Below, one piece after another: positions 1 to 64,000 of a DNA stretch of 64,000 bases. The DNA is from Aggregicoccus sp. 17bor-14. Its GTDB lineage: Bacteria > Myxococcota > Myxococcia > Myxococcales > Myxococcaceae. Position numbers and translations under genes: made by a program. The notes below the pieces were generated by a model that was not told the DNA's origin, did no database searches, and saw only the letters and a program-made list of their open reading frames with translations. The DNA lies in the NCBI RefSeq assembly GCF_009659535.1, contig NZ_VJZZ01000025.1:1-64000 (forward strand), given 5' to 3'. Position 1 is the first letter of the stretch; each line of letters begins with the position of its first letter.

Positions 1-78
1 CAGCCGCGCCCCCGCGTACTCCACCCCCACCGCGACGGCCTCCTCCTCGGCTTCTCTCACCACGAGCGCTGGCGCCAT
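1..78 (-). CDS. 5' end of an unidentified gene, cut by the window edge
   Basis: Only the first 26 codons lie in the window. The minus-strand frame opens at an ATG at 78 and stays open to the edge, starting MAPALVVREAEEEAVAVGVE. An AGGA sits 8 bases upstream of the ATG, a good ribosome binding site. Almost all third positions are G or C, as in the real genes nearby. The fragment is acidic and too short to assign a family. The gene could also start further upstream, but the ribosome site and the change to non-coding sequence after 79 favour this start. Confidence 0.5.
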   Translation of the reverse strand, partial: MAPALVVREAEEEAVAVGVEYAGARL

Positions 79-300
79 GCCGCCCGTCCTACCGCGCTGC
101 CGAGATGTGTTGGATCTTGAGAAATGTTCCGTCCACGCCTCCCGTGCGGTGGGACGCGCACGCCTGGGGGACGCCCGGGCGCTATCAGCATCAACATGCA
201 TTGTGGGGCAGTCCCGCTCGCGGGGGAGGGGCCTCGGGGTCGGTAAGACTTACCGGAAAACCCCCGACATCTCAGAACAGGTGCGCGCGACTTCGCGGCC

Positions 301-425
301 GGAGGGGTGCCCCTCCCGGTCGCAGGTCGGTGCGATGCTGTCTACAAACCTCGGGGGTTTCGAAATCTCCCGAGGTTTGTACACAGCAGCGCGCAGCACT
401 CGGCCCGACACCCCTCCCCTCCCTC
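301..425. repeat. Large imperfect inverted repeat (MITE-like or long hairpin)
   Basis: The core is a perfect 13-bp inverted repeat, TACAAACCTCGGG at 343-355 and its reverse complement at 369-381, around a 13-bp spacer that contains TTTCGAAA. Allowing two mismatches, the arms extend to 24 bp (332-355 and 369-392). Weaker complementarity continues outward to a GGAGGGGTG at 301-309, matched in reverse near 411-419. The centre is richer in A/T than the surroundings. No coding sequence is inside. It could be a small non-autonomous mobile element, two head-to-head repeat copies, or a structured RNA. Confidence 0.55.
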
Positions 426-544
426 GCGCATCCCCGGAGCGCCTCGCAGGGCAGTGCCAGCACGCGCTTGGCGGATGCGAGGGGAGCCCGTCCCGTCCCG
501 GCTTTCCCACAGAGCTGATGCGCGTTGGGCACAGCGGGCGGATT

Positions 545-583
545 CATCCCTCACCCCGACCCTCTCCCAGAGGGAGAGGGGAC
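545..583. repeat. Dispersed palindromic repeat, copy A
   Basis: A tract beginning TCCCTCACCCCGACC is followed by a perfect 8-bp hairpin, CCTCTCCC-aga-GGGAGAGG, and ends GGGGAC. Closely related sequences occur at 25748-25781 and 35959-36000, and a degenerate one near 63786. This copy is intergenic. Confidence 0.7.
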
Positions 584-728
584 GGCTGCACCCACTTTCT
601 TCCGTTTGACCGCGCTGGATTCCGTGGTCACTGCCCGCGTCGGTCGACCGGGAGGCCCGGGCCATTCCGCGCGCGCCGGCATTTTCGCGTAAGGTGACGC
701 CCACCGGTTGCCCCTGCCCTGCGCGCGC

Positions 729-1568
729 ATGTCCTCCTCGATCGAACAGCTGGGGCCCTCCCACGCAGAGGCACTGCGCGCCCTGCTGTCGAAGGACCCG
801 GTGCACCACCTGTACCTGCTCGGCCTGGCCGAGGAGTACGGGCTGGAGGCACGTCCCGGTCCCGGCGGCAGTGCCTTCTGGGGGCGCTTCGAGGCAGGCG
901 CGCTGACGGGCGTGCTCTTCGTCGGAGGCGGGGGCGGGCTGCTGGTGCCCAGCGCGCTCGACGCCGCCGCGGTGGGCGCCTTCACCGAGGCGCTGGGCAA
1001 GGACCTGCGCGTGCAGGCCTGTCTCGGAGAGAAGCCTGCGGTGGATGCCCTGATGCGCGCGCTGTGCCCGCGCACGCCGCGGCTCTCGCGGGTGCAGCGG
1101 CTCTTCGGCGTCTCGGCGGACGACCTGGGCCCCTTCACCAACCCCACGCTGCGGCTCGCGCGCGAGGAGGACCTGCCGCGCCTGCTCCCGCTCGCGCTGG
1201 GCGCGGTGCGCGAGGGGCTGGAGCGCGACCCGCTCGCGGACGGGGCGGGCCTCTTCGAAGCGCGGGTGCGCCGGCGCGTGCGCGCGCGCCGCACCTACGT
1301 GCTCGAGGAGGCAGGAGCGCTGGTCTTCAAGGTGGACGTGGGCAGCCGCTCGCAGCACGGCGCCGAGCTCGAGGGGCTGTACACGCTGCCGGGCCAGCGG
1401 CGAAAGGGCCACGCCACGCTGTGCCTCGGGCAGATCTCACGCCACCTGCTCTCCTCGCTGCCGCGACTCACGCTGCGCGTGGACGAGCAGAACGCGAGCC
1501 TCGCGGGCATCGCGCGCAAGGTGGGCTTCGTGCCGGGGCGCCCGCAGCGACTGGTGTTGGTGGACTGA
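729..1568 (+). CDS. GNAT family N-acetyltransferase
   Basis: A 279-residue protein with a C-terminal GNAT fold. The acetyl-CoA loop is recognisable near residues 219-225 (GQRRKGHA, the Q/R-x-x-G-x-G/A signature), preceded by a beta strand ending LYTLPG and followed by NASLAGIARKVGFVP, the usual last helix and strand. The N-terminal half (HHLYLLGLAEEYG onward) resembles the extra domain of two-domain acetyltransferases with unknown substrate. I chose the ATG at 729; an in-frame ATG at 708 would add seven residues of poor quality. It stands alone between the palindrome-rich stretch and a small membrane protein. The substrate cannot be predicted. Confidence 0.85.
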   Translation: MSSSIEQLGPSHAEALRALLSKDPVHHLYLLGLAEEYGLEARPGPGGSAFWGRFEAGALTGVLFVGGGGGLLVPSALDAAAVGAFTEALGKDLRVQACLGEKPAVDALMRALCPRTPRLSRVQRLFGVSADDLGPFTNPTLRLAREEDLPRLLPLALGAVREGLERDPLADGAGLFEARVRRRVRARRTYVLEEAGALVFKVDVGSRSQHGAELEGLYTLPGQRRKGHATLCLGQISRHLLSSLPRLTLRVDEQNASLAGIARKVGFVPGRPQRLVLVD

Positions 1569-1615
1569 GCTAGGCTCGCGGGCGCACTCCCCTTCCCTCT
1601 CCCCGAGGCCCGCCC

Positions 1616-2065
1616 ATGAAGCCCCACGTCCTGCTGCGCATCTCCGCCGTCCTGCTCGCCGTCTTCGCCGTGGGGCACACCTTCGGAGTGCTGAGCCAGC
1701 ACTCGGCCGGGCCCGCGGAGGACGCGGTGGTCGCGGCGATGCGGGGCTACCAGTTCGACATGATGGGCACGCCGCGCACGCTGTGGGACTTCTTCCTCGG
1801 CGGGCAGTGGTTCATGAGCGCGGGCGCCTTCGTGATGGTGGTGGCGCTGTGGCAGGCGGGGACGCTCGCGCGCCAGCACGGCACCTCGGTGCGGCCGCTG
1901 GTGGTGCTGCTCGCGCTCGGCGCGGCGGCCTACGCGGTGCTCAGCTGGCGCTTCTTCTTCATCGCGCCGCTGGTCTCCTGCGCGCTCTCGGCGCTGTTCG
2001 CGGGCGCAGCGGCGCTGCGGCTCGGGAGCGCGCCCGAGGTGGCTCCCGCGCCGCTGCAGCCCTGA
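1616..2065 (+). CDS. Small four-helix membrane protein of unknown function
   Basis: A 149-residue protein with four predicted membrane helices: about residues 6-27 (following MKPHVLLRIS), 60-85, 92-112 and 115-138. A conserved-looking GHTFG lies in helix 1, and FDMMGTPRTLWDFFLGGQWF precedes helix 2. The family resembles small uncharacterised inner-membrane proteins in myxobacteria and Leptospira, but I cannot name a function. It starts 47 bases after the GNAT gene and may be co-transcribed with it. Its stop lies inside a hairpin shared with the convergent YdeI-like gene. Confidence 0.7.
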   Translation: MKPHVLLRISAVLLAVFAVGHTFGVLSQHSAGPAEDAVVAAMRGYQFDMMGTPRTLWDFFLGGQWFMSAGAFVMVVALWQAGTLARQHGTSVRPLVVLLALGAAAYAVLSWRFFFIAPLVSCALSALFAGAAALRLGSAPEVAPAPLQP

Positions 2066-2080
2066 GCCGTCCAGCTCAGG
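2061..2080. terminator. Bidirectional stem-loop between convergent genes
   Basis: CCTGAGC (2061-2067), six-base loop, GCTCAGG (2074-2080): a perfect 7-bp stem that contains the stop codons of both convergent genes. There is no T-tract, so it is a terminator candidate by position only. Confidence 0.4.
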
Positions 2081-2666
2081 AGTGGATCTTCTCGCCGCGC
2101 TCTAGCATCCCCACGAAGAGCGCGAGCCGCTTCGCGCGCGTCTCGGGCTTCTTCGCGGTGTGCAGCCGGTAGAGGATGGCGTAGCGGTTGGCCGAGTCGA
2201 GCGCGGCGAAGAAGGTGGCCGCGCGCGGGCGCGTGGCGAGCTCCTTCGCGAGGTCCTCGGGCACGCTGGCGCGGCTCTGCGAGGCGTAGGCCGCCTCCCA
2301 GCGCCCGTCGGCCTTCGCGCGCTCCACCTCGGCGAGCCCCGCGGGCTGCATGCGCCCCGCTTCGATGAGCGCGAGCGCCTTGTCGCGGTTGATGCGCGAC
2401 CAGGGGCTGCGCGCGGTGCGCGGGGTGAAGCGCTGCAGCCAGGCGCTCTCGTCGTGTGAGGCCTTCTGGCCGTCGATCCACCCCCACGCGAGCGCCACCT
2501 CGAGCGCTTCCGCGTAGGTGACGGAGGGCGTGCCCGAGTCCTTCTTCGCGAGCTTCAGCCACAGCCCCGGCGAGCGCGCGTGGTGCTTCGCGAGCCAGGT
2601 GTCGAAGGCGCGCGGGTTCGCGAAGGCGCGCACCTCGAGCTCGGGCTTGGGGGTCTTCGTTGCCAT
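2076..2666 (-). CDS. YdeI/OmpD-associated family protein
   Basis: A 196-residue protein matching the YdeI/OmpD-associated family seen widely in bacteria. Signature segments are WLAKHHARSPGLWLKLAKK, YAEALEVALAWGWIDGQ and LQRFTPRTARSPWSRIN, followed by a C-terminal region with YRLHTAKKPETRAKRL. Relatives have been linked to resistance to antimicrobial peptides, but the biochemical role is not established. Start set at the ATG at 2666 (MATKTPKPELE); the seven in-frame codons upstream look non-coding. It is convergent with the membrane protein upstream and follows the MFS gene on the same strand after a stem-loop. Confidence 0.85.
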   Translation of the reverse strand: MATKTPKPELEVRAFANPRAFDTWLAKHHARSPGLWLKLAKKDSGTPSVTYAEALEVALAWGWIDGQKASHDESAWLQRFTPRTARSPWSRINRDKALALIEAGRMQPAGLAEVERAKADGRWEAAYASQSRASVPEDLAKELATRPRAATFFAALDSANRYAILYRLHTAKKPETRAKRLALFVGMLERGEKIHS

Positions 2667-2689
2667 GGGCGCGAAGTATAGACGCACGA

Positions 2690-2722
2690 GGGCCCCGCTC
2701 CCGACGGAGGAGAGCGGGGCCC
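2690..2722 (-). terminator. Strong stem-loop after the MFS transporter gene
   Basis: GGGCCCCGCTC (2690-2700) pairs perfectly with GAGCGGGGCCC (2712-2722) around an 11-base loop. It lies just after the stop of the minus-strand transporter gene and before the YdeI-like gene. There is no T-run, so termination would be weak or factor-assisted; it could also protect the 3' end of the transcript. Confidence 0.5.
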
Positions 2723-2744
2723 AGGGGTGCTCACGGCTCAGGCA

Positions 2745-4421
2745 CTAGTCGTGCGCGTAGATGTTGTTGTTGCGCGTCTCGCGCACGAAGGGCACGCCGA
2801 TGAGCAGGGTGATGGCGGCGACGATGATCGGATACCAGAGGCCCGAGTAGATGTTGCCGGTGGCCGCCACGATCGCGAAGGCGGTGGTGGGCAGGAAGCC
2901 GCCGAACCAGCCGTTGCCGATGTGGTACGGCAGCGACATGGACGTGTAGCGGATGCGGGTGGGGAACATCTCCACGAGCATCGCGGCGATGGGGCCGTAG
3001 ACCATGGTCACGTAGATGACCAGGATGGTGAGCAGCAGCGTGGTCATCACGTAGTTGATGCGGCTGGAGTCGGCCTTGGCGGGGTAGCCCGCGCCGGTGG
3101 CGGCCTTGCCCACGGCGGCCTCGAAGCGCGCGCCCTCGGCCTTCGCGTCCGCGGCCTTCGTCGCGTCATACGAGGGGATGACCGTGTCGCCCACCTTCAC
3201 GCTGGCGACGGTGCCGGCGGGGGCCTCGTGGTTCGAGTAGGGCACGCCGCGCTTCACCAGCGCCGCCTTGGCCACGTCGCAGGAGGACGTGAACTTGGAG
3301 GTACCCACCGGGTTGAACTGCACCGAGCAGTCCGCGGGGTCCGCCGAGACGACCACGGGCGCGGTGGAGATGGCGCCCTCGAGCGCGGGGTTCGCGAAGT
3401 GGGTGATGCCCTTGAAGAGCGGGAAGTAGGTGAGGATCGCGAGCAGCAGCCCCGCCATGATGATGGGCTTGCGGCCGATGCGGTCCGAGAGCGCGCCGAA
3501 GATGACGAAGAAGGGCGTGCCGATGAGCAGCGCCGCGGCGATCATCAGGTTCGCCGGCTGCGCGTCCACCTTCAGCGTCTGGGTGAGGAAGAAGAGCGCG
3601 TAGAACTGGCCCGTGTACCAGACCACCGCTTGCCCCGCGACCACGCCGAAGAGCGCGAGCAGCACGATCTTGAGGTTCGGCCAGTGGGCGAAGGACTCGC
3701 GCAGCGGGGCCTTGGAGGTCTTGCCCTCGCTCTTCATGCGCTTGAAGGCGGGAGACTCGCTGAGCTTGAGGCGGATCCAGGTGGAGACGCCCAGCAGCAG
3801 GATGGAGAGCAGGAACGGGATGCGCCACGCCCAGCGGTCGAAGTCCTCGGCGCTCACGGCCAGGCGGCAGCCGAGGATGATGAGCAGCGAGAGGAAGAGG
3901 CCCATGGTGGCGGTGGTCTGGATCCACGCGGTGTAGCTGCCGCGCTTGCCGTGCGGCGCGTGCTCGGCCACGTAGGTGGCCGCGCCGCCGTACTCGCCGC
4001 CCAGCGCGAGCCCCTGCAGCAGGCGCAGGAAGATGAGGATCACGGGCGCCGCGATGCCGATGGTGGCGTAGCTGGGCAGCAGGCCGACGATGAAGGTCGA
4101 CAGGCCCATGATGAGGATGGTGACGAGGAAGGTGTACTTGCGGCCCACCAGGTCGCCGAGGCGCCCGAAGAAGAGCGCGCCGAAGGGGCGCACCGCAAAG
4201 CCCGCCGCGAACGCGAGCAGCGCGAAGATGAAGGCGGCGGTGGGATTGACGCCCGAGAAGAACTGCTTCGCGATCACGGCGCTCAAGGAGCCGTAGAGGT
4301 AGAAGTCGTACCACTCGAAGACGGTGCCCAGCGACGAGGCGAAGATGACCTTTCGCTCCTCACTGGTCATGGGCCTCGCGGCCTCCACCATCTCAACGCT
4401 CTGACTTGCGGGTTGTGCCAC
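2745..4421 (-). CDS. MFS transporter, metabolite:H+ symporter (MHS) type
   Basis: A 558-residue inner-membrane permease. The N-terminal GTVFEWYDFYLYG and the loop RLGDLVGRKYTFL are hallmarks of the MHS branch of the major facilitator superfamily, whose members carry dicarboxylates, proline/betaine, citrate or shikimate. A second MFS loop (GALSDRIGRKPI) follows helix 8. Between helix 9 and helix 10 there is a soluble insert of about 110 residues, present in some relatives, with two cysteines (DCSVQF, SSCDVAK). Start set at GTG 4421, which has GGGGAG seven bases upstream; the longer frame upstream looks non-coding. It diverges from miaE. The substrate is unknown. Confidence 0.85.
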   Translation of the reverse strand: MAQPASQSVEMVEAARPMTSEERKVIFASSLGTVFEWYDFYLYGSLSAVIAKQFFSGVNPTAAFIFALLAFAAGFAVRPFGALFFGRLGDLVGRKYTFLVTILIMGLSTFIVGLLPSYATIGIAAPVILIFLRLLQGLALGGEYGGAATYVAEHAPHGKRGSYTAWIQTTATMGLFLSLLIILGCRLAVSAEDFDRWAWRIPFLLSILLLGVSTWIRLKLSESPAFKRMKSEGKTSKAPLRESFAHWPNLKIVLLALFGVVAGQAVVWYTGQFYALFFLTQTLKVDAQPANLMIAAALLIGTPFFVIFGALSDRIGRKPIIMAGLLLAILTYFPLFKGITHFANPALEGAISTAPVVVSADPADCSVQFNPVGTSKFTSSCDVAKAALVKRGVPYSNHEAPAGTVASVKVGDTVIPSYDATKAADAKAEGARFEAAVGKAATGAGYPAKADSSRINYVMTTLLLTILVIYVTMVYGPIAAMLVEMFPTRIRYTSMSLPYHIGNGWFGGFLPTTAFAIVAATGNIYSGLWYPIIVAAITLLIGVPFVRETRNNNIYAHD

Positions 4422-4629
4422 GGTCGTCTCCCCGGTGCGGCGGGTGGGCCTGCTCTGCCGTGCGACAGGCGCGCGCGCTGGAAGCGCACGTGCGCTGTCT
4501 GGGGTTGTAGGACCCTTGCGTTGCGCAAAGAAAGTTATGGCGACCAGCAGGCGTTGGCACGGCCACAGACGCGGCGCGTCATCCGGGGAATGCGCTAGGG
4601 TCCGCCGGCCTTCTGTGCCCAGCGCCCTC

Positions 4630-5259
4630 ATGAGCTCCTCCACCCCCACCGCCCGCCGGCGCCCGCTCTCCGGAGCAGGGCCCGTGCTGCTGCACCAGCC
4701 CACGGACCCGCGCTGGCTCCCGCTCGCCCTCTCGCGCTTCGACGAGGTGCTGGTGGATCACGCCCACTGCGAGAAGAAGGCGGCCGCCAACGCGCTCAGC
4801 CTCATCCAGAGCTACCCGGACCTGCCGGGGCTGCCCGCGCAGATGGCGCGGCTCGCGCGCGAGGAGAGCGCGCACCTCGCGAAGGTGCTCGAGCTGCTGG
4901 AGGCGCGCGGCCTCACCCTCGGGCGCGACGGGGGAGACCCCTACGCCCAGGCGCTGCAGACCTGGGTGCGCAACGGGGCCGCCGAGCGGCGCGTGGACCG
5001 GCTGCTGGTGGCGGCGGTGATCGAGGCGCGCTCCTGCGAGCGCCTCTCACTGCTGGCCGAGGGGCTCGAGGAGCCCCCGCTCAAGCGCTTCTACGCGGAG
5101 CTGGCGCAGAGCGAGGACGGGCACCAGGCCCTCTTCCACCGGCTCGCGCTCGCCGCCGCGGGCGGGGACGAGGCGCAGGTGGGCGCGCGGCTCGAGAGCC
5201 TGCTCGCGCGCGAGGCGGAGGTGGTGGTGGCGGTGGGCCTGCGCGCGGCCATCCACTAG
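4630..5259 (+). CDS. miaE: tRNA 2-methylthio-N6-isopentenyladenosine(37) hydroxylase MiaE
   Basis: MiaE is a non-haem diiron enzyme that hydroxylates the isopentenyl group of ms2i6A at position 37 of tRNAs reading UNN codons. This 209-residue protein has the ferritin-like helix bundle ligands in the expected places: FDEVLVDHAHCEKKAAANAL, then EESAH, EARSCER and SEDGHQALF. Size fits the family. ATG 4630 is chosen because the family N-terminus starts about here; the frame upstream looks non-coding. The stop codon shares a CTAG with the stop of the convergent SLC13 gene (4-bp overlap of 3' ends). Confidence 0.92.
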   Translation: MSSSTPTARRRPLSGAGPVLLHQPTDPRWLPLALSRFDEVLVDHAHCEKKAAANALSLIQSYPDLPGLPAQMARLAREESAHLAKVLELLEARGLTLGRDGGDPYAQALQTWVRNGAAERRVDRLLVAAVIEARSCERLSLLAEGLEEPPLKRFYAELAQSEDGHQALFHRLALAAAGGDEAQVGARLESLLAREAEVVVAVGLRAAIH

Positions 5260-7118
5260 CGCTGCAGCGCGCTCACCGGCGCTGCGCGCGCGGGGGGCGC
5301 ACCCTTCGCGCCCGGGCCGTCGAAGGGCCACACCAGCGGCACCGCGAACATGAGCAGCGCCACGAGCACCGCGGTGAGCGGGGTGCCGAGGCGGAAGAAG
5401 TCGGTGAAGCGGTAGTGGCCGGGGCCGTACACCATCACGCAGCTGGGCTCGAGCGGGGTGATGAAGGAGCAGCTCGCCGAGAGCGTGACGGCCATCACGA
5501 AGGGGCGGGGGTCCACGCCCAGCTGGGTGGCCGCGTTGATCGCCACCGGCAGCACCACGAGCGCCGCGGCCTGGTTGCTCATGGGCGCGGAGAGCAGGAT
5601 GGTGAGCAGCATCAGCACCAGCATCACGCCGCGCGGGCCCCCGACCCCCGTGTTGGCCAGCAGCGCCACCTTCTGGCCGAGGAAGCGCCCCGCGCCGCTC
5701 GTCTCCATGGCCACGCCGAGCGCGAGCATGGAGCCGATGAGCAGCGCCACGCGCCAGTCCACCCGGAAGGCGAGGCGCGAGTCCACGCACCCGGTGGCGA
5801 TCATCAGCAGCATGCCGACGAGGCCCGCGACCGAGAGCGGGACGAGCTCGAGCGAGCCCACCACCAGCACGCTGAGGAAGATGCCGAGCGCGAGCAGCGC
5901 CTTCGCGTAGCGCGGCGCCTGGTGCTCCACGTCGCTCAGCACGATGAGCAGGTTGTTCTGCAGGAGCGCCGGGGCGCGCTCGCGCGGGCCGCGCAGGAGC
6001 ACCACGTCGCCCACGTTGAGGTCGAGGCTCGCGAGCGAGTTGCCGCCGAAGATGCGCCCGAGCAGCTGCAGCTTCGTGAGGCGCTGGATGTTGGGCCGGC
6101 GGTGCAGCGCGAGCACCACCATGCCGAAGCGGTCCGCGAACATCGTCTCGCGCAGGGTGCGCCCGATGAGCGGGCTGCCGGGCGGCACGCTGGCCTCCAC
6201 CATCACCAGGTCCTTGCCCAGCGTCTCGTCCTCCTGCAGCCGCACGTCCGCGCGGATCTCGATGCCCTGGAGGTCCTTCACCCGCAATATGTCCTCGCGC
6301 TGCCCCTCGATGAGCAGCCGGTCCTCGCGCGTGAGCACGTGCGTGGGGAGCGCAGGCAGGCTCTGGCCGTTGCGCACCAGCCCGATGACCCGGATGCCGA
6401 GCCCCTCGCTGATCTCCGCGAGCGGCTTGCCCAGGTAGCGGCTGCCCGCCGGGAGGCACGCTTCGGCGATGAACTCGCGGAAGGTCCACTCGCTCGCGCC
6501 CTCCTTGCCCTTGCGCACCGGCAGGAGCAGCGGCCCCAGCAGCACCACCACGAGGATGCCCACGACGGCGATGGGCACCCCCAGGGGCGTGAGCTCGGTC
6601 ACCCCGATGCCCTTCATCCCGCGCTGCTGCAGCGCCTCGCTCACCACGAGGTTCGTGCTGGTGCCGTAGAGGAAGATGGTGCCGCCCAGCATGGAGGCGT
6701 ACGCGAGCGGCAGCAGGACCTTGCTCTTGGGCACCTTCGCCCGGTTCGCCGCGCCGATGGCGACCGGCAGGAAGGCCGCGGTGGTCACCGTGTTGGAGAC
6801 GAGGCTGCTGAAGGCCCCCACCGTCACCATCATCGCGAAGACGAAGGTCTGGTGCCCGAAGCGCGCGAAGAAGCTCATCCGCTGCCCGATGAGCTGCACC
6901 ACGCCGGTGCTCGCCAGGCCCTGCGTCATCGCGAGCAGGGTGAAGATGAAGATGACGGTGTCGTTGCTGAAGCCCGCGAAGGCCTGCTCCGGGGTGAGCA
7001 CCCGCGTGAGCGCGAGCAGGCACACCACGGTGAGCGCGCTCACCTCGATCGGGATGGACTCGATCGCGAAGAGCACCACTGCGAGCACCACCACACCCAG
7101 CACGATCGCGACGGCCAT
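5256..7118 (-). CDS. SLC13 (DASS) family permease with two TrkA-C domains
   Basis: A 620-residue inner-membrane transporter. The two SN-type motifs of the divalent anion/sodium symporter family are visible (LVSNTVTTAAFLP in the first half, APMSNQAAALVVLP in the second), with the Arsenite/Na+ symporter-like fold on both sides of a central cytoplasmic region. That region (about residues 208-390) contains two RCK_C/TrkA-C domains, as in SLC13 proteins thought to carry sulfate, dicarboxylates or other anions under ligand control. It diverges from pckG across 278 bases, and its 3' end overlaps miaE by 4 bases. Close association with PEP carboxykinase fits dicarboxylate uptake feeding gluconeogenesis, but that is inference. 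Confidence 0.88.
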   Translation of the reverse strand: MAVAIVLGVVVLAVVLFAIESIPIEVSALTVVCLLALTRVLTPEQAFAGFSNDTVIFIFTLLAMTQGLASTGVVQLIGQRMSFFARFGHQTFVFAMMVTVGAFSSLVSNTVTTAAFLPVAIGAANRAKVPKSKVLLPLAYASMLGGTIFLYGTSTNLVVSEALQQRGMKGIGVTELTPLGVPIAVVGILVVVLLGPLLLPVRKGKEGASEWTFREFIAEACLPAGSRYLGKPLAEISEGLGIRVIGLVRNGQSLPALPTHVLTREDRLLIEGQREDILRVKDLQGIEIRADVRLQEDETLGKDLVMVEASVPPGSPLIGRTLRETMFADRFGMVVLALHRRPNIQRLTKLQLLGRIFGGNSLASLDLNVGDVVLLRGPRERAPALLQNNLLIVLSDVEHQAPRYAKALLALGIFLSVLVVGSLELVPLSVAGLVGMLLMIATGCVDSRLAFRVDWRVALLIGSMLALGVAMETSGAGRFLGQKVALLANTGVGGPRGVMLVLMLLTILLSAPMSNQAAALVVLPVAINAATQLGVDPRPFVMAVTLSASCSFITPLEPSCVMVYGPGHYRFTDFFRLGTPLTAVLVALLMFAVPLVWPFDGPGAKGAPPARAAPVSALQR

Positions 7119-7396
7119 TCGGGCCCCTCAAGCCTCCCTGTTCCCCCAAGGTGGGACCGCCCGGGGCGGATGGTGAGGGGGTGGCGCGCACCGAGCGTCC
7201 AATTTATGAAAGCTGGGCTGTGGATTAGTAAAGTTTAGGGTTTCCTTCGGCTGGCGGAGGGGTGGGCGGGGTGGCAGATGTTGCTTTTCCAGGGCCCTTG
7301 CCGAAGGGTGCGTCCTGTTCCCGCGCGGGCTGGTCGCAGGCCCACCAGCCGAGCCGCGCGGGGGGCAACGACTTCCGAGAAACGAGGGAAAACCAG
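7119..7396. promoter_or_regulatory. Divergent promoter region with an A/T-rich island
   Basis: Between the minus-strand SLC13 gene and pckG, positions about 7198-7245 are strikingly A/T-rich for this genome (AATTTATGAAAG, GGATTAGTAAAGTTTAGG). Such islands normally mark sigma-70-type promoters here, but I cannot decide which strand each -10/-35 serves. A GAGGGA ribosome site precedes the pckG ATG by about 10 bases. Confidence 0.45.
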
Positions 7397-9172
7397 ATGG
7401 CTTCCGTGCAGGGCAATGCGTTGACGAAGAACTCCCACCTGCTCGGGTGGGTGGCGGAGATGGCCAAGCTCACCCAGCCGGACCAGATCGTCTGGTGTGA
7501 CGGCAGCGAGGCGGAGAAGAAGCGCCTCACGGACGAGTGCGTCCAGGCCGGCATCCTGATGCCGCTCAACCAGGAGAAGCGCCCGGGCTGCTACTACGCC
7601 CGCTCCAACCCCAACGACGTGGCGCGCGTGGAGCACCTCACCTTCATCTGCACGCCCAACAAGGAGGACGCGGGGCCCACCAACAACTGGATGGACCCGG
7701 ACGCCGCCTACGCGAAGCTGGGCAACCTCTTCGAGGGCTGCATGAAGGGCCGCACCATGTACGTGGTGCCCTACGTGATGGGCCCCATCGGCAGCCCCTT
7801 CGCCAAGGTGGGCGTGGAGCTGACCGACTCTGCGTACGTGGTCCTCAACATGCGGATCATGGCGCGCATGGGGAAGCAGGCGCTCGACATGCTGGGCGAC
7901 AGCAACGACTTCAACCGCGGCCTGCACTCCACGGGCGACCTCAACCCCGAGCGCCGCTACATCTGCCACTTCCCCCAGGACAACACCATCTGGAGCTTCG
8001 GCTCGGGCTACGGCGGCAACGTGCTGCTGGGCAAGAAGTGCCTCGCGCTGCGCATCGGCAGCTACCTGGGCAAGAACGAGGGCTGGCTCGCCGAGCACAT
8101 GCTCATCCTCGGCGTCACCTCTCCGCAGGGCGAGACCACCTACGTCGCGGCCGCGTTCCCCTCGGCCTGCGGCAAGACCAACTTCGCCATGATGATCCCG
8201 CCCAAGGAGTACCAGGGCTGGAAGATCGAGACCGTGGGCGACGACATCGCCTGGATGAACGTGGGCAAGGACGGCCGCCTCTACGCCATCAACCCCGAGG
8301 CCGGCTACTTCGGCGTCGCGCCGGGCACCAACAACAAGACCAACCCCAACGCCATGGCCTGCGTGGCCAAGGACACCATCTTCACCAACGTGGCGCTCAC
8401 CCCGGACGGGGACGTGTGGTGGGAGGGGATGGACGGCCCGGTGCCCGAGGAGCTCACCGACTGGCAGGGCCGCCCCTGGAAGAAGGGCAGCAGCGAGAAG
8501 GCCGCGCACCCCAACAGCCGCTTCACCGCGCCGGCGAGCAACAACCCCGCGCTCAGCCCCAAGGTGAACGACCCGATGGGCGTGCCCATCAGCGCGATCA
8601 TCTTCGGCGGCCGCCGCTCCACCACCGTGCCGCTCGTGCTCCAGGCCTTCAACTGGACCCACGGCGTGTTCCTGGGCGCCACCATGGGCTCGGAGACCAC
8701 CGCTGCGGCCACCGGCAAGGTGGGCGTGGTGCGCCGCGACCCGATGGCGATGCTGCCCTTCTGCGGCTACAACATGGGCGACTACTTCCAGCACTGGCTG
8801 GACATGCAGAGCTCCATCAAGCAGCTGCCCAAGATCTTCCAGGTGAACTGGTTCCGCCAGGACGCGAACGGCAAGTTCATCTGGCCGGGCTACGGCGACA
8901 ACATGCGCGTGCTCGAGTGGATCGTGAACCGCGTGCACGGCCGCGTCGCCACCCAGGAGACGCTGCTGGGCTGGGTGCCGCGCGAGGGCGACCTCAACCT
9001 CAAGGGGCTGGACGTCTCCAAGGAGCAGATGGCCGAGGCCACCGCCATCAAGCCCGAGGAGTGGAAGGCGGAGTTCAAGAGCCAGGAGCCCTTCTTCGAG
9101 CAGCTGGGCAGCAAGGCGCCCGAGTCGCTCATGCTGCAGCGCAAGCTGCTGATGAGCCGCATCGAAGCTTGA
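7397..9172 (+). CDS. pckG: Phosphoenolpyruvate carboxykinase (GTP)
   Basis: Catalyses oxaloacetate + GTP to phosphoenolpyruvate + GDP + CO2, the first committed step of gluconeogenesis, in the cytoplasm. The 591-residue length is that of the GTP class, not the shorter ATP class. The kinase-1a loop with the reactive cysteine is FPSACGKTN (C258, K260, T261); GDDIAWM is the kinase-2 motif, and FGGRR (with the substrate-binding arginines) follows about residue 405. Start ATG 7397 gives the family N-terminus and has a good ribosome site. It is followed by an intrinsic terminator. Myxobacteria live largely on amino acids, so this enzyme is expected to be central to their metabolism. Confidence 0.97.
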
Positions 9173-9206
9173 TCGGCGCGTAGGCCCCCGGGAATCGGGT
9201 AGATCC

Positions 9207-9241
9207 AGGGCCGCTCCCAGCACGCTGGGGGCGGCCCTTTC
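9207..9241 (+). terminator. Intrinsic terminator after pckG
   Basis: AGGGCCGCTCCCAGC pairs with CTGGGGGCGGCCCT around ACG, a 14-15 bp stem with one mismatch, followed by TTTCT. The run ends only 3 bases before the ATG of the next gene. Confidence 0.75.
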
Positions 9242-9243
9242 TC

Positions 9244-10020
9244 ATGTTCCTCCTCCTCTCCAAGCTGCTGGACGTGCTGCTCAGCCCGCTCGCGTGGGCG
9301 CTGCTGCTGGGCGCGCTCGCGCTGCTGCTCGCCCGGCGCCGCCCGCGCGGCAGCCGCACGCTCGCGCTCGGGGCGCTCGCGCTGCTGTACCTCTTCAGCG
9401 TGCAGCCGGTGTCCAACGCGCTGATGTACCTGACCGAGTCGGGCGCGCGCTCGAGCTACCGGCCCCAGCACACCTACGACGCGGTGATCGTGCTCGGGGG
9501 CGCGCTGGAGCCGGGGGCCACGCGCGCGAGCGGCGAGGTGCAGCTCAACGCCGCGGCGGAGCGGGTGGAGAAGGGCTTCGAGCTGCTGCAGGGCGGGCAC
9601 GCGCGGCAGGCGCTCCTGAGCGGCGGGGCCATCGACCCCGGCCAGCCGCTCGAGGCCGAGGCGATGGCGCGGCTGCTCACGCGCTGGGGCATCTCCCCTT
9701 CCCGCCTCGTGCTCGAGGCGAAGAGCCGCAACACGCGCGAGAACGCGCTGGAGGCCGCGCGCGTGGTGCAGCGCGAGCGCTGGGGCTCGCTCCTGCTCGT
9801 CACCAGCGCGGCGCACCTGCCGCGCGCGGTGGGCTGCTTTCGCGCGGTGGGGCTGCAGCCGGACACGCTCGCGGTGGACGTGCGCGCGGTGCCGCCCACC
9901 TGGGGCGGCCTGCTCACGAGCTCCCTGCCGCGCGCGGCGCACCTGAACGAGAGCGAGCTCGCGCTGCGCGAGCTCGCCGGGCGCGCCGTCTACCGGCTGC
10001 GCGGCTACAGCGCGCCCTGA
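9244..10020 (+). CDS. ElyC/YdcF-type DUF218 membrane protein
   Basis: A 258-residue protein with two N-terminal membrane helices (about residues 5-30 and 38-55) and a DUF218 domain with the motifs DAVIVLGG, LLSGGA and TSAAHLPRAV. Length and architecture match E. coli ElyC (YcbC, 259 residues), an inner-membrane factor needed for envelope integrity and undecaprenyl-carrier use at low temperature. YdcF-type proteins share the fold. The start is unusual: the ATG falls 3 bases after the T-run of the pckG terminator, so the only purine-rich ribosome site (GGGGGCGG) lies in the terminator stem. Function in this organism is inferred from the family. Confidence 0.8.
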   Translation: MFLLLSKLLDVLLSPLAWALLLGALALLLARRRPRGSRTLALGALALLYLFSVQPVSNALMYLTESGARSSYRPQHTYDAVIVLGGALEPGATRASGEVQLNAAAERVEKGFELLQGGHARQALLSGGAIDPGQPLEAEAMARLLTRWGISPSRLVLEAKSRNTRENALEAARVVQRERWGSLLLVTSAAHLPRAVGCFRAVGLQPDTLAVDVRAVPPTWGGLLTSSLPRAAHLNESELALRELAGRAVYRLRGYSAP

Positions 10021-10161
10021 AGCCGCACGGCGCGTGCGGGTGCCCGGACTGCGGGAGCGGGGGGGGGGCGGCGCGCCCCGTCCTGCAGTCCAGGCTGCTG
10101 TCCACTCGCGCGGGCGGCTTGCTGGGCGCGGGAGGACGCGTGACATAGCGTCCCGGCACCC

Positions 10162-10605
10162 ATGACTTCGCAGCCAGGCCCGCTCCGGGTGCTCCTCGTC
10201 GAGGACGAGGCCCACCACGCCCAGCAGATCGCCCAGTGCCTCACGGCCGCCGGCGCGCAGGTGGTGCACGAGCCCGACGGGCTCACCGCGCTGGGCCACC
10301 TGCGCAGCCAGCCCCCGCCGGACCTGGTGGTGCTGGACCTGCTGCTGCCGGGCGTGAACGGCTGGAACTTCTACGCCGAGATGCGCCGCAACCCGGCCTT
10401 CCCCAAGGTGCCCATCCTGGTGGTCACCTCCGCCGGGCTGCACCCGCCCGCGGAGCTCGCGAACCTGGTGGGCTTCCTGCGCAAGCCGTCGCACCCCTCG
10501 GCCGTGCCCGCGTTCGAGGCGGAGCTGCGCGCGGTGCTCGCCTCGCTGCGCGCCGGGACGCCTGGAGCGCAGGGCGGCGCGCAGAGCGGGGCGGAGGGCG
10601 CATGA
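10162..10605 (+). CDS. Stand-alone response-regulator receiver domain protein
   Basis: A 147-residue protein made of one CheY-like receiver domain with no output domain. The acidic pocket (E14, D15), phosphoacceptor D59 in VVLDLLLPG, T89 and K108 (FLRKPS) are all present, so it should be phosphorylatable. A low-complexity Gly/Ala tail of about 20 residues follows. Its stop overlaps the start of a second receiver gene by 4 bases (ATGA). No histidine kinase is adjacent, so its partner is unknown. Single-domain receivers usually act by protein contact or in phosphorelays. Confidence 0.88.
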   Translation: MTSQPGPLRVLLVEDEAHHAQQIAQCLTAAGAQVVHEPDGLTALGHLRSQPPPDLVVLDLLLPGVNGWNFYAEMRRNPAFPKVPILVVTSAGLHPPAELANLVGFLRKPSHPSAVPAFEAELRAVLASLRAGTPGAQGGAQSGAEGA

Positions 10606-10976
10606 GCCGGATGCCCATCCTGCTGATCGAGGACGACACGGACCTGCGCGCGGCGCACCAGGAGCTGCTCGAGCTCGCCGGCTACGAGGTGCACTGCGCG
10701 GCGGACGGGCGCGAGGCCCTGACCCAGCTCGTGCGCGTGTCCGAGTGGGGCCTCATCCTGCTGGACATCCACATGCCCCGGATGTGCGGCGAGGAGTTCC
10801 TCGCGCACCTCGCGCGGCGCGTGTGCCCCATCCCGCTGCCCATCGTGGTGCTCTCGGCGCACCTCGCGAGGCCTCCGTCCGGGGTGCTGGGGCTGCTCAC
10901 CAAGCCCGTGTCCGCCGGGCGCCTGCTGGACCTCGCCCGCGCGCACTGCCTTCCAGTACAGCAAAGGGTCGCCTGA
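10602..10976 (+). CDS. Second stand-alone receiver domain protein
   Basis: A 124-residue CheY-like receiver with E10/D11, phosphoacceptor D55 (LILLDIHMP), S85 and K101 (LLTKPV). There is no output domain. ATG 10602 overlaps the stop of the first receiver gene (ATGA), so the two are almost certainly translated together and may act as a pair, for example as two relay steps or as competing phosphate acceptors. The C-terminal five-stranded core is complete. Confidence 0.88.
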   Translation: MSRMPILLIEDDTDLRAAHQELLELAGYEVHCAADGREALTQLVRVSEWGLILLDIHMPRMCGEEFLAHLARRVCPIPLPIVVLSAHLARPPSGVLGLLTKPVSAGRLLDLARAHCLPVQQRVA

Positions 10977-11052
10977 GGAATGCAGGAGGCCCCCCGGGTG
11001 TGGTGTGGTCCGAGCACTCACAGCCCGGGCCCGCCCCGGAAGGAGCCTCCCG

Positions 11053-13092
11053 ATGCGCCTCGGACGCACGCTGCTCACCCTCGCGCTCGGCGCTGCCCTG
11101 CCAGCGCTCGCATCCTCCCCACCTGCCCCTGCCCCTGCGCTCAAGGGCATCGAGGTGGGGGACCTCGACCGCAAGGTGGACCCCTGCACGGACTTCTACG
11201 CGTTCGCCAACGGGGCGTGGCGCCAGCAGAACCCCATCCCGCCGTCCATGGTGCGCTGGAGCCGCCGCTGGCAGGCCGGTGAGAGCGCGAAGGAGCGGCT
11301 GAAGGAGATCCTGGACGAGGTCTCCCAGCGCCGCGACTGGAAGCCCGGCAGCGTGGAGCAGCTCATCGGGGACCACTACGGCGCCTGCATGGACGAGGCG
11401 GCGGTGGAGGCGCGCGGGGTGCAGCCCGTGGAGCCGCTGCTGCAGCAGATTGCCGCGCTGAAGGACGGGGCGGGCGTGCAGGGGATGATCGCCACGCTGC
11501 ACCAGATGAGCCTGCCGGTGCCCTTCGGGCTCGCCGCGCAGTCGGCCTACGCCGAGCCCACGCGCGTCATCGTGCACCTCTTCGCGAGCGGGCTGGGGCT
11601 GCCGGACCGCGACTACTACGTGAAGACCGAGCCGCGCTTCGTCGAGGCGCGCGAGAAGTACCGCGCGCACGTGGCGCGCCTCTTCCAGCTCGCCGGCCGC
11701 AGCGAGGCCGAGGCGAAGCAGGCGGGCGAGGACGTGCTCGCGATGGAGACGGAGCTCGCGCGCGCCTCCCTGGACAACGTGGCGCTGCGAGACCCCGCCA
11801 ACACCGACCACATGATGAAGTTCGCGGCGCTGCAGAAGCTCGCGCCCGCCTTCGACTGGGCCGGCTACTACCGGCGCCTGGGCGTGCAGCGCGCGGACCT
11901 CAACGTGATGGAGCCCAAGTTCCTCCAGGAGCTGGACCGGCAGCTGAAGGAGACGCCGCTGCCGCGCTGGAAGACCTACCTCACCTGGCACGTGCTGCGC
12001 GCCGCCGCGCCGCAGCTCACGCGCGCCTTCGTGCAGGAGGACTTCGCCTTCGACCAGCAGTACCTGGGCGGCGCGAAGGAGCTGAAGCCGCGCTGGAAGC
12101 GCTGCGTGGAGTCCACGGACCGGCTGCTGGGCGAGGCGCTGGGCAAGAAGTACGTGGAGCGCTACTTCCCGCCCGCGGCGAAGGCCCGCATGCAGGTGAT
12201 GGTGAAGGACCTGCTCGCCTCCATGGGGGACACGATCCAGGGCCTGGACTGGATGGGGCCGCAGACGAAGAAGCAGGCGCTCGAGAAGCTCGCGACCTTC
12301 AACCCGAAGATCGGCTACCCGGACAAGTGGAAGGACTACTCGAGCGTGAAGGTGGACCGCGCGCACCACTGGGAGAACGTGGTGGCGGGGCGCAAGTTCG
12401 CCATGCGCGATGCGCTCTCCACGGTGAACCGCCCGGTGGACCGCGGCCGCTGGGACATCACGCCGCCCACCTCGGACGCCTACTACAACCCCTCGCTCAA
12501 CGAGATCGTCTTCCCCGCGGGCATCCTGCAGCCGCCCGCCTTCAGCATGGAGGCGAACGACGCGGTGAACTACGGCGCCATCGGCGTGGTCATCGGGCAT
12601 GAGATCAGCCACGGCTTCGACGACCAGGGCGCCAAGTTCGACGCGCAGGGGCGCCTGCGCGACTGGTGGCAGCCGGCGGACCTGAAGCACTTCTCCGAGC
12701 GCGGCGCCTGCGTGGTGCAGCAGTTCGACAAGTACCCGGTGGAGGGCGGCGTCTTCCACAACGGCAAGCTGGTGCTGGGCGAGAGCATCGGGGACCTCGC
12801 GGGCGCGAAGATCGCCTACGGCGCCCTGCAGCGCGCGATGAAGCGCACGCCGGTGCCCACGGTGGACGGCTTCACCCCCGAGCAGCAGTTCTTCATCGCC
12901 TGGGGGCAGTTCCGCGGCGATGCGGTGCGCCCCGAGACCCAGCGCCTGATGGTGCAGGGAGACCCGCACCCCATTGGCAAGTACCGGGTGGTGGGACCGC
13001 TCTCGAACCTGCGCGAGTTCCAGCAGGCCTTCCAGTGCAAGGACGGCGCGCCCATGGTGCGCCCGGCCGCGCAGCGCTGCGAGGTGTGGTGA
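11053..13092 (+). CDS. M13 (neprilysin-like) family metallopeptidase, exported
   Basis: A 679-residue zinc endopeptidase of the neprilysin/PepO family. A signal peptide (MRLGRTLLTLALGAALPALA) is followed by the family opening (VDPCTDFYAFANGAW). The zinc site is complete: HEISH at residues 516-520 and the third ligand E577 in GESIGDLAG, with D581. The substrate-clamp segment with NAYY-like DAYYNPSLNE is also present. There is an AAGGAG eight bases before the ATG. The protein ends CEVW, the usual family C-terminus. Its stop shares one base with the start of the ACT-domain gene. It likely degrades peptides in the periplasm or outside the cell. Confidence 0.94.
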   Translation: MRLGRTLLTLALGAALPALASSPPAPAPALKGIEVGDLDRKVDPCTDFYAFANGAWRQQNPIPPSMVRWSRRWQAGESAKERLKEILDEVSQRRDWKPGSVEQLIGDHYGACMDEAAVEARGVQPVEPLLQQIAALKDGAGVQGMIATLHQMSLPVPFGLAAQSAYAEPTRVIVHLFASGLGLPDRDYYVKTEPRFVEAREKYRAHVARLFQLAGRSEAEAKQAGEDVLAMETELARASLDNVALRDPANTDHMMKFAALQKLAPAFDWAGYYRRLGVQRADLNVMEPKFLQELDRQLKETPLPRWKTYLTWHVLRAAAPQLTRAFVQEDFAFDQQYLGGAKELKPRWKRCVESTDRLLGEALGKKYVERYFPPAAKARMQVMVKDLLASMGDTIQGLDWMGPQTKKQALEKLATFNPKIGYPDKWKDYSSVKVDRAHHWENVVAGRKFAMRDALSTVNRPVDRGRWDITPPTSDAYYNPSLNEIVFPAGILQPPAFSMEANDAVNYGAIGVVIGHEISHGFDDQGAKFDAQGRLRDWWQPADLKHFSERGACVVQQFDKYPVEGGVFHNGKLVLGESIGDLAGAKIAYGALQRAMKRTPVPTVDGFTPEQQFFIAWGQFRGDAVRPETQRLMVQGDPHPIGKYRVVGPLSNLREFQQAFQCKDGAPMVRPAAQRCEVW

Positions 13093-13622
13093 TGAGCGCC
13101 CGCATCTCCCTCGTCGTCACCTTCACCGGCCCGGACCGCCCGGGCATCGTCAGCGCGCTCTCGCACTCGGTGGCGAGCCACGGCGGCAACTGGGAGAAGA
13201 GCCGCATGGCGCGCCTGTCCGGGCGCTTCGCCGGCATCCTGCAGGTGTCCGTCGAGGAGGCGCACGCCGAGGCGCTCACCCGCGAGCTCGAGCGCGTGGA
13301 GGGCCTCAGCGTGCGCGTGGACCGCGACCCGCCCAGCGAGCTGCCCCTGGGCGAGCAGCGGCTGCACCTGGAGCTCACCGGGGCGGACCGCCCGGGCATC
13401 GTGCGCGACGTGACGGGCGCGCTCGCGCGGCGCGGGGTGAGCATCGTGGACCTCTCCACCGAGTCGGTGAGCGCCCCCATGTCCGGCGAGGCCCTGTTCA
13501 AGGCCACCGCGGACCTGCGCTGCACCTCGCACCTGGACCTGGAGCTCCTGCGCCGCGAGGTGGAGAGCCGGCTCACCGACGACCTGATGGTGGACCTCAC
13601 GCTCGTGCCGCCGCACGGCTGA
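13092..13622 (+). CDS. Tandem ACT-domain protein, GcvR-like
   Basis: A 176-residue protein consisting of two ACT domains: residues 5-78 (VTFTGPDRPGIVSALSHSVA) and about 90-172 (LELTGADRPGIVRDVTGALA). This is the layout of GcvR, the partner that controls the glycine-cleavage activator GcvA in enterobacteria, and of related regulators. The GxDRPGIV motif in each domain is the usual amino-acid contact. The ligand and partner here are unknown. It overlaps the M13 peptidase stop by one base (TGATG), so it is probably co-translated with it. Confidence 0.85.
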   Translation: MSARISLVVTFTGPDRPGIVSALSHSVASHGGNWEKSRMARLSGRFAGILQVSVEEAHAEALTRELERVEGLSVRVDRDPPSELPLGEQRLHLELTGADRPGIVRDVTGALARRGVSIVDLSTESVSAPMSGEALFKATADLRCTSHLDLELLRREVESRLTDDLMVDLTLVPPHG

Positions 13623-13635
13623 GAGCCAGGGGCGC

Positions 13636-14688
13636 TCAGCTCTGGGACGGGGCGCGCCGGCACTCGGCCGCCCCGTCGCGCGAGCGGTAGAGCGCGGCGG
13701 CGAGGCTGTGGCCCACCTCGCCGCAGAGCACCTCGAAGGCGCGGCGCCGCGCGCCGCCCACCACCTTGCGCGCGGGCTGGCCGATGACCTGCTGCCGGAT
13801 GAAGCAGTTGTAGCCGAGCAGCCGCCCGCGCGAGTCGAACACGGTGATGCCGTCCATGCCGATCATCCGGCGATAGAGGCTGCCGTACGCGATGAGCCCC
13901 AGCGCGTCCCGCTCGCCGTGCTCCGCCTCGTAGCGCAGCGCGAGCGCGGTGAGGTCCAGGGGCTCCGCGAGCCACAGCCCGTCCGAGAGGAAGTCCGGGG
14001 CCTGCGCGCGCGCATCGAGCACGGCCACCAGTGCGCCGTGGGCGCCGCTCACCACCTCCACCCCGATGCGGTAGTAGAAGGCGCGCAGCTGGGGGCGCAG
14101 CGGCTCGGGCACGTCGCGGGTCACCGCCTCCACGAAGTCCGCGAGCACGCGCATCGGGCTGCCGCTCTCCAGGTGCGCGGTGCCCGAGAAGTCGAAGAAG
14201 AGGTTCGCCCCGCCGGGGCCCCGCACTCCCACCACGCGCTCGCCCAGCGAGGTGATGCCCACCAGCGGCGGCGCGTCCGCAGGCAGCGTGCGCAGCGCCT
14301 CGAAGGAGGTGACGCGCAGCGGGGAGCGGTCCGTGCAGAACACCCCGAACTGCAGCTGCCCCTCCCCCACCAGCAGCACGATCGCCCACTGCCGCCCCTC
14401 GGCGAGCGGCGCGCAACTGCGCAGCGCGAGCCGCACGCACTCGAGCGAGACCACCCCGCTGCCCAGCAGCACCGGGTGCGTGCCGTGCACGGCCTGCAGC
14501 AGCTCCTCGAGCCCGCGGCCGATGAACACCACCGGGGCGAGCGGGAAGCCCTCCTCGTGGAAGCTGGAGACCTGCACCACCGCCTCCACCAGCACCTCCG
14601 TCCCCACGCCCGGCTCCAGCCCGAGCGCGCGCGCGAGCGGAGCCAGCCGGTCGGCGAGCGCGGGGCGGAAGGACAGCAGCGATTCCAT
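13636..14688 (-). CDS. Protein with a DisA_N/diadenylate-cyclase-like C-terminal domain
   Basis: A 350-residue cytoplasmic protein. The C-terminal third resembles the diadenylate cyclase (DAC, DisA_N) fold: MDGITVFDSRGRLLGY (residues 278-293) sits where DAC enzymes have their DGA motif, and GGARRRAF (311-318) where they have the G-x-R-H-R-x-A nucleotide motif. Both differ from the catalytic consensus (DGI for DGA, R for H). The N-terminal 200 residues look like a separate sensor domain, as in DAC proteins of the DACNV type. Start ATG 14688. It is convergent with the ACT gene and divergent from the dehydrogenase. Whether it makes cyclic di-AMP is open. Family assignment is by motif reading only. 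Confidence 0.6.
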   Translation of the reverse strand: MESLLSFRPALADRLAPLARALGLEPGVGTEVLVEAVVQVSSFHEEGFPLAPVVFIGRGLEELLQAVHGTHPVLLGSGVVSLECVRLALRSCAPLAEGRQWAIVLLVGEGQLQFGVFCTDRSPLRVTSFEALRTLPADAPPLVGITSLGERVVGVRGPGGANLFFDFSGTAHLESGSPMRVLADFVEAVTRDVPEPLRPQLRAFYYRIGVEVVSGAHGALVAVLDARAQAPDFLSDGLWLAEPLDLTALALRYEAEHGERDALGLIAYGSLYRRMIGMDGITVFDSRGRLLGYNCFIRQQVIGQPARKVVGGARRRAFEVLCGEVGHSLAAALYRSRDGAAECRRAPSQS

Positions 14689-14836
14689 GGGCTGCAGTCT
14701 CCCCCGCGCGCCCTCCCGGGCCAACCGCGCGCCCGGGGCCCCGGGTGCCTGTTGAGCAGTCGGCCAGGCGTGCGCAGGGCACCCTGGCCCGGCGTCCCTC
14801 TCGACGCGGGGAGCCCGCGGGCATACCCCCAACGCC

Positions 14837-15709
14837 ATGCGACAGACCGACACGGTGGCGCTGCTGGGCGCGGGGCTGATGGGCACGGGCATGGGCCGAA
14901 GCCTCCTGCGCGCGGGGCTGAAGGTGCGCGCGTGGAACCGCACCCGCGAGCGCCTGCGCCCGCTGGAGGAGGCCGGGGCCAGGGCCTGCGAGAGCGCGCG
15001 CGAGGCGGCCCGGGGCGCCGGGGTGGTGCTCACCATGCTCTCGGACGGCGCGGCAGTGGAGGCGGTGATGACGGGCGCGGACGGGGTGCTCGCCTCGCTC
15101 GACCCGGGCGCGGTGTGGGCGCAGATGAGCACCGTGGGCATCGCCGCCACCGAGCGGCTGATGGCGGCGGCCGCGGGCCGGGAGGTCGCGTACGTGGATG
15201 CGCCGGTGCTCGGCACCCGGGAGCCGGCGGAAGCCGGCCAGCTGCTGGTGCTCGCCTCGGGGGAGGAGGCGGCGCTGCGGGCGTGTGAGCGGGTCTTCTC
15301 CGCGGTGGGCAGCCGCACGCTGCCGCTGGGCGCCGCGGGCCAGGGCACGCGCACCAAGCTGGTGGTCAACGCGTGGCTGGTGGGGCTGCTGGGCGCGCTC
15401 GCCGAGTCCTTCGCGGTGGCGCGCAGCGTGGGCGTGCCCGAGGAGCGGCTGCTGGAGGTCATCGCCGGCGGCGGGCTGGACGTGAAGTACGCGCACCTCA
15501 AGGGCAAGCTGATGCTCGCGCACAGCTACCCCGCGAGCTTCCCGCTGCAGCTCGCGCTCAAGGACGCGCGGCTCGTGCGCGAGGCCGCGGCGGCCGCGAA
15601 GGTGTCCCTGCCGGTGATGGAGGGCGTCATCCGCCACTTCGAGCGCGCGCTGGAGAAGGGGCTGGGCGGCGAGGACATGGCGGCGCTCGCGGAGGCCGTG
15701 GGGCGCTGA
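14837..15709 (+). CDS. NAD(P)-dependent beta-hydroxyacid dehydrogenase family oxidoreductase
   Basis: A 290-residue enzyme of the 3-hydroxyisobutyrate dehydrogenase / glyoxylate-succinic semialdehyde reductase (GLYR) family. The Rossmann fingerprint is LLGAGLMGTGM (residues 9-19), followed by WNRT at the cofactor ribose position, which favours NADPH. The substrate motif YVDAPVLGTREPAEAG corresponds to the usual D-A-P-V-S-G, with T in place of S-G. GAAGQGTRTKLVVN carries the catalytic lysine. The LKDARL motif is typical of the family C-terminal domain. The substrate is not predictable. Confidence 0.88.
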   Translation: MRQTDTVALLGAGLMGTGMGRSLLRAGLKVRAWNRTRERLRPLEEAGARACESAREAARGAGVVLTMLSDGAAVEAVMTGADGVLASLDPGAVWAQMSTVGIAATERLMAAAAGREVAYVDAPVLGTREPAEAGQLLVLASGEEAALRACERVFSAVGSRTLPLGAAGQGTRTKLVVNAWLVGLLGALAESFAVARSVGVPEERLLEVIAGGGLDVKYAHLKGKLMLAHSYPASFPLQLALKDARLVREAAAAAKVSLPVMEGVIRHFERALEKGLGGEDMAALAEAVGR

Positions 15710-15826
15710 GCGGGAATACGCAGCAGCGGTCGCAGCAGCAGGGCCCGAGCCCCCCGCCCCCTCCGGCGGAATAGTGCGCGCACGCCGCCGATTGGACCCT
15801 CCACACCCACTGGACGGAGGCCATTC

Positions 15827-17065
15827 ATGCGGCGAATGCCCGAGCCCTTCTCCCGCGAGGAGCTCTCCCGCGAGGACATGGGCGCACTGCTCGAGGCGGT
15901 ACAGGAGCTCGCGTACCTGCGCGAGCTGGACGACGTGATGGCCTTCGTGCGGCGCACCGCGCGCGCCCTCACCGGCGCGGACGGCGTCACCTTCGTGCTG
16001 CGCGAGGGCGACCACGTGCACTACGCGGACGAGGACGCCATCGCGCCGCTGTGGAAGGGGCACCGCTTCGCGATGAGCAGCTGCGTGTCCGGGTGGGCCA
16101 TCCTCCACCGCGAGCCGGCCGTCATCGAGGACGTGTTCGCGGACCCGCGCGTCCCGCACGAGGTGTACCGGCAGACCTTCGTGAAGAGCCTCGCCATGGT
16201 GCCCCTGCGCCGCGCCGAGCCCATCGGGGCCATCGGGGCGTACTGGGCGACCTCGCGGCGCGCGACGCCGCGCGAGGTGCAGCTGCTGCAGGCGCTCGCG
16301 GACTCGGCGGCGGTGGCCGTGGACAACGGGCGCCTCTACGCGCTGGAGCAGCGGGCGCGCGAGCGCGCCGAGGCGGAAGCGGCGCTGCGGCGCGAGTTCG
16401 TGGCCACGGTGTCGCACGACCTGAAGAACCCGCTCGCCACCATCACCATGAGCGCGACGATGCTGGGCCCGCTGGTGGTCGCGCTCAACGGACGCGCGCG
16501 CCACCACCTCGAGCGCATCCAGCGCGCGGCGTGGCGCATGGACCGGATGGTGACGGACCTGCTGGACATGGCCGCCATCGAGGCGGGCGCGCTGCACGTG
16601 CGCCCCGTGCCGGTGGACCTGCACGGGCTGCTGGACCAGGTGGCGGAGTTCGCCCCGCTCGCGAGCGAGCGCAACCAGGTGCTGGAGATCCAGCTCCCCG
16701 AGCTGCGCGCCGCGGTCGAGTGCGACCCGGACCGCATCCACCAGGTGTTCTCCAACCTGGTGGGCAACGCGGTGAAGTTCACGCCCGAGGGCGGGAGCAT
16801 CCGGGTGAGCGCGCGGATCGAGGACGGACACGTGGCGTTCAGCGTGGTGGACTCGGGGCCGGGCCTGCCCGAGGCCCTGCTCGCGCAGCCCTTCCAGCCC
16901 TTCCGCCGCGGCACGGAGCAGACCGACCGGCGCGGGGTGGGGCTGGGCCTCTCCATCGCCTACGGGCTGGTGAGTGCCCACGGCGGCACGCTGCGCGGCA
17001 GCAACGCGGTGGCGGGGGGCGCGGTGTTCGAGTTCACCCTGCCGCGCAGCACGGCGCGGGGCTGA
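15827..17065 (+). CDS. GAF-domain sensor histidine kinase
   Basis: A 412-residue soluble kinase with no membrane helix. A GAF domain covers about residues 25-165, a short coiled linker follows, then HisKA with the phosphoacceptor H197 in FVATVSHDLKNPLATI and an HATPase_c domain (N box FSNLVGNAVKF, G1 box DSGPGLP, G2 box GVGLGLSIAYGLV). It should autophosphorylate in response to a small ligand or redox signal sensed by GAF. No cognate regulator is adjacent; the two receiver-only proteins at 10.2-11.0 kb are possible partners. It is convergent with the aminotransferase gene. Confidence 0.92.
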   Translation: MRRMPEPFSREELSREDMGALLEAVQELAYLRELDDVMAFVRRTARALTGADGVTFVLREGDHVHYADEDAIAPLWKGHRFAMSSCVSGWAILHREPAVIEDVFADPRVPHEVYRQTFVKSLAMVPLRRAEPIGAIGAYWATSRRATPREVQLLQALADSAAVAVDNGRLYALEQRARERAEAEAALRREFVATVSHDLKNPLATITMSATMLGPLVVALNGRARHHLERIQRAAWRMDRMVTDLLDMAAIEAGALHVRPVPVDLHGLLDQVAEFAPLASERNQVLEIQLPELRAAVECDPDRIHQVFSNLVGNAVKFTPEGGSIRVSARIEDGHVAFSVVDSGPGLPEALLAQPFQPFRRGTEQTDRRGVGLGLSIAYGLVSAHGGTLRGSNAVAGGAVFEFTLPRSTARG

Positions 17066-17080
17066 GCGCGCGCGGGCGCC

Positions 17081-18238
17081 TCAGCTGCTCGCGAGCACCC
17101 GCTGCAGCAGGGGCAGCGCTGCCCCGAGCACCGCGGGCTCCACCAGCAGCGAGAGGACGAGGAAGGCGCCGCCCGAGAAGTCGTAGAAGTAGCCGGGCTG
17201 CACGAGCACGCCCGCCGCGAGCAGCGCGAGGCAGGTGGCCTCCTCGCCGGGCTCGCGCGGGATGCGCAGCACCGCGCTCCAGCCCCCTTCCGCGGGCAGC
17301 AGGTCCCAGGCGGCGTGCGCCGGCCGCGCCGCCCGGAGCGCCGCGCGGTTCTGCGCCACGCGCGCGAGCGCTGCCCGCTGGAACGCCGGCGCGTGCGCGA
17401 GCAGCGCGGGCAGGGCCTGCTGCACGGGCGTGCCCACCGAGAGGAAGGTGTCCGCCACCAGCTCCAGGCGCGCGAGTGCCTCCTCGCGCTCGGCCTCGGG
17501 GCCGCCCACGTGCAGCCAGCCCAGCTTGAGCCCCGGCAGCCCCGCCCCCTTGGAGAGCCCGCCCAAGCAGAAGGTGGGCATGGGCAGCGCGCGCCCCGCC
17601 ACGCTCGCCACCCGGCCCTCGGCGGACCCCGCCCACGCGTACGGGGCGAACACCTCGTCGCTCACCAGCGCGAGCCCGCGCGCGGCGCACAGGCTCGCGA
17701 GCTGCGCGAGCTCGCCCTCCTGCAGGAAGTGGCCGGTGGGGTTGCCCGGGTTCACCACGACGATGGCGCGGGTGCGCGGGGTGAGCGCGCGCGAGAGCTC
17801 CTCCACGTCCAGCCCGAAGCCGTGCGCGAGCGGCAGGCGGTAGGGGCGCGCCGCCACGCCCTCCAGCTGCGCGAGGTGCTCGAAGAGGGGGTAGCCGGGA
17901 GCGGGCACCAGCACCTCGTCGCCCGGCTCGCACAGCAGCTTGAAGAGCCAGCCGTAGGCCTCGCTGCTGCTCGCGCTGAGCACCAGGTGCTCGGGGGGAA
18001 GGCCGAGGAAGGCGCCCAGCGCGGCGCGCGCAGCCGGGAGCCCCAGGGGCTCGGGCGCGTAGTCCAGCGCCTCGGGAGAGGCGAGCAGCCCGGGCGGGGG
18101 CCGGGGGAGGCCGACGCGCGTGGGGTTGGACTCGGTGAGGTCCAGCAGGGGGCGCCCTTCGGCGCGGGCGGCCGAGAGCGCGAGGGCGAGCGCGTTGGGC
18201 TCGCGGGGAAAGAGCGTGCGCCGGGAGAAGCGGCTCAC
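17081..18238 (-). CDS. PLP-dependent aminotransferase, class I/II
   Basis: A 385-residue fold-type I aminotransferase. Substrate and cofactor motifs are clear: LTESNPTRVG near the N-terminus, NPGNPTGH at 163-170, SDEVFAPY at 193-200, and the Schiff-base lysine K230 in CLGGLSKGAGLPGLKLGW. The C-terminal domain ends with the short small-domain strands expected. GTG 18238 is chosen because it overlaps the upstream stop codon (GTGA), implying coupling. Substrate is unknown; the sequence type is common among aromatic, methionine or arginine aminotransferases. It lies downstream of the bio genes but after a 127-base gap and another small gene, so I do not assign it to biotin synthesis. Confidence 0.88.
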   Translation of the reverse strand: MSRFSRRTLFPREPNALALALSAARAEGRPLLDLTESNPTRVGLPRPPPGLLASPEALDYAPEPLGLPAARAALGAFLGLPPEHLVLSASSSEAYGWLFKLLCEPGDEVLVPAPGYPLFEHLAQLEGVAARPYRLPLAHGFGLDVEELSRALTPRTRAIVVVNPGNPTGHFLQEGELAQLASLCAARGLALVSDEVFAPYAWAGSAEGRVASVAGRALPMPTFCLGGLSKGAGLPGLKLGWLHVGGPEAEREEALARLELVADTFLSVGTPVQQALPALLAHAPAFQRAALARVAQNRAALRAARPAHAAWDLLPAEGGWSAVLRIPREPGEEATCLALLAAGVLVQPGYFYDFSGGAFLVLSLLVEPAVLGAALPLLQRVLASS

Positions 18239-18513
18239 AGCCCCGTCTGCAGCATGGCGTCCACCACGCGGCGGATGAGCACGCGGCGCACCTCCTGGCG
18301 GCAGTGCTCCACTGCGCGCGGGTGCGGGCTGGGCAGGTGCGCGGGGCGCGTGCGCGTCACCGTGCGGACCACCAGCTCCACCTTGGAGGGCTCGAGCTCG
18401 AAGAGCCGCTGCCCGTCCTTGCGCAGGAAGTACGCGATGCCGCGCGCATCCAGCAGCTTGTGGAGGTAGCGCCTGGCATCGGTGACGAGCGAGAGATCGA
18501 TGATGTCCGCCAT
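18235..18513 (-). CDS. Small conserved-looking protein of unknown function
   Basis: A 92-residue protein beginning MADIIDLSLVTDARRYLHKL, followed by a basic C-terminal half (LIRRVVDAML). I do not recognise a domain. The codon bias is that of a real gene, and its stop overlaps the aminotransferase start (GTGA), so it probably works with or helps express that enzyme. ATG 18513 is preferred; a TTG at 18552 would add 13 residues (MDGCFFPRENASA) with weaker support. A region of lower GC between this gene and bioD (about 18520-18600) probably holds its promoter. Confidence 0.65.
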   Translation of the reverse strand: MADIIDLSLVTDARRYLHKLLDARGIAYFLRKDGQRLFELEPSKVELVVRTVTRTRPAHLPSPHPRAVEHCRQEVRRVLIRRVVDAMLQTGL

Positions 18514-18639
18514 TGCCGAGGCGTTCTCGCGCGGGAAAAAGCACCCGTCCAATTCAGCGACCGATCCGCCCGAAAATTTGCGCAGCGTGCGTATCGGAAG
18601 ATCCGCGCGCTCCCTCTCGGAAGCGCGCCGGAGGCCGAT

Positions 18640-19338
18640 TTACCGGCCCTGGGCGCTTCGGGCCTGTAGCACCGGGAGCAGCGGCGCGAGCGCCCGGCGG
18701 AAGGCCGCGGCGCGGGCCGCGGCGTCCGGCTCGTGGGGCACCGGGCCCAGCACGCGCACGCCGTGGCGCTCGGCGATGAGGCGCGCGTTGTCCCGCTCGG
18801 AGGGGTCGTCCACGTCTGCCGTGCGGCTGAGCAGCACCGCGGCCACCGGGATGCGCCGGCGCCCGAGCGCCTCGAGGCTCAACGCCGTGTGGTTCAGCGT
18901 CCCCAGCCCCGCGCGCGCCACCAGCAGCACCGGCAGGCCGAGCTCCGCGATGAGGTCCACCACGTCGTGCTCCGGGTCCAGCGGCACGAAGAGCCCGCCC
19001 GCCCCCTCCACCACGCACGCGCCCTGCCCCACCGTGCGCCACGCCCCGAGCGTCTTCGCCCAGGAGCTCTCGCGCCCCTCGCGCTGCGCCGCGATGCCGG
19101 GGGCGAGCGGGAGCCGGTAGCGCTGGGGACAGACCTCGTCCAGCGACTGCAGGCTGCGCGCGGCGCGGCGCAGGGCCTGGGCGTCCTCGGGGCGCGCGAG
19201 CGAGCGGCAGCCGCTCTCGTAGGGCTTGAAGGCGCGCGGGGCGAGGCCCGCGTCCGACATGAGGCGCAGCAGCGCGCAGGAGGCCTGCGTCTTGCCCACG
19301 CCGGTGTCGGTTCCAGTGACGAAGATTCGCGGAGTCAT
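18640..19338 (-). CDS. bioD: Dethiobiotin synthetase
   Basis: Closes the ureido ring of dethiobiotin from 7,8-diaminopelargonate, CO2 and ATP, the step before BioB. A 232-residue P-loop enzyme: [13 protein letters not shown] (residues 5-17) is the Walker A loop, followed by [19 protein letters not shown] (metal and carbamate site) and [12 protein letters not shown]. Start ATG 19338 overlaps the bioF stop by 4 bases (ATGA), giving tight coupling. This is the last gene of the bioB-bioF-bioD run. No bioA is in the window. Confidence 0.95.
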
Positions 19339-20540
19339 GGTCCTCGGGGAGCGGGGGTGCGCAGGTCCAACGCGGCCAGCGCGTGGAGCGCCTGTTGGAT
19401 GTGGTGGTCCTCGTGCGCCGCGGAGAGGCAGAAGCGCAGGCGGCTCGTCCCCTCGGGCACGGTGGGCGGGCGGATGGCCTTCACGAGCAACCCCGCCTCG
19501 CGCAGGCACGCCGCCGCGGCGAGCGCGCGCTCGGGGCTGCCCAGCACCACCGGGAACACCGCGCTGCGCGCCTCCGCGGGGAGGCCGAGCGCGCGCAGCC
19601 CCTCGCTGAAGGCGTGGATGTGGCGCCACAGACGCGCGCGCAGCGGCGGCTGTTGCTCGACGAGGTCCACCGCCGCCTCGGCCGCGGCGCACACCGCCGC
19701 GGGCAGCGCCGTGCTGAACACGAGCGGCCGCGCGCGGCTCACCATCAGGTCCGCCACCGCGCGGCTCGTCGCCACGTAGGCGCCGAAGGCCCCCAGGCTC
19801 TTGGAGAGCGTGCCCATGCGGATGTCCACCGCGTCCGCGAGCCCCAGCGCCTCGCACAGGCCGCCGCCCCTCGGGCCCAGCACGCCCGTCGCGTGCGCCT
19901 CGTCCACCAGCAGCGCGGCGCCGTGCGCGCGTGCCAGCTGTACCAGCTCGGCGAGCGGCGCCAGGTCCCCGTCCATGGAGAACACCGCGTCCGTGACGAT
20001 GAGGCGCCGGCGCGCGGGCGTGTCCCGAAGTGCCCGGGCGAGCGCGCCCACGTCCGCGTGCGGGTACACCACCGTGCGCGCGCGCGACAGGCGGCAGCCG
20101 TCCACGAGGCTCGCGTGGTTGAGCGCGTCCGAGAAGACCGCGTCCTGCGGGCCCAGCAGCGCGGGCAGCACGCCGGTGTTCGCCGCGTAGCCCGAGTTGA
20201 AGAGGCGCACCGCCTCGGCCCCCTCGAAGCGCGCGAGCCGCGCCTCCAGGCGCCCGTGCGCGAGCGTGTCGCCCACCACGAGCCGGCTCGCGCCCGCGCC
20301 CACCCCGTGCGCCTCCAGCGCGCGCGCGGCCGCGGCGCGCACCGCAGGGTGCGCGGCGAGCCCGAGGTAGTCGTTGCTCGAGAAGTTGAGCAGGGTGCGC
20401 CCGCCCACCTGCAGCTGCGCCCCTTGCGCGCCCGCGTGCGGCTCCAGCGTGCGGCGCAGCCCCTGCGCCTCGAGCCGCGCGAGCTCCTCCTCGGCCCAGG
20501 CCTGCGCGGGCAGGCCCGGGGCGTGCGGCACGGCCCTCAT
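19335..20540 (-). CDS. bioF: 8-amino-7-oxononanoate synthase
   Basis: Condenses pimeloyl-ACP (or -CoA) with alanine to 8-amino-7-oxononanoate in biotin synthesis, using pyridoxal phosphate. The 401-residue protein has the alpha-oxoamine synthase motifs: [13 protein letters not shown] (53-65), GSR-type [44 protein letters not shown] and the Schiff-base lysine K247 in [14 protein letters not shown]. It starts four bases after the bioB stop and overlaps bioD by 4 bases. A related enzyme, KBL, condenses acetyl-CoA with glycine, but the operon context settles BioF. Confidence 0.96.
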
Positions 20541-20544
20541 CGGC

Positions 20545-21588
20545 CTAGCGCGCGCCGGCGTTGGGCTCGAGCGGCCGGATGCCGGCCTTCTCGAGCAGCG
20601 CCATGTCGCTCTCGTACTGGGGGTTGCCGGTGGTGAGCAGCTTCTCGCCGAAGAAGAGCGAGTTGGCGCCCGCCATCATGCACAGGAGCTGCGCCTCCTC
20701 GTTCATCTGCATGCGGCCCGCGCTCAGGCGCACCATGGAGGCGGGCATGAGGATGCGGGCAGTGGCGATGGTGCGCACCATGTCCAGCGTCTCCACGCGC
20801 TTCTGGTTCGCGAGCGGCGTGCCCTCCACCGCCACCAGCGCGTTCACCGGCACGCTCTCCGGGTGGTGCTCCTGGTTGGCGAGCGTGAGCAGCAGGTTGC
20901 AGCGGTCCTCCACGCTCTCGCCCATGCCGATGATGCCGCCGCAGCACACGCTGATGCCCGCGTTGCGCACGCGCGAGAGGGTGCGCAGGCGATCGTCGTA
21001 GGTGCGCGTGGAGATGATGTCCCCGTAGTGCTCCTTCGAGGTGTCCAGGTTGTGGTTGTACGCGCTGAGGCCCGCCTCCTTGAGGCGCTGGGCCTGCGAG
21101 TCGCTGAGCATGCCCAGCGTCGCGCACGCCTCCATGCCCAGCGCGCGCACGCCCTTCACCATCTCCAGCACGCTGTCGAACTGGGCGCCGTCCTTCACCT
21201 CGCGCCAGGCCGCGCCCATGCAGAAGCGGGTGGCGCCGGCGGCGCGCGCGCTCGCGGCGGCCTCGAGCACCTGGGGCACCGGCATCAGCTTCTCGGCCTT
21301 CACGCCGGTGTGGTAGCGCGCCGCCTGCGGGCAGTAGCCGCAGTCCTCCGGGCAGCCGCCCGTCTTGATGGACAGCAGGCTGCACAGCTGCACCTTGTTG
21401 TCCGTGAACACCTGCCGGTGCACCGTCTGCGCGCGGTGGACGAGGTCCAGCAGCGGCAATTCGTACAGGGCCTTCACCTCGGCGAGCGTCCAGTCGTGGC
21501 GCAGCTGCAGCCCCTCGGGCAGGGGCTTCGCGTAGTGGGCGTGGCCCGTCAGGGTGTCGGTGTCGGTCTCGGTCGCGTGCTCGGACAT
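20545..21588 (-). CDS. bioB: Biotin synthase
   Basis: Radical SAM enzyme that inserts sulfur into dethiobiotin to make biotin. The 347-residue protein carries the [4Fe-4S] motif [12 protein letters not shown] (C79, C83, C86), the YNHNLDTS segment for the [2Fe-2S] site, and the biotin-synthase-specific C-terminal part ([22 protein letters not shown] region). Start ATG 21588 has a GAGG eight bases upstream. The leader is remarkable: an intrinsic terminator ends 17 bases before the ATG and a BirA-type operator lies just upstream of that, so expression is probably controlled by biotin supply through both initiation and read-through. Confidence 0.97.
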
Positions 21589-21605
21589 GGGCGCCTCGGG
21601 GCCTG

Positions 21606-21643
21606 AAAAAAAAGGGGTGGGCGCGAACCCTCGCGCCCACCCC
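21606..21643 (-). terminator. Strong intrinsic terminator in the bioB leader (possible attenuator)
   Basis: Read on the minus strand, a perfect 13-bp stem (arms 21631-21643 and 21614-21626, loop of four) is followed by eight consecutive T at 21606-21613. It lies between the upstream membrane-protein gene and bioB, only 17 bases before the bioB ATG. It could end the upstream transcript. As no room for a promoter remains after it, any bioB mRNA started upstream must read through it, as at an attenuator. Confidence 0.85.
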
Positions 21644-21649
21644 CAGCCC

Positions 21650-21681
21650 TTGTCAACCGCCGCAAGCGGCAGGGTTGACGA
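21650..21681. promoter_or_regulatory. Candidate BirA (biotin repressor) operator
   Basis: TTGTCAACC (21650-21658), 14 bases, GGTTGACGA (21673-21681): nine-base arms with eight of nine positions symmetric. This matches the known BirA operator form TTGTnAACC-spacer-GGTTnACAA. It lies 60 bases upstream of bioB. The spacer itself holds GCCGC-AA-GCGGC. Confidence 0.75.
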
Positions 21682-21700
21682 GTCTGTATCCCCTGCCCGC

Positions 21701-21970
21701 CTAGGTGTGCAGGTGGCGGCGGCCGTTGGCCATGCCGACGAGCAGCAGCACCAGCATCGCGCCGATCACGCTGAAGATGAGGCCGGTGGGGTGCAGGTCC
21801 CAGACGTGCCCGTCGCTGCTGAAGAGCGAGGCGATGAGGCCGCCCACGAAGGAGCCCACGATGCCCAGGATGGCCGTGGCCACCAGGCCCATGGACTGGT
21901 TACCGGGCATGAGCGCGCGGGCGATGAGCCCCGCGATGATGCCGACGACGATGAACGCGATGATCCCCAT
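21701..21970 (-). CDS. GlsB/YeaQ/YmgE family stress-associated membrane protein
   Basis: An 89-residue, highly hydrophobic protein with three membrane helices: about residues 3-22, 28-48 and 61-82. Glycine-rich stretches [19 protein letters not shown] and [14 protein letters not shown] are the family signature (transglycosylase-associated protein, Pfam Transgly_assoc). Relatives are induced by acid, salt or envelope stress; biochemical role unknown. It precedes the biotin operon on the same strand, and the terminator at 21606-21643 would stop its transcript before bioB. Confidence 0.9.
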
Positions 21971-22164
21971 GATGTTGTCCCTCTCCCTGTAGTCGCGGTG
22001 GTTCGCCGTGCGGAGGACATCCGCAGCGGCTCATGGGTTCAAAGCTGTGCTTGCATATTCCGTGCGACAAGCCGCGAGCCCGCTTCGCTCGCCTGGCCGC
22101 CTGCTGAGCCCGGGCGCTGGAAAAAGGGGCGGGAGGCGTCAGGGGGACGCGCTAAACCCTCGGC

Positions 22165-23529
22165 ATGGCGAAGGCGAAGACGCACTACACCTGCCAGGCG
22201 TGCGGGTACCAGACGGCGAAGTGGCTGGGCAAGTGCCCGGACTGCGGCGCGTGGAGCAGCCTCCTCGAGGAGGCGCAGGACACCCCGGAGAGCGAGCGGC
22301 GCCCGGCGTGGGGCGCCTCGGGTGGGGCGAGCAAGCCGGTGCTGCTGCGCGAGGTGAGCGCCGAGGTGGAGGCGCGCCGGCGCACCGGCATCGCCGAGTT
22401 CGACCGCGTGCTGGGCGGGGGCGTCGTCGCCGGGAGCCTCGTGCTGCTGGGCGGTGACCCCGGCATCGGCAAGAGCACGCTCCTGCTCGCGGCCCTGGAC
22501 CGGCTCGCGAAGGACGGCCCGGTGCTCTACGTCTCGGGCGAGGAGAGCTTGCGCCAGACGAAGATGCGCGCCGAGCGCCTGCGCGTGGAGAGCCACGGCA
22601 TCCACCTCTTCGCGGAGACGGACGCGGACCGCGTGCTCGCGGCGGCGGAGACCCTCAAGCCCAGCGCCCTGGTGGTGGACTCCATCCAGACCATGTACCT
22701 GCCGGAGCTGGGCAGCGCCCCGGGCAGCATCTCGCAGGTGCGCGAGGTGGCGGGCCGCCTCATGGCGTACGCGAAGCGCAGCGGCGTGCCCACCTTCCTC
22801 GTGGGCCACGTGACGAAGGACGGCAGCATCGCGGGCCCGCGCGTGCTCGAGCACATGGTGGACACGGTGCTCTACTTCGAGGGCGAGCGCGGGCATCCGT
22901 TCCGCATCCTGCGCGCGCACAAGAACCGCTTCGGCTCCACGAACGAGATCGGCGTCTTCGAGATGAAGGGGGCGGGCCTCATCGAGGTGGCCGACCCGAG
23001 CGCGCTGTTCCTCAGCGAGCGGCCCGCGGGCAAGAGCGGCAGCGTGGTGACCTCCACGCTCAACGGCACGCGGCCCCTGCTGGTGGAGGTGCAGGCGCTG
23101 GTGGCCCCCACCGGCTACGGCACCGCGCGGCGCACCGCCATCGGCGTGGACACCAACCGCGTGGCGCTGCTCGCCGCGGTGCTGGAGAAGAAGGAGGACA
23201 TCCCGCTGGTGGGCTGCGACATCTTCGTGAACGTGGCGGGCGGGATGACCCTGAACGAGCCCGCCTGCGACCTCGCGGTGTGCGCTGCCCTGGTGAGCAG
23301 CCTGCAGAACCGCCCGCTGGACCCGCACACGCTGGTGCTCGGCGAGGTGGGCCTCGCGGGTGAGGTGCGCGCCGTGGGCCAGGCCGAGCCGCGCATCGCC
23401 GAGGCCGCGAAGATGGGCTTCAAGCGCGTGGTGCTGCCCAAGGGGAGCGCGAAGCGGCTCGAGGAGAAGCGCCTGCACGTGGTGGGCGTGGAGACGCTCA
23501 CCGAGGCGCTGAGCGCGATGTTCGACTAG
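22165..23529 (+). CDS. radA: DNA repair protein RadA
   Basis: RadA (Sms) is a RecA-like hexameric helicase that extends branches in recombination intermediates. The 454-residue protein has all its parts in order: the C4 zinc finger (C10, C13, C24, C27), the RecA-like ATPase with Walker A GDPGIGKST (97-105), the RadA-specific KNRFGSTNEIG motif, and the C-terminal Lon-protease-like domain (VGCDIFVNVAGGMTLNEPA...) without the catalytic pair. Start ATG 22165. It is transcribed alone and followed by a short hairpin. Confidence 0.96.
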   Translation: MAKAKTHYTCQACGYQTAKWLGKCPDCGAWSSLLEEAQDTPESERRPAWGASGGASKPVLLREVSAEVEARRRTGIAEFDRVLGGGVVAGSLVLLGGDPGIGKSTLLLAALDRLAKDGPVLYVSGEESLRQTKMRAERLRVESHGIHLFAETDADRVLAAAETLKPSALVVDSIQTMYLPELGSAPGSISQVREVAGRLMAYAKRSGVPTFLVGHVTKDGSIAGPRVLEHMVDTVLYFEGERGHPFRILRAHKNRFGSTNEIGVFEMKGAGLIEVADPSALFLSERPAGKSGSVVTSTLNGTRPLLVEVQALVAPTGYGTARRTAIGVDTNRVALLAAVLEKKEDIPLVGCDIFVNVAGGMTLNEPACDLAVCAALVSSLQNRPLDPHTLVLGEVGLAGEVRAVGQAEPRIAEAAKMGFKRVVLPKGSAKRLEEKRLHVVGVETLTEALSAMFD

Positions 23530-23540
23530 CTGTCCGGGAA

Positions 23541-23560
23541 GGCGACACTCCACTGTCGCC
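23541..23560 (+). terminator. Hairpin after radA
   Basis: GGCGACA-ctccac-TGTCGCC, a perfect 7-bp stem 12 bases after the radA stop. No T-run follows, so it is only a candidate terminator. Confidence 0.45.
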
Positions 23561-23666
23561 GCCCGCGTCAGCCGCACTGCCAAGAGGCTTTACGACCCGT
23601 GCAGGAGGCGCGGAAGTTTCGCGTCCCCGCAGCGCCCGGAGGCGCTGGAGGGCCCCTTCGCAGGTC

Positions 23667-23682
23667 TGGCACTGTGCGTGCT
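23667..23682 (+). promoter_or_regulatory. Sigma-54-type (-24/-12) promoter for the golvesin-domain gene
   Basis: TGGCACTGTGCGTGCT has the essential GG and GC separated by exactly 10 bases and most of the TGGCACG-N4-TTGCW consensus. Transcription would begin near 23693, about 67 bases before the ATG at 23760. Confidence 0.5.
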
Positions 23683-23759
23683 CTGCGCTCGCCCCGCTCG
23701 CGCGGCTTCCGGGCGCTCCGATGGTCGGAGCCCCGCCGTAACCGCGCGCCGGGATCGTC

Positions 23760-24929
23760 ATGCGGCTGCAGCAGGGTGCGCGTCTCGCGCTGGGTCTGTT
23801 CCTCCTCGCCGCGGCCTGCGGCCCCTCCGAGTCCGAGCTCACCGGCGGCCACCTCGCCGAGGACCCGCGCAGCCCCGGGCTCGTCCAGCTGGACTCCGCG
23901 CTGGGCACGCTGGACCGGCACAACCTGATGAGCGACGCGGACCTCACGGGCGGCAGTACGGTGACGGTGGCGCAGGTGCAGGGCTTCCTCACCGCCAAGG
24001 GCAGCTACCTCGCCCACTACAGCGACCCCGCGTGGGGCAAGAGCGCCGCCACGCTGGTGGTGGAGCGCTCGCGGGCCTACGGCATCAACCCCGTGTACAT
24101 GCTCGCGCGCATCGAGGCCGAGTCGGGGCTGGTGCGCAGCGGCACCTCGAACAACCTCGCCCAGGCGACCGGCTGCGCGTGCCCGGACAGCGGCAGCTGC
24201 GACGGCTCGTGGGCGGGTTTCGGCAACCAGGTGGAGTGCTCGGCGGCGAAGTTCCGCGGCTACCTCGCGGACCTCGAGGTGGGGCGCGCCACGGTGAGCG
24301 GGTGGAAGAAGGGCGTCACCAAGCAGACCCTGGACCCCTGCAGCGTCACGCCCGCGAACAACGCGACCGCCGCGCTCTACACGTACACGCCCTGGGTGGG
24401 CGCCTATGCAGCCCAGTGCGGCACGAGCCAGTGGGGCGGCTCCTCGCTCGTCGCGCTGCTGTACGCGAACTTCAAGTCGGATGCCGCCTGGGGCAGCAGC
24501 AGCGTCGCGACCATCATCGTGGACAGCAACAACGCGCGGAACGACGCCGCGCTCGCGCGCTCGGAGGTCTCGGCCAACTGGACCGCTGCCACCTCCACCG
24601 CGGGCTACTACGGCACCGGCTACTACTACGCGAGCGTGGCCAGCGTGAGCGACGCGGCGGACTTCTGGTTCTACCTCTCCGCGGACGCCACCCGCACCGT
24701 GGACGCGTGGTGGACGGCGGGCAGCAACCGTTCCAGCGCGACGCCCTTCCTCGCGGTCAACGCCGCGGGCGTGCAGGTGGGCAGCGTCACCGCGAACCAG
24801 CAGCTCAACGGCGGCCGCTGGAATGCGCTGGGCAGCTTCAAGTTCACCCGCGGCTGGAACCGCATCCGCGTCTCGCGTTGGGCCGGCAATGGGAGCGTCG
24901 TCATCGCGGACGCGGTGCGCATCCGCTGA
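23760..24929 (+). CDS. Exported protein: lysozyme/transglycosylase-like domain plus golvesin-type C-terminal domain
   Basis: A 389-residue protein with a signal peptide or lipobox (LLAAACG, Cys20). Residues about 55-255 resemble a lytic transglycosylase-type cell-wall hydrolase: [12 protein letters not shown] carries a glutamate placed like the catalytic one, followed by [14 protein letters not shown] with paired cysteines. Residues about 265-389 form a golvesin C-terminal-like domain ([56 protein letters not shown]), a beta-sandwich found on many secreted myxobacterial proteins and thought to bind carbohydrate. It probably acts on peptidoglycan, of self or prey. A sigma-54-like promoter lies upstream. 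Hydrolase activity is inferred. Confidence 0.75.
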
Positions 24930-25030
24930 GCGCGCGGAACTGAGAGAGCACACGCGGCAGCGGGGTTACGGCGGATGCAAGCCACTTGAATTGGGCGCCC
25001 CGCGCCGCTTGGGCACGCACAGCATCGCGC

Positions 25031-25792
25031 TCAATTCGAGCGAGGCCCCAAGGAGGTGAGGCTCGTACGCCGTGAGAGTCCCCACGCTACGATGGCCACG
25101 AGCGCAGCGCCGGCGAACACCCACGCGGCGTGGCGCCAGAAGAGCGGGCCTCCTGGAGCGCCGCGCAGCAGCGGGAGCCCGAGCGTCACCGCGAGGTAGC
25201 AGCAGAGTGGCAGGGCGAGCCGCAGCGGCTCGCCGGCGAGGCGCGAGGCGAGCCAGAAGACCGCGCACAGTGCCACGAGGTACACGCCGATCCCCTCGAG
25301 CCGGTGCAGCTCGGCGGGCGAGAGCCCCGCGAGGGACTGCGCTCGCGCATGCAGCGCGAGCGCGCCGAGGATGCGCGCCGTGTTGGCGAGCAGCGTCATG
25401 GCGTAGGAGCCGGCGGCGGACAGCGTCGCGACCGCTGCGTTTCGCTCGGGCGAGGCCTGCGCGCGCACGAAGCCGAAGCCCAGCGTCCACAGCGCCACCA
25501 CCAGGAAGTTCACCCCGGCGCAGGCCGGCACGATGGCGAAGCGCCGCTCGCGGTTGAGCAGGCCCGCGCCGCCCTCGTCCTCGAAGGGCACTCCGCTCAC
25601 GCTCGTCACGAGTGTGGCGGTGGGCGCGAGGAGCCAGCGCAGGCCGCGGGCGTCCGTGCGCGCCGCGTGCGCCTTCAGGCCGAGGCCCGAAGCGAAGAGG
25701 AGCGTGAGGAGGAGGAGTGCGACAGCTCGACGGTGCGCAGGCCGGTAATCCCTCACCCTCTCCCAGCGGGAGAGGGGACTTGCCGGGCTCAC
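25031..25792 (-). CDS. Exosortase family protein (exosortase K-like)
   Basis: A 253-residue polytopic membrane protein with the catalytic residues of exosortases: C91 in PACAGVNF, R140 in LLANTARI and H163 in ELHRLEGIGV, placed in or near helices as in that transpeptidase family. Exosortases cleave C-terminal sorting signals of exported proteins, as sortases do in Gram-positives. The upstream gene encodes a VIT/VWA protein with just such a tail, and the two overlap by 4 bases (GTGA), so this GTG start is well supported. Oddly, the first 15 residues (SPASPLSRWERVRDY) are encoded by a dispersed palindromic repeat. The short size fits the exosortase K group, but the subtype is tentative. Confidence 0.75.
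   Translation of the reverse strand: MSPASPLSRWERVRDYRPAHRRAVALLLLTLLFASGLGLKAHAARTDARGLRWLLAPTATLVTSVSGVPFEDEGGAGLLNRERRFAIVPACAGVNFLVVALWTLGFGFVRAQASPERNAAVATLSAAGSYAMTLLANTARILGALALHARAQSLAGLSPAELHRLEGIGVYLVALCAVFWLASRLAGEPLRLALPLCCYLAVTLGLPLLRGAPGGPLFWRHAAWVFAGAALVAIVAWGLSRRTSLTSLGPRSN
25748..25781. repeat. Dispersed palindromic repeat, copy B, inside the exosortase start
   Basis: This copy runs from ATCCCTCACCC through CTCCCAGCGGGAGAGGGGAC. It lies within the first codons of the exosortase gene, where it encodes SPLSRWERVRD. It shares more than 20 identical bases with the copy at 35979-36000. Confidence 0.75.
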
Positions 25793-27792
25793 CCTGCCCT
25801 CCTCGTTTCGAATCCGGCCCGGCGGCGCAGGGCGGCGGTGACGCCGAGCAGGGTGAGGGCGAAGAGCGCGAGCCCCGTGAGCTCCGGCTCCGCGCCGTAC
25901 TGCACCGGGGGCTCGCCCACGGCGGCGTCGCTCACGCCCTCGGGGAGCGGCAGGGGCTGCTTCACGTCCTTGCCCTCCCCTTGCGCGGGGGTGCGCCGCA
26001 CCTGCTCGTGCACGGCGATGAAGGAGGTGAAGCGGGTGAGCAGGTTGTACTGGAGCCCGAGCCGGGTCACCTCCTGCTTCTCGTCGTCCGACTCCTGGTT
26101 GAGGTTGAAGTCCGAGAGCGCCGAGATGCGGGCGCGCGCCCACAGGTAGCGCAGCGCGGAGTACTCGGTGGAGGGCTTGCTCGCGGCCACGTCCACGCTG
26201 CGCACGAAGGGACCCTCCCCGCTCACGCCGCGCACGGTGATGCGGCCCTGGGGCTTGCCGCGCCACTTGCCGAAGATGACGAGAGGGCGGCTCGCCAGCA
26301 GGTCCGGCAGCGCGGGCGGCTCGAGGTCGTAGGCCTCGAAGCCCTCGTAGGACACGCGGATGTCCGTGAGCACGGGCGACTCGATGTACTTGCGAAAGCG
26401 CGTCACCTCCGTGCGCGCCTCCTCCGGCGTGGTGACGACGAAGGGCTCGCCGCCGCCCGCCTTGGCCACGCCGTCCACGAGGTAGCGGTTCACCGAGGAG
26501 CCGATGCCGAAGGAGAAGACGTTCGCCTGGTTCAGGTTCTTGCGGATGTGCTCGAACACGCCGCGCTCCTGGCTGATGAAGCCGTCCGTCACGACCACGA
26601 AGCTGCGCGCGACACCCGGCGCCGCGGGCAGCGCGAGCGCCTCCTCGAGCGCGGGCAGCAGCTCCGTCCCGCCGCCCCCGCTCTGCGAGTCGATGAGGTT
26701 CATCGCGCGCTCCACGTTCTCGGCCGTGGCGGGCACCGAGCGCGGCGCCATCAGCGCGTGGGCGCCGGAGAAGAGCACCACGTTGAAGGAGTCCTGCGGC
26801 CGCATGCCGGCGGCCAGCTCGCGCATCACCCGCTTCGCCGTCTCCAGCGGGAAGCCGCGCATCGAGCCCGAGACGTCGAGGATGTACACGTACTCGCGCG
26901 GAGGCAGCTGCTCGGGGCGCACGCGCGCGGGCGGCTCCAACAGGAGGAGGAAGAAGTTCTCCGGACCGCCCTGCTGCAGCATCAGCCCGGACTCGATGCG
27001 CTCGCCCGTGAGGCGGTAGCGCAGCACGAAGTCGCGGTTGCCGCCGGCGAGCTCCGTGGGCTTCAGCGCGAAGCCCACCTCGCTGCTGCCGTTCCAGCGC
27101 AGGTCCACCGCGTGGCTGGGGACGGACAGGTCGCGCAGGGGCAGCGCGCTCGAGATGCGGCCGCTCAGGTGGAAGCCGTACGTGGGGGCCTTGCCCTCGT
27201 GCAGGTACGGGCTCTGCACCCACTTCGCTTCCTCGGATGCCCTCTCCTCCGTCTGGTTCGAGTAGCGCGGGCCCACCACCGTGGGGAAGACGAGCTCGTA
27301 GATGCCCTCAGTGGGCACCAGCAGCTCGGTGTACTCGAGCTCCACCTCGATGCGGTCTCCGGGCAGCACGTTGGCCACGTCCATGGTGAAGACGTTGGGG
27401 CGCTCCTGCTCGAGCAGGGAGGCGCTCTTGCCCTCGCGCTTCGCCTTCGCGAACTCCGCGCGCGCGGCCTGCTTCTCGCGGATGCGCGCCTCGATGGTGC
27501 GGTCGCCGAGCCGCATCCGCATCGCGTTCACCGCGGCGCGGGTGGAGGCCGGGAAGACGTAGCGGGCGTGCAGGGGCACCTGCCCCTCGTTGGCGTAGAC
27601 CTGCGTCACCTTCACCCGCGCGATGACGCCCGTGACCTCCAGCTGCGCGGAGGTGTCCTTGAGCGGGAGCGCGTCGGTGCCCTCCGCACCCTCCACGAAG
27701 AAGTAGGGGGACAGGGTCTTGTCCGGCGGCGCGGCGGCGAGGGCAACCGGGGCGAAGAGCAGCAGGAGGGCAGTGAGGGCATGTGGGCGCAT
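25789..27792 (-). CDS. VIT and von Willebrand A domain surface protein, probable exosortase substrate
   Basis: A 667-residue exported protein. It has a signal peptide (residues 1-20), a VIT domain (about 40-165, including QVPLHARYVFPASTRAAVNA and ERPNVFTMDVANVLPGD), a linker, then a VWA domain from about 300 with an intact metal site (DVSGS, 306-310; TDGF later). The C-terminal 34 residues form a sorting-type signal: EPELTG, a hydrophobic helix (LALFALTLLGVTAAL), and an Arg cluster (RRR..RR). This and the overlapping exosortase gene indicate that it is processed and anchored in the envelope. VIT/VWA proteins are also the targets of dedicated sortases in marine proteobacteria. It is likely to act in adhesion or protein binding. 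Confidence 0.85.
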   Translation of the reverse strand: MRPHALTALLLLFAPVALAAAPPDKTLSPYFFVEGAEGTDALPLKDTSAQLEVTGVIARVKVTQVYANEGQVPLHARYVFPASTRAAVNAMRMRLGDRTIEARIREKQAARAEFAKAKREGKSASLLEQERPNVFTMDVANVLPGDRIEVELEYTELLVPTEGIYELVFPTVVGPRYSNQTEERASEEAKWVQSPYLHEGKAPTYGFHLSGRISSALPLRDLSVPSHAVDLRWNGSSEVGFALKPTELAGGNRDFVLRYRLTGERIESGLMLQQGGPENFFLLLLEPPARVRPEQLPPREYVYILDVSGSMRGFPLETAKRVMRELAAGMRPQDSFNVVLFSGAHALMAPRSVPATAENVERAMNLIDSQSGGGGTELLPALEEALALPAAPGVARSFVVVTDGFISQERGVFEHIRKNLNQANVFSFGIGSSVNRYLVDGVAKAGGGEPFVVTTPEEARTEVTRFRKYIESPVLTDIRVSYEGFEAYDLEPPALPDLLASRPLVIFGKWRGKPQGRITVRGVSGEGPFVRSVDVAASKPSTEYSALRYLWARARISALSDFNLNQESDDEKQEVTRLGLQYNLLTRFTSFIAVHEQVRRTPAQGEGKDVKQPLPLPEGVSDAAVGEPPVQYGAEPELTGLALFALTLLGVTAALRRRAGFETRRAG

Positions 27793-27895
27793 GCCCCCTC
27801 CCAGTGCATCGGCTGCGCCAGCGCGCGGCGCGGCCGTGCGGCCGCACCCCGGAAAGCGGCCCGGGTGAAGGTCGCCGGGGAATGCGAGGTGTGCT

Positions 27896-27929
27896 AAGTC
27901 TTCCAGACTTTTGCCGCGCCTCCGCGGCA
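27896..27929 (+). promoter_or_regulatory. Two adjacent perfect hairpins in the leader of the large lipoprotein gene
   Basis: AAGTCT-TCC-AGACTT (27896-27910) is followed at once by TGCCGCG-CCTC-CGCGGCA (27912-27929), ending 16 bases before the ATG. They could be an operator, an mRNA structure that controls translation, or chance in GC-rich sequence. Confidence 0.35.
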
Positions 27930-27945
27930 GGTTCCTGGAGCGCCC

Positions 27946-30900
27946 ATGTCGCTGTGCCGGAACGTCGGCTCGTACTTCCTCCTCGCGATGCTCGGTGTCC
28001 TCGCGGGCTGCAGCAGGAGCGAGCCGGTGGCGATGCAGTGCCCCGCGGGCTTCGTCGCCGAGGCCGGGGTGTGCGTCGAGGCCGTCGGACGCGTGAGCGG
28101 CACCGCCACCTACGCGGACCAGACTGCGCACGGCGGCATCTCGGTGCTGGTGCTCGGCACCGACCAGGCGGCGACGACCGCCGAGGACGGCGCCTTCACG
28201 CTGAGCCGGCTCCCGCCCGGCACCTACGCGCTTGAGGCACGCTCCCCCGGCTACGGCCCGCAGCGCAGCAGTGTGACGGTGAGTGCTGGCGCGAGTGCCA
28301 CCGCCGGCGCGCTGCGCCTCGAGCGCCTCCAGCCGCCCCCCGCGAGCACCGCGCGGCTGCAGGGCAAGGTGCTGCTGGACGGTGCCAGCACCGACAGCGC
28401 CGGCGTGCAGGTGTACCTCGAGGGCACGGGCCACGTGGCCTTCAGCGCCTCCAACGGTGACTTCCTCCTGGAGGGGATCGCGCCGGGCACCTATGCGCTC
28501 AGCGCCCAGCACCTGGGCTTCGGCATGGCGCGCGTGGGCGCGCTGCGGCTCGAGGCCGGGCAGACGGTGGACGTCGGGACCCTCCGCCTCGCGCCCGTGG
28601 GCAACGCGAGCGGAGCGGTGACGGGGCAGGTGCAGCTGGTCGGCGCCAACGATCACGGCGGAGTGACCGTGTTCCTCGCGGGCACCAGCCTCTCGGCGCT
28701 GAGCGCCGCGGACGGGAGCTTCACGCTCGCGCCGGTGCTGCCCGGCACGTACACGCTGGTGATGGCGAAGCCGGGCTACGTGACGCGCAGCTCCGCGCCC
28801 TTCCTCGCCGAGGCGGGCCAGAGCACCCGCGTGACGCTGCCTGCGCTCGCTCCGCTCGACGCCAGCTCCAGCCCCTTCGGGCGCGTGGTGGGGCGCGTCA
28901 CCCGCGCGGGCGCAGCCAGCGGCAATGCGGGCAGCCTCGTCTACCTGGAGGGCACCGACCGCATCACCTACACCGACGAGACCGGCGCGTTCCTCCTGGG
29001 CAGCGTGGTGCCGGGCAACTACGCGCTCGTCGCCGCGGCGAACGGCTTCACCTCGCAGCGGCAGGAGGCGCTGGCGGTGGCCGCGGGCGGGGACACCGTC
29101 GCGCCCACGCTGGACCTCGAGCGCGTCCCTGCGGTGCCGGATCCGGTGGGCAGCGTGCACGGGCAGGTCCTGCTCGGGGATGCGCGCGCGGACCTGGCCA
29201 ACACCACCGTCTTCCTCTCCGGGACCTCGTACGTGGGCTACACGGATGCTGAGGGCCACTACTCGCTGACGGGCGTGCTGCCGGGCACCTACCCGCTCGT
29301 CGCGATGCGGGTGGGCTACGAGCCTGCGCGCGCCGAGGGCGTCGTGGTCACGGTGGGCCAGGTGGCGTCCGTGCCCACCCTCACGCTCGCGCCCGGCGCT
29401 CCCGCCCCCGGCGCGGGTGCCGTAGAGGGCAGCGCGTTCCTGCTCGGCGCGCCGAGCCACGCCGGCATCACCGCGAAGCTCCTGGGGCCCGAGGGGACGG
29501 CGCTGCTGACCACGACCACCGACGCGGCCGGGCGCTACGCCTTCGCGAGCGTGCCCGGCGGCATCTACGCCCTCACGCTGACGGCCCCCGGCTTCGCCGA
29601 GGCGCGACTCGAGAACGTCGTCGCGGCGTCCGGCGTGTTTCGGCCCGCGAGCACCACCCTTCGGCGCGGAACGCGGCTGGATGCGCGACCCCTCTACCGC
29701 GCCGTCTTCACGCCGGCCCAGGACCGCGCCGTCCTCAACTTCGTGGACGGAGGGCAGCCCAGCACCTACGCCTACGAGGTGGGGACGGGTGGCTTCGTGA
29801 CGCTCGCGAACACGATGATCTGGCCGTTCAGCTTCGATGCGACGGGCACCTACGCCTCCGTGCAGGCGGGCACCTCGATGATGCGCAGCAACCTGCGGAC
29901 CGGCGCGCTGGACGCGGTGACGCCCGCGGGCGATCCGGTCACCCAGGCCTGGCAGCTTCCCGCGGAGCTTGTCCTGCGCACGTCCGCAGGCGACCTCTAC
30001 ACCCTGCGCCCCGATAGCACCGTGGGCGAGCTGCTGGCCACCCGCCCCTGCCCGGCTGTCGCGCTCGGCCCCCAGGTCACGACGCAGTTCGCGCGCGGTG
30101 CAGGCAGCACCTGGTACCAGGTCGACTTCGGCGGCAACTGCGCGGGAGCGAATGGCCAATACCGGATCCTGCACCGCTTCGTGCGTCAGGGTGGCGTGGC
30201 GAGTGGCTGGTTCGAGAAAGCCTACGTGAGCCCGTCCGGAACTTGGGCCCTGGCGCTGGCGGTGGACGACGTGACGGCGCCCGAGCCGTGGAGCTGGACG
30301 CTGCAGCGGATCGACTTCGCGCAGGGCACCGTCACACCGCTGGTCACAGCCGTCACCACGCTCTTCGTCGCGCCGGACCTGAGCTTCGCGCGGGTCGGGC
30401 ACGCACCGGAGCGCACGAGCACCCTGTTGAGCTACTCGGCCGTCGCCCCGGCCACCGGAGCCGTGACCCTGCTCGCCGAGCACGCCCTCATCAGCGACGT
30501 GGACGAGGACGGGCGGCGGGCACTGGTGTCCACGCTCGCTCCGGCCGAGGTACGAGAGCTGCGCTTCGACGCCGCCACCTCCGTGACCGCGTGCCCGGGG
30601 GCGCTGGTCGTCGCCAATCCCGAGGCCGCGCTCTGCAACACGGGCAACCCCGGCGTGCTCACGGGGTATGACCGCCGAAGCCGCACCGCGCGCGTGCTAA
30701 GCACACAGGCGCTGCGGGACGCACGTCTCGCGGGCGACGGCGCGACCTGGAGCGAGGCGGAGGGCCCGCGCGGAGCGCGGGTCGGCACCGCGGGCGAGAG
30801 CACCCCCTTCTGCACAGGAGATATCTGGATCGAGGCCCGCGTCTCCACGAATGGGCACGTCTGGGCGGGCTACTGCGCTGGGACCGCGGGCATCCGCTCC

Positions 30901-32256
30901 CTAGTCGTGGACCTGGAGCGGGGCGCCGTCCACGAGGTGATGCCCGGCCCGAAGCCGAGCGATGTCGCCTCCAGCAGCCCGGGCTTCTCGCTGACGGCCC
31001 AGGGCAACCTGGTGGCCTTCACGTGGACTCAGGCGGCAACCACCACGGAAGCCTGGCGCTGCACCGCGGACGCGCCGTCCGGCTCGGGCTGCACCGCCTT
31101 CTACGACCTGCGCACCCGACAGCGCCTCGTCGTGCCCGGAAACTACGAACTGGTCGCGCAGGGGCCCGGAGAGCTCGGCGCCTACGCGCGGCGCTACGAG
31201 TGGTACCTGTACACTGCCCGCAGCCTGCACGTGCAGTTCGGCCCGGGCACGCCGCGCGTGCTCACGCTCGACCCGCTCTGGACCGACGGGAGGCTGGGCG
31301 CGGATGGGCGCTGGGGCCTGATGTTGAGCAGCGAAGGGAACGAGCAGACGCTGCTCCTCACCGACGCCCAGCTGGGCACGAAGACGGTGCTCGAGCGCCT
31401 GTACCAGTGGGACCGTCCGCCGCTCGACCGGATCGGCACCGGGAACACCTATCGCGGCACCACCTTCGCCGTGGACCTGGACTCCGGCGTCGTCACGAAC
31501 CTGGAGGCAGGCGCCCGCGACTTCCGCGCCTCCGCGGACGGCTTTACCTACGTGACGGGCCAGGACGTGCTCACCCTGCACGCCTTCCGGGAAGGCAGCG
31601 GGCTGAGCACGCTGCTCACGGGGGTGCACGCGGCAGTGCCTCCGGCCTACGCCTGGCCTCCCTACGCTCGCCCCCTCTTCGTCTCGGACGCCGACGGCGC
31701 CCTCTCCGAGCTGAATCCCGGCGCCGGCACGGTGCGCAGCTTCGGCACGGGCTTCGCGCCCGAGGTGCGCAACCTCGACGACGTGCGCACGCTCGCACTG
31801 CACAACGTGGACCTCACCGGAGGGGACCTCGTGCTGCTCGACTTCGCGGCCGGCAAGGCCGTGGACCTCCACGTGCGCGTGCGCCGCCCCGTCAACGTCT
31901 ACGCCGCGTCCGCCGAGCGCCTCCTCGTGGCTTCCGAGGACGCGGACGGCCGCCCCTCCCTCAGCGCGGTGCGGCTGGACGGAAGTGGCGCCCGGCGGCT
32001 TGGCCCGGAGGCGCGCCAGGCCGGCTTCAGCGCCGATGGCTCGCGCGCGCTGTTCTCCGCCGCAGGCCTGTTCTGGGTGGAGAATCCCGCGGGCGCTTCC
32101 TTCGCGATCGACTCCGACCTGGCCTATCTGTACTCGTACGGAGAGGGCAACCACGCGTACTTCTCGCGCGACGCGCGCCACATCCTCTACTCGCTCGCCT
32201 CGGCGCCCGACACCGAGCCGCAGCGCAGCGGCACGTTCCGCGTGGACCTCCCCTGA
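27946..32256 (+). CDS. Large lipoprotein with six carboxypeptidase-regulatory-like repeats and a beta-propeller-like C-terminus
   Basis: A 1436-residue lipoprotein: signal peptide and lipobox LAGC put the lipidated cysteine at 22. Residues about 48-575 are six tandem repeats of 82-90 residues of the CarboxypepD_reg (transthyretin-like) type, each with a G-x-V-x-G start, a GxxVxxxGT strand, a DG(A/S/D)F(T/L)L turn and a PGTYxLxA strand. Repeats 1-5 are regular; the sixth (490-575) is divergent. The remaining 860 residues show recurring strand-turn units with D-x-x-G-R and S-x-D-x-x-x-A motifs, resembling TolB/WD40-like beta-propellers. This is a cell-surface structure or binding protein; ligand unknown. 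It diverges from the VIT/VWA gene and has a hairpin-rich leader. Confidence 0.8.
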   Translation: MSLCRNVGSYFLLAMLGVLAGCSRSEPVAMQCPAGFVAEAGVCVEAVGRVSGTATYADQTAHGGISVLVLGTDQAATTAEDGAFTLSRLPPGTYALEARSPGYGPQRSSVTVSAGASATAGALRLERLQPPPASTARLQGKVLLDGASTDSAGVQVYLEGTGHVAFSASNGDFLLEGIAPGTYALSAQHLGFGMARVGALRLEAGQTVDVGTLRLAPVGNASGAVTGQVQLVGANDHGGVTVFLAGTSLSALSAADGSFTLAPVLPGTYTLVMAKPGYVTRSSAPFLAEAGQSTRVTLPALAPLDASSSPFGRVVGRVTRAGAASGNAGSLVYLEGTDRITYTDETGAFLLGSVVPGNYALVAAANGFTSQRQEALAVAAGGDTVAPTLDLERVPAVPDPVGSVHGQVLLGDARADLANTTVFLSGTSYVGYTDAEGHYSLTGVLPGTYPLVAMRVGYEPARAEGVVVTVGQVASVPTLTLAPGAPAPGAGAVEGSAFLLGAPSHAGITAKLLGPEGTALLTTTTDAAGRYAFASVPGGIYALTLTAPGFAEARLENVVAASGVFRPASTTLRRGTRLDARPLYRAVFTPAQDRAVLNFVDGGQPSTYAYEVGTGGFVTLANTMIWPFSFDATGTYASVQAGTSMMRSNLRTGALDAVTPAGDPVTQAWQLPAELVLRTSAGDLYTLRPDSTVGELLATRPCPAVALGPQVTTQFARGAGSTWYQVDFGGNCAGANGQYRILHRFVRQGGVASGWFEKAYVSPSGTWALALAVDDVTAPEPWSWTLQRIDFAQGTVTPLVTAVTTLFVAPDLSFARVGHAPERTSTLLSYSAVAPATGAVTLLAEHALISDVDEDGRRALVSTLAPAEVRELRFDAATSVTACPGALVVANPEAALCNTGNPGVLTGYDRRSRTARVLSTQALRDARLAGDGATWSEAEGPRGARVGTAGESTPFCTGDIWIEARVSTNGHVWAGYCAGTAGIRSLVVDLERGAVHEVMPGPKPSDVASSSPGFSLTAQGNLVAFTWTQAATTTEAWRCTADAPSGSGCTAFYDLRTRQRLVVPGNYELVAQGPGELGAYARRYEWYLYTARSLHVQFGPGTPRVLTLDPLWTDGRLGADGRWGLMLSSEGNEQTLLLTDAQLGTKTVLERLYQWDRPPLDRIGTGNTYRGTTFAVDLDSGVVTNLEAGARDFRASADGFTYVTGQDVLTLHAFREGSGLSTLLTGVHAAVPPAYAWPPYARPLFVSDADGALSELNPGAGTVRSFGTGFAPEVRNLDDVRTLALHNVDLTGGDLVLLDFAAGKAVDLHVRVRRPVNVYAASAERLLVASEDADGRPSLSAVRLDGSGARRLGPEARQAGFSADGSRALFSAAGLFWVENPAGASFAIDSDLAYLYSYGEGNHAYFSRDARHILYSLASAPDTEPQRSGTFRVDLP

Positions 32257-32457
32257 GCGCGAGCGCCTCTCGGCGCTGTCCGCCGGGCCCGCAGGGCGCA
32301 AGAGTTTGTCCAAGCTGCCCCTCGGGCCCGCGCCTCGGGCCCGTGGGACACACCTACATCGCCCCCGAACAGACTTCATCTCCCGAGTCGGGGGCCGAGC
32401 ACGCGCGTGATTTTTTTGTCGTGGCCCGCACGCGAAAGCCCGAGTCTGCGCGCGCCA

Positions 32458-32736
32458 ATGCAACTCGATTTCACCAGGCCCTTCGTTGCCACGCACGTCA
32501 TCCACACGCGCGACCCCTCGCTCGAGCGCGAGGCGGTGATGCTGTGCGCGGACGCGCGCGGCAACGGCCCGGCCTTCACCCGCGAGGAGTGGGAGCAGGC
32601 GCAGAGCGAGGGCGAGCTGCCCACGCCGGTGTGGACCTGCCGCGACGGCCGCTGGTTCGCGCTGGGCACCGCGGCGCGCGTGCACGAGGGGAAGCTCTCC
32701 TTCTGGGCGGTGCCGGTGCAGGAGCGTGCGCCGTGA
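32458..32736 (+). CDS. Small protein of unknown function, coupled to a receiver gene
   Basis: A 92-residue protein starting MQLDFTRPFVATHVIHTRDP and rich in charged and aromatic residues (EEWEQAQSEGELPTPVW, CRDGRWFALG). I recognise no domain. The codon bias is coding, and its stop overlaps the start of the following receiver gene by 4 bases (GTGA), so the two are co-translated. It may modulate that two-component branch. An A/T-poor 200-base gap with one TTTTTTT run (32411-32417) precedes it and probably contains the promoter. Confidence 0.6.
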   Translation: MQLDFTRPFVATHVIHTRDPSLEREAVMLCADARGNGPAFTREEWEQAQSEGELPTPVWTCRDGRWFALGTAARVHEGKLSFWAVPVQERAP

Positions 32737-33104
32737 GCAGCGCCGAGCCCATCCTGCTGGTGGAGGACGACCCGGACATGCGCGATGCGCTGGCGGACGT
32801 GCTCGTGGAGGAAGGCTTCTCCGTGCACACCGCGGCGGACGGGCTGGAGGCGCTCGAGCTGCTGCCCGTGCTGCCGCGCCCCTGCACCGTGCTGCTGGAC
32901 TGGCTGATGCCTCGGCTGGGGGGCGCGGGGCTGCTGCAGCGGCTCTCGGAGAAGGGCGCGCTCGAGGGGCTGCGGGTGCTCGTCACCACCTACTACGAGG
33001 GCCCCATCGCGGGGGACGGGGTGGCGCGCGTGCTGCGCAAGCCCTACGACATCGGCGAGCTCCTGCACTGGCTGGACCCGCAGCGCTTCCCGCACGCGCC
33101 CTAG
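32733..33104 (+). CDS. Stand-alone response-regulator receiver domain protein
   Basis: A 123-residue CheY-like receiver with E11/D12/D13, phosphoacceptor D56 (VLLDWLMP), T85/T86 and K103 (VLRKPY). There is no output domain. The GTG start at 32733 overlaps the previous stop (GTGA). A membrane histidine kinase starts 31 bases downstream, so the kinase-receiver pair is probably a functional unit, with the receiver acting by protein contact or as a phosphate sink. Confidence 0.87.
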   Translation: MSSAEPILLVEDDPDMRDALADVLVEEGFSVHTAADGLEALELLPVLPRPCTVLLDWLMPRLGGAGLLQRLSEKGALEGLRVLVTTYYEGPIAGDGVARVLRKPYDIGELLHWLDPQRFPHAP

Positions 33105-33135
33105 CGGGGCGTGTTGCACTAGGCTTGCGGCCCAC

Positions 33136-34578
33136 GTGCGCTCCCCGAGCTCCCTCCTGCAGTCGCTGTCCGCGCGGCTGCTCGCCGCGTTCCTCCTGCC
33201 CACGCTGGTGTTCCTGCTGCTCACGGGCGCCGCCGGCTACGCGCTCGCGCGCGCGCTGCTGGAGGAGGAGCTGGGCGCGAGCCTCTCGGGGCTCGCGGCC
33301 ACCGCGGCGAGCCAGGTGAGCGCCGAGCGCATGCTGTCCATCGAGCCGGGAGACGACGTGCCGCCCACGCCCACGCGCACCTGGCGCAACCTCGCGCGCG
33401 TGCTCGAGGAGGTGCGCGCGGCGGCCGGCGCGCGGCGCGTCTTCGCGGTGGACGTGGAGGGGCGCGTGCGGGCGGACGCGGGCGGCGGGCTGCCGGTGGG
33501 CACCGAGCTGCCCGAGCTCGCGCGAGACCGCCTGGAGCTCGCGGCGGTGCTCGCGGGGCGGCGCGCCGCGAGCCAGGTGCTCTTCAGCGGCGCGGACGGC
33601 CAGCTGTACAAGACGGGCTATGCGCCGGTGCGCCAGGGCGAGCGCGTGGTGGGGGTGGTGGGCGTGGAGGGCAGCGCCGCCTTCTTCGGCCCGCTGCGCC
33701 GGCTCGCGCGCGCCTTCGCGCTGCTGAGCGCCGTGGCGCTCGCGGTGCTCGCGATGGTGGCGGTGGCCACCGCGCGCGGGCTCTCCGGCCCCTTGCGCCG
33801 GCTGATGGCGGCGGCGGAGCGCATCGGCGGGGGCGACCTCGCCACCCCCGTGCGCCCCGAGCCCACCCGGGAGATCGGCGTGCTCGCGCGCGAGCTGGAG
33901 CACATGCGCGGGGCGCTGGAGGCGCGCGACCGGCAGATGCAGCTGATGCTCGCGGGCGTCGCGCACGAGGTGCGAAACCCCCTGGGCGGCATCGCGCTGT
34001 ACGCAGGCCTGCTCGAGGAGGACCTGCGCGCGGGGGCGCAGGACGCGGCGCCCGGGCACGTGCAGCGCATCCAGGCGGAGATCGCCTACCTGCAGCGCAT
34101 CGTGGAGGACTTCCTCGCCTTCGCGCGCGAGCAGCCCGTGCAGCGCGCGCCCCTGGGCGCCCCGGACCTGGTGGAGGGGGCGGTGGCGCTCTTGAGCGCG
34201 GAGGCCGAGGCGCGCGGGGTGCGCCTCCACGTCCAGGTGCAGGAGGCGGTGCTCGAGGCGGACGGCAGCCTGCTGGTGGCCGCGCTGGTGAACCTGGTGA
34301 AGAACGCGGTGCAGGCGAGCCCCGAGGGCGCCGCCGTGCGCGTGGAGGGCGTGCGCGAGGGGGCGCTCTACCGCGTGCACGTGGTGGACGCGGGGCCCGG
34401 GGTGCCCGAGGCGCTGCAGGCGCGCATCTTCGAGCCCTTCTTCACCACCCGGCAGAAGGGCAGCGGCCTGGGGCTCGCGCTCGCGCGCAAGGTGGCGCGC
34501 GCGCACGGCGGGGAGCTCAGCTTCCGCTCGCGCCCCGGTGACACCTGCTTCACCCTGCAACTGCCCCTGGCGTCCTGA
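33136..34578 (+). CDS. Membrane sensor histidine kinase with HAMP domain
   Basis: A 480-residue inner-membrane kinase. Transmembrane helix 1 (about residues 15-38) and helix 2 (about 190-212) flank a periplasmic sensor region of 150 residues with a PAS-like look (RRVFAVDVEGRVRADAGGG, YAPVRQGERVVGVVGVEG). HAMP follows (about 212-262), then HisKA with H277 in VAHEVRNPLGGI and HATPase_c (LVNLVKNAVQASPEG, DAGPGVPE, GSGLGLALARKVA). The HEVRNPL type is that of NtrB/AtoS-like kinases that pair with sigma-54 activators. Such an activator is encoded 2 kb downstream (36614). GTG start at 33136. Confidence 0.9.
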   Translation: MRSPSSLLQSLSARLLAAFLLPTLVFLLLTGAAGYALARALLEEELGASLSGLAATAASQVSAERMLSIEPGDDVPPTPTRTWRNLARVLEEVRAAAGARRVFAVDVEGRVRADAGGGLPVGTELPELARDRLELAAVLAGRRAASQVLFSGADGQLYKTGYAPVRQGERVVGVVGVEGSAAFFGPLRRLARAFALLSAVALAVLAMVAVATARGLSGPLRRLMAAAERIGGGDLATPVRPEPTREIGVLARELEHMRGALEARDRQMQLMLAGVAHEVRNPLGGIALYAGLLEEDLRAGAQDAAPGHVQRIQAEIAYLQRIVEDFLAFAREQPVQRAPLGAPDLVEGAVALLSAEAEARGVRLHVQVQEAVLEADGSLLVAALVNLVKNAVQASPEGAAVRVEGVREGALYRVHVVDAGPGVPEALQARIFEPFFTTRQKGSGLGLALARKVARAHGGELSFRSRPGDTCFTLQLPLAS

Positions 34579-34677
34579 GCCCGAGCCCAGGCGGGCGGTG
34601 GGGTCCCTGCCCGCACGCCTGCCTGGCAGCCCGTTGTCCCGGCCTCGGCCCGGTCCCATCTTCGCGGGGGAGGCCCC

Positions 34678-35931
34678 ATGGCCGAGCAAGACCCCCCACG
34701 CGTCGTGCACACCCTGCGGCTCGAGCTGCCCTGGAGGACGCTGTGGCGGCTGCTCGCCTTTGCCGCGGGCATCTGGCTCTTCCGCGAGCTGTGGGAGGTG
34801 GTGCTGCTCGTGGTGGTGACGCTGGTGCTGGTGGGCACGCTCAACCCGCTGGTGGGCCGGCTCGAGGAGCGGGGCCTGCGCCGGCCCTGGGCGGTGGCGG
34901 CGCTGTTCTTCGGGCTGCTGGTGGTGGCGGTGCTGCTGGGCGTGCTCACCCTGCCCGCGCTGGTGAAGCAGGTGACGGAGCTGGTGCAGGCCGCCCCCGG
35001 CTACCAGGAGACCGCGGCCCGCTGGCTCGAGGTGCACCGGCCCTTCGCGTCGCTCGCGAAGACGGTGCGCCAGGGCGGCTCGTCCGAGGCGCTGAGCGTG
35101 GCGGGCACGCAGGTGCTCGCGCTCTCCGGCAGGGCGGTGGAGCTGCTGGGCTACGGCTTCACCTGCATCTTCCTCTCGTTCTACTTCCTCGTGGATCCGG
35201 AGCGCACGCGCGGCGCGCTCTACGCGCTGATGCCGCGCCGCTACCACGTGCGCGCCGCGCGCATCCTGCTCAACCTGCAGACCATCGTGGGCGGCTACAT
35301 GCGCGGCCAGATCATCACCTCGGCGTGCATCACCGTGTTCGCGCTCGCGCTGCTGCTCGCCTTCCGCGTGCCCAACGCGCTCGCGCTCGCGGTGTTCGCG
35401 GGGCTCACGGACGTGCTGCCCTTCATCGGGGCCGTCCTGGCCACCACCCCGGCGGTGCTCGGCGCGCTCTCGCGCGGCACCGGGCCCGCGCTGGTGGTGC
35501 TCGCGGCGATGCTCGCCTACCAGGAGTTCGAGAGCCGGGTGCTGGTGCCGCGCGTGTACGGGCGCGCGCTGCGCCTGCCCGCCTCCGCCGTCATCCTCGC
35601 GCTGCTGTGCGGCGGCATCCTGCTGGGCATCCTCGGCGCGCTGCTCGCGCTGCCGGTGGCCGCGGGCCTGTTCATGGCCATCCGCGAGCTGCGCCTGGAG
35701 CTGCCGGGAGAGGACGGGGACGACCCGGCGCTGCGCCACCGCGACGCGCGCGCCGAGCGCGAGTACGCGCGGGCGGCGGCCGGGGCGCCCGCGAGCGAGG
35801 CGGCGCAGATCGCCGTGCAGATCGCCGACGACATCCGCCAGGAGGACGCGGCCCGGCAGGAGGACGCGGAGGACGTGCCGGTCACCGCGGGCGAGGAGGG
35901 CGCGAAGGCAGCGCCCCGCAAGGCGCCGTGA
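34678..35931 (+). CDS. AI-2E family transporter (TqsA/PerM-like permease)
   Basis: A 417-residue inner-membrane protein with about eight helices. Family signatures are FLSFYFLVDPER, VGGYMRGQIITSACI, GLTDVLPFIGAVLATTPAVL and YQEFESRVLVPRVYGRALRLPASAVILALLCGG. Members export a range of small solutes; some move autoinducer-2, others ions. The last 70 residues are a hydrophilic acidic, Ala-rich cytoplasmic tail (QIADDIRQEDAARQEDAEDV), longer than in most relatives. It follows the kinase gene by 99 bases. No substrate can be inferred. Confidence 0.9.
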   Translation: MAEQDPPRVVHTLRLELPWRTLWRLLAFAAGIWLFRELWEVVLLVVVTLVLVGTLNPLVGRLEERGLRRPWAVAALFFGLLVVAVLLGVLTLPALVKQVTELVQAAPGYQETAARWLEVHRPFASLAKTVRQGGSSEALSVAGTQVLALSGRAVELLGYGFTCIFLSFYFLVDPERTRGALYALMPRRYHVRAARILLNLQTIVGGYMRGQIITSACITVFALALLLAFRVPNALALAVFAGLTDVLPFIGAVLATTPAVLGALSRGTGPALVVLAAMLAYQEFESRVLVPRVYGRALRLPASAVILALLCGGILLGILGALLALPVAAGLFMAIRELRLELPGEDGDDPALRHRDARAEREYARAAAGAPASEAAQIAVQIADDIRQEDAARQEDAEDVPVTAGEEGAKAAPRKAP

Positions 35932-35958
35932 GCCCGGTGAGGCCGCACTGCCCTCGGC

Positions 35959-36000
35959 TCATCCCCCACCCTGCCCCGCTCCCAGCGGGAGAGGGGACTT
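35959..36000. repeat. Dispersed palindromic repeat, copy C, forming the end of the NUDIX gene
   Basis: Runs from TCATCCCCCACCCTGCCC through CTCCCAGCGGGAGAGGGGAC to CTT. It supplies the last codons and stop of the minus-strand NUDIX gene. It is nearly identical in its right half to copy B at 25748. Confidence 0.75.
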
Positions 36001-36555
36001 CTCGGCCACGGCGCGCGCCTTCTCGAGCAGCCGGCGCAGGGGCGCCTCGTCCGCGCGCGCGAGCGCCTCGTCCCAGGAGAGCCACTGCGCCCCGAAGGAC
36101 TCGGCCGGGTCGTGCGCGAGCTGCTCCGGGTCCTCGGCCACCACGAGGAAGCGCACGTCCAGGTGGTGGTGCTCGGGCTCGTCGCGGCGCGCGGGGATGC
36201 TGTGCACGTCCACGTCCAGGGGCTCGGGGGCGAACGGGTGGAGGAAGACGCGGCAGCCGGTCTCCTCCTGCGCCTCGCGCAGCGCGGTGGCCTGCATCTG
36301 GCCTCCGTCCTGCGGGTCCGCGTGGCCGCCGGGCTGCAGCCAGCGGTGCAGCTTCGCGTGGTGCACGAGCACCACGTGGCGCCCCGCGGGGTCGGTGACC
36401 ACGGCGCTGCCGGTGAAGTGCGCGTCGGCCTGCGCGCGGCTGAAGGGCTCGGCGAGCGAGCGCGCGCACTCGCGCATGCGCTCGAGGTCTCCCGCCTCCT
36501 TCGGGTCTGCGGGGCGGTGCTGGGCGAGGAGCTGGACGAGCGCGTCGGCGGGCAT
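35959..36555 (-). CDS. NUDIX hydrolase
   Basis: A 198-residue pyrophosphohydrolase. The Nudix box is recognisable at about residues 78-103 (GGHADPQDGG then LREAQEETGC); the catalytic REAQEE core is intact, while the first half has a two-residue insertion and D in place of the usual first E. The substrate is a nucleoside diphosphate derivative of unknown type; size suggests a MutT-like or ADP-ribose-type enzyme. The last 14 residues (EKSPLPLGAGQGGG) and the stop codon are encoded by a dispersed palindromic repeat, so the natural C-terminus was probably replaced by that insertion. Confidence 0.85.
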   Translation of the reverse strand: MPADALVQLLAQHRPADPKEAGDLERMRECARSLAEPFSRAQADAHFTGSAVVTDPAGRHVVLVHHAKLHRWLQPGGHADPQDGGQMQATALREAQEETGCRVFLHPFAPEPLDVDVHSIPARRDEPEHHHLDVRFLVVAEDPEQLAHDPAESFGAQWLSWDEALARADEAPLRRLLEKARAVAEKSPLPLGAGQGGG

Positions 36556-36613
36556 GGACGCACTCTAGCCCGGGGTTGACGCGGAGGCGGGAAGCCTGCA
36601 CCACTGGAGCGCC

Positions 36614-38017
<1,404 letters not shown>

Positions 38018-38097
38018 GTGCGGGTGCGCGCCCCTCCCGCGCCCACCCCCCTCGGAAATCCGCCGCCCCGCGACTTTTTGCCGTCCGCCCCCGGCCT

Positions 38098-38120
38098 CCT
38101 GCCCCAGACCCCGGGGCAGG
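38098..38120. promoter_or_regulatory. Candidate enhancer dyad for the NtrC-like activator
   Basis: CCTGCCCC (38098-38105), 7 bases, GGGGCAGG (38113-38120): a perfect 8-bp inverted repeat. Its centre is about 97 bases before the start point predicted from the sigma-54 promoter at 38180, the normal distance for an enhancer-binding protein site. Confidence 0.45.
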
Positions 38121-38179
38121 CCGGCGGCCAACCCCCCGGACTTCCCCGCCCGCGCCGCCCCCCGCGCCGGGCCCTTCCG

Positions 38180-38195
38180 TGGCACCATCCTTGCT
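38180..38195 (+). promoter_or_regulatory. Near-consensus sigma-54 (-24/-12) promoter
   Basis: TGGCACCATCCTTGCT matches TGGCACG-N4-TTGCW at all but one position and has GG and GC exactly 10 bases apart. Predicted start is near 38206, only about 8 bases before the ATG of the following gene. Confidence 0.7.
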
Positions 38196-38213
38196 CACCC
38201 CCTGCCACCCGTG

Positions 38214-39338
38214 ATGCCGCGCCGCCCCCTGCTCGCCCTGCTGCTCGCCCTCGCCCTGGTCCCGGCCGGCGCGCGCGCGGCCGCTCCGGACGCGGGCACG
38301 GCAGGGGCCCCGGGCACTGCGGCTCCGGGCGCGCCAGGAGCGCTCGCGCGGGCGCGCAGCGAGGCGGCCGAGGCGCGCGCAGCGCTCGCGGCGCTGCGCT
38401 CGCGCCAGGCGGCGCTGCGCACCGAGCTCAACGCGCTGGGGGCGCGCATCGAGGAGCTGAAGGCGGAGCGCCAGGGCAAGCTGCGCACGGGCGACGAGCT
38501 GGAGGGCGCGCTGCGCCGCTCGCAGGAGCTCTCCGAGGAGCTGTCGCGGCTCGCGCAGCAGGCCTCGGCGGCGGAGGGCGCGAGCCGCACCCGCGCGCTC
38601 GCGCTGCACGCGGCGCTGGGCGCGGAGCTGCAGCGGCTGCGCGCGGCGTGGGAGGCCACGCCCGAGCGCGAGGCGCGCGAGGCGCTGCTCGCGCAGATGC
38701 GCACCCTGCGCGCCGAGCGCGACGGGGTGCGCGCCGCGCTGCCCGCCGGGGAGCTGCCCGCGCTCGCGGCCGAGGGACCGGCCAGCACGGACGACCCCGA
38801 GGACCTGCTGCAGCAGGCGGACGCGCTGCGCGACTCGCGCGACAAGGTGCGCCAGCGCCTCGCCGTGCTGCAGGGCCACATCGCCGAGCTGCGCGAGGCG
38901 CGCGACCTCGAGCGGCGCATGAGCGACTTCCTCGGCGACGAGGCGATGTTCGACGAGCAGGACCGGCGCCTCAACGTGCGGCGCGAGGGCGGCAGCGCCC
39001 TGCGCGTGGAGCGCACGCCGCCCACCGGCGGAGGCCAGGTCGGCGCCGGCGACCCGGGCGAGCCTGCCCCGATCGTCGCCACCCCCGCGCCCACACCGCC
39101 CGGCGCCCCGGACCAGCCCCCGCCGCCCACCTCCTCGCCCGCGGGCGCGCCCTCCCCCACCTCCAGCGCGCGCGACCTGCGCCCGCAGGTGGGCGGGGTG
39201 CGCGCACAGGCGCTCGCGGGCGGAGCCCCCGAGGACCTGGGACAGCTGGAGGCCGAGGCAGCGCGGCTCGACGCCCTGGCGCGCGAGCTGGAGCGGCGCG
39301 CGGCGGCGCTCGAGGCGCGAGGCCGGGAGCGCGAGTAG
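38214..39338 (+). CDS. Exported coiled-coil protein of unknown function
   Basis: A 374-residue protein. After a signal peptide (MPRRPLLALLLALALVPAGA) come Ala/Arg/Glu-rich heptads over about residues 40-245 (RARSEAAEARAALAALRSRQ, LEGALRRSQELSEELSRLAQ), predicted to form long coiled coils; a Pro-rich linker (about 262-320, TPAPTPPGAPDQPPPPTSS); and a short final coiled coil (LEAEAARLDALARELERRAA). No enzyme domain is visible, so it is probably a periplasmic structural or scaffolding protein. No Shine-Dalgarno sequence precedes the ATG, and the predicted sigma-54 start leaves an extremely short leader. A GTG just upstream (38211) is an alternative start. Confidence 0.7.
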   Translation: MPRRPLLALLLALALVPAGARAAAPDAGTAGAPGTAAPGAPGALARARSEAAEARAALAALRSRQAALRTELNALGARIEELKAERQGKLRTGDELEGALRRSQELSEELSRLAQQASAAEGASRTRALALHAALGAELQRLRAAWEATPEREAREALLAQMRTLRAERDGVRAALPAGELPALAAEGPASTDDPEDLLQQADALRDSRDKVRQRLAVLQGHIAELREARDLERRMSDFLGDEAMFDEQDRRLNVRREGGSALRVERTPPTGGGQVGAGDPGEPAPIVATPAPTPPGAPDQPPPPTSSPAGAPSPTSSARDLRPQVGGVRAQALAGGAPEDLGQLEAEAARLDALARELERRAAALEARGRERE

Positions 39339-39578
39339 CGCGCGCGACAGCAGCTTCACCTTCACCGCGAGGGAGACCACGGCCTGCAGGCGCACGTCAG
39401 AGGGCGGAACGCGGCCCTTGCCGCGCACGACGATGCTCCTGGTGGGCGCGCTGACGTACGGCTGCAGCTCCACCTCGGGCACGTCCAGGAAGGGCGAGCA
39501 GGCGCAGGCGAGCAGGAGGAGCAGGGCGCTCGCGCAGGGGGCGCGAGGCAAGCGCAGGGGCGCACGCCCGCAGCCCAC
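39339..39578 (-). CDS. Possible lipoprotein gene or remnant, antisense to the gap and coiled-coil gene end
   Basis: The minus frame from GTG 39578 reads VGCGRAPLRLPRAPC, then a hydrophobic stretch with a lipobox (LLLLLACAC) and SPFLDVPEVELQPYVSAPTR, VVRGKGRVPPSDVRLQAVV. G/C third-position bias is strong and the first 70 residues look like a real lipoprotein. However, the frame has no stop near 39340; it continues through the coiled-coil gene on the opposite strand, so the 3' end is undefined. It may be a truncated remnant or a real overlapping gene. The end coordinate given is arbitrary, at the 3' end of the coiled-coil gene. Confidence 0.35.
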
Positions 39579-39632
39579 CCGCTGCAGAGAAGCGACCGGC
39601 CCCCGGGGGGGCGCGCTAAGGTGCGGGGCCGC

Positions 39633-40694
39633 GTGCGCTCCACCCTCCCGCTCCTGCTGCTGCTGCTCCTCACTGGCCTCGCGCTGCCCGTGCGGGCGCA
39701 GGCGGTGCGCGAGGGCAGCCTGCGGCTGAGCGCGGGCACGCTGGTGGACGGCAACGCCCCGCGCGACTTCACCGAGACGGACGGGAGCGGGGCGAGCGCC
39801 CAGCCGGACGTGGGGCTGCACCTGCTGGGCAGCGCCGCGGGCCGCTACACCGCCGAGCGCTACCAGCTGGTGGGCCGCTACGACCTGGGCACCAGGCTCT
39901 ACCTGCGCTACCGCTCGCAGAGCCTGCTGGTGCAGGCGGGCACCGTGGAGGCGAGCCACGCGCTGGGCCCCACCCTGGGCGCCGGGGTGGAGGCGCGCGC
40001 GAAGGACCGGCGCGGCGGGGCGCGCGCCTACTCGGACCTGGGGGCGAGCGCCTTCCTCGAGTACGTGCCCGACGTGCGGCTCGACGTGCGCCTGCGCGCC
40101 GGCGCCCACCGCTTCGTGTACCGGCCGGACGAGCGCGCGGACTTCGGCGGGCCCGAGCTCTCGCTCACCGGGCGCTACCGCATCGACCGCCGCCACAGCC
40201 TCAGCGCCTCGGGGGAGTGGGGGCGGCGGCGCTACGGCGTGGGGGCCCAGAGCGCCCCGGAGCTCGTGAGCCCGGCGCTGGGCCGGCGCGAGGACCAGGA
40301 GCTCTCGGCGGGCGTGGGCTACGCGTACCGCGGGCCGGTGGCCCTCTCCTTCGGCTACGGCTTCCAGGAGCTCGCGAGCAACAGCTACGGCGAGACCCTG
40401 CTGCGCCACCGGCTCAGCGCGAGCGCCGGGGTGCACCTGCCCCTGCAGTTCACGCTGCTCGCGCAGGGAGCGCTCGTGCTCAGCCACTACCCGGACGGGG
40501 TGTTCCTCTCCCCGGACATCATCCTCACCGAGGACGAGGAGGCGCAGAACAACCTCTCCCTGCGCCTCGTGCGCCCCCTCACCCGCTCGCTGGACCTGGA
40601 GCTGTCCGGCGGCATCTACGGGACGCGCCTGCCGCGCAACGGCCTGAGCTACACGCGCAGCATGGCGGGCGTGGGGGTGACGTGGAGACTCTGA
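39633..40694 (+). CDS. Predicted outer-membrane beta-barrel protein
   Basis: A 353-residue exported protein: signal peptide about residues 1-21 (MRSTLPLLLLLLLTGLALPV), then alternating hydrophobic/polar strands with aromatic ends (LVGRYDLGTRLYLRYRSQSL, AGVGYAYRGPVALSFGYGFQ, GLSYTRSMAGVGVTWRL). The C-terminal residues end in an aromatic-hydrophobic pattern (VGVTWRL), as in outer-membrane proteins. About a dozen or more strands can be counted. GTG 39633 is chosen as the signal peptide then starts properly; GTG 39621 is an alternative. No specific family is recognised. Confidence 0.65.
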   Translation: MRSTLPLLLLLLLTGLALPVRAQAVREGSLRLSAGTLVDGNAPRDFTETDGSGASAQPDVGLHLLGSAAGRYTAERYQLVGRYDLGTRLYLRYRSQSLLVQAGTVEASHALGPTLGAGVEARAKDRRGGARAYSDLGASAFLEYVPDVRLDVRLRAGAHRFVYRPDERADFGGPELSLTGRYRIDRRHSLSASGEWGRRRYGVGAQSAPELVSPALGRREDQELSAGVGYAYRGPVALSFGYGFQELASNSYGETLLRHRLSASAGVHLPLQFTLLAQGALVLSHYPDGVFLSPDIILTEDEEAQNNLSLRLVRPLTRSLDLELSGGIYGTRLPRNGLSYTRSMAGVGVTWRL

Positions 40695-40717
40695 AGAGGC
40701 TGTGAAGCGGCGCTGAG

Positions 40718-41029
40718 CTAGAGGTCCTCGAGCCGCGCGTCGATGTCCTCGGCGAGGCTCTGGTGGCTCTGGGCGAGCGCGGTGGAGCGCGCCCGGCCGA
40801 GCACCTCGCGGGCGCGCTCGGGCTGGCCCGCGCCGGCGTACGCGTCCCCGAGGCTCACGAGGGCGGCCGCGTAGGTGGGGTCCAGCGCCACCGCGCGCTC
40901 GAAGCAGCCGGCGGCCTCGGAGAACTCGCGCCGCTCGAGGTAGAGCTTGCCCAGGGAGAAGTGCCCCATGGGCGAGTCGGGGAACTCGGCCACCATCTGC
41001 TTGAACTGCTCGAGGCGCGTGTCGCTCAT
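40718..41029 (-). CDS. Small TPR protein
   Basis: A 103-residue protein with about two and a half tetratricopeptide repeats: FSLGKLYLERREFSEAAGCFERAVALDP (about 23-51) and AALVSLGDAYAGAGQPERAREVLGRA (about 54-80) show the expected A-x-x-x-G-x-x-Y and Ala/Leu pattern. It should act as a protein-contact adaptor in the cytoplasm. ATG 41029 lies only about 39 bases from the divergent rsfS start, so both promoters share a very short region. Confidence 0.85.
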   Translation of the reverse strand: MSDTRLEQFKQMVAEFPDSPMGHFSLGKLYLERREFSEAAGCFERAVALDPTYAAALVSLGDAYAGAGQPERAREVLGRARSTALAQSHQSLAEDIDARLEDL

Positions 41030-41068
41030 GGACGCGCTCTATAACTCAGCGATAGGGTGTTTGCCCTC

Positions 41069-41620
41069 ATGGCTACGAAGAAGAAGACGTCCCCGAAGAA
41101 GAAGGCCCCGGGCTCCACGAAGGCCGGCAAGGCGAAGGGCAAGGCGCAGGCCGCGAAGAAGGCGGCGGCCGCGAAGAAGAAGGCCCCGGCCAAGAAGAGC
41201 CTCGCGCGCAAGAAGCCCGCGAAGAAGAAGCTGCCCGCAGGGCTTGCCCCGGTCCCCGCCGGCCCCGCGGAGAACCCGCGCGCCCAGGCGCTCGCGCGCA
41301 AGATTGCCCAGCTGGTGCTGGACAAGAAGGCCAAGGACGTCCTCATCCTGGACGTGCGCGGGATGACCTCGTACGCGGACTACTTCGTCATCGCCTCGGG
41401 CGAGAGCGACCGCCAGGTGAGCGCCATGGCGGACGGCGTGCTCAGCGAGATGAAGAAGAGCGAGAACCTGCGCCCCATCGGCCACGAGGGCACCGAGACG
41501 GGCCAGTGGGTGCTCATCGACTACGGCGAGGTGGTGGCGCACCTGTTCTTCGAGGAGGTGCGCGCCTTCTACGACCTCGAGGGCCTGTGGGCGGACGCCG
41601 CCCGCGAGCAGGTGGCCTGA
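41069..41620 (+). CDS. rsfS: Ribosomal silencing factor RsfS with a lysine-rich N-terminal tail
   Basis: RsfS binds ribosomal protein L14 and blocks 30S-50S joining when nutrients run short. Residues about 75-183 are the RsfS fold ([50 protein letters not shown]). The first 65 residues are not part of usual RsfS: 22 of the first 60 are lysine, in AKKA/KKAP-like repeats typical of histone-H1-like proteins. Normal RsfS is about 105-130 residues; this one is 183. The tail could bind rRNA or DNA. Start ATG 41069; four codons upstream (MFAL) are less likely. Its stop overlaps the rlmH start (CTGA). Confidence 0.93.
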
Positions 41621-42081
41621 AGGTCCGCGTCCTGAGCGTGGGAAGGGACCGCTCGGGCCTGTACGAGCCCGCGGTCCAGACCTACGCGCAAAGGCTCGCG
41701 CACTACACGCGCTTCGAGCTGGTGGAGCTGCCGGAGGCGAGCGGCAAGAAGCTCAAGTCCGGCGACGCGAAGAGCCTGGAGGCCGAGGCCATCCTGCAGC
41801 GGCGCAAGCCCCAGGACTGGCTCGTGGCGCTCGACGAGCGCGGCCAGCTGCTCGACTCGGTGGAGCTCAGCCGCTACGTGGGCAAGGCGCAGGGCGGCAG
41901 CCGCGACCTGCTCTTCGTCATCGGCGGGGACGAGGGGCTCGCGGACAGCGTGCGCGCGGCGGCGCACCTCACCCTGAGCCTCTCCAGGATGACCCTGCCC
42001 CACCGGCTCGCGCGCGTGGTGCTGGTGGAGCAGATCTACCGGGCGTTCACGCTGCTCAAGGGCGAGCCCTACCACAAGTAG
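41617..42081 (+). CDS. rlmH: 23S rRNA (pseudouridine1915-N3)-methyltransferase RlmH, probable CTG start
   Basis: RlmH is a SPOUT-class methyltransferase that modifies pseudouridine 1915 in helix 69 of 23S rRNA on the assembled 70S ribosome. The 154-residue length matches the family (155 in E. coli). The SAM-binding knot is visible: [20 protein letters not shown] and [33 protein letters not shown] at the C-terminus. The N-terminal strand [10 protein letters not shown] starts right after a CTG, which overlaps the rsfS stop as CTGA, parallel to the ATGA and GTGA overlaps elsewhere. No ATG, GTG or TTG gives a proper N-terminus; GTG 41638 would remove the first strand. Confidence 0.93.
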
Positions 42082-42120
42082 GCCGTAGCGCACCCCGGAC
42101 CCGCTGCATACAGTCAGGCC

Positions 42121-43671
42121 ATGACTTCCAAGGCCAAGCCTGCGCACAAGGTTCTGCTCGTCATCCTGGACGGCTGGGGCATCCGCAAGGAGCGCGACAG
42201 CAACGCCATCCTGCTCGCCGGCACGCCGCAGCTGGACAAGCTCGCGCACGACGCGGCCTTCGCCGAGCTGCAGACGAGCGGGCTCGCGGTGGGCCTGCCG
42301 GACGGGCAGATGGGCAACAGCGAGGTGGGCCACACCAACATCGGCGCGGGCCGCATCGTCTACCAGGACCTGGTGCGCATCAACCGCGCCACCGAGAGCG
42401 GCGAGCTGGGGCGCAACCCCGTCATCCGCGCCGCGATGGACCAGGCGAAGAGCGAGGGGCGCGCGCTGCACCTGCTCGGGCTCACGAGCCCCGGCGGCGT
42501 GCACTCCTCCATGGAGCACCTGTACGGGCTGCTCGAGGCGGCGAAGGAGCGCGGCCTGCCGCGCGTGTTCGTGCACGCGTTTCTCGATGGGCGCGACACG
42601 CCGCCGCAGAGCGCGCTGGGCCACGTGGAGGAGCTCTCCAAGGTGGTGCACCGCACGGGCGCGCGCATCGCCACGGTGAGCGGGCGCTACTACGCGATGG
42701 ACCGCGACAAGCGCTGGGACCGCGTGAAGCTCGCCTTCGACGCGATGGTGCGCGGCGAGGGCCCCAAGGCCCCGGACGCGCTCGCTGCCATCCGCGCGGC
42801 GTACGCGGAGAAGGTGACGGACGAGTTCGTGAAGCCCACCGTCATCGCCGCCGGGGACGGCAGCCCCGTGGGCCGCATCCAGGACGGGGACGTGGTGCTC
42901 TTCTTCAACTTCCGCGCGGACCGCGCGCGAGAGATGACCCAGGCGCTCGCCTTCGACTCCTTCAAGGAGTTCGACCGCGGCGGGCTGCACCTGGGGCGCT
43001 ACGTGTGCATGACCCAGTTCGACGAGACCTTCGGGCTGCCGGTGGCCTTCGCGCCGGACCAGCCCACGGAGATCTTCCCGGAGATTGTCTCCCGCGCGGG
43101 CCTGCACCAGCTGCGCACCGCGGAGACGGAGAAGTACGCGCACGTGACCTTCTTCTTCAACGGAGGCCGCGAGGTGGTGTTCCCCGGCGAGGACCGCGTG
43201 CTCATCCCCTCCCCGCGCGACGTGAAGACCTACGACCTGAAGCCGGAGATGAGCGCGCGCGAGGTGACGGCGGAGCTGGTGAAGCGCCTGGACTCCGGCA
43301 ACTACGACTTCGCGCTGGTGAACTTCGCCAACCCGGACATGGTCGGCCACAGCGGCATGCTCGAGCCCACGATGAAGGCGGTGCGCGTGGTGGACGAGTG
43401 CCTGGGCATCCTGGGCGCCGCGTGCACGCGCAACGGCTGGGTGATGGCGGTGAGCGCGGACCACGGCAACGCGGAGCAGATGACCGACCCGCAGACGGGC
43501 GAGCCGATGACGAGCCACACGCTCAACCCGGTGCCCTTCTACCTCATCCACCCGGAGTTCCGCGGGCAGCGGCTGCGCCCCGGCATCCTCGCGGACATCG
43601 CCCCCACGCTGCTGAAAGTGATGGGCCTGCCGCAGCCCGAGGCGATGAACCGCCAGGGCCTGCTGCCGTGA
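42121..43671 (+). CDS. gpmI: 2,3-bisphosphoglycerate-independent phosphoglycerate mutase
   Basis: Interconverts 3- and 2-phosphoglycerate in glycolysis and gluconeogenesis, using two Mn2+ ions. The 516-residue protein follows the iPGM pattern: VILDGWG near the N-terminus, GNSEVGHTNIGAGR with the phosphoserine nucleophile, FLDGRDTPP, VSGRYYAMDRDKRW, FFNFRADRARE and the C-terminal metal site with VSADHGNAEQM and TSHTLNPVPF. It follows rlmH by 39 bases, and its stop overlaps the comF start (GTGA). The cofactor-independent class is usual in myxobacteria. Confidence 0.97.
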   Translation: MTSKAKPAHKVLLVILDGWGIRKERDSNAILLAGTPQLDKLAHDAAFAELQTSGLAVGLPDGQMGNSEVGHTNIGAGRIVYQDLVRINRATESGELGRNPVIRAAMDQAKSEGRALHLLGLTSPGGVHSSMEHLYGLLEAAKERGLPRVFVHAFLDGRDTPPQSALGHVEELSKVVHRTGARIATVSGRYYAMDRDKRWDRVKLAFDAMVRGEGPKAPDALAAIRAAYAEKVTDEFVKPTVIAAGDGSPVGRIQDGDVVLFFNFRADRAREMTQALAFDSFKEFDRGGLHLGRYVCMTQFDETFGLPVAFAPDQPTEIFPEIVSRAGLHQLRTAETEKYAHVTFFFNGGREVVFPGEDRVLIPSPRDVKTYDLKPEMSAREVTAELVKRLDSGNYDFALVNFANPDMVGHSGMLEPTMKAVRVVDECLGILGAACTRNGWVMAVSADHGNAEQMTDPQTGEPMTSHTLNPVPFYLIHPEFRGQRLRPGILADIAPTLLKVMGLPQPEAMNRQGLLP

Positions 43672-44393
43672 GAGAGGCGGCAGCAGGGCTGGGGCGCGCG
43701 CTGCTGGACTTGCTCTACCCGCCCTCCTGCCTCGGCTGCGCGCGGGTGCTGCCCGCCGACGGCTTCTTCTGCGAGCCCTGCGACCTCGCCGTGGAGCGCA
43801 CCCCGCCCGCGCACTGCCCGCGCTGCGCCGAGCCCGGCCGCTTCGAGAGCGCGGACGGCACGTGCGCGCGCTGCACCCGCAGCGCGCCGCCCTTCGCCCG
43901 CGCCTGGGCGCCCTTCGCCCACGCAGGCCCCGTGGCGCGCGCCATCCAGCGCTTCAAGTACGAGGACCACCCGGAGCTCGCCCCCGGCCTCGCCCGGCTG
44001 CTCGCCGGGGAGGCCCAGAGCTTCCTCGCGCAGGCGCCCCGGCTCATCGTCGCCCTCCCGCTGCACGCGGCGCGCTTTCGCGAGCGGCGCTACGACCAGG
44101 CGGGCCTGCTCGCCGCGGAGCTCGCCCGGGCCACCGGCCGCTCCCTGCGCCTGGACGTGCTCGCGCGCACCCGCCCCACCCGCCGCCAGGTGGGCCTGAG
44201 CGAGGCCGAGCGCGCCCTCAACGTGGAGGGCGTCTTCGAGGCCGTGGGCCCCGCGCTCGCGGGCGCGGACGTGCTCCTGGTGGACGACGTCTTCACCACC
44301 GGCGCCACCACGCGCGCCGCCACCGCCGCCCTGCGCTCGGGCGGCGCGGGGCAGGTGCAGGTGCTCACCCTCGCCCGGGCGTTCAGCGCCTGA
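43668..44393 (+). CDS. ComF family protein (phosphoribosyltransferase-like)
   Basis: A 241-residue ComF/GntX-type protein. N-terminal zinc-ribbon-like cysteine clusters (C-L-G-C, C-E-P-C, C-P-R-C, C-A-R-C) precede a PRTase fold with the PRPP motif VLLVDDVFTTGATTRAA. ComF takes part in DNA uptake with a helicase partner, and GntX is linked to DNA use as a nutrient; a role in natural transformation is inferred. Start is GTG 43668 (GTGA overlap with gpmI). Confidence 0.9.
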   Translation: MREAAAGLGRALLDLLYPPSCLGCARVLPADGFFCEPCDLAVERTPPAHCPRCAEPGRFESADGTCARCTRSAPPFARAWAPFAHAGPVARAIQRFKYEDHPELAPGLARLLAGEAQSFLAQAPRLIVALPLHAARFRERRYDQAGLLAAELARATGRSLRLDVLARTRPTRRQVGLSEAERALNVEGVFEAVGPALAGADVLLVDDVFTTGATTRAATAALRSGGAGQVQVLTLARAFSA

Positions 44394-44472
44394 CGCTGGG
44401 CCTCGCGCCTGGCCGCCTGCTTCCGTGGAAGGTCATGGAAGCTCCACAGGGCACCAGGCGTTACCCTGCGCG

Positions 44473-44505
44473 CCTTGTGTGCGGCTGCTCGGCTGTTACA
44501 CAAGG
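44473..44505. promoter_or_regulatory. Inverted repeat upstream of the DUF3857 gene
   Basis: CCTTGTGT (44473-44480), 17 bases, ACACAAGG (44498-44505): perfect 8-bp arms ending 34 bases before the ATG at 44540. It is operator-like in position, and more A/T-rich than the surrounding sequence. Confidence 0.35.
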
Positions 44506-44539
44506 GCCTGCCCTCCCGCCTCGCCGAAGGACCCCCTCC

Positions 44540-47500
44540 ATGCTGCGTTGGACCCTCCCCCTCCTCCTGCTGGCCCTCGCCCCCCTCCCGTCCGGGGCCG
44601 CGGCCGGCGCCCCTGCGCCGGACAGGGACCCGGTGCCTGCCCAGGTGCGCGAGGCCTCCGCGCGCGCGCTGCAGCTCGCGGGCAGCCCCCGCGGCGCCGC
44701 GCAGCTGGTGCGCCTGCACGGGCTCGCGGACGAGGTGGAGGACCTCGCCCCGCTCGCCGCCGTGTACGAGCAGGTGCTCGCGCGCAAGGGCACGGACCCG
44801 GGCACGCGCGACACCGCGCGCCTGCTGCTGCTGGACCTGGAGCGCGGCCGCGGCCGCCTGGATGCCGCCGCCGAGCAGGCGCGCGCGCTGGGCTTCGTGG
44901 GGGACTTCTACGTGGTGGGCGGCTTCGACAACGAGGGCAAGGCGGGGTGCGACCGCGACTTCGGCCCCGAGGCGGCGGGCCTCTCGCTCGCGCAGAAGTA
45001 CAGCGGCGTGGGCGGGCGCGAGCTCACCTGGCGCAAGCTCCCCGTGCGCCCCCTGGACGGCAGCGTGGACCTGGGCGCCGCGCTGCGCCCCAACCGCGGC
45101 GTGGTGGCCTACGCGCTCACCTACCTCGAGGCCACGCGCGCCACCCGCGCCGCGCTCTCGGTGGGCACCTCGGGCGCCTTCCGCCTCTGGGTGAACGGCG
45201 AGCGCGCGCTCGCGAGCGACCACTACAACGCGCCCCGCCCCGACCAGGCGCGCGTCTCCGTGCAGCTGCGCCCCGGGCTCAACCGCGTGCTGCTCAAGGT
45301 GTGCCAGGACGCGGGCGCCCTGGGCTTCGCGCTGCGCCAGACGCCCGCGGCCACCGGTGACGCGCCCGCGCGCGCCGTGCTGCCGGACGTGCTCCCCGCG
45401 CTCGCGAAGGGCGCGCCGCCCGCGCCCAGGCCCATGCCCACCGTGACCGAGCGCCTCGCCGCGCTCGTCGCGAAGGCGCCGCAGGACGGCAACCTGCGCC
45501 TGGACTACGCGCGCGTGCTCGCCTTCAACCGCGCCTACGACGAGGGCGAGCACACCGCCGCGGTGGAGGCGGAGCGCGCCGCGCAGCTGCTGCCCGAGGA
45601 CCCCGAGGCCCAGATGCTCACGGCCGCCCTGCACGACGACGACCTCAACCTGCGCCGCCGCTTCCTCGAGCGCGCGCTCGCGGCGGCCGGCGGCCCCGGC
45701 GGAGGCCTGCGCTCGGTGGATGCGCGCGTGGCGCTCGCCGAGCACGAGCTGCGCCAGGACCACCCCGAGCGCGCCCTGCCCCTGCTGGAGGGGGCGGTGA
45801 GGGACGCGCCGGACAGCGCCTCCGCGCGCCTCATGCTCGCGCGCGCGCTCGAGGCGCTGGGGGAGCAGCCGCGCTCGCAGGCCCTGCTGGAGGAGAGCCT
45901 GCAGCGCCTGCCGCGCCAGCCCTCGGTGGTGCGCGCCGCCGCGCGCGCGAGCGCCCGCATGGAGCGCCCCGCGGAGATGGTGCAGCGGCTGCGCGCCACG
46001 CTGCAGCTGCGCGCGGACGACCGCGCGAGCCGCCGCGCGCTCGCGAGCAAGCTGGCGGACATGGCGGACGTGGCGGGGGCGGCGAAGGAGCTGCAGGCCC
46101 TGCTCGCGCAGGACCCCTTCGACAACGGCGTGCGCCTGCAGCTCGCCGAGCTGCTGGGCGCGAACGGCCAGGCCGCCGAGAGCACGCGCCTCTTCGCCGA
46201 GGCGCGCGCGCTCAGCCCCGACGAGCCCGAGGTGTACGAGCGCGAGGGCCACGTGGCGCTCACCGCGGGCCGCCGCGCGGATGCGCTCGCCGCCTTCGAG
46301 CGCTCGCTCACCTTGCGCCCGCAGAACCCGGGCCTGCGCGACGTGCTGCGCACCCTCAAGGGCGAGGACGAGGGCGGCAGCACCCAGTACCGGGTGGACG
46401 TGGCCCCGCTGGTGCGCGAGGCGGACGCCTTCGCCAACGAGGACGCGGTACTGGTGGTGGACAGCACCTTCGTGCGCGTGCAGCGCTCGGGGCTGAGCAG
46501 CCGGCAGAACCAGCTCGCGGTGAAGGTGCTCAACACCCGCGGCCTGGACGCCTTCCGCACCTTCCCCATCACCTACTCGCCGGACCGCCAGGAGGTGCGC
46601 ATCCTGCGCGCCCGCATCACCAAGCCGGACGGCACCGTGGTGGACGGCTACAGCGAGAACGAGCGCAACATCAACGATACGCAGAGCAGCATGTACTACG
46701 ACGTGCGCGCCAAGGTGCTCTCCTTCAGCGCGCTCGCGGTGGGAGACCTGCTCGAGCTCGAGTACCGCCTCGACGACACCGCGCAGGACAACCTGCTGTC
46801 GGACTACTGGGGTGACGTGGACAGCGTGCAGAGCACCTATCCCAAGGTGCGCTACCAGTTCCTCGTGGAGATGCCCGAGGGCCGCCCGCTGTACTGGAAC
46901 CAGAAGCAGGTGGGAGGCCTGAGCCACCAGCAGGAGCAGCTGCCCGGCGGGCGCACCCTGTACCGCTGGAGCGCGAAGAGCGTGTCCAAGGTGGTGCCGG
47001 AGCCCGGCATGCCCGGCTGGGCGGAGGTGGCGACGCAGCTGCACGTCTCCACCTACAAGAGCTGGGAGCAGGTGGGCCGCTACTACTGGGGCCTCGTGCG
47101 CGACCAGCTCACCCCCAACGAGGAGCTGCGCCGCACGGTGGACCAGGTGCTCACCCAGGCGAAGGTGGACCGCAAGGATCAGCTCGCGGTGGTGCGCGCC
47201 ATCTACAACTTCGTGGTGACGAACACGCGCTACGTGGCGCTGGAGTTCGGCATCCACGGCTACAAGCCCTACCGCGTCGACCGCATCCTCAGCAGGCGCT
47301 TCGGCGACTGCAAGGACAAGGCGAGCCTCATCCACGCCATGCTCAAGGTGGCCGGGGTGGACAGCCGGCTGGTGCTCCTTCGCATGCGCGACCTGGGGCA
47401 GCTGAGCGGCGAGCCCGCGAGCCTCGCGGCCTTCAACCACGCCATCGCCTACGTGCCCCAGTTCGACCTCTACCTGGACGGCACCGCCGAGTTCCACGGC

Positions 47501-48259
47501 GCGAAGGAGCTGCCCAGCGCGGACCGCGTGGCGAACGTGCTGGTGGTGGAGCCCAACGGCGTGAGCCGCTTCCTCACCACCCCGGAGGCGCGCCCCGAGG
47601 ACAACCTCACCCAGCTCTCGCTCGAGGTGACGCTGCAGCCGGACGGCAGCGCCGCGCTCGCGGGTGGCTCGAAGGCCGCGGGCCAGAGCGCCCCGCAGTA
47701 CCGGCGCGCCTACCAGTCGCCCGCGACCCGCAAGAGCACGCTCGAGCGCGCCTGGGCCCAGACCTTCCCGGGCCTCACGGTGAACGAGGTGAAGCTCTCG
47801 GACCCCACGCGCCTGGACGAGGACGTGGCGGTGGACTTCCAGATGCGCGTGCCGCGCTACGCGGAGGCCGGCCCCGGCGCCCTGCGCTTCCTCGCCTTCG
47901 GCAGCCCGCGCTCCTACGTGCAGACCTACGCGCCGCTGGTGGAGCGCCACTACGACCTGGTGATGAGCACCCCGTGGGTGAACCGCTTCTCCTTGCGCTA
48001 CCACCTGCCGCAGGGCTACCGCGTGGCGCAGCTGCCCCCCGCCTACGAGGAGACCACCCCCTTCGGCCGCGTGCGCCTCACGCAGCGGATGGAGAACGGG
48101 CAGCTCGTGGCCGAGGGCGAGCTCGCGCTCACCACCGCGCGCGTGAAGGCCGAGGACTACGCCGCCTTCCGCGCCTTCCTCGGCCGCATCGACCAGGCCT
48201 TCGCGCGCAAGGTGACGGCGGTGTCCGGCGGGACCACCGCCGCGAGTCCCTCGCCCTGA
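44540..48259 (+). CDS. Exported TPR / DUF3857 / transglutaminase-like protein
   Basis: A 1239-residue exported protein. Signal peptide residues 1-20. A sugar-binding-like segment about 200-275 (GAFRLWVNGERALASDHYNA). TPR-like helices about 305-605 (LAEHELRQDHPERALPLLEG, LAELLGANGQAAESTRLFAE). DUF3857 about 620-790 (VDSTFVRVQRSGLSSRQNQL, RARITKPDGTVVDGYSENER). Transglutaminase-type domain with catalytic C924 (FGDCKDKA), H967 (FNHAIAYV) and D980 (YLDGTAE). The C-terminal 220 residues are beta-rich. DUF3857-transglutaminase proteins are common in Bacteroidota and myxobacteria, often as periplasmic proteins of unknown task. The intact Cys-His-Asp triad implies a peptidase or cross-linking activity. 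Confidence 0.85.
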   Translation: MLRWTLPLLLLALAPLPSGAAAGAPAPDRDPVPAQVREASARALQLAGSPRGAAQLVRLHGLADEVEDLAPLAAVYEQVLARKGTDPGTRDTARLLLLDLERGRGRLDAAAEQARALGFVGDFYVVGGFDNEGKAGCDRDFGPEAAGLSLAQKYSGVGGRELTWRKLPVRPLDGSVDLGAALRPNRGVVAYALTYLEATRATRAALSVGTSGAFRLWVNGERALASDHYNAPRPDQARVSVQLRPGLNRVLLKVCQDAGALGFALRQTPAATGDAPARAVLPDVLPALAKGAPPAPRPMPTVTERLAALVAKAPQDGNLRLDYARVLAFNRAYDEGEHTAAVEAERAAQLLPEDPEAQMLTAALHDDDLNLRRRFLERALAAAGGPGGGLRSVDARVALAEHELRQDHPERALPLLEGAVRDAPDSASARLMLARALEALGEQPRSQALLEESLQRLPRQPSVVRAAARASARMERPAEMVQRLRATLQLRADDRASRRALASKLADMADVAGAAKELQALLAQDPFDNGVRLQLAELLGANGQAAESTRLFAEARALSPDEPEVYEREGHVALTAGRRADALAAFERSLTLRPQNPGLRDVLRTLKGEDEGGSTQYRVDVAPLVREADAFANEDAVLVVDSTFVRVQRSGLSSRQNQLAVKVLNTRGLDAFRTFPITYSPDRQEVRILRARITKPDGTVVDGYSENERNINDTQSSMYYDVRAKVLSFSALAVGDLLELEYRLDDTAQDNLLSDYWGDVDSVQSTYPKVRYQFLVEMPEGRPLYWNQKQVGGLSHQQEQLPGGRTLYRWSAKSVSKVVPEPGMPGWAEVATQLHVSTYKSWEQVGRYYWGLVRDQLTPNEELRRTVDQVLTQAKVDRKDQLAVVRAIYNFVVTNTRYVALEFGIHGYKPYRVDRILSRRFGDCKDKASLIHAMLKVAGVDSRLVLLRMRDLGQLSGEPASLAAFNHAIAYVPQFDLYLDGTAEFHGAKELPSADRVANVLVVEPNGVSRFLTTPEARPEDNLTQLSLEVTLQPDGSAALAGGSKAAGQSAPQYRRAYQSPATRKSTLERAWAQTFPGLTVNEVKLSDPTRLDEDVAVDFQMRVPRYAEAGPGALRFLAFGSPRSYVQTYAPLVERHYDLVMSTPWVNRFSLRYHLPQGYRVAQLPPAYEETTPFGRVRLTQRMENGQLVAEGELALTTARVKAEDYAAFRAFLGRIDQAFARKVTAVSGGTTAASPSP

Positions 48260-48260
48260 G

Positions 48261-50429
<2,169 letters not shown>

Positions 50430-50591
50430 GGGCCCTATGGCAGTAATCACTGCGGGTGCGCGGCGTGAGGCCTTTCCGTCCCCTCGTGAACGTCCTACGC
50501 CCTCGCAGCCCCGGACGCCGCGCGCCAAGCCCCTGACCAGGCAGGCAGTCGCTCCCGGAGGAATCGCGGCGTGCTTAGGTCCTCCGGGACG

Positions 50592-51605
50592 ATGCGCGCC
50601 GCCGCCCTCCCCGCTCCCCTCTCCGCCCTGCGGCGCCTCGCGCGCGACCGGTTCCTGCTGGGCATGGCGGCCGCAGTGCTGCTCGCGGTGCTGCTGCCCG
50701 GCCTCGGCCGCAGCGGCGGCCCCCTGCACGCGGACCTGCTCGCGGACGCGGGCATCTTCCTCGTCTTCCTCCTGCACGGGCTGGGGCTCTCGCCGGCGGC
50801 GCTGGCCGAGGGTGCGCGCCGCTGGCGCCTCCACCTCTTCGTGCAGGCCTTCACCTTCGGGCTCTTCCCGCTCCTGTGGCTGCTCGCGGACGCGCTCGCG
50901 GGGCGCTGGCTGCCGCCGGCGCTCAGCCTGGGCTTCCTCTACCTGTGCGCCGTGCCCTCCACCATCTCGTCCTCGGTGGCCTTCACGGCGGTCGCGCGCG
51001 GCAACGTGCCCGGGGCCATCTTCGACGCGAGCCTCTCCAGCGCGCTGGGCGTGGTGCTCACGCCGCTACTCTTGCGCGTGCTCGGCCACACGCAGAGCCA
51101 GGCCCTGCCCCTGGGCGAGGCGGTGGGGAAGCTCGCGCTGCTGCTGCTCCTGCCGCTCGCGCTGGGCCAGGCGCTGCGCCCGCTGCTGGGCGCGCGCGCC
51201 GAGCGCATCCGCCGCTCCACCCACGGCGTGGACCGCGCCGTCATCCTGCTGCTCGTCTACGCGTCCTTCTGCGACTCGGTGGCCACGGGGGTGTTCACCC
51301 GCTACGGCTACGCCACCGTGGGCATCGCGCTGGTCGGAAGCCTCGCGCTGCTCGCCTTCGTGCTGTGGCTGAGTACGGTCACCTCGCGCGCGCTGGGCTT
51401 CACGAAGGAGGACGAGATCGCCGCCGTGTTCTGCGGCTCGAAGAAGACGCTGGCCTCGGGGGTGCCCATGGCGCGCCTGCTCTTCGGCGCGGACCCGGCG
51501 CTGGGGCTCATCGTGCTGCCCCTGATGCTCTACCACCAGGCGCAGCTCTTCGTGTGCTCACTGATGGCCGAGCGCTACGCGCGCCGCCTCCAGGACCCAC
51601 CCTGA
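50592..51605 (+). CDS. Bile acid:sodium symporter family (YfeH/SLC10A7-like) transporter
   Basis: A 337-residue membrane protein with about nine to ten helices. It has SBF_like family hallmarks: CAVPSTISSSVAFTAVARGN in the crossing helix, RSTHGVDRAVI, and ending in FTKEDEIAAVFCGSKKTLASGVPMARLLF, the segment that defines YfeH/SLC10A7. These transport organic anions or sterol-like compounds; SLC10A7 affects calcium and glycosylation in animals. The substrate here is unknown. The start ATG 50592 follows an upstream non-coding gap; divergent from otsAB. Confidence 0.88.
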   Translation: MRAAALPAPLSALRRLARDRFLLGMAAAVLLAVLLPGLGRSGGPLHADLLADAGIFLVFLLHGLGLSPAALAEGARRWRLHLFVQAFTFGLFPLLWLLADALAGRWLPPALSLGFLYLCAVPSTISSSVAFTAVARGNVPGAIFDASLSSALGVVLTPLLLRVLGHTQSQALPLGEAVGKLALLLLLPLALGQALRPLLGARAERIRRSTHGVDRAVILLLVYASFCDSVATGVFTRYGYATVGIALVGSLALLAFVLWLSTVTSRALGFTKEDEIAAVFCGSKKTLASGVPMARLLFGADPALGLIVLPLMLYHQAQLFVCSLMAERYARRLQDPP

Positions 51606-51623
51606 GGCGCGCCCAGGAGGCCC

Positions 51624-52142
51624 TCAGTCCGCGACGTACACCCGGTGCGGCGTGCCCTCGTAGTCGATGACCCGGTCCATCCGCATCCCGAGCCGCTCCG
51701 CCACCCGGATGGAGGAAGCGTTCTCAAGGTGGATGACGGCGACCACGGGGATGCGGGGGAAGTGCACGCGGGCCAGGTCGATCGCGGCGCGGGAGACCTC
51801 GGTGGCGAAGCCCGTGCCCCAGGTGGAGGGATCGAGGCGGTAGGCAAGGTTCAGCACCGGTCGGCCTTCGAGCTCCTTGTGCCGCACGCCCCCGACGCCC
51901 ACCACCACCCCGGGCGCCTCACGCCGCGCGACCGCCCAGTAGCCCACGCCGCGCTCGGCCCAGTCCTCGAGCCACGGGCCGAGCAGCGCGCGCGCATCGT
52001 CGAGCGAGCGCATGGTCCCGGAGACGCGGTACCGGCTCGTCTCCGGATCGCTGTGCAGCGCGAAGATCACCTGCAGGTCGGTCTCACGGAAGGGACGCAG
52101 CAGCAGCCGCTCGGTGGCGGCGCTCTCGAAGGCGGGATGCAT
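51624..52142 (-). CDS. RimJ/RimL-type GNAT acetyltransferase
   Basis: A 172-residue acetyltransferase. TERLLLRPFRETDLQVIFAL opens the fold, DPSTWGTGFATEVSRAAIDL holds the acetyl-CoA loop (W-G-T-G-F-A), and LENASSIRVAERLGM is the final motif, as in the RimJ/RimL family that acetylates N-termini of ribosomal proteins and similar amines. It is close to the convergent SLC10-like transporter gene. The substrate is unknown. Confidence 0.88.
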   Translation of the reverse strand: MHPAFESAATERLLLRPFRETDLQVIFALHSDPETSRYRVSGTMRSLDDARALLGPWLEDWAERGVGYWAVARREAPGVVVGVGGVRHKELEGRPVLNLAYRLDPSTWGTGFATEVSRAAIDLARVHFPRIPVVAVIHLENASSIRVAERLGMRMDRVIDYEGTPHRVYVAD

Positions 52143-52199
52143 GGGGGCATCCTAGCGCTCGTGCAGCGCGTCCTGCGCTTCGCTGTGCGCTTCCCGGGC

Positions 52200-53390
52200 T
52201 CAGCCGCGGAGCGCGACCTCGCCGCGCGCCTCGGCGCGGGAGGCGGTGGGCAGCAGCCGCGCGCGCAGCCAGCGCTCGCAAGGCACGGAGAGCCACCGCT
52301 CCGTCGCCCACCCGAGCAGGCCACACAGCGGCACCACCGGCAGGTACCAGAGCCAGCCGTGGCGCAGCTCGCCGCCGCCCGCGCGGAAGAGCCGCACCGC
52401 CGCGTACACGACGAACATGTGCGTGAGGTAGATCTCGTAGCTCATCCGCCCCCACGCGCGCAGCCACGCGGTCGCGCGCAGCGCTCGCGGCGGATGCGCG
52501 TCGAAGGCCAGCACCAGCGCGAGCGCCGAGAGCGTGAGCCACAGCATCACGCCATCCTTCAGCACCTTCCACAGCGGCCCTTCCCAGAAGAGCACGGCGA
52601 CGAGCCCCGCGGTGCCCAGCGCGAGCAGCGCGCGGGTCCAGGCCCGGGAGGGTGCCTTCCAGCGCGCGGCGAGGAGCGCGCCGAGCACGCCCAGCGCGAT
52701 GCCCGACATGCCCGGCAGATAGGCCTTCTCCTGCCAGATCTCGTTGCCCGCGAGCGCCGCGCGCATCCACGGCAGCGAGAGCGCGAGCGGCACCAGCGCG
52801 AGCGCGAGCACCCAGGTGCGCCGCGCGAGGAGGCACGCGAGCGGGAAGCCCAGGTAGAACACCTCCTCGATGGAGAGGCTCCAGAGCACATCCCAGCCGC
52901 CGGGCAGATAGCCCTTCATCCCCTCGTACCAGTTCAGGTGCAGGCCGAAGGTGGCGACGATGGCCCCCGCGAGCGACTGCCCCGGACGCTCGATGACGTA
53001 GTCCGGTGCGCCCACGAGGTGCAGTGCGCCGAGCACCGCCACCAGCGCGACGAGGCACGGCACGATGCGCGAGAAGCGGCGCGCGTAGAAGGCCCGCAGG
53101 TCCAGCTCGGACAGCCGCCCCCAGCGCAGCAGCGCGCCGCGGGTGATGAGGAAGCCCGAGATGACGAAGAAGACGAAGACGGCCTCGTAGCCGTTGTAGT
53201 TGAGCGCGTTGAGCAGGCGCACCGGGAGGAACTCTCCCAGCAGCGTCTTGCGCAGCGGGATGCGCAGCCCCAGGTGGTGCAGCACCACGAGTAGGATGGA
53301 CAGGCCGCGCAGCAGGTCGATGCCCGCGTTGCGTGACACAAGGGGCTCGGCGGGCTCGGTGGGCTTGGAAGCGCGGGGCGCGGAGTCCAT
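52200..53390 (-). CDS. Membrane acyltransferase (acyltransferase 3, OafA/YrhL type)
   Basis: A 396-residue integral membrane protein with about ten helices. The signature of acyltransferase-3 is GIDLLRGLSILLVVLHHLGL with the conserved HH, followed by FVFFVISGFLITR and FYARRFSRIVPC; WSLSIEEVFYLGFPL is the second family motif. These enzymes add acetyl or other acyl groups to lipopolysaccharide, exopolysaccharide or peptidoglycan sugars from the cytoplasmic side. No polysaccharide gene cluster is adjacent, so the target is unknown. Confidence 0.92.
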   Translation of the reverse strand: MDSAPRASKPTEPAEPLVSRNAGIDLLRGLSILLVVLHHLGLRIPLRKTLLGEFLPVRLLNALNYNGYEAVFVFFVISGFLITRGALLRWGRLSELDLRAFYARRFSRIVPCLVALVAVLGALHLVGAPDYVIERPGQSLAGAIVATFGLHLNWYEGMKGYLPGGWDVLWSLSIEEVFYLGFPLACLLARRTWVLALALVPLALSLPWMRAALAGNEIWQEKAYLPGMSGIALGVLGALLAARWKAPSRAWTRALLALGTAGLVAVLFWEGPLWKVLKDGVMLWLTLSALALVLAFDAHPPRALRATAWLRAWGRMSYEIYLTHMFVVYAAVRLFRAGGGELRHGWLWYLPVVPLCGLLGWATERWLSVPCERWLRARLLPTASRAEARGEVALRG

Positions 53391-53512
53391 CCGCTACTGA
53401 TACCAGGGCCGCCCCCGCGGGCGTGAGCGACCAGGCAGGCGCGCGGGCTGGCGGAAGGGGCGCTCCGGCCCCATCTCTCGGGCATGTCCGCGCGCAGCCC
53501 GGGAGCTCCGTG

Positions 53513-54247
53513 ATGTCCGCCACTGCCGCAGTGCTCGCAGTGGTGCTGAGTCAGGCCGCGCCCACGGCCCCTGAGCCGGTGGCTCCCGAGCCGCGCCCCG
53601 CGTCGCCCGTCTCGCTCTCGCTCGGCGCCGGCACGGACTTCCCGCTCTCCGTCCATGCGGCGGCGCTGCTGGAGCTGCCCGGGCGCGTCCAGCTGTCCAC
53701 GTCCGTGGGCCGCATGCCCCGCTCCTACCTGGAGACGCTCGACGACGTGCTCGTGCGCACGGGCGCGTACGGCAGGGACGACGCGCAGCTCGTCGAGGAC
53801 TCGCTCTCGAGCGCGGTGGTGTGGCGCACCTTCCTCGGCTGGCGACCCTTCCCGCACCGCGGCTTCTACTTCGCCGGCGGCTACACGCTCATCACTCTGG
53901 GCGGCAACGTGACGAGCACGCGCACCCTGTTCCGCGCCCTGGGGATCGACGTGCCGCCGGACCTGCTGGATGAGGTGGCACTCGCCCGCGTGCACTCCAC
54001 GCTGCACCAGGGCGCGCTCGAGCTGGGCTGGCAGTGGACGCTGCCGGCGCGCCTGAAGCTGAAGCTGGGCCTCGGGGGCTTCACCACCTTCGCGGCCTCC
54101 AGCTCACTCGAGGCCGAGGTCTCCGAGCCCTTCGCCACCCTCGCCCAACCCCTCCTGAACACCGCGGAGGGGGCGCTGAACGACACCTACACGGGACACG
54201 TGCACGGCGCCTACGCGTCGCTCGCGCTCTACTTCACCCTCTTCTGA
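53513..54247 (+). CDS. Predicted outer-membrane-associated protein
   Basis: A 244-residue exported protein with a short hydrophobic N-terminus (MSATAAVLAVVLSQAA), a Pro/Ala-rich stretch, then beta-strand-like segments (SPVSLSLGAGTDFPLSVHAA, VVWRTFLGWRPFPHRGFYFA, LELGWQWTLPARLKLKLGLG) ending in LALYFTLF, a typical aromatic end of outer-membrane barrels. No family is recognised. ATG 53513 gives a plausible signal peptide. It precedes the lipoprotein at 54352 by about 100 bases and could be in the same unit. Confidence 0.55.
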   Translation: MSATAAVLAVVLSQAAPTAPEPVAPEPRPASPVSLSLGAGTDFPLSVHAAALLELPGRVQLSTSVGRMPRSYLETLDDVLVRTGAYGRDDAQLVEDSLSSAVVWRTFLGWRPFPHRGFYFAGGYTLITLGGNVTSTRTLFRALGIDVPPDLLDEVALARVHSTLHQGALELGWQWTLPARLKLKLGLGGFTTFAASSSLEAEVSEPFATLAQPLLNTAEGALNDTYTGHVHGAYASLALYFTLF

Positions 54248-54297
54248 GGCGCTGGACAGGCGGGCGAGCGCGGAGGCCCCCTTGCCGCTGGAATCAC

Positions 54298-54346
54298 ACC
54301 TTTGCAATGGTGCCGGCCTCGCTCCGGTCGTTGGTCTTGCAAAGGT
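54298..54346. promoter_or_regulatory. Inverted repeat overlapping the ribosome site of the next gene
   Basis: ACCTTTGCAA (54298-54307) and TTGCAAAGGT (54337-54346) are perfect 10-bp inverse copies around 29 bases. The right arm contains AAAGG, the ribosome site, 6 bases before the ATG at 54352, so pairing would hide it. Confidence 0.45.
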
Positions 54347-54351
54347 CCCCC

Positions 54352-56148
54352 ATGCGCGCCCTCCCGCTGTTCGCCCTGCTCACCCTGGCCCTCGCCGCGT
54401 CCTGTGCGCCGGGTGGCTCCGACGGCTCCGGTGGCAGCTCCGAGCTGGCGCTGACGCCGGACAGGGCGAGCTACCTGCCCACGGCGCTGGTGACGCTGAA
54501 CGTGTCCGGCGGCACCACGCTGGCGCAGCAGACGTACCCGGCCACGCTCGGGGACGCGCCGGTGCAGCTCGCGCGCGTGGGCGTGAGCCAGCTCGGACTG
54601 GAGCTCCCGCAGCAGGCGCCTGGGGAGTACGCGCTGCAGGTGGAGCTGGACGGCGGGCGCAAGGCGACGGTGAAGCTGCGGGTGGACGCGGCGGCGCCGG
54701 TGGCCGACCCCGCGACGCGCATCACCGAGGCCGTGAGCGCCAGCCGCGCCGCCATGGCACAGACCCAGCTCTCGCTGCGCGCCACCGAGTCCTACAGCGA
54801 GTCGCAGCTCGCAGAGCTGTCCGCGAAGGGTGAGGAGCTGGCGCAGCAGGTCGAGGCGCTGCTCGCGCAGGCCAGCGACGCCGAGCGCGCCGACGCGGCG
54901 CTCTACATCGCGGCCAACCCGGGCCTGGTCGGCGTCTCGAGCAGCTCGGGGGCTGGGCCCACGGCCGCGCTGGTGAAGGCCGCCCTGTTCGAGGGCGAGC
55001 CCTGGTGCGTCAAGGGTGTGGACCCGCAGAAGCGGATGGACCAGGTCTTCGCACACATCGAGGGTCAGCTGACGGGCATCAACCCGGTGCAGACCTACCG
55101 CGAGGTGCGCGAGGTGGGCGGCTCGCGGGTCTCCGCACTCCGCGCTGCGATGGGCAATCTCTTTGCCTTCGGCCGGCTGCTCAACATCCTCGAGGAGGCC
55201 GGAAAGGGGACGGCGTGCGCCATCGAGCGCTTCGGCACCGCGCTCGTGGAGGACATGGACAGCTCCTCGTCCAGCCAGGCCCTGTCGGTCGGGCCCCGGG
55301 TGAGCGCGGCATCCGCGCTCAGCCTGGCGGGCTCGTTCACCGCCGACTTCGTCAAGAAGCAGCCCAAGCGCATCCGCGTGCTCTCCAGCTACCGGTCGCT
55401 CACGGCGTCGCTGGTGCCGCCCGGCTCCACGCTCTCGAAGGGACTGGCGATGCTGCAGGAGCTGCTGAGCTGGGGAGCCGAGACCTTCGGCGTGTCCGCT
55501 CTCCGCATCGAGCTGGCCCCTGCGACGCCGCGGCACTCCGAGACGCTCCGCGTGAATGCGAGCTACCTCACCCCGAGCCTCAACCCGGTCGTCTACAAGG
55601 CCGTGACCTGGAGCTACGCGCGCGAAGGGGGCGACTTCATCTTCACCTTCGACGCGCCACCGGAGGAGAACTGGACGGTGGCCATGAACCTCCACTACGC
55701 GGCGCCGCACGTGGCCGAGCAGGACATCGGCTTCTACGGCTTCGTGCGCGACCATCCGCCTTCGCCGCCCACCATCTACGGAACGTGGAAGACGACGCGG
55801 CTGTGGATGCAGTGCGAGCACAACAACGTGACCAACGACTACGCCGGCCCCCTCGCGGAGAGTGACACCTGGGTGTTCAACAAGGACGGCACGGCGCAGC
55901 TCTGGACCCAAGAGCGTGCGGCCACCTTCGGCAAGGATTCCTGGATCACCGGCTTCGCGTATTCCTACGTAGGAGCGGCGACCTTCTCCCTGAGCGCGGA
56001 CGGCAAGACGCTGAGCATCACGCGCGCGGACGGCAGCGGGACAACGCCCCTGACCGTGGACATCCTGGACGAGCACACCCTCTCCGTCCGGTATCACGAC
56101 TACCCGGATTCCCTCGACGACTTCTACCTCTACAGCTTCGCCCGCTGA
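54352..56148 (+). CDS. Lipoprotein of unknown function
   Basis: A 598-residue lipoprotein (lipobox LAASC, Cys18). The first half holds a beta-rich domain (about 30-115, ALVTLNVSGGTTLAQQ, VELDGGRKATVKLRVD) and an alpha-helical stretch of about 220 residues (ITEAVSASRAAMAQTQLSLR, ELAQQVEALLAQASDAERAD). The C-terminal 130 residues (TIYGTWKTTRLWMQ, TWVFNKDGTAQLW, LSITRADGSGTTPLT) have the look of a lipocalin-like eight-stranded barrel. The second half has weaker G/C codon bias than neighbours, which may reflect recent acquisition or relaxed selection. Function unknown. Confidence 0.65.
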   Translation: MRALPLFALLTLALAASCAPGGSDGSGGSSELALTPDRASYLPTALVTLNVSGGTTLAQQTYPATLGDAPVQLARVGVSQLGLELPQQAPGEYALQVELDGGRKATVKLRVDAAAPVADPATRITEAVSASRAAMAQTQLSLRATESYSESQLAELSAKGEELAQQVEALLAQASDAERADAALYIAANPGLVGVSSSSGAGPTAALVKAALFEGEPWCVKGVDPQKRMDQVFAHIEGQLTGINPVQTYREVREVGGSRVSALRAAMGNLFAFGRLLNILEEAGKGTACAIERFGTALVEDMDSSSSSQALSVGPRVSAASALSLAGSFTADFVKKQPKRIRVLSSYRSLTASLVPPGSTLSKGLAMLQELLSWGAETFGVSALRIELAPATPRHSETLRVNASYLTPSLNPVVYKAVTWSYAREGGDFIFTFDAPPEENWTVAMNLHYAAPHVAEQDIGFYGFVRDHPPSPPTIYGTWKTTRLWMQCEHNNVTNDYAGPLAESDTWVFNKDGTAQLWTQERAATFGKDSWITGFAYSYVGAATFSLSADGKTLSITRADGSGTTPLTVDILDEHTLSVRYHDYPDSLDDFYLYSFAR

Positions 56149-56174
56149 GCTGCACCGCCAGCACGGAGAGCCGC

Positions 56175-56720
56175 ATGCCCCTGACCGACTGGACCGTCGA
56201 GCCCCACTACTCCGCCGTGCTCTTCGTCGCGCGGCACATGGTGGTGGCGCGCGTGCACGGCCGCTTCGAGCGCATCTCGGGCACGCTGCGGGTGGACCCG
56301 GAGCGCCCGCGCGAGGGCGAGGTGCACGTGCGCATCGAGGCGGCGAGCGTGAACACCGCGGTGCCGGACCGCGACACGCACCTGCGCTCGGCGGACTTCC
56401 TCGACGCGGAGCGCGCGCCCTACATCGAGTTCCGCTCCACGGGTGTGGAGCCCGGCGCGGGCTCCTCCTTTCGCGTGCTCGGCGAGCTCACGCTGCGCAA
56501 CGTGATGCGGCCCGTGGTGCTCGAGGCACGCCACCTGGCCACCACCACCGATCCCTGGGGCCAGCAACGCCTGCTCTTCTCCGCGCGCACCACGCTCAAC
56601 CGCTCGGACTTCGGCATCCAGTGGAACCACGCGCTCGCCAACGGCGGCTGGCTGGTGGGCGAGAAGCTCGACGTGGACCTGGACCTGCAGGCCGTGCCCA
56701 CGGCTTCGCCGAAGACCTGA
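56175..56720 (+). CDS. YceI family protein
   Basis: A 181-residue lipocalin-like protein of the YceI family. Family motifs are WTVEPHYSAVLFVARHMVVA (with the usual D-x-x-H-S analog), HGRFERISGTL, VPDRDTHLRSADFLD and RSDFGIQWN. Many members bind isoprenoid lipids or quinones and are exported; this one lacks a signal peptide, so it may be cytoplasmic. It lies between the lipoprotein and the methyltransferase on the same strand. Confidence 0.92.
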   Translation: MPLTDWTVEPHYSAVLFVARHMVVARVHGRFERISGTLRVDPERPREGEVHVRIEAASVNTAVPDRDTHLRSADFLDAERAPYIEFRSTGVEPGAGSSFRVLGELTLRNVMRPVVLEARHLATTTDPWGQQRLLFSARTTLNRSDFGIQWNHALANGGWLVGEKLDVDLDLQAVPTASPKT

Positions 56721-56768
56721 ACTCCGGGGCTATGGCCGGCGTACCGCTGCGCGCGCACGGTCGCGGGC

Positions 56769-57581
56769 ATGCCTGAGCCCTCGCCCCTCGCCGTGCCCGA
56801 GCCGTGGAACCTCATCGTCGACGGCTACGTGGACTTCAACGTCCCCCTCTTCGAGCGCTACGCCGCGGACGCGCTGCGCCTCGCGCGGCTGCAGCCGGCC
56901 GAGCGGGTGCTCGACGTCGCGGCGGGGCCGGGCACCCTCTCGCTGCTCGCGGCGCGCACGGCGCAGGTGAGCGCGCTCGACTTCTCACCCGCGATGGTGG
57001 AGCGGCTGCGCGCGCGGGCCGAGGCCGCGCGCGCGCAGGTGGAGGCCCGGGTGGGCGACGGCATGGCCCTGCCCTACGCGGACGCCTCCTTCGACGCGGC
57101 CTTCTCCATGTTCGGCCTGATGTTCTTCCCCGACCGCGGGCGCGGCTTCGCGGAGCTCGCCCGCGTGCTGCGGCCCGGCGGGCGCGCGGTGGTGTCCGCC
57201 TGGGTTTCGGTGACCCGCGTGCCGCACATGCTGGCCTTCTTCGGCGCGCTGAGAGAGGAGGTCCCCGGGCTGCCGATGAACGACCCGCACGCGCCGCTCT
57301 CCGAGCCCTCGGACTTCGAGCGGGAGATGGGCGCCGCAGGCTTCGTGCACCTGCAGGTGCAGGAGGTGGTGCACGCCGTGGACCTGCCCAGCACGGAGGC
57401 GCTGTTCCAGGGGATGGTGCGCAGCGCCGCACCCGTGGCGATCATGGCGCAGCGGCTGGGCGAGGCGAAGTGGCGCGCGCTGGCCCCGGCGCTGCTCTCA
57501 CGAATGCAGGCGCAGCTGGGCACCGGGCCGCAGCGCGTGGCGATGCCCGCGCTGCTCGGGCTGGGGCGGAGGCCGCAGTAG
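56769..57581 (+). CDS. Class I SAM-dependent methyltransferase
   Basis: A 270-residue enzyme. The SAM site is VLDVAAGPGTLSLLAA (residues 46-61), followed by the acidic D (ALDFSP) and post-motif LPYADASFDAAFSMFGLMFF with a typical ARVLRPGGRAVVSAW. The fold is Methyltransf_11/25 as in UbiE-like enzymes. The substrate is not predictable. Its stop lies one base from the convergent amidohydrolase stop. Confidence 0.9.
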   Translation: MPEPSPLAVPEPWNLIVDGYVDFNVPLFERYAADALRLARLQPAERVLDVAAGPGTLSLLAARTAQVSALDFSPAMVERLRARAEAARAQVEARVGDGMALPYADASFDAAFSMFGLMFFPDRGRGFAELARVLRPGGRAVVSAWVSVTRVPHMLAFFGALREEVPGLPMNDPHAPLSEPSDFEREMGAAGFVHLQVQEVVHAVDLPSTEALFQGMVRSAAPVAIMAQRLGEAKWRALAPALLSRMQAQLGTGPQRVAMPALLGLGRRPQ

Positions 57582-57582
57582 C

Positions 57583-58926
57583 TCAAGGGCCCTTGTAGAC
57601 GACCCCGCCCTTCATCACGAAGCGCACCTTCTGCATGCGCGCCAGGTCCTGCAGCGGGTCGCCGTCCACGGCGATGACGTCCGCGTAGCGCCCGGGGGCG
57701 AGCTCGCCCACGTCGCTCGAGGCGCAGGTCTTCGCCTGCGGGGCGCACACCGGGTCGAGCAGCCGCGCAGCCACCGAGGTCGCGCTCTTGAGCACCGCGA
57801 GCGGCGGCATGCCGTACTTCGCCATCATCGCGAGCTCGGCGGCCTGGGGCTCGGTCCACGCGTAGCCGCCCGCGTCCGTGCCGTAGGCGATGCGCACCCC
57901 GGCCTTGAAGGCCTTCTGGAAGGCGCGCTCCTCGTGCTTCACCAGCGCGGGCCAGATGCCGCCGCGCCCCTCGGCCACGTACGCGCCCACCCACATGGTG
58001 GGGCACCAGTAGACGTTCTGCTTCACCACGCGCGCGATGAGATCGTCGGTGAGCCCGTCGCCATGCTCGATGCTGTCCACGCCGCCCTTCAGCGCCGCGT
58101 CGATGCCGTCCCAGCCGATGGCGTGCGCCGCCACCTTGCGCCCCAGCCGGTGCGCCTCGTCCACGATGGCGCGCATCTCCTCGTCGGTGAAGTTCACCCA
58201 GCTGCGCACCGGGCGCTCGGGGCGGCCCGTCTCGTAGTAGCGGCGGTCCGCGTAGACCTTGATCCACTCCGCGCCGTACTTCACCTGCTCGCGCACCGCG
58301 TGGCGCAGGGCATCCGGGCCGTCGGAGATCTGCACGCCCTCGGGCACCTTCAGCTCCCAGGAGTAGCCGGAGAGCGGGTACATGCCGGTGGGGGCGAGCG
58401 CGCGCGTGGACACCGTCATGCGCGGCCCCGGGATGACGCCGTTCTCGATGGCGTGCTTCACGTCCACGTCCGCGTACATCGCGCCTTCCGTCTCCACGTC
58501 ACGGATGGAGGTGAAGCCGTTCATCAGCGCGGTGCGCGCCGCGGTGCTCGCCCGCAGCGCGCGGTAGGGGATGCTCTCCTTGAGCAGCTGGTTGTCGTAG
58601 TCCTCCGCGGTGATGTCCCCCTGCAGCAGCACGTGGGTGTGCGCGTCGATGAGGCCGGGCAAGAGCGTCGCGTCTCCCAGGTCCACCACCTTCACGCCGG
58701 GCCGCTTCGCGGCGAGCGCGTCCGCGGGGCCCACCTCCTGGATGCGCTCGCCCTGCACCAGCACGCCCCAGCCCTGGCGCAGTGCCTCCGAGCGGCCGTC
58801 GAAGAGGCGCGCGGCGCGCAGCAGCACGGGCGCGGGAGGCGGTGCGGCCGCTGCGGGCTTGGGCGCCTGGGCGAGCGCGAGGGGGGCAGCGAGCAGCGAC
58901 AGCAGTGCGAGAGGGAGTGGGCGCAT
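57583..58926 (-). CDS. Exported amidohydrolase (imidazolonepropionase/prolidase-type)
   Basis: A 447-residue metal-dependent hydrolase with a signal peptide (MRPLPLALLSLLAAPLALAQ). Metal ligands H96 and H98 (DAHTHV), the KVYADRRYYE lysine region, H-A-I-G and D-S-I-E-H-G histidines, and the GTDAGG aspartate follow the TIM-barrel amidohydrolase order. ARLFDGRSEALRQGWGVLVQGERI is the usual N-terminal beta-sandwich part. Relatives in this branch include Xaa-Pro and Xaa-Arg dipeptidases that degrade peptides or organophosphates. The periplasmic location suggests peptide scavenging. It diverges from the acylase gene. Confidence 0.88.
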   Translation of the reverse strand: MRPLPLALLSLLAAPLALAQAPKPAAAAPPPAPVLLRAARLFDGRSEALRQGWGVLVQGERIQEVGPADALAAKRPGVKVVDLGDATLLPGLIDAHTHVLLQGDITAEDYDNQLLKESIPYRALRASTAARTALMNGFTSIRDVETEGAMYADVDVKHAIENGVIPGPRMTVSTRALAPTGMYPLSGYSWELKVPEGVQISDGPDALRHAVREQVKYGAEWIKVYADRRYYETGRPERPVRSWVNFTDEEMRAIVDEAHRLGRKVAAHAIGWDGIDAALKGGVDSIEHGDGLTDDLIARVVKQNVYWCPTMWVGAYVAEGRGGIWPALVKHEERAFQKAFKAGVRIAYGTDAGGYAWTEPQAAELAMMAKYGMPPLAVLKSATSVAARLLDPVCAPQAKTCASSDVGELAPGRYADVIAVDGDPLQDLARMQKVRFVMKGGVVYKGP

Positions 58927-59107
58927 GGATGGGCATGCTAGCCAGATGCAACCGGGTTTCATCCAGGGCCCCCGGCGCCTCCTCCCGGCTGCGGACACTC
59001 GGGCGGGCCGCGGCAAAGCGGCCTCCCCCGAGCCTGGACAGGCGAGTAAGGTCCGCGAGACTGGCGCCCTGCCCCCGCGGGGCGCCCCACCCTGGAGGGG
59101 AGTCCGC

Positions 59108-61603
59108 ATGCGCTCGAGAGACGCGAAGGCCGAGGTGCCGCAGTCCTGGCGAGACCGCAGTCGGAGGGCGGGCGGCGCGCTGCTCGCGCTCACGCTCGCG
59201 CTGGCCGGCTGCAGCGACGACAAGAAGGGCGACGAGACGCCGCCGCCCAGCACCACGCCGCGCTACAGCGCCAAGCTGACGCGCACCTCGCACGGCATCC
59301 CCCACATCACCGCGGACAGCTGGGGCAACGCGGGCTTCGGCCAGGGCTACGCCTTCGCCGAGGACCACGCCTGCATCCTCGCGGACCAGGTGCTCAAGGT
59401 GCGCGGCGAGCGCGCGCGCTTCATGGGCGCAGGCGAGCTCAACGCGAACGTGGCGAGCGACTTCGTGCACCTCGCGCTGGACCTGCGCTCGCGCGCCACC
59501 GCGGCGCTGCAGGCCCAGCCGCCCGAGGTGCACGACTTCATCGACGGCTACATCGCCGGCTACAACCAGTACCTCAAGGATGTGGGCGGCCCTCCGGGCG
59601 TGAAGGGCTGGTGTGCTGGCAAGGAGTGGGTGCGCGCCATCGACGAGCAGGACCTGATGGCCCACCTGCTCTCGCTCTCGCTCGCTGCGAGCAGCACCCA
59701 GTTCGTCAGCAACATCGCGGCCGCCGTGCCCCCGGGAACGAGCGGCGCGGGCGTGCGCATCGACCCGGTGCCGCTCTCGAGCGAGAAGGCGCTCGCGAGC
59801 AACGGCTGGGCCATCGGCGCGGAGCGCTCGGCGAGCGGCAAGGGCATGGTGGTGGGCAACCCCCACTTCCCCTGGGAGGGCGAGCTGCGGCTCTGGGAGA
59901 GCCACCTCACCATCCCCGGCCAGCTCAACATCTACGGGGTGAGCCTCATGGGCACGCCGGGCGTGCTCATCGGCTTCAACGAGCACGTGGCCTGGACGCA
60001 CACCTTCTCCAGCGGCCAGCGCTTCAGCATCTACGCGCTGCCGCTCATTCCGGGCCACCCCACGCAGTACCTGTACAACGGCGCTCCGCGCGACATGGTG
60101 AAGAAGACCTTCGGCATCACCGTGCTGCAGCCGGACGGCAGCCAGCTGCCGCTCAGCCGCGACATCTGGTTCAGCCACTACGGGCCCATCATCAGCCCCT
60201 TCGGCGTGGAGTGGAACAGCAGCTTCGCGCTCACCTACCGGGACGCGAACCTGGACAACAAGGTGTTCATCAACCAGTTCCTCGCGATGGACCGCGCGAA
60301 GAGCCTGCAGGAGTTCCAGCAGGCCTATTCCTCCGTGCAGGGCATCCCCTGGGTGAACACCATGGCCACCGACCGCGACGGCAACGTCTGGTACGCGGAC
60401 GCCTCCGCCACGCCCAACCACTCCGCCGCGGCGCTCGACCGCTGGCGCCGCATCGTGCAGAACGACTCGCCGCCGGCCTCCCCGCTCAACCCCCTCATCG
60501 CCACGCTGGCGGGCGCGGGCCTCATCGCCTTCGACGGCAGCGACCCGGCCAACGAGTGGGTGGAGGCGCCCGGCGCGCGCGACCCGGGCCTCGTGCCCTT
60601 CGCGGGCGTGCCGCAGCTCTCGCGCCGCGACTTCGTCTTCAACGCGAACGACAGCCACTGGCTCGCGAACCCCGCCGCGCCCCTCACCGGCTTCAGCCCC
60701 CTGCAGGGACTCTCGCGCGTGCCGCAGAGCCTGCGCACCCGCATGAACCTCACCCTGCTCACCGAGCAGAAGTCGGGCGGGGCCTCGGGTGCGGACGGGA
60801 ACTTCACCCTGGACGAGCTGAAGGGCGCCATCCTCAGCAACCGCAGCATGAGCGAGGAGCTGGTGCGCGCCGACGTGGTGCAGCGCTGCAAGGCCCGCCC
60901 CACGGGCGGTGAGGCGCGCACGGACATGTCCGCGGCCTGCAAGGTGCTCGAGAGCTGGGACGGGCGCTTCGATGCGGACAGCAAGGGCGCCGTGCTGTGG
61001 CGCGAGTTCAGCGTGGCCCTCTCGCGCAGCGAGCCCACGCGCGCGGGCACCTTCTTCGCGGTGGACTTCAACCCGGACCAGCCCATCACCACGCCCAACA
61101 CCCTCACGCCCGCGCCCGCCTCGGGCCCGGACCCGGTGCTGACGGCGCTGGAGACGGCCGTGGCGCGCCTGCAGCAGGGCGGCAAGGCGCCGGACGTGGC
61201 GCTGAAGGACGCGCAGTACCACCTGCGCGGCACCACCCGCTTCGGCCTGCACGGCGGCCTCGGGCGCGACGGCGTGGCGAACGTGGTGACCTACCGCAAG
61301 TCCAAGACCTCGGCGGATCCCACCACGCCGCAGGGCCCCATCCTCGATGCGGTGAGCGGGCTCACCACGGACGGCTACGTCGTGAACTACGGCACCAGCT
61401 TCCTCATGGCCATGGAGTTCACCGACGCCGGGCCCCACGCGGAGGCCTTCCTCACCTACGGCGAGAACGAGGACCCCGCCTCTCCCTTCTACTCGGACCA
61501 GCTGCAGCTCTTCACCCAGAAGCAGTGGCGTCCCATCCGCTACACGGACGCGGACATCGCCGCGGACCCGGCGCGCACCGAGAAGACGGTGACGGGCGGC
61601 TAG
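59108..61603 (+). CDS. Penicillin-acylase-type N-terminal nucleophile lipoprotein
   Basis: An 831-residue lipoprotein (lipobox LAGC, Cys35) of the penicillin/acyl-homoserine-lactone acylase family. The pro-protein is expected to cleave itself before Ser231 (ALASNGWAIG), leaving that serine as the catalytic nucleophile; the alpha chain is residues about 50-215. GNPHFPW and HTFSSGQRFSIYALPL are the beta-chain oxyanion-hole motifs. Myxobacteria make few acyl-homoserine lactones of their own, so destroying those of prey or competitors is a plausible role. N-terminal SHGIPHITADSWGNAGFGQG is the family start. Confidence 0.9.
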   Translation: MRSRDAKAEVPQSWRDRSRRAGGALLALTLALAGCSDDKKGDETPPPSTTPRYSAKLTRTSHGIPHITADSWGNAGFGQGYAFAEDHACILADQVLKVRGERARFMGAGELNANVASDFVHLALDLRSRATAALQAQPPEVHDFIDGYIAGYNQYLKDVGGPPGVKGWCAGKEWVRAIDEQDLMAHLLSLSLAASSTQFVSNIAAAVPPGTSGAGVRIDPVPLSSEKALASNGWAIGAERSASGKGMVVGNPHFPWEGELRLWESHLTIPGQLNIYGVSLMGTPGVLIGFNEHVAWTHTFSSGQRFSIYALPLIPGHPTQYLYNGAPRDMVKKTFGITVLQPDGSQLPLSRDIWFSHYGPIISPFGVEWNSSFALTYRDANLDNKVFINQFLAMDRAKSLQEFQQAYSSVQGIPWVNTMATDRDGNVWYADASATPNHSAAALDRWRRIVQNDSPPASPLNPLIATLAGAGLIAFDGSDPANEWVEAPGARDPGLVPFAGVPQLSRRDFVFNANDSHWLANPAAPLTGFSPLQGLSRVPQSLRTRMNLTLLTEQKSGGASGADGNFTLDELKGAILSNRSMSEELVRADVVQRCKARPTGGEARTDMSAACKVLESWDGRFDADSKGAVLWREFSVALSRSEPTRAGTFFAVDFNPDQPITTPNTLTPAPASGPDPVLTALETAVARLQQGGKAPDVALKDAQYHLRGTTRFGLHGGLGRDGVANVVTYRKSKTSADPTTPQGPILDAVSGLTTDGYVVNYGTSFLMAMEFTDAGPHAEAFLTYGENEDPASPFYSDQLQLFTQKQWRPIRYTDADIAADPARTEKTVTGG

Positions 61604-61624
61604 GCGTCCCGCTCGCGAGCGCGC

Positions 61625-63730
61625 TCAAATCTGGATGCCGGCCATCAGGCCTGGCCACAGCCGGTACGCGTGGTCGCCGGCGTGGAACACCTTCTGCGGC
61701 AGCCACGAGGCCGTGTCGTCGCCCTTCGCCGTGCGGTAGAGGTTCGCCGTCACGCCCGCGAAGAGGCCGAAGTGGCGCCGCAGGTCCTTGCCCACCACGA
61801 GCCTCGCGCGGCTGAGGAAGTCATCCGGCGGGGAGTGGTCTCCGAGGCGGTAGTCCCAGGCTCCCGTGGTGACGTCGAGCTCCAGGTAGCCCGGCTGCAC
61901 GTCCAGGTGCAGCCCGAGGCCCGCGCCGTACCAGGTCCGGTAGGTGCCGCGGTAGGGCACCAGGCCGTAGTTGAGCGTCGCGTACACGAGGCGCCCGCCG
62001 TACTTGAGCCCCACGTTCACCGGGGCCACGTCGTCCGCCCACACCTGGAAGGACAGGCGCCCCTGGCGCACGATGCTCAGCAGGCCGATGGGCACGGTGG
62101 CGTCGTCGGACACGTTGAGCAGCCCCAGCTGCAGGCCGCGCACGGTGCTGCCGATGTTCACGAGCCCCACCTGCGCGCCCACCACGCCCTCCGAGATGTT
62201 CACGAGCCCCAGCTGCAGCCCGCGCACCTCCTGCGCGAAGTTGAGGCCCGCCGCCACCTGCGCCCCCGTCATCCCCGCCGCCACCCGGTTCACCGTGGAG
62301 CTGAACTGCAGGCCGCTGAAGGCGCCCTCGGTGCTGCTCACCAGCGCGCTCGCCTGCACGCCCGTCACGTCCGAGAAGGCGAGGTTGCCCGCCCCCACCT
62401 GGACCCCGCGGAACTGCCCGCCCACCACGTTGGCAATCGCCGCGAGCTGCACGCCGCGCGCGCTGCCGTCCACCCAGCCCACGCCCGCGGCGAGCCCCAG
62501 CCCCTCGAGCCGCGTGGAGCGCACCGCGAGCACGCCGAGCGCGAGGTGGTTCAGCGCGCGCGAGCCCCGCAGCGCGTTGGTGTCCAGCGGCGGCACCAGC
62601 GAGACGTTCACCGCCACCGTGGGCGCATCGGCCGGGGGCGCGCCGGGCAGCGCGTTGTCCACCTGGCCGGGGCCGCCGCGCGCCACCGTGCGCAGCAGGC
62701 GCAGCGGCACGAGCTCGTCCTCGAGCAGCTCGCGGTAGCCGGTGCGCGGCACGCTCAGCTCCGCGCCCCACGCCTGCGCCTCGCGCTCCAGCGTCACGCC
62801 GTAGCGCCCGGGCGCGAGCGCCAGGTCCAGCGGACGCCCCGGCCCCTTCTGCAGCTCTGCCGTGAGCCGCCCCTGCGTGTCGCGCACGAAGAGCCGGCCG
62901 GCCAGGGGCCCCGAGAAGCGCAGGCGCGCACTGGAGGCGCGCAGGTCCGTCATCACCAGGTCGCCGGTGCCCGCGAGCTGGATGTCGTAGGTCGCGTGCT
63001 GCGGCCCGCCCGCGCTCTTCTCCGTGCGCGCCAGCGTCTCGTGGAAGGCGAACTGGTAGGCCTCGTTCAGCGTCACCCGGCCGTCACCGCTCGCGTCCGC
63101 TGCGCCGCGCAGGCCGGTGAGCAGGAAGTGCGTGAAGAAGGAGGCGCCCAGCGCATCCGACTCCTGCGCGACCTCGTTCTCCGAGCTCGAGGCGAGGAAG
63201 GCGTGCCCCTTCACCTGGCTGCTGAGGTCCTCGAGGAACGCGGGGCGCCGCACCCCACCCTTCGCGCGCGTCACGGCTCCCGAGGCACAGGAGTCGAGGA
63301 TGGCGATGCGCACGTCCGCGGGCGCGGCCTGCAGCGCCGCGCGCAGCTCGCCGTACTCCAGGCGCTCGCCGCGCAGCAGCAGCCCCTCCGCATCCGAGTG
63401 GCCCGAGTAGTAGACGATGAGCTCGTAGCGCCCGCTGTGCCCACCGGCCCTCGCGAGGCGCTCGCGCAGGTGCTCCAGGGCCGCGCGCAGGGCGGCGCGG
63501 TCCGCGTCCGGGAGCACCTGCGCGTCCGCAGGGGAGACGCCGCCCAGCTCCGTGAGCACCTGCGCCATCGCCTGCGCGTCGCTGCCCGCGTAGCGCAGGC
63601 GCGCGCGGCCCAGGCCTCCGTCGCTCGCGCCGACCACGAGCGCGAAGCGGCGGATGGCGGGGGCTTCGGGCACGGCGTCCGCCGCGAGCGCGGCGGTGGA
63701 GAGGAGGAGCGAGAGGAGCGCGGCTTTCAT
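61625..63730 (-). CDS. Caspase-like protease (C14) with surface-type repeats
   Basis: A 701-residue exported protein. After a signal peptide (residues 1-17) comes a caspase/metacaspase domain (about 25-235): the catalytic dyad is H111 in YYSGHSDAEG and C148 in ILDSCASGA. The middle (about 235-385) is beta-rich, and after about 385 a repetitive region follows (GVQLAAIANVVGG, GLQLGLVNISEGVVGAQVGL, VNIGSTVRGLQLGLLNVS), with a period of about 20-23 residues: G-(L/A/V)-Q-x-G-x-x-N, of the LA_2272-like surface-repeat kind. The end resembles a barrel (LGLHLDVQPGYLELDVTTGA). A caspase joined to an outer-surface repeat is unusual. Its start at ATG 63730 is divergent from no adjacent plus-strand gene. 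Confidence 0.85.
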   Translation of the reverse strand: MKAALLSLLLSTAALAADAVPEAPAIRRFALVVGASDGGLGRARLRYAGSDAQAMAQVLTELGGVSPADAQVLPDADRAALRAALEHLRERLARAGGHSGRYELIVYYSGHSDAEGLLLRGERLEYGELRAALQAAPADVRIAILDSCASGAVTRAKGGVRRPAFLEDLSSQVKGHAFLASSSENEVAQESDALGASFFTHFLLTGLRGAADASGDGRVTLNEAYQFAFHETLARTEKSAGGPQHATYDIQLAGTGDLVMTDLRASSARLRFSGPLAGRLFVRDTQGRLTAELQKGPGRPLDLALAPGRYGVTLEREAQAWGAELSVPRTGYRELLEDELVPLRLLRTVARGGPGQVDNALPGAPPADAPTVAVNVSLVPPLDTNALRGSRALNHLALGVLAVRSTRLEGLGLAAGVGWVDGSARGVQLAAIANVVGGQFRGVQVGAGNLAFSDVTGVQASALVSSTEGAFSGLQFSSTVNRVAAGMTGAQVAAGLNFAQEVRGLQLGLVNISEGVVGAQVGLVNIGSTVRGLQLGLLNVSDDATVPIGLLSIVRQGRLSFQVWADDVAPVNVGLKYGGRLVYATLNYGLVPYRGTYRTWYGAGLGLHLDVQPGYLELDVTTGAWDYRLGDHSPPDDFLSRARLVVGKDLRRHFGLFAGVTANLYRTAKGDDTASWLPQKVFHAGDHAYRLWPGLMAGIQI

Positions 63731-63785
63731 CGGCGGTGGGGGCTCTTAGCGCGGGGGACGCGGGGGCGCGAGGTGGGAGCCCGGC

Positions 63786-63818
63786 TCCCTCACCCCGACC
63801 CCCGGCTCAGGGGCGCCA
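63786..63818. repeat. Degenerate copy of the dispersed repeat
   Basis: TCCCTCACCCCGACCCCCGG shares the left half of copy A, but the hairpin half is decayed. It ends within the stop of the truncated gene at the window edge. Confidence 0.4.
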
Positions 63819-64000
63819 GAGGGCCTGGCGGCTCGTCCAGGAGAGCCCGCCGCGGCCGTCTCGCACCACCACCCAGAAGGTGACCACCTGGGCCTCGGCG
63901 CTGCCCCCGTCCTCGAAGGGCTTCCACTTCACGAGGTTGCGCGACTCCTGCCCGCCGAAGTCCGTGCCGCCCGTCTGCTGCAGGTTGAACTCGCCGAGGC
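63807..64000 (-). CDS. 3' end of an unidentified gene, cut by the window edge
   Basis: The last 64 codons of a minus-strand gene are visible, ending with TGA at 63807-63809. It reads LGEFNLQQTGGTDFGGQESR, then VVTFWVVVRDGRGGLSW and ends in RQALWRP. The strong G/C third-position bias supports coding. The FWVVVRDGRGG strand resembles the last beta-sandwich strand in myxobacterial surface or receptor-like proteins, but no family can be assigned. The stop falls in the degenerate repeat, 76 bases before the caspase gene. Confidence 0.7.
   Translation of the reverse strand, partial: LGEFNLQQTGGTDFGGQESRNLVKWKPFEDGGSAEAQVVTFWVVVRDGRGGLSWTSRQALWRP

Follow-up and report, generated by a model that had tools for sequence, protein, structure and literature searches.

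The gene at positions 61625-63730 on the minus strand of the window, the 64,000-nucleotide stretch of Aggregicoccus sp. 17bor-14 contig NZ_VJZZ01000025.1 analysed here, encodes a caspase-fold protein of 701 residues with a predicted C-terminal outer membrane barrel, and with somewhat more confidence than doubt we read it as an outer-membrane-tethered periplasmic protease, probably Arg/Lys-specific, that acts in a TonB/ECF envelope-signalling module. The reading frame called in the initial annotation is genuine: it opens with ATG, and its codon usage resembles that of coding sequence. From the N-terminus, and all on the minus strand, the protein comprises a putative signal peptide at approximately residues 1-19 (MKAALLSLLLSTAALAADA; 63674-63730), a caspase domain at approximately residues 25-255 (62966-63658), a small and presumably β-sandwich-like domain at residues 259-345 (62696-62956) whose strands are present in the AlphaFold model, a β-solenoid stalk of LA_2272 repeats at residues 371-556 (62063-62620), and an 8-stranded β-barrel at residues 557-701 (61628-62062). 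The AlphaFold2 model, run on a 66-sequence alignment, has a mean pLDDT of 87.9, and that of the C-terminal half alone a pLDDT of 94.5 and a pTM of 0.81. The export signal proposed earlier is consistent with the N-terminal sequence, the hydrophobic h-region of which is also found in 70 of 79 relatives.

Catalytic domain and active site

The N-terminal domain matches Peptidase_C14 (PF00656, residues 27-211) with E=1e-9 and 38.8 bits against a gathering score of 21.4. In the predicted model it adopts a caspase-haemoglobinase fold that aligns with Arabidopsis metacaspase-4 (6w8r) at Z 20.1 and an rmsd of 2.7 over 204 residues (VIA-align) and with caspase-7 at Z 19.6, and the caspase assignment of the initial annotation is thereby upheld by both profile and predicted structure. 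A phmmer search of the PDB with the single target sequence gives a best E of 0.19 and no direct sequence relative, and the 66-sequence profile reaches metacaspases at 6e-6. The score against the EACC1-associated caspase model NF047832 is 69.2 bits, below the NCBIfam cut-off of 140.

The catalytic dyad is intact, as first noted, with His111 (codon 63398-63400) within YYSGHSD and Cys148 (codon 63287-63289) within DSCASG. Neither residue varies among the 66 full-length proteins, and both align with the SGH and DSC motifs of metacaspases. The S1-pocket residues D51, S109 and D146 are likewise invariant in the 66 proteins and align with the metacaspase pocket, where D51 and D146 are the equivalents of Asp95 and Asp211 of TbMCA2 and make the pocket acidic. 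As the acidic pocket of TbMCA2 binds basic residues (PMC4357240, PMC6426788) and the matching residues of the target are invariant, its sequence predicts that the enzyme probably cleaves after Arg or Lys. Beyond the catalytic cysteine lies a flexible loop at residues 155-169 (63224-63268) with the motif R-x-K-G-G, in which pLDDT falls below 50 at residues 157-169, yet K157, G158 and G159 are invariant (66/66) and R155 is present in 64 of 66 proteins. The motif in this disordered loop may be a site of self-processing.

Repeat stalk and outer membrane barrel

The LA_2272 repeat model NF047436 matches the target at E=8.5e-11 and 41.5 bits, above its curated cut-off of 25, and confirms the LA_2272-type repeats suspected in the initial annotation. 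The periodicity given there, Q-G-x-x-N every 20-23 residues, does not hold: what recurs is G-x-Q-x(4-5)-N, at intervals of 16, 15, 16, 16, 15, 14 and 14 residues (426-532). The repeat is not a product of chance, since residues 368-701 contain 10 G-x-Q motifs against 2.1 expected and a maximum of 7 in 5000 shuffles. Structure prediction also redraws the second half of the protein, in which the repeats fill the first part and the barrel-like end proposed earlier takes up the remainder. The solenoid resembles GlmU-type β-helices with a Z of approximately 14 but an rmsd of 9.3, and its type is therefore unsettled.

The barrel is modelled as eight strands spanning residues 558-700 with an OmpA/OprF-like fold, and its structural matches agree, namely the designed transmembrane barrel 6x9z (Z 15.7, rmsd 2.1), OprF (14.8), OmpA (14.2), NspA (13.3) and OmpW (12.8); avidin, a soluble barrel, ranks below these outer membrane barrels at Z 11.8. 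Across the family, the residues on one side of every strand are hydrophobic (mean hydropathy 1.6-3.0, with no more than 6% charged) and those on the other side are polar or glycine. The two-faced strands fit, together with the signal peptide, a predicted location in the outer membrane, and the terminal isoleucine, in place of the phenylalanine usual in outer membrane barrels, counts against it. An even number of strands brings both barrel ends to the same side, which in outer membrane barrels is as a rule the periplasmic one, and the turns on the termini side of the model are short (3, 2 and 5 residues, against 4, 2, 11 and 19 for the opposite loops). Given the strand number, the short turns and the usual rule, the stalk and caspase of the modelled protein should face the periplasm.

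Genomic neighbourhood

The target's stop codon lies approximately 20 bp from that of a convergent penicillin-amidase family gene on the plus strand (59108-61603), which shows no sign of belonging to the caspase system. Upstream, the stop of a minus-strand gene for a lipoprotein of 320 residues (A4 family, with a lipobox cysteine) is found at 63807, 76 bp from the target; the window holds the C-terminal part of this gene (63807-64000), which extends to approximately 64769 of the contig (L010 5808-6770). It is followed outside the window, at 64772-67444 of the contig (L010 6773-9445), by a gene for a TonB-dependent receptor, after which the contig ends. TonB_C, Plug and barrel domains are found in the receptor, with no Pfam match to an STN domain at E up to 0.1. 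No sigma or anti-sigma gene is present beside the target.

A sister caspase of 780 residues is encoded on contig C12 in the order sigma, anti-sigma, caspase, ExbB-ExbD-TonB and contig end, and C12 probably adjoins the target's contig, C25. The end sequences of the two contigs have no overlap common to both, and we therefore infer, rather than observe, that the sister operon and its ExbB-ExbD-TonB genes adjoin the target. Other candidates for the missing neighbour were discarded, the second ExbB-ExbD-TonB set (contig C20) since an intact gene follows it, and the receptor homologues on contigs C19 and C5 since their own flanks are present. The C20 set lies within positions 60000-78000, directly after TamA- and TamB-like genes, and its ExbD is 96% identical to the C12 copy. 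On C5, positions 158000-172000 hold paralogues of the receptor and lipoprotein genes without a caspase, near the pair of genes between which the caspase lies in Myxococcus. This suggests that the receptor-lipoprotein block has moved.

A scan of named genomes returned 167 relatives, of which 80 were kept, mostly from Myxococcota with some from Spirochaetes and other phyla, where the architecture recurs. At the 68 loci whose upstream sequence extends over 1.7 kb or more, counting genes within approximately 7-8 kb, an anti-sigma gene is found in 56, a TonB-dependent receptor belonging to the same family in 17, both in 5 and neither in none. The anti-sigma loci usually also carry an ECF sigma gene. 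Because 11 loci keep the anti-sigma and caspase genes without a detectable sigma gene, the data suggest that these two form a functional pair; such orphan pairs, with no sigma gene within 7 kb, occur in Myxococcus, Pyxidicoccus, Citreicoccus and Archangium. In the present genome, all three anti-sigma homologues lie directly upstream of a caspase gene. The anti-sigma product has one transmembrane segment followed by a conserved periplasmic domain, and gives a weak NCBIfam anti-sigmaE match (4e-6, below the cut-off) and no Pfam match to FecR-type anti-sigma factors at E up to 0.1. An R-x-K-G motif resembling that of the caspase loop follows its transmembrane segment in 34 of 53 gene models, with most of the failures being truncated models, and serves only as a lead to the cleavage site, as so short a shared motif could be a chance match or, in the anti-sigma factor, could belong to the domain's first strand.

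A quick tree places the target as sister to a clade of 21 members (SH-aLRT 100), and the Myxococcus, Pyxidicoccus and Citreicoccus members of that clade have the order ExbB-ExbD-TonB-receptor-lipoprotein-caspase. In Hyalangium, the receptor block lies approximately 4 kb from the caspase on the same strand, and at two loci neither the block nor the sigma pair is beside the caspase and the block is found elsewhere. Since many genera also have the receptor-lipoprotein block with no caspase beside it, the partners are not obligate, and the association of receptor and caspase is specific to one clade with five further cases.

These neighbourhoods bear on what the caspase does. Rather than a signalling component, it could be an effector downstream of an envelope stress response, in protein quality control or developmental lysis, with the sigma factor regulating expression alone and the TonB neighbour present by chance or for transcriptional reasons. 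The sigma-operon linkage of Myxococcus xanthus metacaspases, reported in the 2012 survey (PMC3501461), is in keeping with such a role, as is the frequent occurrence of the receptor block without a caspase, but the pairing of anti-sigma and caspase persists where the sigma gene is gone, and the receptor adjoins sigma-linked barrel-caspases at the five further loci. With 6.9 Mb holding three full-length receptor homologues, about 1% of randomly chosen genes would have one within approximately 8 kb, and the 5 of 56 sigma-type loci with a receptor exceed this expectation; given the relatedness of the loci and the variation in receptor density between taxa, the excess is supportive only. On this evidence the effector role appears somewhat unlikely.

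The tight receptor-lipoprotein-caspase order within one clade would also suit a protease that processes cargo of the adjacent receptor, cutting its substrate during outer membrane crossing by the logic of Oar-dependent PopC secretion, and protease secretion in M. xanthus is known to require a TonB-dependent transporter (PMC6434023). Such a function is to be regarded as unlikely, since no cargo gene was identified and a receptor is missing from the surroundings of most sister proteins.

The contact killing and surface display proposed in the initial annotation are unsupported, and an autotransporter-like protease, whose barrel would carry caspase and stalk across to the outside of the cell to cut foreign or neighbouring proteins, is distinctly improbable: the order of protease, β-solenoid and C-terminal barrel resembles type V secretion and NCBIfam names LA_2272 proteins surface-repeat proteins, but an 8-stranded barrel is too narrow to offer a passenger a lumen, the N-terminus should be periplasmic by strand parity and loop lengths, and the neighbours are TonB/ExbBD or ECF sigma/anti-sigma genes, with none for toxins, immunity or secretion among them. 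A type Va autotransporter in particular was rejected on strand number, with 12 strands expected in the translocator barrel and 8 following the solenoid in the model. An anti-phage defence caspase was likewise set aside, as none of the PADLOC families matched at E up to 1.

Proposed function

In the envelope-signalling role that we favour, the protein would be exported and active as a cysteine protease with a caspase/metacaspase fold. Its barrel and solenoid stalk would tether it to the outer membrane on the inner side, with the enzyme in the periplasm, and it would belong to a module for envelope signalling or envelope processing. The usual form of this module would consist of an ECF sigma factor, a single-transmembrane anti-sigma factor and the barrel-caspase, with the target's branch having apparently left the sigma pair to adjoin a receptor driven by ExbB-ExbD-TonB and a lipoprotein. 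In the most probable mode of action, the caspase would be released or activated by what happens at the receptor or the barrel, perhaps through a cut in the R-x-K-G-G loop, and would then cut a partner protein in the periplasm. The obvious candidate for this partner in the sister proteins is the anti-sigma factor, whose cleavage would free the sigma factor; as the target has no adjacent anti-sigma gene, this part of the model is borrowed from them. A more specific version, which we put forward tentatively and think unlikely to hold in full, is that the TonB-ExbBD-driven receptor and the lipoprotein activate the tethered caspase, which makes the first cut on itself and on the periplasmic part of the anti-sigma factor at a shared R-x-K|G site, freeing the ECF sigma factor. 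If true, a TonB-gated, first-cut caspase would give Fec or DegS/RseA signalling a counterpart built on a caspase.

Discussion of bacterial caspases mostly treats them as proteases of cell death or defence that work inside the cell. Exported, outer-membrane-tethered caspases tied to sigma/anti-sigma pairs or TonB receptors would put caspase-type proteolysis in envelope signalling, and the partner anti-sigma factor offers, in tractable myxobacteria, a concrete candidate substrate for metacaspases whose operons were noted in 2012.

Relation to known systems

The target shares its fold, His-Cys dyad and acidic pocket with the metacaspases and orthocaspases, including Arabidopsis metacaspase-4 and TbMCA2, and differs from them in being exported and in carrying a solenoid and a predicted outer membrane barrel; we know of no metacaspase characterised so far that is barrel-anchored. 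It shares the repeat of the LA_2272 and VC2662 proteins (NF047436, NF047437) without reaching the VC2662 equivalog cut-off, and in the target this repeat forms the stalk joining caspase to barrel; a search of the literature on LA_2272 returned nothing relevant. The co-occurrence of a TonB-dependent receptor, a single-transmembrane anti-sigma factor and an ECF sigma factor in some relatives recalls FecA-FecR-FecI signalling, from which the present system differs in its additional caspase and in a receptor that starts with TonB_C. MxcH-type receptors also have an N-terminal TonB_C, and the MxcH model hits the receptor beside the target at residues 38-137, but the score is far below the equivalog cut-off (88.5 vs 925) and this receptor is linked to a lipoprotein and a caspase.

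Sigma-70-linked metacaspase operons were described in M. xanthus DK 1622 by Asplund-Samuelsson (2012; PMC3501461), whose survey also lists 46 metacaspases with N-terminal helices that are possibly signal peptides. Such operons and the probable export of some metacaspases have thus been known since 2012. The sister copy on C12, with its caspase beside a sigma factor, fits this description, whereas the target has no sigma gene beside it, and the anti-sigma factor, outer membrane barrel and TonB-receptor link go unmentioned in the passages of the survey consulted. The literature searched contained no report of a barrel-anchored caspase or of a caspase-TonB receptor link, and these two features appear to be new within that scope. 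The initial annotation had contrasted the target with bacterial caspases as mostly cytoplasmic; the target does appear to be exported, and export is less unusual than that contrast implied, given the 46 metacaspases with possible signal peptides (PMC3501461) and the paralogues of the present genome.

Most of these other paralogues, encoded on contigs C4, C2, C5 and C18, follow an ECF sigma gene and a single-transmembrane anti-sigma-like gene, and most have signal peptides or lipoboxes, which gives the genome a set of putative envelope caspases, each with its own regulator. Finally, two records titled Comamonas sp. KCTC 72670 carry myxobacterial genes, with a target-type caspase identical to the one in a myxobacterial genome from the same family, and the record looks misnamed.
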